From NCBI GenBank assembly GCA_017934525.1, contig JAGBJJ010000063.1, positions 1 through 43,300 of the forward strand: a stretch of DNA of 43,300 nt. Direction: 5' to 3'. The position numbers and the translations under genes are program-made. This DNA comes from Prevotella sp. (GTDB lineage Bacteria > Bacteroidota > Bacteroidia > Bacteroidales > Bacteroidaceae). The notes beneath the pieces are model-generated. The model searched no databases and had not been told where the DNA came from. It worked only from the letters and a program-made list of their open reading frames with translations. Below are positions 1-43,300 of the stretch, one piece after another (the stretch's first letter is position 1; every line of letters begins with the position of its first letter).

Positions 1-449
1 ACGGATGCCAACTGATAGCGGTTGCGTATCTCATACAGGCGACCGTACTTGATGTTGAACTTGCTCATTACCTCTGCCATCGTATAATGGGTTTTGTGAG
101 TAACACCTTCAGGGGCTTTCTCACTGGCTGGTGTCATGCGGCACTTGGCTTTCTCGTTCACATTACCTGTCTCTGGCTTAGCGGGGACATCCTTCTTATT
201 CTTTTTCCTTTTGTTATTATTAAAAGGAAGGGAAGAAGAAGGTAGCACGACATTACAACCTTGCCCTTGGGCGAAGTCTGTAAGTTCTTGCAAGCTTATA
301 CGTGTCATCCGCTTGCCGAGATTGACGGCTTTCAGTTTGCCGGAGGCAATAAGCAATCGCACCATCTTAGTGCTGACACTGATGGCGATGGAGGCATCCT
401 TCACGGACAGAAGGATGTTGGGAATTTGTGAAGTTTGATTCTTGCCCAT
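1..449 (-). CDS. Excisionase-like helix-turn-helix protein, partial
   Basis: This minus-strand reading frame opens with ATG at 449 and stays open to the left edge, so the C-terminus is missing (149 codons seen). The N-terminal part (about residues 12-55) reads LLSVKDASIAIS, then a recognition-helix-like TKMVRLLIASGKL and a GKRMTRIS wing. This is the pattern of excisionase/MerR-type winged helix DNA-binding proteins common on Bacteroidetes integrative elements. A basic Asn/Lys linker follows, then a second possible helix-turn-helix near the edge (TMAEVMSKFNIKYGRLYEIR). The likely role, inferred, is directionality or regulation of a mobile element lying mostly left of the window. A 10-bp repeat array sits just upstream of its start. 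No integrase is visible, so the element assignment rests on family resemblance and position beside a tRNA gene. Confidence 0.6.
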   Translation of the reverse strand, partial: MGKNQTSQIPNILLSVKDASIAISVSTKMVRLLIASGKLKAVNLGKRMTRISLQELTDFAQGQGCNVVLPSSSLPFNNNKRKKNKKDVPAKPETGNVNEKAKCRMTPASEKAPEGVTHKTHYTMAEVMSKFNIKYGRLYEIRNRYQLAS

Positions 450-508
450 ATCGAGTAATTTTGTCAATTTCTGCCGTTTTTCGGGGGATGGTCCCAGACG
501 GAAACCAA

Positions 509-548
509 TTAAGCGGATTTAAGAGGAAATAAGGTGATTTAAGGGAAC
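509..548. repeat. Four tandem 10-bp iteron-like repeats
   Basis: Four consecutive 10-bp units are visible: TTAAGCGGAT, TTAAGAGGAA, ATAAGGTGAT, TTAAGGGAAC (consensus roughly WTAAGNGGAW). A separate exact TTAAGCGGA lies at 645-653. One unit per helical turn suggests cooperative protein binding on one face. They are 60-100 bp upstream of the excisionase-like gene, so an Xis/Int arm site or an autoregulatory operator is the likely meaning (inference). Confidence 0.6.
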
Positions 549-739
549 ACCCTACGAACCCTCTGCTCATCCACCCGAGGTACAATGGCGGTACAAAATT
601 ACTCTAAAAGGGGCAAACGCGCAATAGGCAAAGAATTAAGTTAGTTAAGCGGAGTTAATTGTAAGACAGTGCTTTACACGATTCGATTTAAGGTTTATTT
701 CGTTCTGTTTTGACCTAATTTAATCGGTGAAGAATTCAT
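549..739. other. Non-coding stretch between iterons and tRNA-Phe terminator
   Basis: I see no convincing gene between the excisionase-like start at 449 and the tRNA-Phe gene. The stretch is AT-rich, holds the isolated iteron copy at 645-653, and would contain the junction between a mobile element and the chromosome if one exists. No att duplication can be shown because the other end is outside the window. Confidence 0.4.
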
Positions 740-774
740 AAAAAACGACAAGAACCAACAGCAAGGTTCTTGTC
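740..774 (-). terminator. Rho-independent terminator of tRNA-Phe
   Basis: An inverted repeat (747-756 with 765-774, GACAAGAACC stem, 8-nt loop) is followed on the minus strand by a run of six T. It lies 50 nt downstream of the tRNA-Phe 3' end and is correctly oriented for it. Confidence 0.8.
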
Positions 775-823
775 CGCACAGGCATCAATCTAAAAACGAT
801 TCATGCCCTCAACGATAAGTAAG

Positions 824-896
824 TGGTACCTCCAGGAATCGAACCGGGGACACACGGATTTTCAGTCCGATGCTCTACCAACTGAGCTAAGGCACC
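824..896 (-). tRNA. tRNA-Phe (GAA)
   Basis: A 73-nt cloverleaf is readable on the minus strand: acceptor GGTGCCT pairing with AGGTACC, D-arm with AGCTCAGTTGGTAGAGC, anticodon loop CTGAAAA giving GAA, T-arm with GGTTCGATTCC and discriminator A. CCA is not encoded. Its 3' end faces the excisionase-like gene, the usual geometry for elements that integrate at tRNA 3' ends. Confidence 0.95.
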
Positions 897-919
897 ATCA
901 TCAGTTCTGAATTCTGCTG

Positions 920-951
920 CAAAGATACAACTTTTTTTCGACATTCGTCAA
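920..951 (-). promoter_or_regulatory. Bacteroidetes promoter for tRNA-Phe
   Basis: On the minus strand a -33 TTG (951-949) is separated by 21 bp from the -7 element TATCTTTG (927-920), matching TAnnTTTG. It lies about 24 bp upstream of the tRNA. Confidence 0.8.
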
Positions 952-967
952 CTTTTTCCAAAAAAAT

Positions 968-999
968 TTGCTTAATCCACAAAAAAGCAGTACCTTTGC
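968..999 (+). promoter_or_regulatory. Bacteroidetes promoter for tRNA-Pro
   Basis: TTTG at 968-971, a 20-bp spacer and TACCTTTG at 992-999 fit the Bacteroidetes primary sigma consensus. It is back-to-back with the tRNA-Phe promoter. Confidence 0.8.
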
Positions 1000-1030
1000 A
1001 TCCGCTTACGAGCAACCATGCGAAAGCATT

Positions 1031-1103
1031 CGGGATGTAGCGCAGTTGGTAGCGCACTACGTTCGGGACGTAGGGGTCGGGCGTTCGAGTCGCCTCATCC
1101 CGA
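1031..1103 (+). tRNA. tRNA-Pro (CGG)
   Basis: A 73-nt cloverleaf: acceptor CGGGATG pairs with CATCCCG, the D-arm is present, the anticodon stem CTACG/CGTAG encloses TTCGGGA (anticodon CGG), the T-arm holds GTTCGAGTC, and the discriminator is A. CCA is not encoded. Confidence 0.95.
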
Positions 1104-1104
1104 C

Positions 1105-1136
1105 AAAAAAGGCAGCTTTTCCGCTGCCTTTTTTTG
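1105..1136 (+). terminator. Rho-independent terminator of tRNA-Pro
   Basis: Stem GGCAGC (1111-1116) pairs with GCTGCC (1123-1128) around a 6-nt loop, preceded by an A-run and followed by seven T. It begins immediately after the tRNA. The A-run may let it also work for the convergent Na/Pi transporter gene. Confidence 0.9.
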
Positions 1137-1214
1137 TTAACACTCAGATTCCATCTCCGTCATGACGACGGCAGGCAGACCCCCGAGCCAAAAGTCGCCT
1201 CAGACTGACTCATG

Positions 1215-2957
1215 TCATTTCCCGAACCGAGCCTCAACGACATTGACTACGTAGTCGCCAAGCTGTTCCAGTTCGTTTACCATATCTACGAAGAGGGTGC
1301 CGACAACGTAGTCGTATTCATGGTCGTTCACTGCCCGCGCATTCTCGGTCTTCAAGTGCAGCCGCAGCTCATTGATGCCTTTCTCTATGCGATAGGTCTC
1401 GCGGATGTCGTGGTCGTCTCTGCGGCCGCGCATCACGGTGTTCATCTGTGCGAGGGCCTCGTCGCAAAGAGCCATCAGAGCCTGCAGTTGTTCGTTCTGC
1501 TGCTGAACGAAATGCTTGCCAGACTCCTGTTTGCGATGAAGTGTGCGGGCCAGCTTATAACAGGCATCGCCGATGGACTCCAATTCGCTGATTTCGCGCA
1601 TCATCTGACGTATCTTCTGCTTGGTGTCGTCGCTTAGGTGGCCGTTGCTTACTTTATCCAGATAGCGTGCAATCTCTGCCTCAATATTGTCGGTCAATTC
1701 CTCTTCATGCGCTATCTGGGCATAGCGCTCAGCAAACTGCTTTGCGCCAGTCTCGCCAAACAGCTGGCGCACCATAGCGAACATCTGAGCGACACGCTGC
1801 CCGAAGGCTGCCGTCTCCTTCTGGGCCTGAAGCACCGATATCTCAGGAGTCTGAACTAAGTTAAACTGAATATACTTTAAGCTGAAATCCTCCTTCTTCT
1901 CTTCTTGCTTATCAGGCAGCAACCAGCACACCACACGCTCTATCTGAGGCACAAATCCAAGGAGGATGGCCGTGTTGGTTATGTTGAAGCATGTATGGAA
2001 CATGGCCAGCACCATAGGTACAGAAGCAGTCCCCGCGCTCCCCGCAGTCTTCAATGCTAAGCCCATCGTGTCGCCACCGGGCCCCGAAAGAGGAGCAGCA
2101 ACCTCATAGCCCACCATACGGCATACCATATCGACAAAGGGATAGAACACAATGAGCACCCACACCACACCGAAGACATTGAACAGCAGGTGGGCCAGTG
2201 CGGCGCGGCGGGCCTGTGTGTTAGCACCGAGCGCCACGAGGTTGGCCGTAGCCGTGGTACCTATATTCTCGCCCATCACCAGCGCAATGCCTAAGTAGAT
2301 GGGCAGCACGCCCGTGGAGCAGAGCAGGATGGTGATGGCCATCACCGCTGCCGACGACTGTACGATGCAGGTAATCAGCGTACCGATGCCCAGGAAGGCC
2401 AGGATGGTGAGATGACTCGATGTGTCAAACGAAGCAAAGAACGAAATCACGGCCTCGCTGTGTTCCAGATCCAAGGCTTTGCCAGCGGCACTCAGCATCA
2501 CCAACGACAGGAACATAAAAGCTGTGCCGAACAGGAAGTCGCCCACGAAGCGATGGCGTTTCTTGTAGATGAGCACCATGCCAAGCAGGAAGGCAGGATA
2601 GACTATACTGGTCAGATCGACGCTATAGCCCAGCGACATGATCCATGCCGTCATCGTCGTGCCGATATTGGCACCCATGATAACCGAAATGGCCTGAGCC
2701 AGCGTCAGCAGACCGGCCGAAACGAACGAGACGGTCATCACCGTTGTTGCCGACGATGACTGCACAGCGCACGTGACGAGCATGCCCGTCAGCATACCTG
2801 TCAGGCGGTTGCTCGTCATCCTGGCCAGTATATGTCTCAGCTGCGGGCCGGCCATCTTCTGCAGTGCCTCGCTCATCATCCGCATACCATAAATCAGCAG
2901 GCCTAATGAGCCGAGCAGCTGCATCGCTATCATCACATAACCTTGATTTGTTTCCAT
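1215..2957 (-). CDS. Na+/phosphate cotransporter (NptA/YjbB family) with PhoU-like tail
   Basis: A 580-residue inner-membrane protein predicted to move inorganic phosphate with sodium. The N-terminal two thirds are hydrophobic and carry the duplicated family signature: QSSSATT followed by GANIGTT in the first half, and QSSAAVMA followed by GENIGTT in the second. The last ~220 residues are soluble, charged and helical, like the PhoU-type domain that often ends these proteins. The frame is open further upstream to an ATG at 3005, but a well-formed promoter (-7 at 2982-2975) lies inside that extension. Initiation at 2957 (METNQGYV) is therefore much more likely. It is a single gene with its own promoter, convergent with tRNA-Pro. 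Phosphate efflux rather than uptake is possible for YjbB-like members and cannot be told from sequence. Confidence 0.9.
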   Translation of the reverse strand: METNQGYVMIAMQLLGSLGLLIYGMRMMSEALQKMAGPQLRHILARMTSNRLTGMLTGMLVTCAVQSSSATTVMTVSFVSAGLLTLAQAISVIMGANIGTTMTAWIMSLGYSVDLTSIVYPAFLLGMVLIYKKRHRFVGDFLFGTAFMFLSLVMLSAAGKALDLEHSEAVISFFASFDTSSHLTILAFLGIGTLITCIVQSSAAVMAITILLCSTGVLPIYLGIALVMGENIGTTATANLVALGANTQARRAALAHLLFNVFGVVWVLIVFYPFVDMVCRMVGYEVAAPLSGPGGDTMGLALKTAGSAGTASVPMVLAMFHTCFNITNTAILLGFVPQIERVVCWLLPDKQEEKKEDFSLKYIQFNLVQTPEISVLQAQKETAAFGQRVAQMFAMVRQLFGETGAKQFAERYAQIAHEEELTDNIEAEIARYLDKVSNGHLSDDTKQKIRQMMREISELESIGDACYKLARTLHRKQESGKHFVQQQNEQLQALMALCDEALAQMNTVMRGRRDDHDIRETYRIEKGINELRLHLKTENARAVNDHEYDYVVGTLFVDMVNELEQLGDYVVNVVEARFGK

Positions 2958-2974
2958 ACCTTTGTTTTTTGCCG

Positions 2975-3005
2975 CAAAGGTACGCACAATCAGCCAGTCT
3001 GCCAA
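2975..3005 (-). promoter_or_regulatory. Promoter of Na/Pi cotransporter gene
   Basis: Minus strand TTG (3005-3003), 20-bp spacer, TACCTTTG (2982-2975). The predicted transcript starts only about 10 nt before the ATG at 2957, so the leader is very short. The promoter decides the start codon of the gene. Confidence 0.75.
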
Positions 3006-3060
3006 GAAAAACGTGTTACGTTAGAGTTACAATTCAATCGCCCCCCCCCGCAGAGCAGCC

Positions 3061-3984
3061 TCACTCGTAGCTGACGTAGGGACGCAGGCGGCGGATGGCT
3101 TCATCGGTGAAGTCGTCGAGCAGTGAGAGCTCGTTGAGGTCGCGGATAGGACCCTGCTGCCGGCGGTAGTCGACGATGGCGCGCGCCTGATAGTAATTGA
3201 TGTAGGGATGGCGCTTCAGCTCATCGAGCGAGAGACGGTTGATGTGCAGCTTCGCCACATGCTGGCCGCCAATGTCGAAGTACTGCTTGGCCGATGCCGG
3301 AAAATCGACGATTTCATCGAGCTGATCCACGCTGGCATAGCCGCCCAGGCGACGCCCGTAGTCGGCTATGCGACGGGCAAAATAGCTGCCTATGCCGGGC
3401 ACTTTCTTATATTCCGACGTGTCGAGCGGGTTCAGCCCAACGGTCTCGCCAAGTGCTATCTTCTCCTGATAGGCGCGGTGGGGCAATGAGTCGCCACGGC
3501 GGAAGGACTCGTGGCGCGCCACTGCCGGCTCGTCATCATAAGGCGAAGCCGCCACGAGGGTGGCGGCAGGCTGGTAGTCGGCTGAGATGGTGATGTAGGG
3601 TTCCAGCTCGCGATACTGCTTCACCGTGAGACCATAGAGGCGTGCGAAGTCTTCCTTGCAGCGGTAGATGCCGCCCGCGGCGCGATACTTATAGATGTTG
3701 CGCACCTGCCACGGCTGCAGGCCAAGCCTGAGCAGCTGTGTGCTGTCGGCCGTGTTGGGGTCGAAGCGGAAGAGCTCCACACGACGCCCTTCCACCTGAT
3801 AGTAACGCCGGGCAACCTGCTGCCTGCCGCCATCGGTGTTAAGCGTATCGGCCCCGTCAGCCGACGTTTCTGACTGCCGGCCGGTGAGCCACACCACGCC
3901 GACGGCCACCACCGCCACGACGAGCAGAGCCAACATGCTCTGCCGGTCGGACTTGCGGACGTAGAACAGGTCGCGCAGCGTCAT
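3061..3984 (-). CDS. Helix-hairpin-helix (ComEA-like) membrane-anchored protein
   Basis: A 307-residue protein. The N-terminus is short and basic, followed by one hydrophobic segment (about residues 18-36, ALLVVAVVAVGVVWL), suggesting a membrane anchor with the rest outside the cytoplasm. The remainder holds three helix-hairpin-helix modules, for example around PGIGSYFARRIADYG and INYYQARAIVDYR. Such modules bind DNA without sequence preference, as in ComEA competence proteins, but the role in Bacteroidetes is unproven. I chose ATG 3984 because it overlaps the stop of the upstream symporter gene as ATGA, indicating translational coupling. The frame is open further upstream only as an arginine-rich antisense-like translation inside the symporter gene. 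Confidence 0.8.
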   Translation of the reverse strand: MTLRDLFYVRKSDRQSMLALLVVAVVAVGVVWLTGRQSETSADGADTLNTDGGRQQVARRYYQVEGRRVELFRFDPNTADSTQLLRLGLQPWQVRNIYKYRAAGGIYRCKEDFARLYGLTVKQYRELEPYITISADYQPAATLVAASPYDDEPAVARHESFRRGDSLPHRAYQEKIALGETVGLNPLDTSEYKKVPGIGSYFARRIADYGRRLGGYASVDQLDEIVDFPASAKQYFDIGGQHVAKLHINRLSLDELKRHPYINYYQARAIVDYRRQQGPIRDLNELSLLDDFTDEAIRRLRPYVSYE

Positions 3985-5342
3985 ATCACCCCAAACTGAT
4001 GGAGGAAGATGATGAAGATACCGATGGGACAGACGTAACGCACCAGAAACAGATAGGCACCGAAGAGGCGGGCACTGAGCGTGCCACCATTGGTGAACTC
4101 TTCTCTCACGATGCGACGCGGCACGAACCAACCCATGAGCAGGCAAGTGAGGAAGCCGCCAATGGGCATGAGCAGCTGACTGGTAGCGAAGTCGAACAGA
4201 TCGAACAGGGACATGCCAAAGAACGTGAGCCAGTCGTAATGCCCAAACGACAGCGAACAGAAGATGGCGATGACGGTGCAGATAGCCGTCACGATGAGGG
4301 CCGCGCGCGAGCGGCTCATGCTGAACTCCTCTGTGAGGTACGACGTGCACACCTCATGGAGCGAGATGAGCGACGTGAGGGCTGCCAGGGCCAGCAGGGC
4401 ATAGAACATGACAGCCACTATCGAGCCCAAGGCAGGAAGGAAGCTGAAGGCCTGCTGAAACACGTTGGGCAGCGTGATGAACACCAGCGAGGGCCCGCTG
4501 TCGGGACTGACGCCCACCGAGAAGGCCGCAGGGAAAATCATGAGGCCGGCGAGAATGGCCACAAAGGTGTCGATGAAAGCTATCTGCGTGGCCGACTGAG
4601 TCAGATTGGTTTCGCGCGTGAAATAGCTGGCATAGGTGGTCAGCGCACCCATGCCGAGCGAGAGCGAGAAGAAGGCCTGGCCCAGTGCTGCCAGGAACAT
4701 GCCGCTGCTGACGGCACTCCAGTCGGGCTTCAGCAGGAAGCTGATACCCTTGTCGGCACCTGGCAGCAGGCACGACACCACCACCAGCACGATGAGCAGC
4801 ACGAAGAGGGCGGGCATCATCAGCTTTGAGGCTTTCTCGATGCCTTTCTGCACGCCGCGTACAATGATGAGATGATTTATCAAGAAAAAGAGCACGATGC
4901 AGACCAGCGGCTTCCAGGGATTAGTAGTGAACTCGTCGAAGAAGGTGGTGATATAGCCCACGTCGCCCCGCAGCTGACCGACTGCCGAGGCATAGATGTA
5001 CTCCAGGCACCAGCCTGACACGACAGTGTAATAGCTGCAGATGAGGAATCCCGTAATGACGCCCATGATGCCGATAATCTTCCACGGTCCGCCGCCGGCT
5101 ATCCTATCGTAGGCTCTGACAGCGTTGGCCTGTCCCCGGCGGCCAATGATAAACTCACTGACGATGCAGGGTATGGCCAGCACGACGACAAACAAGATGT
5201 AGATGAAGATGAAGGCGGCACCACCATTTTGACCTGCCAGATAGGGGAAGCGCCAAATGTTGCCCAGCCCTACGGCCGAGCCAGCCGTAGCCAGGATGAT
5301 ACCCAGCTTACTGCCGAAGTTTGCTCTTTCTGCTTGACTCAT
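3981..5342 (-). CDS. SNF-family Na+-dependent symporter
   Basis: A 453-residue polytopic membrane protein of the neurotransmitter:sodium symporter (NSS/SLC6) family, which imports amino acids or similar small molecules with sodium. The family signature is at the N-terminus: GSAVGLGNIWRFPYLAGQNG, the unwound TM1 sodium and substrate site, followed by about a dozen hydrophobic segments. Start 5342 (MSQAERANF) is chosen because family members begin a few residues before this motif, while the longer frame to 5414 would read through the promoter. The gene overlaps the helix-hairpin-helix gene by 4 bp. The substrate cannot be assigned from sequence. Confidence 0.92.
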   Translation of the reverse strand: MSQAERANFGSKLGIILATAGSAVGLGNIWRFPYLAGQNGGAAFIFIYILFVVVLAIPCIVSEFIIGRRGQANAVRAYDRIAGGGPWKIIGIMGVITGFLICSYYTVVSGWCLEYIYASAVGQLRGDVGYITTFFDEFTTNPWKPLVCIVLFFLINHLIIVRGVQKGIEKASKLMMPALFVLLIVLVVVSCLLPGADKGISFLLKPDWSAVSSGMFLAALGQAFFSLSLGMGALTTYASYFTRETNLTQSATQIAFIDTFVAILAGLMIFPAAFSVGVSPDSGPSLVFITLPNVFQQAFSFLPALGSIVAVMFYALLALAALTSLISLHEVCTSYLTEEFSMSRSRAALIVTAICTVIAIFCSLSFGHYDWLTFFGMSLFDLFDFATSQLLMPIGGFLTCLLMGWFVPRRIVREEFTNGGTLSARLFGAYLFLVRYVCPIGIFIIFLHQFGVI

Positions 5343-5366
5343 GGTTTCAATTATTTTAAATAATGC

Positions 5367-5403
5367 TTGCAAAATTATAAAATAATTCTTAACTTTGCGC
5401 CAA
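5367..5403. promoter_or_regulatory. Overlapping divergent promoters (symporter / VanZ-like gene)
   Basis: Plus strand: TTG 5367-5369, 20-bp spacer, TAACTTTG 5390-5397 drives the VanZ-like gene. Minus strand: TAATTTTG at 5377-5370, with a weaker TTG at 5403-5401 (23-bp spacer), drives the symporter gene. The two core promoters share the same bases. Confidence 0.65.
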
Positions 5404-5416
5404 AATAACAACAAAA

Positions 5417-5815
5417 ATGAAAAAAACGGCCCATTTACTCAAACATTACCCCCTGACACTGCTCTGTCTGGCCCTTATCTTCTTTCTTTCATTGCTCATT
5501 GATGTGCCTGAGTCGAAGCTCAACGACGTGACTTACATCGACAAATGGACACATTTCATCATGTATGGCGGCACATGCTCGGTGATGTGGTGGGAGTATC
5601 TGCGCTGCCACGACCGTGTGGAGTGGTGGAAGCTGTGGCTCTATGCCATCATAGGCATGGTGGTGCTGGGAGGTGTGATAGAACTGCTGCAGGCCTACTG
5701 CACCGCCCACCGCTCGGGCGAGTGGCTCGATTTTGTGGCCGACTCGCTGGGCGTGGCCCTGGGAGCCGGTGTAGGGTTGCTTCTGAACAAAAAAATGCGG
5801 AAGAGCGCTAAGTAG
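5417..5815 (+). CDS. VanZ-like family membrane protein
   Basis: A 132-residue protein with about four hydrophobic segments (roughly residues 12-30, 45-60, 76-95, 103-123). The conserved VanZ-type features are present: DKWTHFIMYGG after the first segment, ELLQAY in the third, and a WLDFVADSLGVALG stretch leading into the last. VanZ of enterococci gives low-level teicoplanin resistance, but most homologues, including this one, have no known function. It lies alone on the plus strand and its last 8 bases overlap the 3' end of the convergent CYTH gene. I assign the family, not resistance. Confidence 0.85.
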   Translation: MKKTAHLLKHYPLTLLCLALIFFLSLLIDVPESKLNDVTYIDKWTHFIMYGGTCSVMWWEYLRCHDRVEWWKLWLYAIIGMVVLGGVIELLQAYCTAHRSGEWLDFVADSLGVALGAGVGLLLNKKMRKSAK

Positions 5816-6284
5816 CGTCCTTCCACATTTTGTAGGGATAGAGCCGCAGGTGGGCGTTGTAATAGCGGCGGTCGCCGGTCACCTCACGACCAATGAAATC
5901 AGGCATTTTCACCATTTCGCCGGCTGACGCCAGTTCCACCTCAGCCATCACCAGCCCTTCGTTGTCGCCATAGAACTCGTCAACTTCGAAGGTATGCCCC
6001 TCGTATTCAACCAGAAAGCGCGTCTTGTCGATGAGACCGGGCTCGCAGAGGCGAAACAAGTGGGCGGCCTCGTCGAGCGTGATTTCCTTCTCAAACTCAT
6101 AGCGGCTCAGCCCGCCGTCGGCCGACGGTCCTTTGATGGTGAGGAAGGCCATCTCGTCGCGTCGGCGCACACGCACCGTTCGGCCGTGGCCGCTGCAGAT
6201 GTAGCCTTGGCAGATGCGGTAGCTCTGGTGTGCCTGCTGTTTGAAACTGTCGTTGCGCACCAGGAACTTCCGCTCAATTTCCAT
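5808..6284 (-). CDS. CYTH domain protein (adenylate cyclase / thiamine-triphosphatase superfamily)
   Basis: A 158-residue soluble protein. It begins with the CYTH hallmark EIERK (ExExK) and continues with basic and acidic strands typical of the triphosphate tunnel: RTVRVRR, LTIKG, RYEFEKEI, FEVDEF, LVMAEVEL. Bacterial short CYTH proteins usually hydrolyse inorganic triphosphate or related triphosphates with a divalent metal; cyclase activity is rarer. Start 6284 (MEIERKF) fits the family length. In-frame ATGs at 6293 and 6299 are also possible, the latter 1 nt after the stop of the upstream 50-residue gene. It is probably cotranscribed with that small membrane protein. The 3' end overlaps the convergent VanZ-like gene. 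Confidence 0.85.
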   Translation of the reverse strand: MEIERKFLVRNDSFKQQAHQSYRICQGYICSGHGRTVRVRRRDEMAFLTIKGPSADGGLSRYEFEKEITLDEAAHLFRLCEPGLIDKTRFLVEYEGHTFEVDEFYGDNEGLVMAEVELASAGEMVKMPDFIGREVTGDRRYYNAHLRLYPYKMWKDAT

Positions 6285-6300
6285 TCCGCTCATAGCCATG

Positions 6301-6453
6301 CTATGACATGGTGGATACGATGAAGATGAGGTAGGCCACGGCCAGTAGCACCAGTATGGCAAAAATCCAGTTCACCACTTTGCGCCCCTGCTCTTCTTGT
6401 TTCTTCTCGTAAGCTTTCTGCTTAGCGTTCAAATGTTTTTCTTTCTTGCTCAT
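6301..6453 (-). CDS. Small single-pass membrane protein (50 aa), unknown function
   Basis: A 50-residue frame: a highly charged, lysine- and glutamate-rich N-terminal half (MSKKEKHLNAKQKAYEKKQE) and then one strongly hydrophobic helix (about residues 28-47, NWIFAILVLLAVAYLIF). It ends a single base before the earliest possible CYTH start, so the two are probably one transcript. The clean soluble/TM layout and tight spacing support a real gene. I recognise no family. Confidence 0.65.
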   Translation of the reverse strand: MSKKEKHLNAKQKAYEKKQEEQGRKVVNWIFAILVLLAVAYLIFIVSTMS

Positions 6454-6492
6454 AGTGAAAATTATGATTTATAAATTATATATTATGAATTG

Positions 6493-6533
6493 TCGCTTCG
6501 CGATGGGGTATGAGGTAATAACAGGCTCATACC
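6493..6533. repeat. Two small hairpins downstream of prfB
   Basis: TCGC/GCGA at 6493-6503 and an 8-bp stem GGTATGAG (6507-6514) with CTCATACC (6526-6533). They lie 40 bp past the prfB stop. There is no T-run on either side, so they are not typical terminators; processing or mRNA 3'-end stabilisation is possible. Confidence 0.4.
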
Positions 6534-6575
6534 AGTCGTCATTCAAGTAGTCTTTTCATCAGCTTCAACCAATAA

Positions 6576-7697
6576 TCACTCCTCACTCGCAGAGGAGAAC
6601 TCCATCAGATAGGCTTTGATGAAGCCGTCGATCTTGCCGTTCATTACGGCGTCGACGTCGCTGGTCTGATAGTTGGTGCGATGATCTTTCACGCGCTTAT
6701 CGTCGAAGACGTAGGATCGTATCTGCGAGCCCCACTCAATCTTCTTCTTGCCGGCCTCTATCTTAGCCTGCGCCTCTAAGCGTTTCTTCATGGCACGGTC
6801 GTAGAGCTGGCTCTTCAGCAACTTCATGGCACGCTCTTTGTTCTTGGGCTGGTCGCGCGTCTCGGTATTTTCGATGAGGATTTCCTCTTCCTCGCCCGTG
6901 TCGGGGTCGGTGTACCAGTAGCGCAGGCGCACGCCCGACTCCACCTTGTTCACGTTCTGTCCGCCGGCACCGCTGGAGCGGAAAGTGTCCCACGACAGTT
7001 TGGCCGGGTCAACGTAGACCTCGATAGTGTCGTCGACGAGCGGTGTGACGAAGACCGACGCAAACGACGTCATGCGTTTGCCCTGCGCGTTGTAGGGCGA
7101 GACGCGCACCAGCCGGTGCACGCCGTTCTCGCTTTTCAGGTAGCCGTAGGCATACTCGCCGCCTTCAATCTGCATAGTGACGCTCTTGATGCCGGCGTCG
7201 TCGCCCTCCAGGATGTTGGAGATGGTGACCTTATAGCCATGCGCCTCGGCCCAGCGCATATACATACGCATGAGCATCTGCGCCCAGTCTTGCGCCTCGG
7301 TGCCGCCGGCGCCGCTGTTTATCTTCATCACGCAGTCCATAGGATCCTCCTTCTGTCGCAGCATGTTCATCAGCTCCAGCTGCTCGATGGCCTGCAGAGC
7401 CTGCCCGTAGTCGCGGTCTACCTCATCCTCGGTGACCATCTCGTCCTTGAAGAAGTCGAAGGCCAGCTGCAGCTCGTCGGCCTTCAGCCTGACGTCATTG
7501 TAGCCGTCAATCCATCGTTTGATGCTTTTCACCTTCTTCATCTGCTCCTCAGCCCGTTTGGGATCTTCCCAGAAGTCGGGAGCCTGTGTGCGGAGATCCT
7601 CTTCCTCCCACTCCATTTGCTTCTCGTCAATGCGCAGGTAATGTTTCAGTTTGTCGGCGCGATCGAGTATATCCTTCAGTTGTTCTTGGGTAATCAT
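6576..7697 (-). CDS. prfB: Peptide chain release factor 2
   Basis: A 373-residue class I release factor that recognises UGA/UAA and triggers peptidyl-tRNA hydrolysis. The catalytic GGQ is at residues 245-247 in SSGAGGQNVNKVES. The codon-recognition tripeptide is SPY (200-202) where E. coli RF2 has SPF, within GVHRLVRVSPYNAQGKR. Many bacteria carry a programmed +1 frameshift (CTT TGA C) around codon 25. Here the aligned position reads CTG CGC ATT GAC (Leu21-Arg22-Ile-Asp) in one continuous frame, so that autoregulation is absent. The start at 7697 gives the normal N-terminus. The gene follows the degenerate IVS-type element at 7722-8035. Confidence 0.97.
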   Translation of the reverse strand: MITQEQLKDILDRADKLKHYLRIDEKQMEWEEEDLRTQAPDFWEDPKRAEEQMKKVKSIKRWIDGYNDVRLKADELQLAFDFFKDEMVTEDEVDRDYGQALQAIEQLELMNMLRQKEDPMDCVMKINSGAGGTEAQDWAQMLMRMYMRWAEAHGYKVTISNILEGDDAGIKSVTMQIEGGEYAYGYLKSENGVHRLVRVSPYNAQGKRMTSFASVFVTPLVDDTIEVYVDPAKLSWDTFRSSGAGGQNVNKVESGVRLRYWYTDPDTGEEEEILIENTETRDQPKNKERAMKLLKSQLYDRAMKKRLEAQAKIEAGKKKIEWGSQIRSYVFDDKRVKDHRTNYQTSDVDAVMNGKIDGFIKAYLMEFSSASEE

Positions 7698-7721
7698 GCT
7701 TCTGTAAATGAGAAATGAAAA

Positions 7722-8035
7722 GCGAGAAATGAAAAATTTATATGATGAAGTGAAAAAGTGGAATGAGCCTCCACGCTTGTTTCCATCAACTTAAACTGTC
7801 CTTCCCGCATTATTCATATTCTCCCTTGTCTTTTTGCTATCGTTGTTAAAATACTAATTATCTCTTCGCTATCATGTAGAATGAATCTGCTTGGGCATGT
7901 CACTTTCACCAAAATGCTTGTCAGACAAATATCTATACATCCTGGTAATCCTGGCGGCAAAGAAATCCGACTTACCGACAATGATGTTTTCCCGTGCCAC
8001 AGTCATTTCTTCATATTTTAATTCTCATTTCTCAC
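7722..8035. repeat. Imperfect terminal inverted repeats bounding an IVS-like element
   Basis: The right end (8009-8035) read on the minus strand is GTGAGAAATGAG + AATTAAAATATGAAG. The left end (7722-7750) read on the plus strand is GCGAGAAATGAA + AAATTTATATGATGAAG. The ends are clearly related inverted copies. The right repeat starts on the base next to the fadD stop codon, and further AGAAATGA motifs continue towards the prfB start. They enclose the four-helix-bundle gene remnant. Confidence 0.6.
7814..8006 (-). pseudogene. Four-helix-bundle protein (23S rRNA IVS family), internally deleted
   Basis: An ATG at 8006 opens a 44-codon frame stopping at 7872. It reads MTVARENIIVGKS, then DFFAARITRMYRYLS and a tail ending QIHST. 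This resembles the N-terminus of IVS/S23-type four-helix-bundle proteins (ENIIxxKS, FAxRIxxLYKYL). A shifted frame directly after it reads DSEEIISILTTIAKRQGRI and stops at 7814, the typical C-terminal helix of the same family. The central ~55-60 residues, including the usual RSGTSIGAN segment, are missing and the frame is broken at the joint. I therefore call it a deletion remnant. Intact members are about 120 residues and are relatives of Avd from diversity-generating retroelements. It lies between fadD and prfB and is flanked by inverted repeats. Confidence 0.65.
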
Positions 8036-9847
8036 CTAACTCTCTGCGTACATATTATCAATTTCCTTCTTGTAGTTCTCATTGAGCACGCGGCGCTTGA
8101 TTTTCAGCGTGTTGGTCAGTTCGCCTCGCTCCAGCGAGAATCCGTCAGGCAACAGGGTGAAGCGTTTAATCTGCTCATAGTGGGCCAACTGCTGCTGCAG
8201 GGTGTCGATGCGGTCGCGGAGCATCTGGTTGATCTGCTTGTTCTGACAAAGGTCGCGCCGGCTGTCGAAAGTGATGCCGTGCTCGCGGGCATACTCCTCG
8301 AGCAGGCTGTAGACAGGCACGATGAGCGCCGAGACGAACTTGCGCTGGTCGGCAATGACAGCCACCTGATCGATGTATTTGTCGACGAGCAGCTTCGACT
8401 CAATCATCTGCGGCGCAATATACTTGCCGTTTGACGTCTTGAAGAGATCCTTGATGCGGTCTTTCAGAAAGAGCTCACCGTTTTTCATATAACCCGAGTC
8501 GCCGGTGCGGAAATAGCCGTCGGCAGTGAACGAGTTGCGCGTGATGTCGTCGCGGTTGTAGTAGCCACGGGTGATGGTCGGCCCTTTCAGCAGCACCTCG
8601 CCCTCCTCGCTTATCTTCACGCTGATGCCTTCGATGGGATGCCCCACGCTACCCACAGTGAACGGCTTGCCCAGATGGTCGCACGATACGGTGGCCAGGC
8701 TCTCGGTAAGGCCGTAGCCCACCACCATGTTGAGGCCAATGCTATGCACGAACTCCTCCACATGAGGCGACACCGTGGCGCCTGCCGTGGGGAAGAAGTG
8801 GGCATTCTCCAAGCCCAGCTCCTTGCGCACCAGCGAGAATACGGTCTTATTGAGCGCCTCATACTCCAGGTGGAGCGCCATTGAGGGCCGCTTGCCGTTG
8901 GCCAGACACTCGATATTGTGCTTGCGGCCCACCGCCAGTGCATGACGGAAGAGGCGGCGTTGCAGAGGGCCGCTCGACTCAATTTTTTCCTGCACGCCCA
9001 TGTAGACTTTCTCCCAGAAGCGCGGCACCGACGACATGCATGTGGGATGCGTCTCACGCATCGTCTGCTGCACCTCCTGCGGATAGGTGTTCACAATCAG
9101 CCGTGCGCCCACCGTGATGCACAATATCTTCCAGCCTTTTTCGAAGATATGGGTGAACGGCAGGAAGTTGAGCACGCGGTCTTTGTCCGTCACGGGCACG
9201 CACTTGCCGTTGGCCACGAAGGCAGCGTGATATTGTCCCATACTCAGTATGACGCCCTTCGAGTCGCCCGTGGTGCCGCTGGTGTAGAGAATGTTGGCAA
9301 TATCGTCCATCGAGGCCGACTGCTGCAGAGTCTCCACCTCGCTTTGGCGCGGCAGTCCTTCGCCCAGCTTCAGGAAGTCGTCGAAGTGCATGGCCGTGGT
9401 GTCGCCCTCGGCGATATGCACCATCGGGTCGTAGACGATGATTTTCTGCAGCGAATGGCAGGTGCTGAAGATGCGCCGCGCCTTGTCGTACTGCTCTTGC
9501 TCGCCCACGAAGAGGAACCGAATCTTGGCATCGGTCACGATAAACTGTATCTGCTGCTCGGAGCTGGTGGCATAGAAGGGGATGGTGACGGCCCTAATGC
9601 CCCAAGCACCGAAGTCGGTGTAGAGATACTGCACCGAGTTTTGTGAAAACACGCCGATGTTCTCTTGCACGCCGATGCCCAGATTGAGCATAGCGTTAGA
9701 CGCCTGCTTCACTTTTGCGAGGAACTGATTCCACGATGCCGACTTCCACACTTTGCCGCCGAAGTCTTTGTAAATAAGTGCCTCGCGGTCGCCGAAGTGG
9801 GCTGCCACATCGTAGACGAGTCGCGAAAGATGGCTGTTTATCTGCAT
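8036..9847 (-). CDS. Long-chain fatty-acid--CoA ligase (AMP-binding)
   Basis: A 603-residue ANL-superfamily enzyme that activates fatty acids with ATP to acyl-AMP and then acyl-CoA. The phosphate-binding loop YTSGTTGDSKGV is at about residues 188-199. GYGLTES (A5), YFRTGDSGY (A7) and a KDRIKDLFKTSNGKYIAP segment (A8 hinge with the linker typical of the LACS/FadD15 type) follow. Length fits bacterial FadD15-like proteins. It has a good promoter 31 bp upstream and an AGAGGA sequence before the ATG at 9847, one of the few clear ribosome-binding sites here. The gene is monocistronic or ends at the IVS-like remnant. Confidence 0.93.
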   Translation of the reverse strand: MQINSHLSRLVYDVAAHFGDREALIYKDFGGKVWKSASWNQFLAKVKQASNAMLNLGIGVQENIGVFSQNSVQYLYTDFGAWGIRAVTIPFYATSSEQQIQFIVTDAKIRFLFVGEQEQYDKARRIFSTCHSLQKIIVYDPMVHIAEGDTTAMHFDDFLKLGEGLPRQSEVETLQQSASMDDIANILYTSGTTGDSKGVILSMGQYHAAFVANGKCVPVTDKDRVLNFLPFTHIFEKGWKILCITVGARLIVNTYPQEVQQTMRETHPTCMSSVPRFWEKVYMGVQEKIESSGPLQRRLFRHALAVGRKHNIECLANGKRPSMALHLEYEALNKTVFSLVRKELGLENAHFFPTAGATVSPHVEEFVHSIGLNMVVGYGLTESLATVSCDHLGKPFTVGSVGHPIEGISVKISEEGEVLLKGPTITRGYYNRDDITRNSFTADGYFRTGDSGYMKNGELFLKDRIKDLFKTSNGKYIAPQMIESKLLVDKYIDQVAVIADQRKFVSALIVPVYSLLEEYAREHGITFDSRRDLCQNKQINQMLRDRIDTLQQQLAHYEQIKRFTLLPDGFSLERGELTNTLKIKRRVLNENYKKEIDNMYAES

Positions 9848-9877
9848 AACATTATCCTCTTTGATGGTTTACAGATG

Positions 9878-9908
9878 CAAAAGTAAGCAAAAAATGGCAA
9901 AAACACAA
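9878..9908 (-). promoter_or_regulatory. Promoter of acyl-CoA ligase gene
   Basis: Minus strand TTG (9908-9906), 20-bp spacer, TACTTTTG (9885-9878), matching the Bacteroidetes consensus. Confidence 0.75.
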
Positions 9909-9949
9909 ATGTTTTGCTGAGAAAAAAACGATTTAGAACACATTATCAT

Positions 9950-9995
9950 TAAATAAGAAAGAGAAACTGCCCGGCATTGCTTCGCCTGCAGTTTC
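9950..9995 (-). terminator. Terminator of the dut-TPR-DUF4292-envC operon
   Basis: Stem GAAACTGC (9963-9970) pairs with GCAGTTTC (9988-9995), with an inner GGC/GCC pairing. On the minus strand it is followed by a T-rich tract (TCTCTTTCTTATTT). It lies 60 nt after the envC-like stop codon. Confidence 0.65.
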
Positions 9996-10055
9996 CCTAC
10001 CAAGTTTTTCAGCGAAAAAGTCTAATCAGCAGCCTCAGGGCCTTGCTGCATCAGC

Positions 10056-11609
10056 TCAACGTCCCAGCCACGAACGTGGATTGAGCAGTTGCGTCCAGTT
10101 GCGCAACTGGAACTGCAGGGTGCAGTCGCTGCCGAGCGAGCCTATCACCTGGCGTGCGCCGACCTTCTGTCCGGCGCGCACGCTGACCGAAGCGAGGTTG
10201 ATGTAGACGGAGATATAACGCCCATGGCGCACCATCACTATATAGCGGTCGCCCTTGGCAAAGATACGGCTCACCTCGCCGTCGAACACACAGCGTGCCT
10301 GTGCACCCGGCTGGCCTTTGATGTGGATGCCCTTGCTGTCGAGACGCACGCTGCTGAGCCCCTCAGGCACATAGCTGCCGAAGCCGCGCACCACCTTATA
10401 GGCACCGGTGATGGGCATGGGCAGGCGCCCCTTATTGCTGGCAAAGTTGCCGCTCAGTTTGCGGTCGGCAGCCGGCTCATTGTAACTCTCGGCCCGCGCC
10501 GCCTCCTTCACCTGATGCGACAGTTCCTTGGCGGCCGCTTTCTGCTCCTGTTCGTCGCGCTTCTTCTCCTCCTCAGCCTGGCGGCGCTGCTGCTCAGCCT
10601 GCCGTGCGCGCTGCTGCGCCTGTGCCTTCTCCTGCGCGTTTTTGGCAGCCCTGGCCTCAGCCTTGGCCTTGCGCTCAGCCTCCTTGGCAGCAGCGATGCG
10701 CCGCTCGTGGTCGCGACGGGCCTTCTCCTCGGCCGCCTTCTTGCGCGCCAATTCCTCGGCCTTGCGCTTGCGCTCAGCCTCCAGGCGAGCCTTCTCGCGG
10801 GCTATCTCCTCAGCAATCATACGCTCTATACGCGCGTTGAGGTCGGCTTCTTGCTTCTGCTGCTGCGCCAGCAGGGCCTCGGTGGTCTTCTGCTCCTTCT
10901 TCAGGGCGTCCACCATTTTCTTCTGCTCGCCCTGTTTTGCCTCCAGCGACCGCCGCTCCTGCTCGCCGCGCGCCAGCAGTTCAGCATGCTGGCGACGGGC
11001 ATTTTTCAGCTCGGTCTGCTTCTGGGTAATCTGCTCCTGCTTCTGCTTGACAGCCTCTCCCTGCGCCTTCTGGAAGGTGGCATATTCATTGACAAAGCGC
11101 GTGCGGCGGTACATCTGATTAAAATTCTTGGCACTGAAGATGAACATCAGTCGGTTTTGCGCCTTGCGGTTGCGGTGCATGTAGCGTATGGAGCGCACAT
11201 AGCGCTGCCGACGGTCGTCGAGCTCTTTGTGCAGCACCACGAGCTGCGAGTCGAGCTGCGCGATACTGACGTCGAGCGACGATATGTTGCGCCGTATGGT
11301 GTCGATGGTGCGCTGTTTGTCGGCAATCTCGCTGGTGAGCGTCATCACCCCCTGCAAGCCCTCCTTCACCCTGCGTTCCAACTCAACCTGCCGGCGTTTC
11401 TTCCGCTCAATGTCCTGTTTCAGCTTGCGCTGCTGCTGCTGCATCTTCTCCCGCTGCGACAGTTGTTTGGCGGCAGGCTTCTTGGGAGCAGGTTTCTTGG
11501 GAGCCTGCTTGGCAGCAGCAGGCTTGGCTGCACCTTTCGGCTTCGCCTTCTGCGCAGGGGCAGACAGGCAAGAAGCAAAGATGAGAAGTATAAGAAGAAG
11601 GCGCTTCAT
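10056..11609 (-). CDS. EnvC-like murein hydrolase activator (coiled coil + degenerate M23/LytM)
   Basis: A 517-residue exported protein (521 if ATG 11621 is used). The N-terminal signal sequence is MKRLLLILLIFASCLSAPAQ; the Cys at residue 12 leaves a lipoprotein form possible. A lysine/alanine/proline-rich segment follows, then a very long charged coiled coil (about residues 45-370, rich in E, K, R, Q, A) and a C-terminal LytM/M23 domain (about 395-517). The zinc ligands of active M23 peptidases are not seen: the usual HxxxD site reads LDSKGIHIKG, and the HxH motif is replaced by LQFQLR. That is the signature of EnvC/NlpD-type proteins, which activate amidases rather than cut peptidoglycan. 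It is the last gene of the dut operon. Confidence 0.85.
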   Translation of the reverse strand: MKRLLLILLIFASCLSAPAQKAKPKGAAKPAAAKQAPKKPAPKKPAAKQLSQREKMQQQQRKLKQDIERKKRRQVELERRVKEGLQGVMTLTSEIADKQRTIDTIRRNISSLDVSIAQLDSQLVVLHKELDDRRQRYVRSIRYMHRNRKAQNRLMFIFSAKNFNQMYRRTRFVNEYATFQKAQGEAVKQKQEQITQKQTELKNARRQHAELLARGEQERRSLEAKQGEQKKMVDALKKEQKTTEALLAQQQKQEADLNARIERMIAEEIAREKARLEAERKRKAEELARKKAAEEKARRDHERRIAAAKEAERKAKAEARAAKNAQEKAQAQQRARQAEQQRRQAEEEKKRDEQEQKAAAKELSHQVKEAARAESYNEPAADRKLSGNFASNKGRLPMPITGAYKVVRGFGSYVPEGLSSVRLDSKGIHIKGQPGAQARCVFDGEVSRIFAKGDRYIVMVRHGRYISVYINLASVSVRAGQKVGARQVIGSLGSDCTLQFQLRNWTQLLNPRSWLGR

Positions 11610-11687
11610 CGTATTTCGCATTGTAATATTCGTGTACTGTTATGGCAGAGAACCGCTCTGCCTGCGGTTGAGAGATACCGGCAGTCG

Positions 11688-12512
11688 TCAGAGCGACATG
11701 ATGCGACGCAGGATATCGTCGACACTGACCTGTTTATATTTCGACGAGACGGTGGTGCGCGTCTCCCAGTCGTCGTCGGTGCCCAGGCTGCTGAGCTGCA
11801 GCCCCACATCTACGGTCTTCTTAGCCGTGGCCAGCTCCACCTCCATATCGGTGGGGAACGAGGTATTTTCAAGCTTCTTGAAAGTCTTGTAGTCCCACCG
11901 CATCCGGGCGTCGCGATGGTCTACCCGCGTGGTCTTGATGCGTGCCGTGGCGGCATCGGCCAGCCAGCTGTAAGCAATGCGGCTGACCTCAGGCAGCGTG
12001 ATAGCCACATCGGAGCCCTGAGGGGCAACGGTGAAGTCGGCGAGCTGCGGCTGGCGGTGACCGGGCTGGAAGAGCTCATTCCAGAAGAGCGCCTGCAGCA
12101 TGTAGAAATTGATGCCGTTCTGAGCCAGGAAGTCTACCTGCTCGTAAGGCACCTTGACATACTGCTTGTTGATGCGGTCCATGAAGAGCACATAGTCACG
12201 CGTGAACTCCAGCCTGCCGGCTTCCACGATGCCGAGCGCCACCAGCTGAATGCGTATGACGTCGTCGCGCTTCATGCGCAGACTGCCGCCCACCGAAATA
12301 TTCTGCGAGCCCACCTTGGCCGAGAACTTCAGCTTAGCCGTGACGCACTGCGCCTTGGGCGCCTGCGCATCGAGCTGCTGCAGGAAGGCCTGCGGCTGAA
12401 AGCCTGCGGCGGGCAAGGGCTCACCGATGAGATGTTTCTTGGTGCCGCACGATGACAGCATGACAGCTATGACTACCATAGTGCAGGCCCATACGAGATG
12501 TATTCTTTTCAT
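11688..12512 (-). CDS. DUF4292 family lipoprotein
   Basis: A 274-residue predicted lipoprotein: basic N-terminus, hydrophobic stretch and lipobox LSSC with Cys at about residue 22. The mature part carries beta-strand-rich segments (KLKFSAKVGSQNISVGG, LRMKRDDVIRIQL, DYVLFMDRINKQYVKVPYEQVDFL) typical of DUF4292, a LolA/LolB-like fold found in Bacteroidetes. Function is unknown; a role in envelope lipid or lipoprotein handling is only structural inference. Its ATG overlaps the stop of the TPR gene (ATGA), so it is translationally coupled to it. It precedes the EnvC-like gene. Confidence 0.85.
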   Translation of the reverse strand: MKRIHLVWACTMVVIAVMLSSCGTKKHLIGEPLPAAGFQPQAFLQQLDAQAPKAQCVTAKLKFSAKVGSQNISVGGSLRMKRDDVIRIQLVALGIVEAGRLEFTRDYVLFMDRINKQYVKVPYEQVDFLAQNGINFYMLQALFWNELFQPGHRQPQLADFTVAPQGSDVAITLPEVSRIAYSWLADAATARIKTTRVDHRDARMRWDYKTFKKLENTSFPTDMEVELATAKKTVDVGLQLSSLGTDDDWETRTTVSSKYKQVSVDDILRRIMSL

Positions 12513-14233
12513 TGTCTTATATATTTCTTACGTTTTATTTTTCTTGCCAGCAGCTTGTTGCCAGGCTCCTTTTCATAGGCTTGCTGCCAGAAGGAGAGCG
12601 CCTGGCCGGTATCGCCGTTCATGGCATAGATGTCGCCGGCATGCTCCAGCACATCGGCACTGGGCAGCGAGTCGTTCTGCAGCGTCTGGTCGATATAGAT
12701 GCGCGCCTCAGCGTAGCGCTGCTGCATGAAGAGAATCCAGGCGTAGGTGTCGAGATAGGTGGCGTTGTGCGGCTCGGCCACCACCGTCTTATGGCTCATC
12801 TGCTCCGCCTCGTCGAGGCGCTTGCCCTTCAGACTGAGGAAGTAGGCATAGTTGTTCAGGCAGCCGATGTTGTCGGGCTTCCACTGCAGGCACGAGTCGT
12901 AGGCAGCAAAGGCTTCCATGTCGCGCCCTTTCTGGTGGAGCAGGTCGCCCATGACGGCATAGAAGTCGCTTACAATCTCCGGCGAGCTCTCATCGTTGAT
13001 GACGCTGATGCCATTCTGGAAAGCCTCCAAAGCGTGGTCGGTATCCTCCTGACGATAGTAGGCCATGCCCTGATAGTAGTAGAACGCCATCTCCTCGGGG
13101 TTGTACTGCCGCGCCTGCTGACAGAGGCTGATGATACGCTGGTCGTCGTCAGCCTCCCATGCAAACTGCACGAGGTGCAGACGCGCCGAGGCACGGTCAG
13201 GCGCGAGCTGCAGCACATACTCCAGGGCCTGCGTCACAGAGTCGCGCGGCATTTTCTTCAGGTCCATATAGGCAGCCTTCAGCTCGGCGATGTCGGCGTC
13301 GGGCTCTGGCTGCCGCAGTATCTGGCCGAACAAGGCGAGCACCTCAGTGGAGTCGCCCCCTGCCTGCTCATTGTCGCTGATAACCTGCCGCAGCTGGTAT
13401 ACCTTGTCTTCGGTAGTGGCATTGGGGTTCATCAAGATGCAGCGCGTCAGCGAGTCGGTCCTGACGGTATCACCCTCGCCTATGTAGTAGTTGCGCAGTG
13501 CCACCTGTGCCCTCAAGTTCTGCGGCTCGTCGCTCATGATGCGGCTCAGCAGTGCAAACGCCTCGGGGCGCCGGTCGTTGAACATCAGCGTGTTGGCATA
13601 GATGGTGAGGTAGTTCATGTCGTTAGGATAGCGCTCCGACAGAGCTTTCACTTCATCGAGAGCCTCCTGCTGGCGGTCCAGCTGCACGTAGAGGCCGCTC
13701 TTGGCCAACGAGATGCGCTCCGACTTGCCGTCGATGAGCTCCATACGGTTGAGCACGTCGACAGCCTTCTCGTACTCTTTCTCCTGAATGTAGAGCCGGT
13801 AGAGGGTCTCAAGCAGTTCCTGCCGCCCCTTGTCGGTCTGGTACATCTTCTCGACCACGGCGACAGCCTCCTGGAAGAGGTTCCGCTGTATATACGACTG
13901 CGCCAGCGTCTCCATGTAGGTCATATTGTCAGGCTGCAGCTCAGCGGCCCGCTTGTAGCAGGCCATGGCCTGCCCGGGCTGCTGCATCTCGGTGTAGTAC
14001 TGTGCCAGGAAGAAGTGAGCCTCGGCAGCATCAGGGCGCATCTCCACGCAGCGTGCCAGCAGGTCGAAGGCGGCAGCATGGTTGCTCTTCTGCCGCTGCA
14101 GCATGGCTTCATGGAACAGGATGTCATACTCTCTGTCTGACTGAGCGGTGGAAGCTGAGCGCTGAGAGACTGACTGCGCCTGCAAGACAGCCGCAGCAAA
14201 AGTCAATATAAGAAGGGAGACAAGTCTCATCAT
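12509..14233 (-). CDS. Tetratricopeptide-repeat protein, exported
   Basis: A 574-residue protein with a signal peptide (MMRLVSLLILTFAAAVLQAQ) and TPR motifs along almost its whole length, for example AEAHFFLAQYYTEMQQPGQA and MAFYYYQGMAYYRQEDTDHA. These helical scaffolds bind partner proteins, here probably in the periplasm. The start is a choice: ATG 14233 gives a clean signal peptide and follows a GAGAAAG sequence, while ATG 14269 overlaps the dut stop as ATGA but adds 12 polar residues. The 3' end overlaps the DUF4292 gene by 4 bp. The dut-TPR-lipoprotein-EnvC order suggests an envelope function, but the partner is unknown. Confidence 0.85.
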   Translation of the reverse strand: MMRLVSLLILTFAAAVLQAQSVSQRSASTAQSDREYDILFHEAMLQRQKSNHAAAFDLLARCVEMRPDAAEAHFFLAQYYTEMQQPGQAMACYKRAAELQPDNMTYMETLAQSYIQRNLFQEAVAVVEKMYQTDKGRQELLETLYRLYIQEKEYEKAVDVLNRMELIDGKSERISLAKSGLYVQLDRQQEALDEVKALSERYPNDMNYLTIYANTLMFNDRRPEAFALLSRIMSDEPQNLRAQVALRNYYIGEGDTVRTDSLTRCILMNPNATTEDKVYQLRQVISDNEQAGGDSTEVLALFGQILRQPEPDADIAELKAAYMDLKKMPRDSVTQALEYVLQLAPDRASARLHLVQFAWEADDDQRIISLCQQARQYNPEEMAFYYYQGMAYYRQEDTDHALEAFQNGISVINDESSPEIVSDFYAVMGDLLHQKGRDMEAFAAYDSCLQWKPDNIGCLNNYAYFLSLKGKRLDEAEQMSHKTVVAEPHNATYLDTYAWILFMQQRYAEARIYIDQTLQNDSLPSADVLEHAGDIYAMNGDTGQALSFWQQAYEKEPGNKLLARKIKRKKYIRQ

Positions 14234-14265
14234 ATCTTTCTCTTCACAATTACATTTCTCATGCC

Positions 14266-14700
14266 TCATCTCACCCCTGTGTGGCCATATCCGCCATCGC
14301 CGCGCTCAGTGTCGTCGAGGGTCTCTACCTCGATGAAATCGGCTTTTTCGCAGCGCGCTACGACCATCTGGGCGATGCGCTCTCCGTCGTTGACCACAAA
14401 GTCTTCCTGCGACAGATTGATGAGCACCACGCCCACCTCGCCGCGATAGTCGGCGTCGATGGTGCCAGGGGCGTTGAGCACGGTGATTCCCTTTTTCAGG
14501 GCGAGCCCACTGCGCGGGCGCACCTGAGCCTCGTAGCCCTCAGGCAGAGCAATGTATATGCCCGTAGGAATGAGCTGCCGCTGCAGTGGGCGCAGCACGA
14601 TGGGCTCACTGATATTGGCACGCAGATCCATGCCGGCGCTCTGCTCTGTGGCATAGGCAGGCAACGGCTGATGGCCGCGGTTTACTACTTTTATCTTCAT
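14266..14700 (-). CDS. dut: Deoxyuridine 5'-triphosphate nucleotidohydrolase (dUTPase)
   Basis: A 144-residue trimeric dUTPase that converts dUTP to dUMP and PPi, keeping uracil out of DNA and supplying dTMP synthesis. All five motifs are visible: AGMDLRA (23-29), [27 protein letters not shown], and the C-terminal [10 protein letters not shown] closing over the active site. Length is typical. It is the first gene of the operon, with a TAACTTTG element 30 bp upstream, and its stop overlaps an ATG of the TPR gene. Confidence 0.97.
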
Positions 14701-14729
14701 CGTCAGTAACTTTTAGCGTATAATCGATG

Positions 14730-14737
14730 CAAAGTTA
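14730..14737 (-). promoter_or_regulatory. -7 element of the dut operon
   Basis: TAACTTTG on the minus strand, 30 bp before the dut ATG. No TTG lies at the usual 19-21 bp spacing, so only the -7 box is supported. Confidence 0.5.
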
Positions 14738-14789
14738 CTAAAAATGGAGCAAACGGCGGGCAAAGTGAGTGTTAAAAAGGCTTATTTGA

Positions 14790-16241
14790 CTACTGTCCGG
14801 TGGCTTGACGGTAGTCGAGCAGACGGTTCTGCAGGTCGGCCCAGGCATCGGTGCGGCGGTCGAGCGTCTGCTGGTAGAGCAGCTGCGCCTCGAGCAAGTC
14901 GCCCATCTTGCTGACGCCGGCCTTATACTGGTTGCGCACGATGCGCAGATTCTCCTCGGCCTGCTCAATGGCACGGCGCGCAATGTCTATCTGCATGGCA
15001 GCCTCTTCCACGTCGTTGGCAGCCTTCTGCATGCGTATGGCGAGCAGCTGCGCGTGGTCGTTCAGCTGGTCTACGGCCTTCTGGTGCTCCAGCTTCTTGC
15101 GTTTCACGGCATGCGAGCCGCCCCACCAGTCGCTGATGGGCAGGCTGACAGTAGCAAAGACCATAGCGAAGGTACGGTCGTTGTCGAGCAGATTATGATA
15201 GTTGTAGCCTGCTCCCACAGCCACCGAGGGCAACAGCTGTCCCACGGCCATCTTCTTCTGCAGGGCAGCGGCCTCCACCTGCTTCTCTAAAAGCTGATAT
15301 TCGGGCAGAGAGGAAAGGACAGGCAGACCGGGCCTCACACCGCCCCCCTCGCCAAGGGGAGAGGGAAGTGTACAGTTTTGTTGATTCACATCGGGCATGA
15401 CGATATCAAAAGAGTATATACTCACTTCTCCCTCTGAAGAGGGGTTGGGGGTATACCCACTTGACAGCCCCGCATACTGACCTATCAGCATCTTCACGAT
15501 GCTGATGCCATTGCGGAGCTTCAGACGCTGACTCTCTATGTCGTTGCGCCGCAGCTGCACCTGCAGTAAGTCGTTGCGCATGGCCACGCCAGCACGCACC
15601 GCCACGTCCACATCCTTATATATATCAGACAGCAGCGAGTCTACGGCGTCCAAGGTCTTCATCTTCTCCTTCAGCGATACCAGTTGCCAGTAGTACTGCT
15701 CCGTCTGCCGCTCCACGTCGTTCTCCTTCAGCCGCAGCTGCAGCCGACCGGCCTCCTGCCCCACCCTGGCCAGACGGTTGCCGTTGACTATCTGCCCGCC
15801 GGCGAAGACGGGCTGCACAGCCGTGAGCGAGGCTATGGTGCCATCTTTCATCATCGACATGCCCAGAGGACTACCCAGCGCAGCCAGCGCCTCGGCGGGC
15901 AGCATCTGGGCCAGGGCAGCTCCCAGTCCGGGGGTGACGAAGTCTTGCGGGTCGACACTCATTTTTGCCATGGGGCGATTGGCATTAAACCACGCCCCCG
16001 TGGCACTCACCTGCGGGAAGTACTTGGTGAAGGCCTCACGCCGCTGCTCACCGGCGGCAGCAATGTCGAGCTGCGCTTGCCTCACGGCGATGTTGTTGCG
16101 AAGGGCCGAATCCTTCAGTTGGGCAAGTGTGAGACGCACCATGCCCTGCTCCTCGTCAAGCCGCAAGCGGCTGTCAGCCTGCGCCGACGCCGTGGCTACA
16201 GCCACTGTCAGCAATACTGATAATATGCTTCTTCTAACCAT
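14790..16241 (-). CDS. TolC-family outer-membrane efflux protein
   Basis: A 483-residue outer-membrane channel subunit of the RND efflux operon. It has a signal peptide (MVRRSILSVLLTVAVATASAQA) and the family's two-fold helical pattern: LTLAQLKDSALRNN near the N-terminus, then long heptad-rich helices, a GYNYHNLL strand, and SLPISDWWGG in the second half. ATG 16241 is chosen for the signal peptide; the frame is open 74 codons further but looks non-coding. About residues 262-303 (15333-15457) are odd: a Pro/Gly-rich loop translated from a palindromic GC-rich repeat, lying between the two halves where a variable loop is tolerated. It is the last gene of the adaptor-pump-channel operon. The pump gene stops 158 bp upstream. 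Confidence 0.92.
   Translation of the reverse strand: MVRRSILSVLLTVAVATASAQADSRLRLDEEQGMVRLTLAQLKDSALRNNIAVRQAQLDIAAAGEQRREAFTKYFPQVSATGAWFNANRPMAKMSVDPQDFVTPGLGAALAQMLPAEALAALGSPLGMSMMKDGTIASLTAVQPVFAGGQIVNGNRLARVGQEAGRLQLRLKENDVERQTEQYYWQLVSLKEKMKTLDAVDSLLSDIYKDVDVAVRAGVAMRNDLLQVQLRRNDIESQRLKLRNGISIVKMLIGQYAGLSSGYTPNPSSEGEVSIYSFDIVMPDVNQQNCTLPSPLGEGGGVRPGLPVLSSLPEYQLLEKQVEAAALQKKMAVGQLLPSVAVGAGYNYHNLLDNDRTFAMVFATVSLPISDWWGGSHAVKRKKLEHQKAVDQLNDHAQLLAIRMQKAANDVEEAAMQIDIARRAIEQAEENLRIVRNQYKAGVSKMGDLLEAQLLYQQTLDRRTDAWADLQNRLLDYRQATGQ
15333..15457. repeat. Palindromic GC-rich repeat pair inside the efflux channel gene
   Basis: Two related ends face each other: 15333-15370 and 15423-15457. Read outward from the centre both begin CACTTC, continue with a C/T-rich stem (CCTCTCCCC or TCCCTCT), turn back as G-rich (GAGGGG) and end in GGGGG/GGTG. 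Each end folds on itself and the pair form a larger palindrome, with about 50 bp between. The segment stays in frame in the channel gene. A related single unit lies at 33769-33804. Confidence 0.65.
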
Positions 16242-16399
16242 AAGATGATAATACTTTTTATGCACTCTGAAGTGGCAGACGGACGCGATGCGCAACAGCC
16301 TGCCGCGTTCTCGTACCGCTGCCCTGCGGGATGCAAACAGGGCCTGAACAACCTGCAAACAGGGCCTGGATGCCATGCAGAAAGTCGGTCCCGGCATGC
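16242..16399. other. Spacer between pump and channel genes with a 15-bp direct repeat
   Basis: The 158-bp gap holds TGCAAACAGGGCCTG twice (16332-16346 and 16354-16368, period 22 bp). No independent promoter or start is evident. Confidence 0.5.
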
Positions 16400-19300
16400 T
16401 CAGCGGGGCAAGTCTGAGACTTGTCGTTGCAGCGATTTTGACGTAGGCCGACTCACCTTCCAATAGACCACCGGCAACATGGTGGTCACCATGATGAGCG
16501 AGCCGATGCCGCCGGCAAAGATGGTGACGCCTACAGCCATCCAGAACGATGACTGGGCGATAATCATCGGCACCACACCCACTGCCGTGGTGGCCGTAGT
16601 AAGGAAGATGGGCACCATGCGGCGACGGCCAGCCTCGTAGGCAGCCTGGCGCACATCGTCGGAGCTGGCACGCGGCTTCGTCTTCAGCAGACTGTTGGCA
16701 TGTTCGAAGATAAGAATCTCGTTGCGCATAATCATGCCCATGAGCGTGATGAGCCCGAAGATGCTGGTCAGACCGAGCGTGCGGTTCATCAAGCCGAGAC
16801 CGGCGAGAGCGCCTGGCAGCATCAGTCCCAGCGCCACCATGCAGACGGTGGTGATGCCATATTTCTTGAAGTTAAACAGCAGAAAGAAGAAAATGATGAC
16901 CATGGCGATGAAGATGCCCCAGAATATCTGCGGCAGGGCCTCGTCGCCATACTCCAGTTCGCCTCCCACCTCGGCCCTGACGCCCTGGGGCAGCTGCAAG
17001 GAGTCCATCATCAGGGCGATGCGCTTCTCCACCGGAGCAGCGTAGGCACCGTTGGCAAACTGCGCCGTCACGGTGATGCAGCGCTCGCCACCACGGTGCA
17101 TGATGCGACTCTCGCTCCACCGTGGCGACACCTTTGCCACCTGCCGCAGAGGCACCGTGGTGGTGGCCGACGACGAGAGCAGCGACGATGCCATGGTCAG
17201 CGGGGTGGCAATGCCCAGGTTCTCAATGTCGCTGAAGGTCTGGCCGACAGCATCTCTTACCACGATGGGCACCTCATAGTCGGCTTCCCACAGCTGCCCC
17301 ACGCGCAGGTCGCCCGTGGCAGCGCTGAGAGCCAGTGCTGCCGCCGGCCGCGTGATGCCCAGCTGCGCCGAGCTGACGGGGTTGAGTTCTACGTCGATGA
17401 TGGGAAACGGCTGCATGAAGTCGGTGTGCACCCACTCCAGCTCTGGCATGGGGCGCATCTTCTGCATGAGCTGCTCGGCCACCGTATGGAGCGAGTCGAG
17501 GTCGTCGCCGTAGAAGCGGTACTCCAACTCGGGCACCTCCAGAAAGTCGAGGCGCTTGAAGCGCACATAAGCCTCTGGGAAGGCCTCGCTCCACTGTGGC
17601 TGCAAGTCGGCCAGCAGGTCGAGCGTGGCCTGCTGCGACGTGGTATTGACTATGAACTGTGCAAAGTTCTTGCCCGCCATCTGGGGTGCGTAGCACGTCA
17701 TGAAGCGCGGCGACGAACAGCCGATGAAGGCAGTGATGCACTTCACGCGGTCGTCGCGCTGCAGCACGTGGCGCATCGAGTCGGCCACGAGGCGCGTGTC
17801 GGCCAGGCCCTTGCCTTCGGGCAGGAATATCTCTACGGCCAGCTGGTCGCGGTCGGCATAGGGGAAGAGCCTGATTTTCAGTGTGGGCAGTATGAGGCAC
17901 GAGAGCAGCACCAGCCCCACGCCGCCCCAGATGGTGAGCCACGGATGGCGGAACGTACAACCGAGCACACGGTCGTAGAGAGCCTGCACGCGGTCGGTGA
18001 TTCGCTTACCCTCGTTCTTCGTGCTGGGCACTCCGATAATCTTCACGCAAAGGAAGGGGATGACGGCCACGGCCACCACGAGCGACGCCATCAGATTGAT
18101 GGTAATGGTCCAGGGAAAGTCTTGCAGCGCATCGAGGAAGGCACCGCGGAAGGTGAGCAGGAAGGGATAGAAAATGGCGCAGATGCAGACGGTGGCCAGC
18201 ATCATCGGCATGAAATACTGCGTCACCGACCTGACGGCGGCCTGCTTGGGCTGCAGCCCCTTACCCACGTATTCCAGGTAGCCGTCGATGACCACGATGC
18301 TGTTGTCTACTATCATGCCCAGCACGACAATGAGTCCTGCCAGCGTGACGATGTTGAGCTCGATGTCTGCCAGATACATGACGCCCACAGAGATAAACGT
18401 GCTCAGCGGAATGGTGATGGCGGCCACGACGGCCGAGCGCAGGGGGAAGAGCGCCATCATCACCAAAATAATGACAGCCATTGAGATGAGCAGGTCGCGC
18501 AAAAACGAGCTGACACTCAGCCCCACCACCTTAGGCTGGTCGGCAATGCGGGTGAGCGTCACGTCAGCTGGCAGCTCGCTCTCGCGGAAAGCGTCGAGCA
18601 CGCGGTCTACATCGGCGCCATACTTCACAATGTTATTGCCGGGCAGCATCTCGAGCGAAAGCAGCACGCAGGGGTGCCCGTCCTGCTCTATATAGCTGGC
18701 TTCACTATCATACTCGCGCACCACACGGGCCACATCGCCCACGCGCACCACCTTTCCGCTCTGCGGGTCGCTGAAGATAATCTGCGCAGCAATCTCCTGC
18801 TCGCTGTTCTGCGTCGGCGCCAAGTGTATAGGCGTCTGCCGGTCGGTCTGACTGATGCCGCCGCTCACGGTAGTCAGCCCCTGAGCCTGCAGCTGGGCGA
18901 AGAGCATCTGCTGCCCTATGCCGTAGGCCTGCAGGCGCTCGCGGTCGACGTAGAGCGATATCTGCTCTTGCAGCTCACCATACACGCGCACGTTGGCCAC
19001 CGAGGGTATGCGGCGGAGACGGTCGCCCAAGCGGTCGCTGTAGGTGTGCAGCTCGCGGTAGCTGCGCTCAGGGCTCTCCACAGCTATGAGCAGAGCCGAG
19101 GTATTGCCGAAGTCGTCGTTGGCCACCAGGCCGAGCACACCGGCCGGCAGCTGCTGTTTGAACAGGGCCAGACCGTGTTTGATTTTGCTCCACACCTCGT
19201 CTTTGTTGTTCACGTCGTCGTTGAGCCTCACCATCACCAGGCACAGGCCATTCTGCACTGTGGCGGTGGTCTTCTCGCGGTTCACTTCGCCGTAGGTGAA

Positions 19301-19576
19301 GAGGTAGCGCTCCAGCGGGCGTGCCACCTGCAGCTCCACCTCCTCGGTGGTGGCACCCGGGTAGACGGCGGCCACCACGCCCTGACGGATGGTGAATGCG
19401 GGAAACTCGTCTTTCGGCATGACATACATACCAAAGATGCCCAGCCCGAAGAGTATAAGTATGATGACCAGCGTGATGGAGTAGTGCTCCAAAGGCCAGG
19501 CAAACCACTTTGCCAGGTTTTTCTCAGTAGTCTCTATTGTAGGTTCCATTGGGGTTGCGTTGCGTTTGTTCCACAT
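16400..19576 (-). CDS. RND efflux pump permease (AcrB/MexF-type)
   Basis: A 1058-residue inner-membrane proton-driven pump. It has the expected layout: TM1 near the start (ITLVIILILFGLGIFGMYVM), a large periplasmic loop, the TM2-TM6 block with the proton-relay-region motif GMIVDNSIVVIDG, a second large loop, and a final TM block with LMGMIMRNEILIFEHAN and FLTTATTAVGVVPM. Length and two-fold repeat fit HAE-type RND pumps. Start 19576 (MWNKRNATPM) is used; ATG 19549 (MEPTIETT) is equally plausible since neither has a Shine-Dalgarno. It is the second gene of the operon, between adaptor and outer-membrane channel. Substrates cannot be inferred. Confidence 0.93.
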   Translation of the reverse strand: MWNKRNATPMEPTIETTEKNLAKWFAWPLEHYSITLVIILILFGLGIFGMYVMPKDEFPAFTIRQGVVAAVYPGATTEEVELQVARPLERYLFTYGEVNREKTTATVQNGLCLVMVRLNDDVNNKDEVWSKIKHGLALFKQQLPAGVLGLVANDDFGNTSALLIAVESPERSYRELHTYSDRLGDRLRRIPSVANVRVYGELQEQISLYVDRERLQAYGIGQQMLFAQLQAQGLTTVSGGISQTDRQTPIHLAPTQNSEQEIAAQIIFSDPQSGKVVRVGDVARVVREYDSEASYIEQDGHPCVLLSLEMLPGNNIVKYGADVDRVLDAFRESELPADVTLTRIADQPKVVGLSVSSFLRDLLISMAVIILVMMALFPLRSAVVAAITIPLSTFISVGVMYLADIELNIVTLAGLIVVLGMIVDNSIVVIDGYLEYVGKGLQPKQAAVRSVTQYFMPMMLATVCICAIFYPFLLTFRGAFLDALQDFPWTITINLMASLVVAVAVIPFLCVKIIGVPSTKNEGKRITDRVQALYDRVLGCTFRHPWLTIWGGVGLVLLSCLILPTLKIRLFPYADRDQLAVEIFLPEGKGLADTRLVADSMRHVLQRDDRVKCITAFIGCSSPRFMTCYAPQMAGKNFAQFIVNTTSQQATLDLLADLQPQWSEAFPEAYVRFKRLDFLEVPELEYRFYGDDLDSLHTVAEQLMQKMRPMPELEWVHTDFMQPFPIIDVELNPVSSAQLGITRPAAALALSAATGDLRVGQLWEADYEVPIVVRDAVGQTFSDIENLGIATPLTMASSLLSSSATTTVPLRQVAKVSPRWSESRIMHRGGERCITVTAQFANGAYAAPVEKRIALMMDSLQLPQGVRAEVGGELEYGDEALPQIFWGIFIAMVIIFFFLLFNFKKYGITTVCMVALGLMLPGALAGLGLMNRTLGLTSIFGLITLMGMIMRNEILIFEHANSLLKTKPRASSDDVRQAAYEAGRRRMVPIFLTTATTAVGVVPMIIAQSSFWMAVGVTIFAGGIGSLIMVTTMLPVVYWKVSRPTSKSLQRQVSDLPR

Positions 19577-19607
19577 TGATTCATGCCGACAGATGCTATC
19601 GGCCGGC

Positions 19608-20636
19608 TCAGTACACCACCTTTGTGCCTTCGCTGAGTTTCTGGTAGCCCTCCACGACGACGGCCTCCCGCCCTGTAAGGCCATCCACGGCCACGCGGTT
19701 GCCACGCGTGGCGCCAATGCTGACGGCGGTGCGGTGGGCCGTGCTGTCGGCACCGACGGTCCAGACAAACAGCGTGCCGTCGGCCCGTCGCTGCACCGCG
19801 CTCACAGGCAGCAGGCAGTTGCCGGCATGCAGTGTGCCGGTGCCGATGCCGCCGATGCGCACGCTGGCCACCATGCCGGGCAACAGACTGCGGTCGGCAT
19901 TAGCCACATGGATGCGCACGTCGTAGGTATGGGTCATGGCGTCGGCCACGATGCCTTTCTCAATGCGGCCACCCTCGAAAGAGCGCCCGATGGCGTCGAC
20001 CCGGATGTAAGTAGGGGTATGCTCGCCGATGCGACCTATCTCGGCCTCAGGCACCGACACTTTCACCTTCACCGACGTGACGTCGAGTATGGTGACCACG
20101 GCCTGCGAGGGCAGGGCTGTCTCGCCGCTGCCTATCATCTTGCGCCCGATGATGCCGCCCACGGGGGCCTTCAGGCGGCAGTCGGCCACGTTCTTGCGGG
20201 CCACCTCAAGGGCCGAGCGGGCCTGCGCCACCTTGCTCTGCACCTCCACCCACTGGGCCTCGGTCATCGACCCGCTGTCGTGCAGTTGGCGATAGCGCTG
20301 CAGCGCATCGTCAGCCTGGGTCATCTGTGCCTCGGCGCCAGCCAGCACATTGCGGGCCTGCGTGTCGTCCATCTCGGCCAGCAGCTGACCACGGCTGACG
20401 GTCTGCCCTTCGCTCACCAGCACACGCCTTACCAGCCCCATGCCGGTAAAGCTGACGGCTGTGGACTCGTGCTCCTCGACGATGCCCACAAAAGCCGGCC
20501 CGTCGGCAGCATCGGCGCCGCCAAAAGCCTGTTCGGTCTTCACCCTCACTGGGGCTTTCGCCCTTTTCTCCTCGCTGCGGCCGCAGCCAACCATGGCCAT
20601 GACGGCCATCAGTAGTATCACATTTGTTGCTTTCAT
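19608..20636 (-). CDS. RND efflux periplasmic adaptor (HlyD/AcrA family)
   Basis: A 342-residue membrane-fusion protein joining the pump to the outer-membrane channel. The start at 20636 gives a signal sequence with a likely lipobox Cys at residue 18 (MVGC), so it is probably lipid-anchored to the periplasm side. The lipoyl-like halves flank a helical hairpin: FTGMGLVRRVLVSEGQTVSRGQLLAEMD, then an Ala/Gln-rich coiled coil (about residues 73-130), then LKAPVGGIIGRK. Beta-barrel and membrane-proximal domains follow (VKVSVPEAEIGRI, GMVASVRIG). It is the first gene of the efflux operon, transcribed away from the AraC-family regulator gene. Confidence 0.92.
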   Translation of the reverse strand: MKATNVILLMAVMAMVGCGRSEEKRAKAPVRVKTEQAFGGADAADGPAFVGIVEEHESTAVSFTGMGLVRRVLVSEGQTVSRGQLLAEMDDTQARNVLAGAEAQMTQADDALQRYRQLHDSGSMTEAQWVEVQSKVAQARSALEVARKNVADCRLKAPVGGIIGRKMIGSGETALPSQAVVTILDVTSVKVKVSVPEAEIGRIGEHTPTYIRVDAIGRSFEGGRIEKGIVADAMTHTYDVRIHVANADRSLLPGMVASVRIGGIGTGTLHAGNCLLPVSAVQRRADGTLFVWTVGADSTAHRTAVSIGATRGNRVAVDGLTGREAVVVEGYQKLSEGTKVVY

Positions 20637-20663
20637 ATCGTGTTGTGCATCGAAAATCGGGTG

Positions 20664-20693
20664 CAAAGGTGATAAATATTTCCGTAAACGCAA
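20664..20693 (-). promoter_or_regulatory. Promoter of the RND efflux operon
   Basis: Minus strand TTG (20693-20691), 19-bp spacer, CACCTTTG (20671-20664), one base off the consensus -7. A weak box would suit activator control by the divergent AraC protein (inference). Confidence 0.55.
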
Positions 20694-20769
20694 TGTTCGT
20701 AAATACCATAAAAACTGTCAAAATGTTATCACCTAACCAAAAAGAACATAAAAATATCCTGTAAGACCA

Positions 20770-20799
20770 TTGTTGTTTGGGAAATAATTATCATCTTTG
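20770..20799 (+). promoter_or_regulatory. Promoter of the araC-type gene
   Basis: TTG 20770-20772, 19-bp spacer, CATCTTTG 20792-20799. It shows the same first-base deviation as the divergent efflux promoter. About 75 bp separate the two promoters, room for shared operator sites. Confidence 0.5.
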
Positions 20800-20813
20800 C
20801 AAAAAATTAGCTT

Positions 20814-21722
20814 ATGAAGTTTGCAGAATTTACCATTCGGCAGTTGGCGGAAAGCCAGGACATCAGCATCGGCTATTCCGACGATGACATTATCATCATC
20901 GACAATATCAATACGCTGATAGCCCCCACCTCGGCACAGCTGAAGATGAACCTGCTGGTCATCTGCACCAACGGCAGGGCGCAAGGCAGCGTAGACAACC
21001 AACCCATGAGCATGGAGAAGAACAACGTGTTCATCGGCCCGCCCAACGTGACGTTCGGCGACTTCATGATGAGCCCCGACTTTCAGTTCAAGGCCATGTT
21101 CTTCACCAGCCACATCCTGCAGTCATTCCTGCGCGAAAAAATGAGTATCTGGAACGAGGTGATGTATATACACCGCAAGCGGATGGTGAAGATGAGCGAG
21201 AAGGATGCCGAATTATACAGTCTGTTCTACGACCTGCTGCGCACCTGCATCAACGAAGGCCCCGACACTCCCTTCAGGACTGAAATCATACAGTCGCTGC
21301 TGCGGGCATCGCTGCTGGCCCTGTGCAGCAGGATGAAGCGGATGCTGGCTGACGCACCGCAGCAGCAGATGAAACAGGCCGGCAACCTGTTTCAGCGCTT
21401 TCTGAACCTGCTGGAGCAGCAGCCCGTGAAGCACCGCACCGTGGAGTCGTATGCAGCTGAGCTATACATCACGCCGAAATACCTCTCTGCCGTATGCAAG
21501 AAGCAGTCGGGCAAGACGGCCAACGAGTGGATTACGCAGCAGGTGCTGGCCGACATTCGCTACTATCTGAAGCAGACCGACCTCAGCATCAAGCAGATAT
21601 GCAACAGACTGGGCTTCCCCAACCCCTCGTTCTTCGGGAAATACGTGAAAGAACACTTCGGCATGACGCCCACTCAGTTTCGCAACAGTCAGCCTGCATC
21701 TTCCTCTGGCAACTCTCAGTAA
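20814..21722 (+). CDS. AraC-family transcriptional regulator
   Basis: A 302-residue regulator: an N-terminal cupin-like sensing region (about 1-150, e.g. LLVICTNGRAQGSV and VFIGPPNVTFGDF) and a C-terminal double helix-turn-helix (about 200-290). The latter shows the AraC pattern ESYAAELYITPKYLSAVCKK for the first HTH and ISIKQICNRLGF-type LSIKQICNRLGFPNPSFFGK for the second, ending GMTPTQFRN. It is divergent to the efflux operon, so it most likely controls that operon and itself. The dgt start follows 11 bp after the stop, so both may share one transcript. Confidence 0.92.
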   Translation: MKFAEFTIRQLAESQDISIGYSDDDIIIIDNINTLIAPTSAQLKMNLLVICTNGRAQGSVDNQPMSMEKNNVFIGPPNVTFGDFMMSPDFQFKAMFFTSHILQSFLREKMSIWNEVMYIHRKRMVKMSEKDAELYSLFYDLLRTCINEGPDTPFRTEIIQSLLRASLLALCSRMKRMLADAPQQQMKQAGNLFQRFLNLLEQQPVKHRTVESYAAELYITPKYLSAVCKKQSGKTANEWITQQVLADIRYYLKQTDLSIKQICNRLGFPNPSFFGKYVKEHFGMTPTQFRNSQPASSSGNSQ

Positions 21723-21733
21723 TCAATGAAAAA

Positions 21734-23056
21734 ATGAACTGGAACCAACTTATATCCAACTGCCGGCTGGGCCAGGAGCACACCTACAGCCAGCGCCATG
21801 ACGACCGCACTGAGTTTAAGCGCGACTACGACCGCCTTATATTCTCGGCACCCTTCCGCCGACTGCAAAACAAGACGCAGGTGTTTCCGCTGCCGGGCAG
21901 CGTCTTCGTGCACAACCGCCTGACACACTCGCTCGAAGTGGCCTCAGTGGGCATGTCGCTCGGCAACGACATCTACAGCCATCTGCGCGATACCCACGGC
22001 GACGACATCGGGCCGCTGGCTTCGCAGATAGGGCAGATAGTGGCCACGGCATGCCTGGCTCACGACCTGGGCAACCCGCCCTTCGGCCACTCGGGCGAGA
22101 AAGCCATCCAGACCTTCTTCACCGAGGGGAAGGGCAGCTGTCTGCAGGGGCGCGTCAGCGAGGCGTTCTGGGCCGACATCACACGCTTCGACGGCAATGC
22201 CAATGCCTTCCGACTGCTGACGCACAGCTTCAAGGGACGGCGCAAGGGAGGCTTTGCCATGACCTACTCCACGCTGGCCAGCATCGTGAAATATCCGTTT
22301 CCGGCTGCCGTGGCGAAGAAAAACAAGTTCGGCTTCTTCTGCTCGGAGCGACAGGCCTATCTGGCAGTGGCCGAGAAACTGGGCATTCCGCAGACGGGTC
22401 CCGACCGCTGGGCACGCTACCCGCTGGTCTACCTCGTGGAGGCAGCCGACGACATCTGCTATGAGATTATGGACCTGGAGGATGCCTATAAACTGAAGAT
22501 TCTATCGTTCGAGGAGACGTGTCGGCTCATGTTTGCATTCATCGACGAGGCCGACAGGACGCATATCATGCAGCGCATCAGCGACGAGGAGGTGAGCGAC
22601 CCCAACGAGAAGATACAGTATCTCAGGGCTTGCGTCATAGGCAAGCTGGAGCACGAGTGTGTGAAGACCTTCATAGAGCACGAACAGGAAATATTGGAGG
22701 GTGTTTTCCAGGGCAGCCTCATCGACCATATCAGCGAGCAGCCGCGCAAGGCCTACATAGCCTGTACGCAGGTATCGAAGGAGCGTATCTACAAGAGCCG
22801 GCCGGTGCTCGACGTGGAACTGTCGGGTTACCGCATCATGGCCACGCTCATGGAACTCATGACTGAGGCCATAGAGCACCCGCAGCGCTACTATTCGCAG
22901 CAGCTCATAGGGCGCGTCAGCAGTCAGTACGACATCAACAGCGACGACTTTGAGACACGGCTGATGGCCGTCATAGACTATATCAGCGGCATGACCGACG
23001 TATATGCCCTCGACGTCTACCAGAAGATATGCGGCATATCACTGCCCATCGTATGA
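21734..23056 (+). CDS. dgt: Deoxyguanosinetriphosphate triphosphohydrolase (dGTPase)
   Basis: A 440-residue HD-domain enzyme releasing triphosphate from dGTP or other dNTPs. The metal site is visible as His65 (NRLTHSLEV) and His110-Asp111 (CLAHDLGNPPFGHSGE), with the N-terminal family motif FSAPFRRLQNKTQV. ATG 21734 (MNWNQLIS) is chosen because the open frame upstream lies inside the AraC gene. It controls dNTP pools and replication fidelity in other bacteria. The 11-bp spacing from the regulator gene suggests cotranscription. Confidence 0.93.
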   Translation: MNWNQLISNCRLGQEHTYSQRHDDRTEFKRDYDRLIFSAPFRRLQNKTQVFPLPGSVFVHNRLTHSLEVASVGMSLGNDIYSHLRDTHGDDIGPLASQIGQIVATACLAHDLGNPPFGHSGEKAIQTFFTEGKGSCLQGRVSEAFWADITRFDGNANAFRLLTHSFKGRRKGGFAMTYSTLASIVKYPFPAAVAKKNKFGFFCSERQAYLAVAEKLGIPQTGPDRWARYPLVYLVEAADDICYEIMDLEDAYKLKILSFEETCRLMFAFIDEADRTHIMQRISDEEVSDPNEKIQYLRACVIGKLEHECVKTFIEHEQEILEGVFQGSLIDHISEQPRKAYIACTQVSKERIYKSRPVLDVELSGYRIMATLMELMTEAIEHPQRYYSQQLIGRVSSQYDINSDDFETRLMAVIDYISGMTDVYALDVYQKICGISLPIV

Positions 23057-23070
23057 GCTTTCTGCATAGG

Positions 23071-23113
23071 AAAAAAGAGAGCCGTGCTAAGCATGATTGC
23101 TTGCACGGCTCTC
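23071..23113 (-). terminator. Terminator of rpsT
   Basis: A long stem: GAGAGCCGTGC (23077-23087) with GCACGGCTCTC (23103-23113), extended by AAGCA/TGCTT around a 4-nt loop. On the minus strand it is followed by six T. It lies 24 nt past the rpsT stop and may also slow plus-strand readthrough from dgt. Confidence 0.88.
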
Positions 23114-23136
23114 GTTGTTATGAGGTTGTTGTTTTT

Positions 23137-23391
23137 TTAACCCAGCTTGTTGACGTGGAGCGACAGACTCGACTTCAGGTTAGCGGCCTTGTTCTTGTGG
23201 ATAATGTTGTTCTTAGCCAGCTTGTCAAGCATCTTCTGCACCTTTGGATAGAGGGCAACTGCCTCGTCTTTGTTAGTCATAGCACGCAACTTGCGAACAG
23301 CGTTACGCATTGTCTTGGCGTAGTACTTGTTGTGCAGTGCCTTTTTCTTGTCCTGGCGAATTCTCTTCACCGATGATTTGTGGTTTGCCAT
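23137..23391 (-). CDS. rpsT: 30S ribosomal protein S20
   Basis: An 84-residue, very basic helical protein that binds 16S rRNA early in 30S assembly. The S20 pattern is present: [17 protein letters not shown] at the N-terminus, [21 protein letters not shown], and a C-terminal [13 protein letters not shown] stretch. Length is normal for Bacteroidetes. It is a single gene with its own terminator. About 235 bp of non-coding sequence lies upstream, back to tRNA-Glu; I could not identify a consensus promoter there. Confidence 0.97.
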
Positions 23392-23630
23392 TGTTGTGTG
23401 AATTGTTTAATGTTAATGATTAATGTTGCGAGCCAAAGCCTATGGGTCTTGTGCCTGTGAGAGCTGCCCTGGGCAAGTGTTTCAAACTGAACCGCCAACT
23501 ATGCGCGGCTTTTTTCAATTCAAAAAAAACTCCCCGTCACCCTTTCCCCGTCGTTTGGCAACTCATGGGTAGCGCATCGCTGCGCAGATGGCGGATTCGG
23601 CTTTTGTAATTGTTTATTATTGTCTTGTAG

Positions 23631-23702
23631 TAGTCCCTAGGAGAGTCGAACTCCTCTTTAGAGAATGAAAATCTCTCGTCCTAACCGATAGACGAAGGGA
23701 CC
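23631..23702 (-). tRNA. tRNA-Glu (TTC)
   Basis: A 72-nt cloverleaf on the minus strand: acceptor GGTCCCT with AGGGACT (G1-U72 wobble), D-arm CGTCTATCGGTTAGGACG, anticodon stem AGAGA/TCTCT with loop TTTTCAT (anticodon TTC), and T-arm GAGGAGTTCGACTCTCC. CCA is not encoded. Confidence 0.93.
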
Positions 23703-23746
23703 CCTTTCGTTGAAATCGCTTTGTCACTTGCGTACAAAAGCGGGTG

Positions 23747-23777
23747 CAAAGGTACGGCTTTTTTCCCGTTTCGCCAA
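23747..23777 (-). promoter_or_regulatory. Promoter of tRNA-Glu
   Basis: Minus strand TTG (23777-23775), 20-bp spacer, TACCTTTG (23754-23747): a full consensus match 45 bp upstream of the tRNA. Confidence 0.8.
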
Positions 23778-23817
23778 ATTTTCTGAAAGGAAAATGATGT
23801 TTTTTGAGTTTTTTTTG

Positions 23818-23825
23818 TAATTTTG
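23818..23825 (+). promoter_or_regulatory. -7 element of recO
   Basis: TAATTTTG, 38 bp before the recO ATG, in a T-rich stretch. A -33 TTG at proper spacing is not clear. Confidence 0.5.
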
Positions 23826-23863
23826 CAGTCGTGACAAAGGCAGCAAGCCACATATAACAAGCT

Positions 23864-24583
23864 ATGAACAGTAAGACAGAAGCCCTGGTGCTCCACGCTG
23901 TGAAATACGGAGAACAGCGTCTGGTGGTCGACATGTTTACACGGCAGCACGGCCGTGTGTCGTTCATCGTGGCCCTGCCCCGCTCACCCAGGTCGAAGGT
24001 GAAGAAGCAGTATTTCCAGCCGCTCACCCTGCTGAGCATCGAGGCCGACATACGCCCGCAGGCCAACCTGCAGAAGCTGCGCGACGTGGCGCTGCTTACA
24101 CCGCTGCCCTCGCTGCTGAGCCACCCCTCGAAACTGGCCATCGCCTTGTTCGTGGCCGAGTTTCTCTACCGTGCCCTGCGCGACGAGCAGCAAAATGAAC
24201 CGTTGTTCGACTACGTGCAGTCGGCCATTGAATGGCTCGACGGGCAGACCGCCCACATTGCCAACTTCCACCTGGTGTTTCTCATGCGTCTGAGCCGCTT
24301 TCTGGGGTTTTATCCTAATCTGGATTCTGAAGGCGACTACTTCGACTTGCGCGGCGCTACTTTCTGTGCCGTGCCCCCACCCCACCGCGATGTGCTGCTG
24401 CCTGACGAGGCGGCACGTCTGCGCACCCTGATGCGCATGGACTTCTCCACCATGTACCTCTTTCACATGAATCGCGAACAGCGGGCACGCATTCTCGACA
24501 CGCTGCTGCTCTACTATCGTCTGCATCTGCCGTCGCTGCCTGAGCTGCACAGCGTGGTCGTGCTGCGCGAACTGTTCGACTAA
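23864..24583 (+). CDS. recO: DNA repair protein RecO
   Basis: A 239-residue recombination mediator that helps load RecA onto SSB-coated DNA and anneals strands. The N-terminal OB-fold pattern is clear (TEALVLHAVKYGEQRLVVDMFTRQHGRVSFIV), followed by a helical C-terminal domain (LFVAEFLYRAL, FLMRLSRFLGFYPNL). The zinc-binding cysteine cluster of some RecO proteins is absent; a single Cys is visible. It is convergent with ftsZ. Confidence 0.92.
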   Translation: MNSKTEALVLHAVKYGEQRLVVDMFTRQHGRVSFIVALPRSPRSKVKKQYFQPLTLLSIEADIRPQANLQKLRDVALLTPLPSLLSHPSKLAIALFVAEFLYRALRDEQQNEPLFDYVQSAIEWLDGQTAHIANFHLVFLMRLSRFLGFYPNLDSEGDYFDLRGATFCAVPPPHRDVLLPDEAARLRTLMRMDFSTMYLFHMNREQRARILDTLLLYYRLHLPSLPELHSVVVLRELFD

Positions 24584-24653
24584 GCCCCCTAACACAGTTT
24601 TTTTGCAGACAGGACAAGGGCCTCACGACACTCCGCCTGCCCTGCGCCCACAT

Positions 24654-24700
24654 AAAAAGGGGACTGCACTCCAGCTTGGCATTTTGCCGGAGGCAGCCCC
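24654..24700 (-). terminator. Terminator at the end of the dcw cluster
   Basis: Nested stems GGGG/CCCC, CTGC/GCAG, CTCC/GGAG and GGCA/TGCC form a long hairpin, followed on the minus strand by five T. It lies 50 nt past the ftsZ stop; the stem could also stop recO transcripts. Confidence 0.75.
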
Positions 24701-24749
24701 TCTGTTTCATGGTAGATTAATGAAGCATTTATAATAGAGAGTATATGTG

Positions 24750-26078
24750 TCAGACAAAACTGATAGTGCCCTGTGATGCTTCGGACTGCTCAGGGCGTTG
24801 CGGTGCCACGGTAGGCGTGGGATTGCCGATGCTGGCCAGAATCTCGCGGGTGCGCTTGTAGGTGGGCGTCTGCTCCACGGCCGAGATGACATCGTCGTTG
24901 TCGAGGTCTTCGGGCGCAAAGATGAATATGTTCGGACGACGCTTGTAGCGGCGCTTGGTCTCGCTGTCGCCATAGAAGTGGCCGCGTCGCTCCTCGCGCT
25001 TGGCGGCACGCTCCTGCTCCTCAGCCAGTCGGTCTTGCTCTTCGCGGGTCTGCTGGCGCTGCATGCGCTCCTCCATGCCGTCTACATCCTGCATGCCGAA
25101 GCCGGTGGCCAAGATGGTGACCTTCACTTTCTTGCCGAGCGAGGTATCGACGGCCACGCCCCACTTGATTTCGAAGTCGCTGCCGAACTTGTCCATGAAC
25201 TCATGCACATAGGTCATTTCGTCCATCATGAAATTGTCTTTGCCGCCCTCCTCGTGCGAGAACGAGATGTTGAGCAGAATCTTCTTCGAGTTGAAGATAT
25301 CGTTGTCGTTGAGCAGAGGTGAATTGAGGGCGTCATCGATAGCCTTCTTCACGCGGTCCTCACCTTCGCCATAGCCAGTCGACATGATGGCCACGCCACC
25401 GTCTTGCAGCACGGTCTTCACATCGTTGAAGTCGAGGTTCATCTTGCCGTGGAGCGTGATAATCTCGGCAATCGACTTGGCGGCTACGCTCAGTGTGTCG
25501 TCGGCCTTGCCGAAGGCATCGAGGAAGGAGAGGTCAGGATATATCTCGCGCAGCCGCTCGTTGTTGATGACGAGCAGGGCGTCGACATGCTTGTGCATCT
25601 CCTCGACGCCGTCGAGGGCCTGGTCAATCTTCTTGTTGCCTTCGAAACGGAAGGGAATGGTGACGATACCCACGGTCAGTATGCCCATCTCCTTGGAGAC
25701 CTGGGCAATGACAGGAGCTGCACCGGTACCGGTGCCGCCGCCCATGCCGGCAGTGATGAAGGCCATGCGAGTGCCGTCGCTGAGCATGTTCTTGATCTGG
25801 TCGAGGCTCTCCTCTGCAGCAGCACGTGCGCGGGCCGGACGATTGCCGGCGCCGAGTCCCTCGTGTCCCAGCTGCAGCTTCACGGGCACAGGCGAGTCGT
25901 TGAGGGCCTGGTTGTCGGTGTTGCATACTACGAAGGTCACATCGTGGATGCCTTCCTTATACATATGGTTCACAGCGTTGCCGCCACCGCCGCCTACGCC
26001 GATGACCTTGATGATGCTGTGCTTCTCTTCGGGTGCGCCGAAGTCGAGTATGGTGTTGTTGTTGTTTAAGTCTTCCAT
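24750..26078 (-). CDS. ftsZ: Cell division protein FtsZ
   Basis: A 442-residue tubulin-like GTPase forming the Z ring. The nucleotide-binding segments are visible: IGVGGGGGNAVNHM near residues 26-39, CNTDNQAL, and the tubulin signature GGGTGTG at 113-119; the catalytic T7 region NLDFNDVKTVL is also present. A long charged linker (from about residue 335, rich in E, R, Q) leads to a conserved VEQTPTYKR-type tail. ATG 26078 (MEDLNNNN) is chosen because upstream codons are non-coding-like and the GTPase domain begins at the usual distance. It is the last gene of the division cluster. Confidence 0.97.
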   Translation of the reverse strand: MEDLNNNNTILDFGAPEEKHSIIKVIGVGGGGGNAVNHMYKEGIHDVTFVVCNTDNQALNDSPVPVKLQLGHEGLGAGNRPARARAAAEESLDQIKNMLSDGTRMAFITAGMGGGTGTGAAPVIAQVSKEMGILTVGIVTIPFRFEGNKKIDQALDGVEEMHKHVDALLVINNERLREIYPDLSFLDAFGKADDTLSVAAKSIAEIITLHGKMNLDFNDVKTVLQDGGVAIMSTGYGEGEDRVKKAIDDALNSPLLNDNDIFNSKKILLNISFSHEEGGKDNFMMDEMTYVHEFMDKFGSDFEIKWGVAVDTSLGKKVKVTILATGFGMQDVDGMEERMQRQQTREEQDRLAEEQERAAKREERRGHFYGDSETKRRYKRRPNIFIFAPEDLDNDDVISAVEQTPTYKRTREILASIGNPTPTVAPQRPEQSEASQGTISFV

Positions 26079-26161
26079 TGCTGTGGTGTCTGTTTTGTTT
26101 TTTTCAATCGCCGAATATGCTATAGGTGGTATAGAGCCAAAAAGGAATACCTCCGAAGCGT

Positions 26162-27610
26162 CTATTCCTCTCGGGTGATATCGTCGGCCAGTTTGCCGAA
26201 GCTGCGCCTCAACTTGTTGAGCCACGAGTTCTCCCGCTTGCGGCGGCGTTCCTCCTCGCGCTGGCGCTCTTCTTCTTCAAGGCGCAGCCGCTCCTCTTCT
26301 TCTTTCTTCAGGCGGGCCTCCTCTTCGGCTCGCTTCTCTTCTTCGGCCGTGCGGATGACGCCGGGGTCGGTCTCATGGGCCTGGCGCGGTTTGCGGTCGT
26401 TGGGAGCAGAATTCTTGCCGTCGTCGTTATCGAAAAGGTTGCCGTTGAGGTTGAGGGGGCCGCCGGCGCAGTTGATATCGCCCTTGGCCAGCAGGCCGAG
26501 CACGGTGTTGTACATGCCGTTGTGGGCTTTGATGGGCTCCTGACTGGCATTGATAGTCATAGTGACGAACTTGGCCACGCGTATCTTGTCGATATGCGTA
26601 TAGGTGGTGAAAGCCTTCTCGATGCCCCTCATGTTGGCACCGCCGCCGGTGACGATGATGCCGCCGAGCAGCTTGTCGTAGTAGTCGGTAGGTATCTGGT
26701 AGCGCACGTTCTCGATAATCTCTTCCATACGGCCTTCCACTATCTCTATGAAGCGATGGCTCTCCACCTGACGCCCCATGTCGATGGAGTACTTCAGGTT
26801 AGCATCTATCTCACTGTTCTCGGTATAGGCCGATGCATGCTTCAGCTTCATCTGCTCAGCATCACTCTCCTCCATCTGCAACGAGGCGATGTCCTTGGTA
26901 ATATTGTTAGAGCCCAAGGGGATGACAGCCAGATGGCGGAGTACGTTTTTCCAGAACACAGACACGGTAGTGGTGTCGGCTCCAATATCGACGAGTGCGC
27001 AGCCGGAGCGTTTCTCCGTCTCAGTGAGCACGGCGTTGGCCAGCACCAGCGGTGCGAGATACATGTCGGCCACCTTAATGCCTGCCACCTCGAAACACTT
27101 ATTGAGATTCTGGAAGAACGACTTACGCTCCAGGATATTGAGGAAGTTGCCCTCCAGACGCGTGGCACGGATGCCCACGGGATCCATCTGCAGGTTCTGG
27201 TCTACGCGGTACTCCTGTTCGGCCACATCGAGAATCTTCTGGTCGGGGTAGTCCAGGTTCCAGTTGGCATCCATCAGCTCCACCACCATTTCCTGCGTAA
27301 CGATGCTGTCGGCAGCCAGGTCTTTTACGAGCGTATTCTTCACGCTGCGTATCGACTGGCCGCCCACCCCCACGAAGACCTGTGTGATGCGCGTCTTCAG
27401 CTGGGCTTCGAGCTTCTTGATGATTCCCTGCAGGCACTGGGCCGTCTTGTCGATGTTGTAAACCACACCCTTGCGGATGAACGATGACGAGTCTTCCTTG
27501 ACGAGAGCCAGCACCGAAATGCTGCCGTCAGGTTTCTTCTGTCCGGCAATGCCAGTGATCTTCGACGAGCCGAGTTCAATGGCAACGATAAAATCCTTCT
27601 GTTCTGTCAT
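26162..27610 (-). CDS. ftsA: Cell division protein FtsA
   Basis: A 482-residue actin-like protein tethering FtsZ to the membrane and recruiting later divisome proteins. The ATPase motifs are visible: AIELGSSKITG at the start, ALVDIGADTTTVSVF in the middle and IIVTGGGANMRGIE. The C-terminal amphipathic helix (about 462-478, SWLNKLRRSFGKLADDI) is the membrane anchor. It is longer than the ~420 residues of E. coli FtsA because a 40-residue, almost wholly charged Glu/Arg/Lys helix (about 422-460) is placed between the actin fold and the anchor. It lies 83 bp before ftsZ. Confidence 0.96.
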   Translation of the reverse strand: MTEQKDFIVAIELGSSKITGIAGQKKPDGSISVLALVKEDSSSFIRKGVVYNIDKTAQCLQGIIKKLEAQLKTRITQVFVGVGGQSIRSVKNTLVKDLAADSIVTQEMVVELMDANWNLDYPDQKILDVAEQEYRVDQNLQMDPVGIRATRLEGNFLNILERKSFFQNLNKCFEVAGIKVADMYLAPLVLANAVLTETEKRSGCALVDIGADTTTVSVFWKNVLRHLAVIPLGSNNITKDIASLQMEESDAEQMKLKHASAYTENSEIDANLKYSIDMGRQVESHRFIEIVEGRMEEIIENVRYQIPTDYYDKLLGGIIVTGGGANMRGIEKAFTTYTHIDKIRVAKFVTMTINASQEPIKAHNGMYNTVLGLLAKGDINCAGGPLNLNGNLFDNDDGKNSAPNDRKPRQAHETDPGVIRTAEEEKRAEEEARLKKEEEERLRLEEEERQREEERRRKRENSWLNKLRRSFGKLADDITREE

Positions 27611-27638
27611 ATGCTTATATTTTATTATTTTCTGTCAC

Positions 27639-28376
27639 TTACTTCCTCTTGCAGATAATCTGATTGTCGAACTCCACGCTGATACGTTCGTATTTGTTCC
27701 ATCCTGCCTGGCTCAAGCCGTAAATGTAGAACTTCTTCATACGCTCCAGCTTCCGCTGTATGCCGATGGGCTGACCTAAATAGACGATGTGGTCGCCTAC
27801 GCGGGGCACCAGCTCCACCGACCCGTCAGCAAGGATATTGAGCTGCACCACTTGATTGCGCCAGAACTTGTCGCTGCGCATGACGTTGGCCATCGGAGCC
27901 AGCGAGCGCTCGGCATAGGCTGGGGTGATATGTCCCGTGGCCACAATGAGGTTGCACGAGTATTCGCTGCGCGGCAGAGGCTTGCCATTGATGTCAACGT
28001 AATAGTCGTCGCCCCGGTCGTTCATCACTCTCACCACAGGGATGCGCTGGTGGATGTCGATACACACATTGTTGTTCTGCGTCACGTAGCACTGCGCCTC
28101 GTCGATGAGTTCTTTGGCTTGCAGTTTCTCTTCTATCTCCCTCGTGTTAATTTCGCTGAGGGGCAAGCCTTTCAGAGCGATATGGTCGGCCTTCAGCATC
28201 TTTTTCACATCGGCAGCGGTAAGAAATCCTTCCGCGTCACCGCCTTTGATGCTCACCACCACATCCTGGCAGACGGCGGCTGCGTCGTCGGGCTTGTTGA
28301 AAGCCGTGACGGCGAGCAGCAGATAGACACCGAGAATCACGTCGGCTGCGATGAGTAATGCTTTCTTCCAGTTCAT
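27639..28376 (-). CDS. ftsQ: Cell division protein FtsQ
   Basis: A 245-residue bitopic membrane protein: short cytoplasmic start, one TM helix (about residues 6-24, ALLIAADVILGVYLLLAV), then a periplasmic POTRA-like domain and beta domain. In the divisome it links FtsA/FtsZ-side proteins with FtsB/FtsL and regulates septal synthesis. Similarity between phyla is low; the assignment rests on topology, size and its position between murC and ftsA. The stop at 27639 lies 28 bp before ftsA. Confidence 0.9.
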   Translation of the reverse strand: MNWKKALLIAADVILGVYLLLAVTAFNKPDDAAAVCQDVVVSIKGGDAEGFLTAADVKKMLKADHIALKGLPLSEINTREIEEKLQAKELIDEAQCYVTQNNNVCIDIHQRIPVVRVMNDRGDDYYVDINGKPLPRSEYSCNLIVATGHITPAYAERSLAPMANVMRSDKFWRNQVVQLNILADGSVELVPRVGDHIVYLGQPIGIQRKLERMKKFYIYGLSQAGWNKYERISVEFDNQIICKRK

Positions 28377-28391
28377 TTTGGAGCGATAAGT

Positions 28392-29786
28392 TTAAGAGTT
28401 GTTTTGGTGTGTCAGTCTGTCTTTCAGTATGCTGGCAATCTGCGGCACCATGCCGTCGAGGTCGCCCGCCCCGAGCACGATAAGCACATCAAACTCACGG
28501 CTCTTGACCAGCGGCAGCACCTCGTTTTTCGTGATGAGCTGCTTCTCCACCCCCGGAGCGAGACGGTCGTAGATAAGCTTCGACGTGACGCCCTCGATGG
28601 GCTGCTCGCGTGCGGGATAGATATCGGTAAGGATTACCTCGTCGAGCTGGCTCAGCGCATCGGCAAACTCCTGATAGAAGTCGCGGGTGCGGGTGTAGAG
28701 GTGGGGCTGGAAGATGGCCGTGATGTGGCGGTTCTGATAGAGCTGTCGCATGGAGCGTGCGCTTTGGTATATCTCCTTAGGATGATGGGCATAGTCGCTG
28801 AGGAACACCAGTTCGGGCGTCTTTATCTTGAAGTCGAACCGGCGGTCGACACCGTCGAACGAGATCATGCCCACGCGCAGCTCTTCAGCCGTGCATCCGG
28901 CCAGCTGCGCCATGGCCATAGCGGCTACGGCATTCTCTATATTGATGGGGACAGGCTGCCCCAGCTCAATGTTTTTCACGCTCTCAATGGGCGAAACGAA
29001 GTCGAACGTTATCTCGCCGTCGGCAATCCGGATGTTCTCAGCATGGAAGTCGCCCTCTTCAAGACCGTAGTCGTAGCGATGGACCCCTTCCTGCAGGTGC
29101 TCCTTCATCTCCAGTCCGCGGTGTATGATGAGCGTACCGCCGGGCTGTATGAGCTCCGTATAGTGGCGGAAACTCTCCAGATAGGCCTCTTTGGTGCCAT
29201 AGATGTCGAGATGGTCGGGGTCGGTAGACGTGATAACGGTCATCCACGGCGTGAGCCAGTGGAAGGAGCGGTCGAACTCGTCAGCCTCGATGACCACATA
29301 GTCCGACGGCGACAAGATATAGTTGGTGCCGTAGTTCTTGGTGATGCCGCCCAAAAAAGCGTTGCAGTCCAGATGGCTTTGGTGCATCAGATGGGCACAC
29401 ATGCTGCTGGTGGTGGTCTTGCCGTGGGTGCCTGCCACGCAGAGCGCCTTCATTTGGCGGGTAAGGATGCCGAGCACCTGGGCCCGCTTGTGTATCTCGA
29501 AACCGTTGGCGCGGAAGTATTGCAGCTCCTGATGGTCGTCGGGCACGGCAGGCGTGTAGACCACGAGACACTGCTCGGGGTTTTTGCAGGCATGCGGAAT
29601 CTCGTCGACGTTTTCCTCATAGTGGATGAGCACGCCCTCCTTCTCCAGCCGATGGGTAAGTTCCGTGGGGGTCTTGTCGTAGCCAGCCACCACGAGTCCG
29701 CGACTGACAAAATAGCGTGCGATGGCGCTCATGCCGATACCGCCGACACCGATAAAGTAGACTGCTTTTATTTCTGATGGGTTCAT
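28392..29786 (-). CDS. murC: UDP-N-acetylmuramate--L-alanine ligase
   Basis: A 464-residue cytoplasmic ATP-dependent ligase adding L-Ala to UDP-MurNAc, the first step of stem peptide assembly. FIGVGGIGMSAIA at the N-terminus is the UDP-binding loop, and AGTHGKTTTSS (119-127) is the ATP P-loop of the Mur ligases. DEFDRSFHWL and SDYAHHPKEI are typical MurC segments. The 15-bp gap to ftsQ indicates one operon. Confidence 0.97.
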   Translation of the reverse strand: MNPSEIKAVYFIGVGGIGMSAIARYFVSRGLVVAGYDKTPTELTHRLEKEGVLIHYEENVDEIPHACKNPEQCLVVYTPAVPDDHQELQYFRANGFEIHKRAQVLGILTRQMKALCVAGTHGKTTTSSMCAHLMHQSHLDCNAFLGGITKNYGTNYILSPSDYVVIEADEFDRSFHWLTPWMTVITSTDPDHLDIYGTKEAYLESFRHYTELIQPGGTLIIHRGLEMKEHLQEGVHRYDYGLEEGDFHAENIRIADGEITFDFVSPIESVKNIELGQPVPINIENAVAAMAMAQLAGCTAEELRVGMISFDGVDRRFDFKIKTPELVFLSDYAHHPKEIYQSARSMRQLYQNRHITAIFQPHLYTRTRDFYQEFADALSQLDEVILTDIYPAREQPIEGVTSKLIYDRLAPGVEKQLITKNEVLPLVKSREFDVLIVLGAGDLDGMVPQIASILKDRLTHQNNS

Positions 29787-29838
29787 GTTTCTTTTTGCTC
29801 TTTTGGTTGAGACAAACTTGATACTGGGCAGGAACGTC

Positions 29839-30966
29839 CTACGACCGACCGGTCAGGCGGATGACTTCCTGTGCAATGATACGTGCGCTGTCGGGCAGGG
29901 CCATCTTCAGCACGTTCTGGCTGAGCGACTGCAACTGTGCATCATCGCCCACAGTGCGTATGGCCAGCGGGATGAGCTGTTCTGTGGCCTCGGCATCTTT
30001 CACATAGAGTGCTGCGCCACGATTGACGAGCGCCATGGCGTTCTTCGTCTGATGGTCTTCGGCCACATTGGGACTGGGCACCAGGATGACGGGTTTACCG
30101 ATGAGGCAGAACTCTGAAATGCTGCTGGCGCCGGCCCGGCTGATGACGAGGTCGGCAGCGCGATAGGCAGCCCCCATGTCGGTGATGAAGTCGAGCACCT
30201 TCAGATTGTCAGGACAGCCTTTCTGTTTCAGTTCCCCGGCAATCTGTGCACTGTAGTATTTACCTGTCTGCCAGATGAACTGCAGACCGGATGAGGCGAT
30301 ATCGTCAAGATGCGTCAGCACACTCTCGTTGATGGTGCGTGCGCCGAGACTTCCTCCCACAAGCAGCACGGTCTTCTTGCCGGCTGCGAGGCCGAAGGTC
30401 TGCAGCGCCTCCTGCCGAGTGACCTTCGTATCGAGCAGGGCCTGTCTGACAGGATTGCCCGTGAGCATGATTTTGTCTGCGGGGAAGAAGCGCTCCATGC
30501 CCTCATAGGCCACGCATATCTTGGCCGCCTTCTTGGCCAGCAGCTTGTTGGTGACGCCAGCATAGCTGTTCTGCTCCTGTATGAGACAGGGGATGCCCAT
30601 CTTTGCAGCCATATTGAGCGTCGGGCCACTGGCATAGCCACCCACGCCCACAGCCACCTGCGGGCGGAAGTCGCGGATGATCTTGCGGGCCATGCGCTGA
30701 CTCTTCCACACACACCAGAGCACCTTCACATTCTTCAGCAGGTTTTTGCGGTCGAAGCCCATGATGGGCAGACCCTTTATCTCGTAGCCGGCCTGCGGCA
30801 CCCGCTGCATCTCCATGCGCCCCAAAGCCCCCACAAAGAGAATCTGGGCATCAGGGCACAGCTCGCGCACAGCGTTAGCTATAGAGACTGCGGGGAATAT
30901 ATGACCGCCTGTGCCGCCACCGCTGATGATGACGCGGAGCCTTTCGTTATCTTCTTTCATATTCAT
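29839..30966 (-). CDS. murG: UDP-GlcNAc:undecaprenyl-PP-MurNAc-pentapeptide transferase
   Basis: A 375-residue membrane-associated GT-B glycosyltransferase that turns lipid I into lipid II. The glycine-rich GGGTGGHIFPA (16-26) opens the N-terminal domain. LLVGGSLGARTINE and the C-terminal donor-site segment SRAGASSISEFCLIGKPVILVP are family signatures. ATG 30966 is used; a second ATG two codons later is equally possible. It lies between ftsW and murC with short gaps. Confidence 0.97.
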   Translation of the reverse strand: MNMKEDNERLRVIISGGGTGGHIFPAVSIANAVRELCPDAQILFVGALGRMEMQRVPQAGYEIKGLPIMGFDRKNLLKNVKVLWCVWKSQRMARKIIRDFRPQVAVGVGGYASGPTLNMAAKMGIPCLIQEQNSYAGVTNKLLAKKAAKICVAYEGMERFFPADKIMLTGNPVRQALLDTKVTRQEALQTFGLAAGKKTVLLVGGSLGARTINESVLTHLDDIASSGLQFIWQTGKYYSAQIAGELKQKGCPDNLKVLDFITDMGAAYRAADLVISRAGASSISEFCLIGKPVILVPSPNVAEDHQTKNAMALVNRGAALYVKDAEATEQLIPLAIRTVGDDAQLQSLSQNVLKMALPDSARIIAQEVIRLTGRS

Positions 30967-31001
30967 TCTATAATTATATGTTCATTTGTAAAAGACATTT
31001 C

Positions 31002-32282
31002 TCACTCCTCGCGCTTGGGAAGGGGCTTGAGTTGGGCCTGCGCTTTTTTTGCACTGCGACTGACACTGAGAATGACGCCGATGTAGGCGCAGTTGACGAT
31101 GGTCGATGTGCCGCCCTTTGAGATGAGCGGCAGCGGCTGACCGGTGACGGGTCCTACGTCGACGGCCACCAGCATGTTGATGCTGGCCTGGAAGACGAGC
31201 AGCAGCGCCAGACCCATGATGAGAAAGGCGGGGAAGTTGTTCTCACACCGGCTTGAGATGCGGGCCACGCGGAAGAGCAACGTCACATAGAGCAACACCA
31301 CGGCGATGGCTCCCAAAATGCCCATCTCCTCGATGATAATGGCGTAGATGAAGTCGCTGAAGGCCTGCGGCAGATAGTCGCGCTCCACGGAGTTGCCCGG
31401 TCCTTTGCCGATGATGCCCGACGAGGCGATGGCGAAGTTGGCGTGAGCCACCTGGAAGTTGTTCTTCACGTCATAGTCCTCGGGAGCTACATTCTTTGTG
31501 CTCGACCGCTTCGTCAGTCGGTTCTTCCATGTCCAGAAGCGATGGGTGATGGCATCAAAAGCCGTTCTGTCTTCCTTGTCGTCGGCCACCTTCTGCACAA
31601 CGGTTGTCTCGTTCTGTTCTGCCATCTCCAGCTCTTTGCCTTCTTTGTCGAGGCTGGCCATTGAGAATACCAGGGCAAGGAACAGTCCGGCCAGCAACAC
31701 GAGCACGCCTGTGAGCTGCCCTATCTGCTTGATGGGCACGCGGCCTATGAACATCATGACATAAATAACCCCGAAGAGCAAGATGCCGGTGGAGAGATTC
31801 TCGATAAGGATGAGCAGCACGGCCGGCACCGACACGCTGAGGATATACTTCATAGCCTTCGGGTCGGCTCCCGAGCCGTCGTCGCGCTGCAGTGCGCTCA
31901 GTATCTGTGCCGTGGCGAGCACCATGGTACCCTTGGCAATCTCCGACGGCTGAAATGTAAAGCCTGGCAACTGAATGACGCGGTTGGCGCCATTGATGCT
32001 CTGCCCCCAGATGAGCACGCCCACCAGTGTGGCATAGGTGACGACAAGCATGATTGGCGTCAGCAGCTTGAAGTAGCGGCAAGGTATATTAAGGATGACG
32101 ATGGCCACTAAGACGCCCACAACAATCGTGCCCAAGTGATAGATGAGCGGGCTCAGGAAGTTGTGGGTCTTATAGGTCAGCGAGCTCGAAGCCGAGAAGA
32201 CTTCGACGATGCTGATGAGGCAGAGGAACAGAAAAACTGCCCAGATGGCCTTGTCGCCCTTGAAGAGATTAGCTATTTTCAT
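31002..32282 (-). CDS. ftsW: Peptidoglycan polymerase FtsW (SEDS family)
   Basis: A 426-residue polytopic membrane protein polymerising lipid II at the septum together with the FtsI transpeptidase. About ten hydrophobic segments are visible, with family segments FQPSEIAKGTMVLATA and the C-terminal GPVTGQPLPLISKGGTS. A large hydrophilic loop (about residues 210-270, with many charged residues) lies between the two TM groups. Position between murD and murG supports FtsW rather than the elongation paralogue RodA. Confidence 0.95.
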   Translation of the reverse strand: MKIANLFKGDKAIWAVFLFLCLISIVEVFSASSSLTYKTHNFLSPLIYHLGTIVVGVLVAIVILNIPCRYFKLLTPIMLVVTYATLVGVLIWGQSINGANRVIQLPGFTFQPSEIAKGTMVLATAQILSALQRDDGSGADPKAMKYILSVSVPAVLLILIENLSTGILLFGVIYVMMFIGRVPIKQIGQLTGVLVLLAGLFLALVFSMASLDKEGKELEMAEQNETTVVQKVADDKEDRTAFDAITHRFWTWKNRLTKRSSTKNVAPEDYDVKNNFQVAHANFAIASSGIIGKGPGNSVERDYLPQAFSDFIYAIIIEEMGILGAIAVVLLYVTLLFRVARISSRCENNFPAFLIMGLALLLVFQASINMLVAVDVGPVTGQPLPLISKGGTSTIVNCAYIGVILSVSRSAKKAQAQLKPLPKREE

Positions 32283-32336
32283 TGTTCTTTCCTTTATTTA
32301 CAGCAGCTACAGAGACTACACATGCTATGGAGCCCT

Positions 32337-33734
32337 TTACAGGTTTCTCACCAGTTCCTTGAACTGCTCGCCGCGGTCTTCCATGTTCTTAAAGAGATCG
32401 AACGAGGCGCAGCATGGCGAAAGCAGCACGGTGTCGCCCGCCTGTGCCAGCTCGTAGCAGGCCTCCACACACTCCTTCATCGAGTGGGTGTCGCGCACGG
32501 GCAGCCCCATCGCATCGAAGTTCTGGTGCAGCTTCGCATTGTCGGCACCCAGGTAGACCAAGGCGCGGCACTTCTGGCTGACGAGCGGTTTGATGGGGTC
32601 GTAGTCGTTGCCTTTGTCCTTGCCGCCCAGGATGAGCACCACGGGCGTCTTCATCGAGTCGAGAGCATACCAGCAGGCGTCTACGTTAGTAGCCTTCGAG
32701 TCGTTTACATAGCTGACGCCACGCACGCTGCACACCTTCTCGAGCCGGTGTTCCACGCCGGGGAAGTCGCTCAGACTCTGGCGTATCACGTCGTTTTTGA
32801 TGCCGGCCACGCGCGAGGCGATACCAGCGGCCAACGAGTTGTAGATGTTGTGGCGGCCAGTAAGGCTGAGCCGTTCCTGCTCCATGTTGAAAGGCTCTGG
32901 CTTCTCAATGACGTAGCGTCCCTCCTCGATATAGCCTATCGACCCCTTCTCCTTCAGTTCCGAGAAGGGATACTGTATGGCTCTGATGTCATACTTCTCC
33001 AGCTCGCGCTTGATGATAGGGTCGTCGTTCCAGTAGATGAAGGCGTCGCTCTCGGTCTGGTTCTGCAGTATGCGCATCTTGGCGTCCACATAGTTCTGCA
33101 TCTCGAAGCCGTAGCGGTCGAGATGATCGGGCGTGATATTGAGCAGCACGGCGATGTTGGCCCGGAAGTCGTACATATTGTCCAGCTGAAATGACGAGAG
33201 CTCTATGACATAGTACTCATGCGGCTCCTCGGCCACCTGCAGCGCCAGCGACCGCCCGATGTTTCCGGCCAGTCCTACGTCGTAGCCGGCTGCCTTGAAG
33301 ATATGATATATTAAAGAGGTAGTGGTGGTCTTGCCGTTAGAACCGGTGATGCACACCATCTTCGACTTCGTGTAGCGTCCGGCAAACTCTATCTCACTGA
33401 TGACGGGAATGCCGAGACTGATGGCCCGTGCCACCATCGGGGCCGTGTCGGGTATGCCGGGGCTCTTCACTATCTCGTCGGCATTGACGATGAGCTCTTC
33501 CGTATGATGGCCTTCTTCCCAGGCGATATGGTGGGCGTCGAGCAGCTCTTTGTAGCGCGAGGCAATCTTCGACATGTCAGAGACGAACACGTCGAAACCT
33601 TCTTTCTTAGCCAGGACGGCTGCGCCAGCTCCGCTCTCACCAGCTCCTAACACGACCAAACGGTGTCCGGCCACTCCCGTGTGAAGAGGGGCATGTGCGG
33701 TTTTGCTATTGATGTTATTCTCTTTCTTGTTCAT
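32337..33734 (-). CDS. murD: UDP-N-acetylmuramoylalanine--D-glutamate ligase
   Basis: A 465-residue Mur ligase adding D-Glu to UDP-MurNAc-L-Ala. The N-terminal RLVVLGAGESGAGAAVLA binds the UDP moiety, ITGSNGKTTTTSL (130-142) is the P-loop, and NITPDHLDRY and NDSKATN are typical MurD segments. ATG 33734 (MNKKENN) is chosen; the open frame extends to 33809, but that stretch is translated from a palindromic repeat. A 20-residue lead before the Rossmann fold is typical for Bacteroidetes. Confidence 0.96.
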   Translation of the reverse strand: MNKKENNINSKTAHAPLHTGVAGHRLVVLGAGESGAGAAVLAKKEGFDVFVSDMSKIASRYKELLDAHHIAWEEGHHTEELIVNADEIVKSPGIPDTAPMVARAISLGIPVISEIEFAGRYTKSKMVCITGSNGKTTTTSLIYHIFKAAGYDVGLAGNIGRSLALQVAEEPHEYYVIELSSFQLDNMYDFRANIAVLLNITPDHLDRYGFEMQNYVDAKMRILQNQTESDAFIYWNDDPIIKRELEKYDIRAIQYPFSELKEKGSIGYIEEGRYVIEKPEPFNMEQERLSLTGRHNIYNSLAAGIASRVAGIKNDVIRQSLSDFPGVEHRLEKVCSVRGVSYVNDSKATNVDACWYALDSMKTPVVLILGGKDKGNDYDPIKPLVSQKCRALVYLGADNAKLHQNFDAMGLPVRDTHSMKECVEACYELAQAGDTVLLSPCCASFDLFKNMEDRGEQFKELVRNL

Positions 33735-33768
33735 ATCTACTTTTTTCTTTCTTATAAATCTTTTTCTA

Positions 33769-33804
33769 GACTCCCCTCCTCCCGGGAGGAGTTGAGAGTG
33801 GGGC
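33769..33804. repeat. Palindromic GC-rich repeat unit between mraY and murD
   Basis: ACTCCCCTC, then the palindrome CTCCTCCCGGGAGGAG and a GTTGAGAGTGGGG tail. It has the same architecture as the ends of the element in the efflux channel gene (15333-15457). It occupies most of the 77-bp mraY-murD gap. Confidence 0.6.
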
Positions 33805-33811
33805 AGCATTT

Positions 33812-35086
33812 CTACCTTACCTTCAGTGTTATGATAGTCAGAGCCGCCAGGATAATGGTGATAATCCAGAAGCGTATGGTAATCTTCGACTCATGGAACG
33901 GACGGTGAGGCCACCCCTTCAGGATGTAGCGCGACGTAGGGTCGAGCTGCGAGTCGAGCTTGCGGAAATTGTCGTGGATGGGCGTAGCACGGAATACGCG
34001 CACACGCTGCCCCTTGCGCTTCATCAGCTTGAACCACTGTGTCTGTATGATGACGCTCAGGCTCTCTACGAAGAAGATACCGCAGAGGATGGGCAGCAAG
34101 AGCTCCTTGTGGATGATGACGGCGCATACGCCGATGATGCCGCCGATGGTGAGCGAGCCGGTGTCGCCCATAAATATCTGTGCCGGATAGGCGTTGTACC
34201 AGAGGAAGCCCACCACGGCGCCCACAAAGGCACAGAGGAAGATGACGAGCTCCTCGGAGTGGGGTATGTACATGATGTCGAAGTAGCTGGCGTAGCCCAT
34301 ATGGCTCGACACGTAGGCAAAGATGCCCAGCGCCACACCGATGATGGCCGAGTTGCCCGCCGCCATGCCGTCCATGCCGTCGTTGAGGTTGGCACCGTTC
34401 GACACTGCCGTCACCACGAGGATGGTCATCAGTACAAACACTATCCAGCCGGCAGCCACCTTATGCTTGCCCACAAACGACATCATCTCCGAGTAGCTCA
34501 GGTTGTGGTGCTTGAAGAAAGGCACGGTGGTCTTCAGCGACTTATGGGCTTTCTGCTCATGCTTCACCACCAGTTCGGCATTGTTGGTGGCGGGGGCAGA
34601 GATATTCTCACGCATCACCGCGTCAGGACTCAGGTAGAGTGTCAGCCCCACGATGAAGCCGATGCTGAGCTGTCCCACTATTTTGTATTTTCCCTTCAGA
34701 CCGGCTTTGTTATGCCGGAAAATCTTGATATAGTCGTCGAGGAAGCCCAAGAAGCCCAGCCACACCGTAGTGACCACCATCAGGATAAGATAGATGTTGC
34801 GCATGCGACCCAGCAGCAGCACCGGCACGAGGATGGCCACGATGATGATGATGCCGCCCATGGTGGGCACGCCCTTTTTCTCTACGCCAAACGGATCGAT
34901 GGCGGGGTCACGCTCGGTCTCGAATATCTTACGGCGCTTCATCCACCTGATAAACCTCTCGCCGAACCACATCGAGATGACCAGCGACAGGATGAGAGCC
35001 AGCAGGGCGCGGAATGATATATAGCTCCACAGGTGAGAGCCCGGGATATTGAATTGTTCAAGGAATCGGAAAAGATAGTATAACAT
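33812..35086 (-). CDS. mraY: Phospho-N-acetylmuramoyl-pentapeptide transferase
   Basis: A 424-residue polytopic enzyme transferring phospho-MurNAc-pentapeptide to undecaprenyl phosphate to make lipid I. The Mg-binding aspartates sit in GFLDDYIKI and the catalytic region NLNDGMDGMAAGNSA, and the C-terminal His-rich loop segment MGDTGSLTIGG is present. It is about 60 residues longer than E. coli MraY because of a hydrophilic stretch (about residues 155-205) between TM segments, probably periplasmic and characteristic of Bacteroidetes. It lies between murE and murD. Confidence 0.96.
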   Translation of the reverse strand: MLYYLFRFLEQFNIPGSHLWSYISFRALLALILSLVISMWFGERFIRWMKRRKIFETERDPAIDPFGVEKKGVPTMGGIIIIVAILVPVLLLGRMRNIYLILMVVTTVWLGFLGFLDDYIKIFRHNKAGLKGKYKIVGQLSIGFIVGLTLYLSPDAVMRENISAPATNNAELVVKHEQKAHKSLKTTVPFFKHHNLSYSEMMSFVGKHKVAAGWIVFVLMTILVVTAVSNGANLNDGMDGMAAGNSAIIGVALGIFAYVSSHMGYASYFDIMYIPHSEELVIFLCAFVGAVVGFLWYNAYPAQIFMGDTGSLTIGGIIGVCAVIIHKELLLPILCGIFFVESLSVIIQTQWFKLMKRKGQRVRVFRATPIHDNFRKLDSQLDPTSRYILKGWPHRPFHESKITIRFWIITIILAALTIITLKVR

Positions 35087-35116
35087 TCTTTTTTGGTTTC
35101 GTTGGTTTCGTTGTCT

Positions 35117-35156
35117 CGTTATTACGCTATCACAAGGCGCGTTATTACGTTATCAC
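35117..35156. repeat. 17-bp direct repeat between mraY and murE
   Basis: CGTTATTACGCTATCAC (35117-35133) and CGTTATTACGTTATCAC (35140-35156) differ at one base, period 23 bp. Shorter TTTCGTTGG repeats precede them. They fill the 83-bp gap between two cluster genes. Confidence 0.75.
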
Positions 35157-35169
35157 GACGTTTCATCGC

Positions 35170-36621
35170 TCACTGGAAGCAGGCGCGTACCTCCTCGCGA
35201 TCGTCGAAGTGGTGTTTCACGCCCTTCACCTCCTGATAGTCTTCATGCCCCTTGCCGGCAATGAGTATCACGTCGCCCTTCTGCGCCATCATACAGGCGG
35301 TGCGGATGGCCTCGCGCCGGTCGACGATGGTCAGCACCTTCTTCATCTGCTTCGCGTCGAGTCCGGCCAGCATGTCGTTGATGATGTCCTGCGGTTCTTC
35401 GAAACGGGGATTGTCGCTGGTGATAATCACGCGGTCACTCTGCCTGACGGCCTCCTGAGCCATGAGCGGGCGCTTGCCTTTATCGCGGTTGCCGCCAGCT
35501 CCGCAGACGGTGATGACGCGGCCCTCCTTGCCATCGAGCACCTCATGGATGGCTCGCAGCACATTCTCCAGGGCATCAGGCGTATGGGCATAGTCCACCA
35601 CGGCCGTGAAGCCCTCGGGCGAACGTATCGGCTCCAAGCGTCCGGCCACGCTCTTCAGCGTGCTCATGGCCACCAGCACGTCTTCCGGCTGCTGCCCCAG
35701 CATCATGGCGGCAGCATAGACGGCCAGCAGGTTCGAAACATTGAACTTACCTATGAACTGCACGCCTACCTCACGCCCGTCAATTTCAAGATACATGCCT
35801 TCGAAGTGGCATTCCACGATACGTGCCCTGAAGTCGGCCATCTGGCGTATGGAGTAGGTCTTCACCGTGGCCCGGGTGTTCTGTACCATGAAAAGGCCGT
35901 TTTTGTCATCGGCATTGGTGATGGCAAAGGCGCCCTTGGGCAGCATGTCGAAGAACTGCTTCTTGGCGTTGCGGTAGTTCTCCACCGTCTTATGGTAGTC
36001 CAGATGGTCGCGCGTCAGGTTGGTGAAGATGCCTCCGGCAAAGTGCAGTCCGCCAATGCGCTGCTGGGCAATGGCATGGCTGGAGCACTCCATGAACACA
36101 TACTGGCAGCCGGCGTCGACCATGCGCCGCAGCAGACGGTTAAGCTCGATGGGGTCGGGCGTGGTATGGTTGGCCGCCACTGGCTCGCCCTCTATGTAGT
36201 TGCACACCGTGGAGAGCAGCCCGCAACGATACCCCAGACGACGGAACATATTATATAATAAGGTGGCAATGGTGGTCTTGCCGTTGGTACCGGTGACGCC
36301 CACCAGCTTCAGCTGCTCTGAGGGATGGCCCTGGAAGGCTGTGGCCACGGGGCCTACAGCAGTCTCAGTAGAAGCCACCTGCACGTAGCATACGCCTTCG
36401 CGCCGCTCGGCAGGCATGTCTTCGCAGAGCACGGCAACAGCGCCTTGTTCCTCGGCCTTGGGTATGAAGCGGTGCCCATCGGTCTGGGTGCCTTTGATAG
36501 CCACGAACAGATGACCTGGCGCCACCTGGCGCGAGTCGATGTCTACATCGGTGATGTCTACATCGACAGGACCTTCGACGGTCTTTACCGCCATGTTTTT
36601 CAGAATCTCGGTTAGTTTCAT
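35170..36621 (-). CDS. murE: UDP-MurNAc-L-Ala-D-Glu--meso-2,6-diaminopimelate ligase
   Basis: A 483-residue Mur ligase adding the third stem residue. GTNGKTT (111-117) is the P-loop, and [10 protein letters not shown] and [10 protein letters not shown] are family segments. DNPR at 403-406 is the motif that marks meso-diaminopimelate-adding enzymes as opposed to lysine-adding ones, so the peptidoglycan should be A1-gamma type. It lies 20 bp after ftsI in the operon. Confidence 0.97.
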
Positions 36622-36641
36622 ATCTCTTGTCTTGTTTTTTC

Positions 36642-38771
36642 TTATTCCAATGTCAAATCGCAGGTGGCACCGCGCACGATGGCACTGCCCGGCGCCATGC
36701 TCTGGTGTTTCACGCGTCCGGTGCCTGTCAGACGTGCACGCAGCCCACGCTGCTCCAAGGCATACACAGCATCGCGGGCCCCCATGCCCTTCAGGTCGGG
36801 CACGCCCTTTGTTGCCTTCTGCTCGTCGGCGACAGTCGTACTGCCCTTGATGCCCAACTGTGAGCGCACGTAGTTGGCGGCCTTGGCGTCGCCGACCTTA
36901 GCCTCGGGTGTGAACACCGACAGTGAGTCGCGTGCATCATTGACGCTGAGCACCAGGCTCTTAGCCATCACGCCCTCGGAGATATTGTGGAACACGGCGC
37001 CGGCCATGCTGCCACCCGAAGCCGGCAGACCGGGTTTCTTCAGACATACGATGCAGGTGTAGCGCGGATTGTCGCTGGGGAAATATCCGCAGAACGACAG
37101 CCAGTACCACATCTGTCCGCTCTTGTAGCCTGCGCCGCCCTGCGACACCTGCGCCGTACCGGTCTTGCCCGACACCTGGAAAGAGTGGCTGCCGGCTTTT
37201 CTGCCCAGACCCTGGCTCACCACATGGCGCAGCACGGTCTGCATCGTGGCAATGGTCGAAGGCTTGGCTATCTGCTCCTTGATTACCTCAGGCTGCGTCT
37301 CGAGCAGCACCTGTCCGTCTTTCTCGATGCGCTTGACAAAGCGCGGACGCATCATACGGCCGTTGTTGGCTATGGCATTGTAGAAGGTGACGGTGTTGAT
37401 GGGTGCTATCTGCGTCTCATAGCCTATCGACATCCACGGCAGGGTAGTCTTGCTCCAGTAGAGGCCCTTGTCGGTAGTCTTCGTGTTGGGATAGCGTATC
37501 TTAGGCGGCAGATAGCCGGGTATGGCCAGCTGCAGGTCTTGTCCGATGCCCACGCGATAGAGCCCGTCGACGTATTTACGAGGATTGGAGCCATAGAAAT
37601 TGTCGATGACATAGCTGACGCCGATATTCGAACTCACCTCGAGCGCCTTGGCAGCATTGATGTCGCCATAGCCGCCGCGGTGCCAGTTGTGGTCTTTCAT
37701 GTTGGCGCCGTGCATCTTCATGATGCCGCAGCCTGTATGGATGACGTAGCTGGTGTCGATGACACCGTCGTCGAGGGCCACGAGCATCGAGGCGGTCTTG
37801 AACACCGACCCGGGTTCGCAGCGATAGCTGATGGCATCGTTGAACATCTCACGATAGACGCCGTCGCTCCCCTTGCGCATGTTGACGATGGCCTTCACAT
37901 CGCCCGTCTGCACCTCCATCAGGATGACCACACCCATCGAGGCGTTGTCCTTGTGCAGCTCTTCGAGCAGGGCCTGTTCGGCCAGGTCCTGCATGCCCAC
38001 GTCGATGGTAGTGATGACGTCGGCACCGTCTACGGGCGGCGTCACGGTGATGTTGACAAATTTGTTGAGCACCTTCTGCCGCCGCTCAATACCGTGGCGG
38101 CCGCGCAGTATGGAGTCGTAGCTCAGCTCTATGCCGAAGCGGGCTGTGTCTTTGCCGCCCTCGAAGGAGCGTATGTCGCCAATGGTGCGCTCGGCCAGCG
38201 AACCGAAGGGTCGACGGCGGGCTTCGAACTTCTCCCAGTGGAAGCCACCCTTGTTAGGCGGCAGGTTGAAGAAGGGCAACTGGCGCACCTCGCAGAAGGT
38301 GTTGTAGCTGATTTTACGCCGCCAGATGGGCCAGTGGCGGGCGCCACGCGTGCCGTTCTGCAGGCGTTTCTGCTTGCCTTCCTGCAGGCGCTCCTTAAAC
38401 TCTTTAGCCGACTTTTCAGGGAAGATGGCGTGCAGGCCCTCGCAAAGGCTGTCGAGCTTCTCGTACCAGATGCTGTCGCGCTTGGCCACCCAGGCGGTGT
38501 CTTCGTCGCCTCCGGCCTGATAGTCCATGAATATCTTATATTCGGGGATGCTGCTGGCCAACAGCTGCCCGTCGCAGCTCAGGATATTGCCGCGGTTGGG
38601 GCGCACACTGTCGCTGTCGCTCTTCAGCCGGTTAGCCACCTGCTCCCAGTAGCCACGCTTGGCGGTCATGGTGTAACCAGCCTTGCCTACGACGACGATG
38701 CCAATGACGGTCAGTAAAATCGCCACCAGCATATAGCGCTGCATCACTTTGTCTTTGTTGAACTTGCTCAC
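36642..38771 (-). CDS. ftsI: Septal penicillin-binding protein (FtsI/PBP3) with PASTA domain
   Basis: A 709-residue class B transpeptidase cross-linking septal peptidoglycan with FtsW. A TM anchor lies at about residues 12-30 and a dimerisation/pedestal domain follows. The transpeptidase has SVFK (322-325, nucleophile Ser322), SSN (380-382) and KTG (536-538). A single PASTA domain occupies roughly the last 60 residues ([20 protein letters not shown] onward), as in SpoVD-like proteins and most Bacteroidetes FtsI. It lies between the ftsL-like gene and murE and is the expected beta-lactam target. Confidence 0.96.
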
Positions 38772-38840
38772 TTTCCTATTACGTTTTCTTTGTATGATGA
38801 ATTACAATGTGCCCGACCCACTCCGACGTGCCACCGCCCA

Positions 38841-39302
38841 TCATTCGGGCACCTCTATCTTATACGGCGGTTGGTCGCTGACGCGCAGCAGACTGTCTTG
38901 GTTGGCCCGCAGCACCTGCAGCACGTGGCTCTGGCGGCACAGCTCGGTCAGGTTGCTCGAACTCGACAGGGCCTTGTATTTGGCATCGGTCAGATTCTTT
39001 TCCAGCTGGTCTATCTCAATCATGTCTTGCTGGCACTGGTAGCGAAAACCCACATAAATCGTGGTGATGAGCACGATGAGTACGATGAGCCACGCATGGT
39101 TGCGCACGAGCAGCATGAGGTAGTCGCCGCCCACTATCTGCCGCAGCGAGAGCGACCCCACGGGGGCATCGTCGCTCTCGCTGACGGAGCCCATGCCCAG
39201 CGCCCCGGCCGCCGACTCCGGCTGCCTGGACTGCTGCCGCTTGTCGTCGCTCTGCTCGTCGGGCGTCAGCTTCTCGGTTGTGTCGATATTTTTCTCTTTC
39301 AT
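38841..39302 (-). CDS. FtsL-like division membrane protein
   Basis: A 153-residue bitopic protein: a hydrophilic, disordered N-terminal tail (about 65 residues rich in D, E, S, Q), one TM helix (about residues 79-95, AWLIVLIVLITTIYVGF) and a short periplasmic heptad-containing helix (IDQLEKNLTDAKYKAL). Size, topology and position between rsmH and ftsI match FtsL, which with FtsB and FtsQ activates FtsWI. Sequence similarity to E. coli FtsL is not recognisable by eye, so the assignment is mainly positional. Bacteroidetes members often have this long cytoplasmic tail. Confidence 0.8.
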   Translation of the reverse strand: MKEKNIDTTEKLTPDEQSDDKRQQSRQPESAAGALGMGSVSESDDAPVGSLSLRQIVGGDYLMLLVRNHAWLIVLIVLITTIYVGFRYQCQQDMIEIDQLEKNLTDAKYKALSSSSNLTELCRQSHVLQVLRANQDSLLRVSDQPPYKIEVPE

Positions 39303-39347
39303 TGTCGCATCAGTTGTTGGCGGGTGCGCCTGAGGCTTGTTCCGCCA

Positions 39348-40274
39348 TCAGTCGTCCGCCTGTTTCTCTGCTATTCTCAGTTTGGCGCTCCGGCTGCGCG
39401 GGTTGGCCTCGAGCTCCTCAGCCGACGGGGTGATTACTCTGTTATTAATAAGGTGAAGGGGCGACTTCAGCCGACCGTAGAAATCTTGTTCCACTTTACC
39501 TTCGGCATTGCCTGCCCGCATCACGTTTTTCACGATGCGGTCTTCCAGCGAGTGGTAAGTGATGACACTCAGCCGCCCGCCGGGCCGCAGCAGCTGGCAG
39601 CTTGCTGCCAGCATCTCGCGCAGCGCCTCCATCTCGTGGTTCACCTCTATACGCAGGGCCTGAAACATCTTGGTCACTTCTTTCTTTTCCCGTTCACGGG
39701 CAAAGATGGCATCGGTGGCCTCCAGCAGCTGTGCCGTGGTGGCAATGGGCCTGGCAGCACGGGCCTTCACGATGGCCGAAGCCACGCGACGCGCCTGTTT
39801 CAGCTCGCCGTAGAGGTAGAAGATGTCGGCCAGCTGCTGTTCGCTCGCCTCATTGACCACGTCGGCTGCCGTGCGGCCGGCGCGCGCATTCATGCGCATG
39901 TCGAGCGGACTGTCGTAGCGGAATGAGAAGCCGCGCCCGGCGTCGTCGAAGTGGTGTGAAGACACACCCAGGTCGGCCAGCAGACCGTCGATTTGGTCTA
40001 CGCCATAGTAGCGCATCCATTGCTTCAGGTAGCGGAAGTTGCTGCGTACGAAGGTGAAACGGCTGTCGGTGCCCGCCAGGTTCTGCTCTGCGTCGGCATC
40101 CTGGTCGAAGCCATACAGGTGCCCGTCGGGCCCGAGGCGGCGCAGTATCTCGCGCGAATGGCCGCCGCCGCCAAACGTCACGTCCACGTAAATGCCGCCG
40201 GGCTGGATGTCCAGCCCGCCGACACTCTCGTTCAGAAGAACAGATACGTGATATGTTTCTGCTGTCTTGATCAT
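39348..40274 (-). CDS. rsmH: 16S rRNA (cytosine1402-N4)-methyltransferase
   Basis: A 308-residue SAM-dependent methyltransferase (formerly MraW) modifying C1402 in the 30S P-site. Family motifs are HVSVLLNESV at the start, DVTFGGGGHSREIL (SAM loop, about 31-44), LADLGVSSHHFD, and LEDRIVKN near the C-terminus. It is the second gene of the cluster, starting 6 bp after the mraZ stop. Confidence 0.97.
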   Translation of the reverse strand: MIKTAETYHVSVLLNESVGGLDIQPGGIYVDVTFGGGGHSREILRRLGPDGHLYGFDQDADAEQNLAGTDSRFTFVRSNFRYLKQWMRYYGVDQIDGLLADLGVSSHHFDDAGRGFSFRYDSPLDMRMNARAGRTAADVVNEASEQQLADIFYLYGELKQARRVASAIVKARAARPIATTAQLLEATDAIFAREREKKEVTKMFQALRIEVNHEMEALREMLAASCQLLRPGGRLSVITYHSLEDRIVKNVMRAGNAEGKVEQDFYGRLKSPLHLINNRVITPSAEELEANPRSRSAKLRIAEKQADD

Positions 40275-40280
40275 ATGGTG

Positions 40281-40733
40281 TCAGGTAGTGGCTGTGGTCA
40301 TTATAGCTTTCAGCTTGGCGGCAAACTCCTGCTGGGGCATGAAGGGCGCCGCCGCCTTCTCAGAAGCCCATATTTCGATGACGTCGTTCATGCCGATGAA
40401 GCGTATCGACTGCACGATGTCGGCCATCTGCAGATAGCGCCGCTGAATGAGGAAGCGACCGTTGCCGTCAAGCGTCAGCACTTCGGCTTCCGACACATAC
40501 TGGCGCAGCACCTGCTGCCCTTCGTCGTCCCACTCGCTGATTTTCTCGAGCATGGCGTCCATGCGGCGGTTCCACACGCTCTCGGGATAGAGCACCAGAC
40601 AGTTCTGGTGTACGTCTTTGCGCATCACCAGCGACTCCTCGCCCGATGCCTGCAGCACCTTGCGGAAAGCGGCGGGAAGGAAGGCTCGTCCCTTCGCGTC
40701 AATCTTGGCCTCTATGTTTCCTAAAAAACGCAT
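40281..40733 (-). CDS. mraZ: Transcriptional regulator MraZ
   Basis: A 150-residue protein with two AbrB-like SpoVT/MraZ repeats, seen as FLGNIEAKIDAKGRAFLPAAFRK and again as EVLTLDGNGRFLIQRRYLQMA, each with the conserved D-x-x-GR core. MraZ forms a ring-shaped oligomer binding TGGG-type direct repeats upstream of its own gene and repressing the dcw operon in E. coli. ATG 40733 is chosen because the family begins MFxGxxxxxxD (here MRFLGNIEAKID); the longer open frame to 40805 covers the promoter and operator. Matching repeats are present at 40780-40805. Confidence 0.95.
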   Translation of the reverse strand: MRFLGNIEAKIDAKGRAFLPAAFRKVLQASGEESLVMRKDVHQNCLVLYPESVWNRRMDAMLEKISEWDDEGQQVLRQYVSEAEVLTLDGNGRFLIQRRYLQMADIVQSIRFIGMNDVIEIWASEKAAAPFMPQQEFAAKLKAIMTTATT

Positions 40734-40762
40734 GTGTACATCTACTATAAAGACTTCGACTG

Positions 40763-40770
40763 CAAAGTTA
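40763..40770 (-). promoter_or_regulatory. -7 element of the dcw cluster promoter
   Basis: TAACTTTG on the minus strand, 29 bp before the mraZ ATG. No TTG lies at the standard 19-21 bp spacing; the region where it would be is occupied by the MraZ boxes. Confidence 0.65.
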
Positions 40771-40779
40771 ATCATTTTC

Positions 40780-40805
40780 CTCCACAATTCTCCACTTTTC
40801 CCCAC
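40780..40805 (-). promoter_or_regulatory. MraZ operator: three GTGGRG boxes, 10-bp spacing
   Basis: On the minus strand GTGGGG (40805-40800), GTGGAG (40795-40790) and GTGGAG (40785-40780) recur at exactly 10 bp. This matches the known MraZ site design of TGGG-like pentamers separated by about 5 nt. They cover the -15 to -40 region of the mraZ promoter, so occupancy should block RNA polymerase and make the cluster self-limiting. Confidence 0.75.
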
Positions 40806-41126
40806 TTTTTTTTGTTTTGGCCCTCATTTTTTTGATTTAGTGCCCTAACAAGGTATCAGTTTTACACAGAAAGTTGATTTTGTGCAATGTCGAAACGGCA
40901 ATATCGACATGCCGAAGTGGCACAACCAGGGTCATGCCTCGCCTTACATGGCCGCGCACAGACGCTGCAGTCTGGGCCGCAACGCACTGCATCGAGGGCC
41001 TGAACGCGGCGCCTGAATGCGCCCACCTGACTGACGCGCCGCCCTTTCGTCATCATAAAAACAAGAAAAACGGCAATAAAACAAACATTTTTCACTTAAA
41101 AAGTGCTCTGATTGAAAGAATTTTTG
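40806..41126. other. Intergenic region between mraZ and the acyltransferase operon
   Basis: No gene is convincingly present. It holds a nested inverted repeat at 40873-40918: TTGTGC pairs with GCACAA on the outside and ATGTCGA with TCGACAT inside. A GC-rich stretch follows (40920-41050), then an AT-rich zone leading to the plus-strand promoter. Reading frames of 77 (minus) and 134 (plus) residues exist but have no domain pattern and overlap promoters. Confidence 0.5.
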
Positions 41127-41134
41127 TATTTTTG
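41127..41134 (+). promoter_or_regulatory. -7 element of the glsA-glsB-like operon
   Basis: TATTTTTG, 26 bp before the ATG at 41160. A -33 TTG at proper spacing is unclear. Confidence 0.5.
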
Positions 41135-41159
41135 CAAATTGTAACGAGCAGAGCAAACA

Positions 41160-42011
41160 ATGGAAACAATCACACAGAAAACCGTCGACATAGAAAAAGT
41201 GCTGCGCAGCAAAATGGGAAAAAATGCCCGATGGGTGCCCAAACCTCTGATAAACTGGCTGAAGCACATTGCCCATGAAGACCAGGTGAACGAATTTCTG
41301 TGGCGGGCTCGCGACCTGCAGGGCACGCCATGGTTGGTGGACTGTCTCGACTTCCTGAACGTGAAAATCGAGGTGGAGGGAGCCGAAAACCTGCCGCCCA
41401 AAGACGACGGGCGCCTCTACACCTTCGTGTCGAACCATCCGCTGGGCGGCATCGACGGCGTTGCCCTGGGCTCGGTGCTCGGCAAGCAGTACGACGGGCG
41501 CTTCCGCTACTTAGTCAACGACCTGCTGATGAACCTGCCGGGGCTGGCTCCGCTCTGCATTCCCATCAACAAAACCGGCAAACAGGGTCGTAACTTCCCT
41601 GCCATGGTCGAAGCAGGCTTCCAGGGCGACACCCACATCCTGATGTTTCCCGCAGGCCTCTGTTCGCGCAAGCGCAACGGCTACATTTGCGACCTAGAGT
41701 GGAAGAAGACCTTCGTGAGCAAGAGCGTGGAGACCAGGCGCGACGTGGTGCCTATCTTCTTCGAAGGCCGCAACAGCAACTTTTTCTACCGCTTGTCGAA
41801 CATCAGCGACCGACTGGTGAAGAAGGTTAACATAGCCATGCTCTTCCTCGTCGACGAGATGTTTAAAAACACGGGCAACACCTTCCGCATACACATTGGC
41901 AAGCCCATACCCTGGCAGACTTTCGACAAGAGCAAGACGCCCGCGCAGTGGGCTCAGGAAGTGAAGCAGAGCGTCTACAAGCTCAAAGCCGGCTCACACG
42001 GTAAACTCTAA
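41160..42011 (+). CDS. Lysophospholipid-type O-acyltransferase (GlsA-like)
   Basis: A 283-residue PlsC-superfamily acyltransferase. The catalytic His-Asp site is NHPLGGIDG (His at about 93, Asp at 99), and IPINKTGKQGRN and LMFPAGLCSRKRNG are the later acyl-acceptor motifs. In Bacteroides thetaiotaomicron a gene of this type (glsA) adds the second, O-linked acyl chain to N-acyl glycine, and is paired with the N-acyltransferase glsB (established knowledge). The adjacent GNAT-type gene makes the same role likely here: glycine lipid (or related ornithine/serine-glycine lipid) synthesis at the inner membrane. A general phosphatidate-pathway acyltransferase is the alternative. Confidence 0.8.
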   Translation: METITQKTVDIEKVLRSKMGKNARWVPKPLINWLKHIAHEDQVNEFLWRARDLQGTPWLVDCLDFLNVKIEVEGAENLPPKDDGRLYTFVSNHPLGGIDGVALGSVLGKQYDGRFRYLVNDLLMNLPGLAPLCIPINKTGKQGRNFPAMVEAGFQGDTHILMFPAGLCSRKRNGYICDLEWKKTFVSKSVETRRDVVPIFFEGRNSNFFYRLSNISDRLVKKVNIAMLFLVDEMFKNTGNTFRIHIGKPIPWQTFDKSKTPAQWAQEVKQSVYKLKAGSHGKL

Positions 42012-42045
42012 TACACACATGCCCCCCCCTAAAAACACTCCTAAT

Positions 42046-43068
42046 ATGCAACAACCTGTCATACAACCCATCGCCAAGGAACTGCTGAAAGCCGAGCTGA
42101 CACCCGACCGACAGTTGCGCATGACGAACAAAAGCAACAACGAGATCTATGTCATCACTGCCCACGAAGCACCCAACGTGATGAAAGAGATAGGACGACT
42201 GCGCGAGATTGCATTCCGCGAAGCCGGCGGAGGTACTGGCAAAGAAACCGACATCGACGAGTTTGACACCGGCAACAACTGCTACAAACAGCTTATTGTG
42301 TGGAATCCCGAAGCTGAGGAGATTATCGGGGGCTATCGCTATCTGGAGGGCACGAAGTGGAAGATGGGCGCCGACGGGCAGCCCAAACTGGCCACCAGCC
42401 ATATGTTCCACTTCAGCGAGAAATTCATTCGCGAATATATGCCCTATACCGTCGAGCTCGGGCGCTCGTTTGTTGCGCTGCCCTACCAGTCGAGCCGCAT
42501 GGGAGCCAAGAGCCTCTTTGCACTCGACAACCTATGGGATGGACTCGGAGCGCTCACCGTGGTCATGCCAAACGTGCGCTACTTCTTTGGCAAGATGACC
42601 ATGTACCCCAGCTACATACGCAAGGGGCGCGACATGATTCTTTACTTTCTAAAAAAGTATTTCAACGACAAAGAGAGGCTGGTTATACCGATGAAACCGC
42701 TGAAAATTGAAGCCGATGAGCAGGAACTGGCCAACTTGTTTTGTGAAAATAATTTCAAAGGCGACTACCGCATACTCAACCACGAGATACGTGCCTTGGG
42801 CTACAACATCCCCCCACTGGTGAATGCCTATATGAGCCTGTCGCCGACGATGAAGCTCTTCGGCACAGCTATCAACTACGGCTTCGGCGATGTCGAGGAG
42901 ACGGGCATCCTGATTGCCGTCGACGAGATATTAGAGGAGAAGCGCGTACGCCACATCGACTCGTTTATCAAAGAGCACCCCGAGGCTCTGCGCATCACCA
43001 GCGGAGCCAACAAGGTGATTTACCGCGACAGGCAGTCATCGCCCAGTGACGACAACGCGCTGGAGTAA
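42046..43068 (+). CDS. GNAT-type N-acyltransferase (GlsB/OlsB-like)
   Basis: A 340-residue protein of the hemolysin/OlsB acyltransferase type. The N-terminal half has the GNAT core: MKEIGRLREIAFREAGGGTG, DIDEFDTGNNCYKQLIVW, and IIGGYRYLEGTKW. YTVELGRSFVALPYQSS follows, then a helical region ending in the acyltransferase-like C-terminus. In Bacteroides the homologue GlsB attaches 3-hydroxy fatty acid to the amino group of glycine. It follows the GlsA-like gene by 34 bp. ATG 42019 upstream is in frame, but between the two lies a run of eight C and a non-conserved stretch; family length favours 42046. Confidence 0.8.
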   Translation: MQQPVIQPIAKELLKAELTPDRQLRMTNKSNNEIYVITAHEAPNVMKEIGRLREIAFREAGGGTGKETDIDEFDTGNNCYKQLIVWNPEAEEIIGGYRYLEGTKWKMGADGQPKLATSHMFHFSEKFIREYMPYTVELGRSFVALPYQSSRMGAKSLFALDNLWDGLGALTVVMPNVRYFFGKMTMYPSYIRKGRDMILYFLKKYFNDKERLVIPMKPLKIEADEQELANLFCENNFKGDYRILNHEIRALGYNIPPLVNAYMSLSPTMKLFGTAINYGFGDVEETGILIAVDEILEEKRVRHIDSFIKEHPEALRITSGANKVIYRDRQSSPSDDNALE

Positions 43069-43110
43069 AAACATACCAGCGCTCGTTTTTCCCCATTTCA
43101 TCGACATTTT

Positions 43111-43154
43111 CATCCGTCAGCTGCCAATAGGGCCGGTTGGCGGATGTTCTTTTG
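43111..43154 (+). terminator. Probable terminator after the acyltransferase operon
   Basis: CATCC (43111-43115) pairs with GGATG (43142-43146), and GCCAA (43123-43127) with TTGGC (43137-43141), leaving a bulge. TTCTTTT follows. The bulge makes it weaker than the other terminators here. Confidence 0.5.
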
Positions 43155-43171
43155 GCCTACCTAAGTTCAAT

Positions 43172-43300
43172 ATAGAAGTGCAAAATCCGTAGTGTGGCGT
43201 AAGCCTTAAAACCATGAAAAACACTGCGGAGGTTTGCCTTAGCGGCAGGAGGCGCAAAGCCTCCTGAGAGCGGACCTGAGGAAGAGAATCCGACAAGCAA
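43172..43300 (+). other. Structured non-coding sequence at right edge, possibly group II intron 5' end
   Basis: No reading frame is convincing. The sequence GTGTGGCGTAAGCC (43193 on) resembles the GTGYG start of group II introns. It is followed by a perfect hairpin AGGAGGC-GCAAA-GCCTCCT (43247-43265) and the CGGA/TCCG pairing at 43271-43292. These fit a folded RNA such as intron domain I, but the window ends before a maturase frame or domain V could appear. Another structured RNA is equally possible. Confidence 0.3.

Follow-up and report, generated by a model that had tools for sequence, protein, structure and literature searches.

A probable decayed copy of an operon-embedded, IVS-like unit between fadD and prfB in a Prevotella genome

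Introduction

The intervening sequences (IVS) of bacterial 23S rRNA are closed by a 28-bp terminal stem that RNase III cleaves in vitro, and the Coxiella IVS has a length of 428 nt (accessible text of PMC4990558). Those with an S23p/IVP reading frame, as in Leptospira and Coxiella, share with the units described here the protein family (PF05635), a similar size and complementary ends around the reading frame. Unlike the 23S rRNA IVS, however, the units are located between protein genes at stop codons (fadD-prfB, sdhA-sdhB and others), and their arms are heptad repeats differing unit by unit. In a search of nine whole loci against Rfam, no hit was obtained. The intact proteins exceed the curated PF05635 score of 33.8 bits (79 for locus L031, 77.8 for L050, 130.4 for L001 and 138 for L189). 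Avd of the diversity-generating retroelements is a distant relative: the L001 and L189 proteins, with 28.6 and 35.5 bits, respectively, both stay below the 40-bit cut-off of the bAvd profile, and the L031 and L050 proteins gave no bAvd match.

REPIN/RAYT systems and MITEs resemble the units in being short intergenic inverted-repeat elements with gene-less companions beside a gene-bearing form, and the terminal inverted repeats expected of a MITE or transposon are present in the units and in the gene-less hairpins described below. They differ in that the gene of the units is PF05635, not a transposase, and in that the unit arms vary within one genome. Membership in REPIN/RAYT was rejected, given that the Y1 (RAYT) transposase family PF01797 had no match at E 0.001 in the genome under study (101 contigs, 76.5% complete). 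No enzyme of movement was identified for the units.

Heptameric simple-sequence repeats of cyanobacteria are known as STRR. Together with the GGGAATC, TAACTGA and csR4 repeats they resemble the unit arms in having a period of 7, an intergenic location and, often, an arrangement in inverted pairs. The accessible text of the respective reports describes the Xanthomonas heptamer GGGAATC, with frequent inverted pairs (70 in Xcc, 75 in Xac) and generally not associated with mobile elements (PMC4692102), arrays of TAACTGA (PMC4679880), and repeated motifs of 7-nt period in Nostoc PCC 7120, including csR4 attgcgaattg (PMC2408588); it draws no connection between these heptamers and PF05635 genes. The arm of plasmid locus L255, (CAATTCG)n, is the complement of Nostoc csR4. 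A P. gingivalis MITE carries a 23-nt minisatellite (accessible text of PMC4596501). Heptad repeats linked to PF05635, or such units in protein operons, were not found among the open-literature matches listed, a body of text that leaves subscription papers and bioRxiv largely outside.

Results

A collapsed PF05635 gene in the fadD-prfB gap

The window analysed is a 43,300-nt stretch of a Prevotella sp. contig (JAGBJJ010000063.1, positions 1 to 43,300; assembly GCA_017934525.1). Its 338-nt fadD-prfB gap and the flanking genes comprise the following features, the two gene names being taken from an earlier sequence-only annotation.

8036..9847, minus strand: fadD-type acyl-CoA synthetase; stop codon at 8036-8038
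7709-8034, minus strand: relic unit, a collapsed PF05635 (23S rRNA intervening sequence protein) gene between imperfect inverted arms
8007..8034, minus strand: outer arm, the first in the direction of transcription; AAATGAG-type repeat, separated from the fadD stop codon by 1 nt
7872..8006, minus strand: first part of the relic PF05635 gene, interrupted by a stop after 44 codons; reads MTVARENIIVGKSDFFAARITRMYRYLSDKHFGESDMPKQIHST
7814..7876, minus strand: end of the relic PF05635 gene in a different frame; reads HDSEEIISILTTIAKRQGRI (begins DSEEIISILTTIA)
7709..7736, minus strand: downstream arm, the inverted copy; 11 nt ahead of the prfB start codon
6576..7697, minus strand: prfB (release factor 2); ATG at 7695-7697

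The original prediction for this place was of a four-helix-bundle gene with N- and C-terminal pieces joined out of frame and the centre missing, enclosed by imperfect inverted repeats and abutting the fadD stop codon at its outer end. The description is borne out in each of these respects. The start of the relic gene is 71% identical over 41 residues to the beginning of the intact L105 protein. Its end, read in the second frame, has 14 residues that match the C-terminus of the L106 protein at 93% identity, and relative to L101 and L105 the centre lacks about 170 bp. The two 28-nt arms are 75% complementary at a spacing of 270 nt and head the list of 14 inverted pairs (at least 16 nt, at most 400 nt apart) in the whole window, and their AAATGAG-type motif recurs in intact units at the fadD-prfB gap of relatives. 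The window's fadD ends in MYAES-TAG, one residue beyond the usual end, which in most relatives shown is MY, one residue, then E or D.

The identification of the relic is based on intact copies occupying the identical gap in relatives. That a chance inverted repeat happens to lie beside an unrelated small reading frame would fit the lack of a Pfam or NCBIfam match for the fragments alone, as well as an RNA fold just weakly better than that of shuffled sequences (z -1.75; 5 of 100 as good). A chance origin was nevertheless rejected and is given practically no weight, since intact homologues with like arms are present in that gap in four other genomes. A subthreshold Rfam match at the relic was taken as chance. 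Elsewhere in the window, positions 6449-6500 hold an AT-rich repeat-like stretch (attatgatttataaattatatattatgaatt) between small genes that by eye looks like a decayed arm.

Occupied, decayed and empty gaps in relatives

When 100 genomes of the same genus were searched at the DNA level, 84 gave a match, which in a few was confined to the arm repeat. The stop-to-start distance between fadD and prfB was resolved in 34 genomes, the window's own included and one genome appearing twice. An intact PF05635 gene with complementary arms fills the gap in four (L023, L031, L044 and L050; gaps of 486-553 nt), collapsed relics in two (the window and L024) and a solo arm remnant of 26 nt in one (L035); the relics of the window and of genome G081 retain pieces of the gene. 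Gaps of 0-53 nt without a unit are found in 17 genomes, and 10 have gaps of 76-505 nt without an intact unit. With intact, relic and unit-free gaps side by side, the site exists in occupied, decayed and empty states, and the insertion beside a stop codon envisaged for the window is upheld by this comparison inasmuch as the gap is not uniform among relatives. No target-site duplication was recognised when occupied and empty gaps were compared by eye only. The 505-nt gap of L040 (G085:C81) contains other coding sequence, which resembles DUF4160 and DUF2442 proteins; the gap may therefore be a landing place for unrelated genes as well.

Architecture of the intact units

PF05635 matches (E 1e-5) were found in 215 of 249 same-genus genomes, in 202 of them above the curated score, with a maximum of 14 matches in one genome (10 above the curated score). 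The loci analysed were read mostly from the top of score-ranked lists and are not a random sample. The general unit is about 0.45-0.55 kb in size and consists of a single PF05635 gene within complementary arms of 7-nt, sometimes 8-9-nt, repeats. For the arm score, the 200-nt upstream flank of each gene was aligned to the reverse-complemented downstream flank of equal length. The median score was 53 for 99 gene hits, as compared to 17.5 for permuted partners; a score of at least 36 was reached by 70 of the 99 (66 of 95 after removing four loci counted twice), by 148 of 990 permuted pairs and by none of 86 control genes from the same stretches. The permuted scores are inflated, given that arms share motifs within subfamilies. 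Intact homologues thus carry the complementary ends that had been conjectured for stand-alone genes of this family.

The main set comprises 119 units, to which arm-score cut-offs of 30 or 36 were applied, units below being left out of arm-based counts; at a score of 30, arms are absent from 26 of the 119 genes. One unit is from Campylobacteraceae (L137, no arms) and one from a Ruminococcaceae MAG (L138, score 31), the remainder being from same-genus genomes or from Prevotella, Prevotellaceae or Bacteroidales contigs. Among 80 left arms the dominant period is 7 in 49, 8 in 15 and 9 in 11, and 33 have a self-match of at least 75%, a level that none of 1600 shuffles attained. The arm motifs, which include AAATGAG, TAATTAG, GGAGTTAA, GTCGTTTAG, AGTTGACA and AAGGTTAT, vary from unit to unit but agree between the two arms of a given unit. 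Several motifs occur even within the single sdhA-sdhB site (20 units). The median match of an arm to its own partner is 35 at sdhA-sdhB, as opposed to 18 across genomes, and 67 as opposed to 41 at fadD-prfB, but the own partner ranks uniquely first in only 6 of 20 and 9 of 30 cases, respectively.

Placement at stop codons

In the main set, 85 armed units could be scored, 84 of them Prevotella-type and one from Ruminococcaceae, and each has a co-directional gene upstream. Because many units are related, those of the fadD-prfB set in particular, counts are also given without them: at a score of at least 30 all 36 prfB-linked and all 49 other units read in the direction of the gene before them, and 35 and 47, respectively, in the direction of both neighbours, edge or far cases having been dropped (3 of 39 prfB-linked, 5 of 54 others). 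Control genes are co-directional in 35 of 43 cases. Measured from the outer arm edge, the stop codon of the gene upstream falls between -15 and +40 nt in 72 of the 85 units (31 of 36 prfB-linked, 41 of 49 others) and inside the arm in 36 (14 and 22, respectively); the next gene begins a median of 8 nt (prfB-linked) or 13 nt (others) past the far arm. Outside the prfB set, 24 PF05635 genes are armless, of which 19 were scorable, and all 19 follow a co-directional gene, showing sense placement not to be tied to detectable arms. The expectation that such units settle beside stop codons therefore holds for the Prevotella set, but it is not strict elsewhere, three of 17 armed units from Bacteroidota at large being antisense to their neighbours.

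Stop codons in all three frames occur within 40 nt in 74% of 162 arms read inward, compared to 30% outward and 36% after shuffling. The difference persists for left arms without the prfB-linked set (24 of 42 inward, 8 of 42 outward) and for non-prfB left arms thinned by protein similarity (22 of 33 inward, 7 of 33 outward; sign test, 20 versus 3). In L133 and L134 the arm codes for a fadD extension ending in MYEEENSN, where relatives end in MYEE, and arm-coded ends of prfB read ..NSK (L097, L124) or ..MENVEC (L099, L100, L112). The prfB stop TAG of L120, L121, L128 and L135 is in register with AATTAG repeats; for these four no extension is claimed, because the armless L108 has a similar prfB C-terminus (..EEN). 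The role of the arms in providing stops is well supported in Prevotella. Evidence for it beyond Prevotella is weaker, and there the role is not universal.

Sites, relocation and descent

Neighbour sites were assigned by tblastx. The 119 units occupy 53 sites, which by itself is weak evidence of movement because the units are of mixed subfamilies. Two sites, fadD-prfB with 31 units and sdhA-sdhB with 20, account for 51 of the 119. Among pairs of at least 80% protein identity with full flanks, 97 of 102 are at a common site, so that most copies look vertically kept. The five discordant pairs are three among L084, L092 and L146, one between L151 and L153, and one between the neighbouring copies L177 and L182. 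The L084, L092 and L146 proteins are 84-87% identical at different sites, and the DNA similarity of L084 to L092 extends about 35 nt upstream of the gene and 13 nt downstream of it. In loci L096-L136, 41 in number, there are 44 PF05635 genes, of which 32 are arranged fadD-unit-prfB, 9 lie just after prfB (three as second genes in the same locus) and 3 are elsewhere or on short contigs. In a tree of 40 proteins, placement after prfB needs two changes, both forced by well-supported branches in a tree whose bootstrap has not settled. Arm type tracks the protein clade (a 16-row AATGA-type clade has support of 98/98), not the side of prfB.

The units thus appear to stay long at one site and to relocate now and then, at least two relocations being forced by the phylogeny. 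Of the original notion that units travel, the two forced changes at prfB speak in its favour and the 97 of 102 close pairs at a common site against it, the evidence for travel being indirect. A resident operon gene, inherited vertically and immobile, with hairpin flanks serving as attenuators or mRNA stabilisers and with genome differences reflecting losses only, would account for the concentration of units at two sites, for the sense placement of armless genes and for the purifying selection on the PF05635 protein (median dN/dS 0.075 in 11 usable pairs, dS 0.05 to 1.5). We nonetheless consider it improbable in view of the tree changes at prfB, the close relatives L084, L092 and L146 at different sites and the many empty fadD-prfB gaps, to which are added the gene-less hairpins at further stop codons and the units built alike on plasmids from several phyla, as detailed below.

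Two more specific forms of movement were rejected. Recent copy-and-paste within genomes is at odds with the about 70-75% DNA identity of copies alignable by BLAST (29 loci, five genomes); the exception is one duplicated locus of genome G117 at 99.5%. A move of the GTCGTTTAG-arm group between two sites was dismissed since all four loci are at sdhA-sdhB, the apparently differing flank genes being antisense shadow ORFs. As regards the G117 duplication, L160 and L164 (G117:C1, around 2442691 and 2460911) each show a PF05635 gene with short complementary repeats in a stretch duplicated at 99.5% (579 nt compared), and by eye the gene sits within an apparent Y1/REP-type transposase frame that is absent from the ORF list.

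Gene-less hairpins

Of 32 segments examined past fadD or prfB stops, 14 with heptad-type hairpins were carried forward, 12 of them scoring at least 36, L102 scoring 34 and L103 scoring 28. These hairpins are 151-220 nt long, have heptad-type arms and lie on the opposite side of prfB from the intact unit. One of the 14 (L122) clearly keeps the end of the gene, and L125 and L113 do so marginally; in L110, L111 and L115 the similarity is to arm-side sequence past the gene, as it is in L124 at a level just above shuffles. For the remaining seven, gene-trace similarity is not above shuffles. The idea that gene-less hairpins keep both gene ends was accordingly rejected. In the window's own genome, 11 of 14 other arm-similar loci were examined. 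Seven are AATGA-type hairpins, each at most 20 nt away from the stop codon of a neighbouring gene that points towards it; a paired arm was not found in the other four. The comparison of the relic with a non-autonomous derivative, as originally drawn, is in keeping with the occurrence of same-type hairpins at stop codons; these may descend from gene-bearing units, and a clear piece of the gene is present in only one of 14.

These observations bear on the possibility that the arms are an independent, REPIN- or MITE-like repeat family, moved by some other transposase, and that PF05635 genes were merely captured. The gene-less hairpins scattered through the window's genome, the missing gene trace in most of the 14 tested and the G117 unit sitting inside another duplicated stretch are all as such a family would have it. 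Against this, the arm motif tracks the PF05635 clade, the association of arms with PF05635 spans phyla, and the 76.5% complete genome of the window lacks a match to the Y1-type (RAYT) transposase; we regard the proposal as doubtful.

Further inverted repeats were noted in three loci. In L055 (G065:C25:2000-3000) the end of fadD is formed by an arm-like repeat (ggagttatcgggagttaacgggagttag), whose inverted copy lies in the gene-less gap of 126 nt; this hairpin apparently supplies the fadD stop codon. In L101 and L123 a different inverted repeat, of CCTCCCC...GGGGAGG type with arms of about 40 nt, follows prfB.

Bacteroidota at large and plasmids

Among 50 further Bacteroidota loci, 9 have an arm score of at least 36 and 17 of at least 30 (permuted, 3 and 8 of 500). 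Thirteen of the 17 armed units are in sense with both neighbours, one with one neighbour and three antisense to both, from which it follows that the placement rule is strict in Prevotella only. In 13 of 14 scorable units the distance of the start from the upstream stop is between -15 and +40 nt. Three-frame stops occur inward in 4 of 17 and outward in 1 of 17. The flanks match themselves at lag 7 with 0.503 and 0.480, as compared to 0.336 in the control, and show harmonics at 14 and 21.

Plasmid loci were chosen at 22 places from matches in 33 and 25 records; 19 are cyanobacterial, the others being from Treponema, Bernardetia and Chlorohelix. An arm score of at least 36 is found in 18 of 22 (permuted, 25 of 462), L254 not being heptad-like, and the lag-7 match is 0.754 and 0.699, against 0.37-0.46 at lags that are not multiples of 7. 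At least one oppositely directed neighbour is present for 8 of the 22 units, and 5 are placed antisense. Three-frame stops are seen inward in 7 of the 18 armed units and outward in 3, while 4 have no inward stop in any frame.

Pairing of the arms

If the units were IVS in the strict sense, acting on mRNA, the arm stem would form in the operon transcript, RNase III would excise the unit, the cistrons would be translated apart, and selection would keep the stem. The 23S rRNA precedent with its stem cleaved in vitro lends itself to this interpretation, as do the sense placement of all 85 scorable armed units in the main set and the RNA fold of L031, which has a stem of about 65 bp (z -9.9). The pattern of arm mismatches is difficult to reconcile with it: over 66 units, those compatible with G:U pairing are fewer than those of A:C type (51 versus 82, p 0.009), and selection on a sense-RNA stem was rejected on this ground as the cause of arm matching. 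Considering in addition the weak fold of the window relic and the antisense units among Bacteroidota and on plasmids, we hold the strict mRNA version to be unlikely, if less so than an immobile gene or a captured one.

Discussion

Based on the collective evidence, the window feature is best understood as the decayed remains of a selfish, IVS-like unit embedded in an operon, whose arms serve as the ends in movement and are copied onto each other at the DNA level. To this reading as a whole we assign a probability of roughly two in three. In an intact unit, two inverted arms of short-period, mostly 7-nt repeats enclose a single PF05635 four-helix-bundle gene, and the arms may pair over about 30-65 bp in the operon mRNA or as extruded DNA. 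They would be the ends recognised when the unit moves, and the four-helix protein, a distant relative of Avd, could help the unit to copy or insert itself. Little harm to the host is expected, as the unit is lodged between cistrons and comes with a stop of its own: with inward stops usual in all three frames in the Prevotella set, translation still ends where a unit has inserted at the extreme 3' end of a gene, in some loci with a few residues added. The arms would be kept alike by DNA-level copying from one to the other and not by selection on RNA pairing, a suggestion to which the excess of A:C over G:U-compatible mismatches points.

A broader proposition, to which we would give somewhat less than even odds, is that intergenic heptameric repeats are largely the ends and remnants of one selfish class built around PF05635 and distributed across phyla. 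Arms out of phase with the codon would act, in Prevotella at least, as all-frame stop cassettes that permit insertion without frame fusion, and the two arms would copy each other. Were this true, an explanation could be offered for heptamer repeats between bacterial genes, whose period is not divisible by three, and the IVS, hitherto a curiosity of rRNA, would become a component of messenger operons. The unit is also a simple system for asking how about 500 bp without a transposase spread, and it also suits the question of how inverted arms stay alike during sequence turnover.

The proposition would also give the annotation "four helix bundle protein" a natural home across Bacteroidota and cyanobacterial plasmids. 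As a separate observation on the plasmids, the PF05635 genes of six loci from cyanobacteria and Chlorohelix (L258, L198, L187, L195, L197 and L253) lie within defence or CRISPR gene sets, their neighbours being DISARM drmD/MmeI, DUF1156/Swt1, cas6/cas4 (twice) and cas2/cas1 (twice, antisense).
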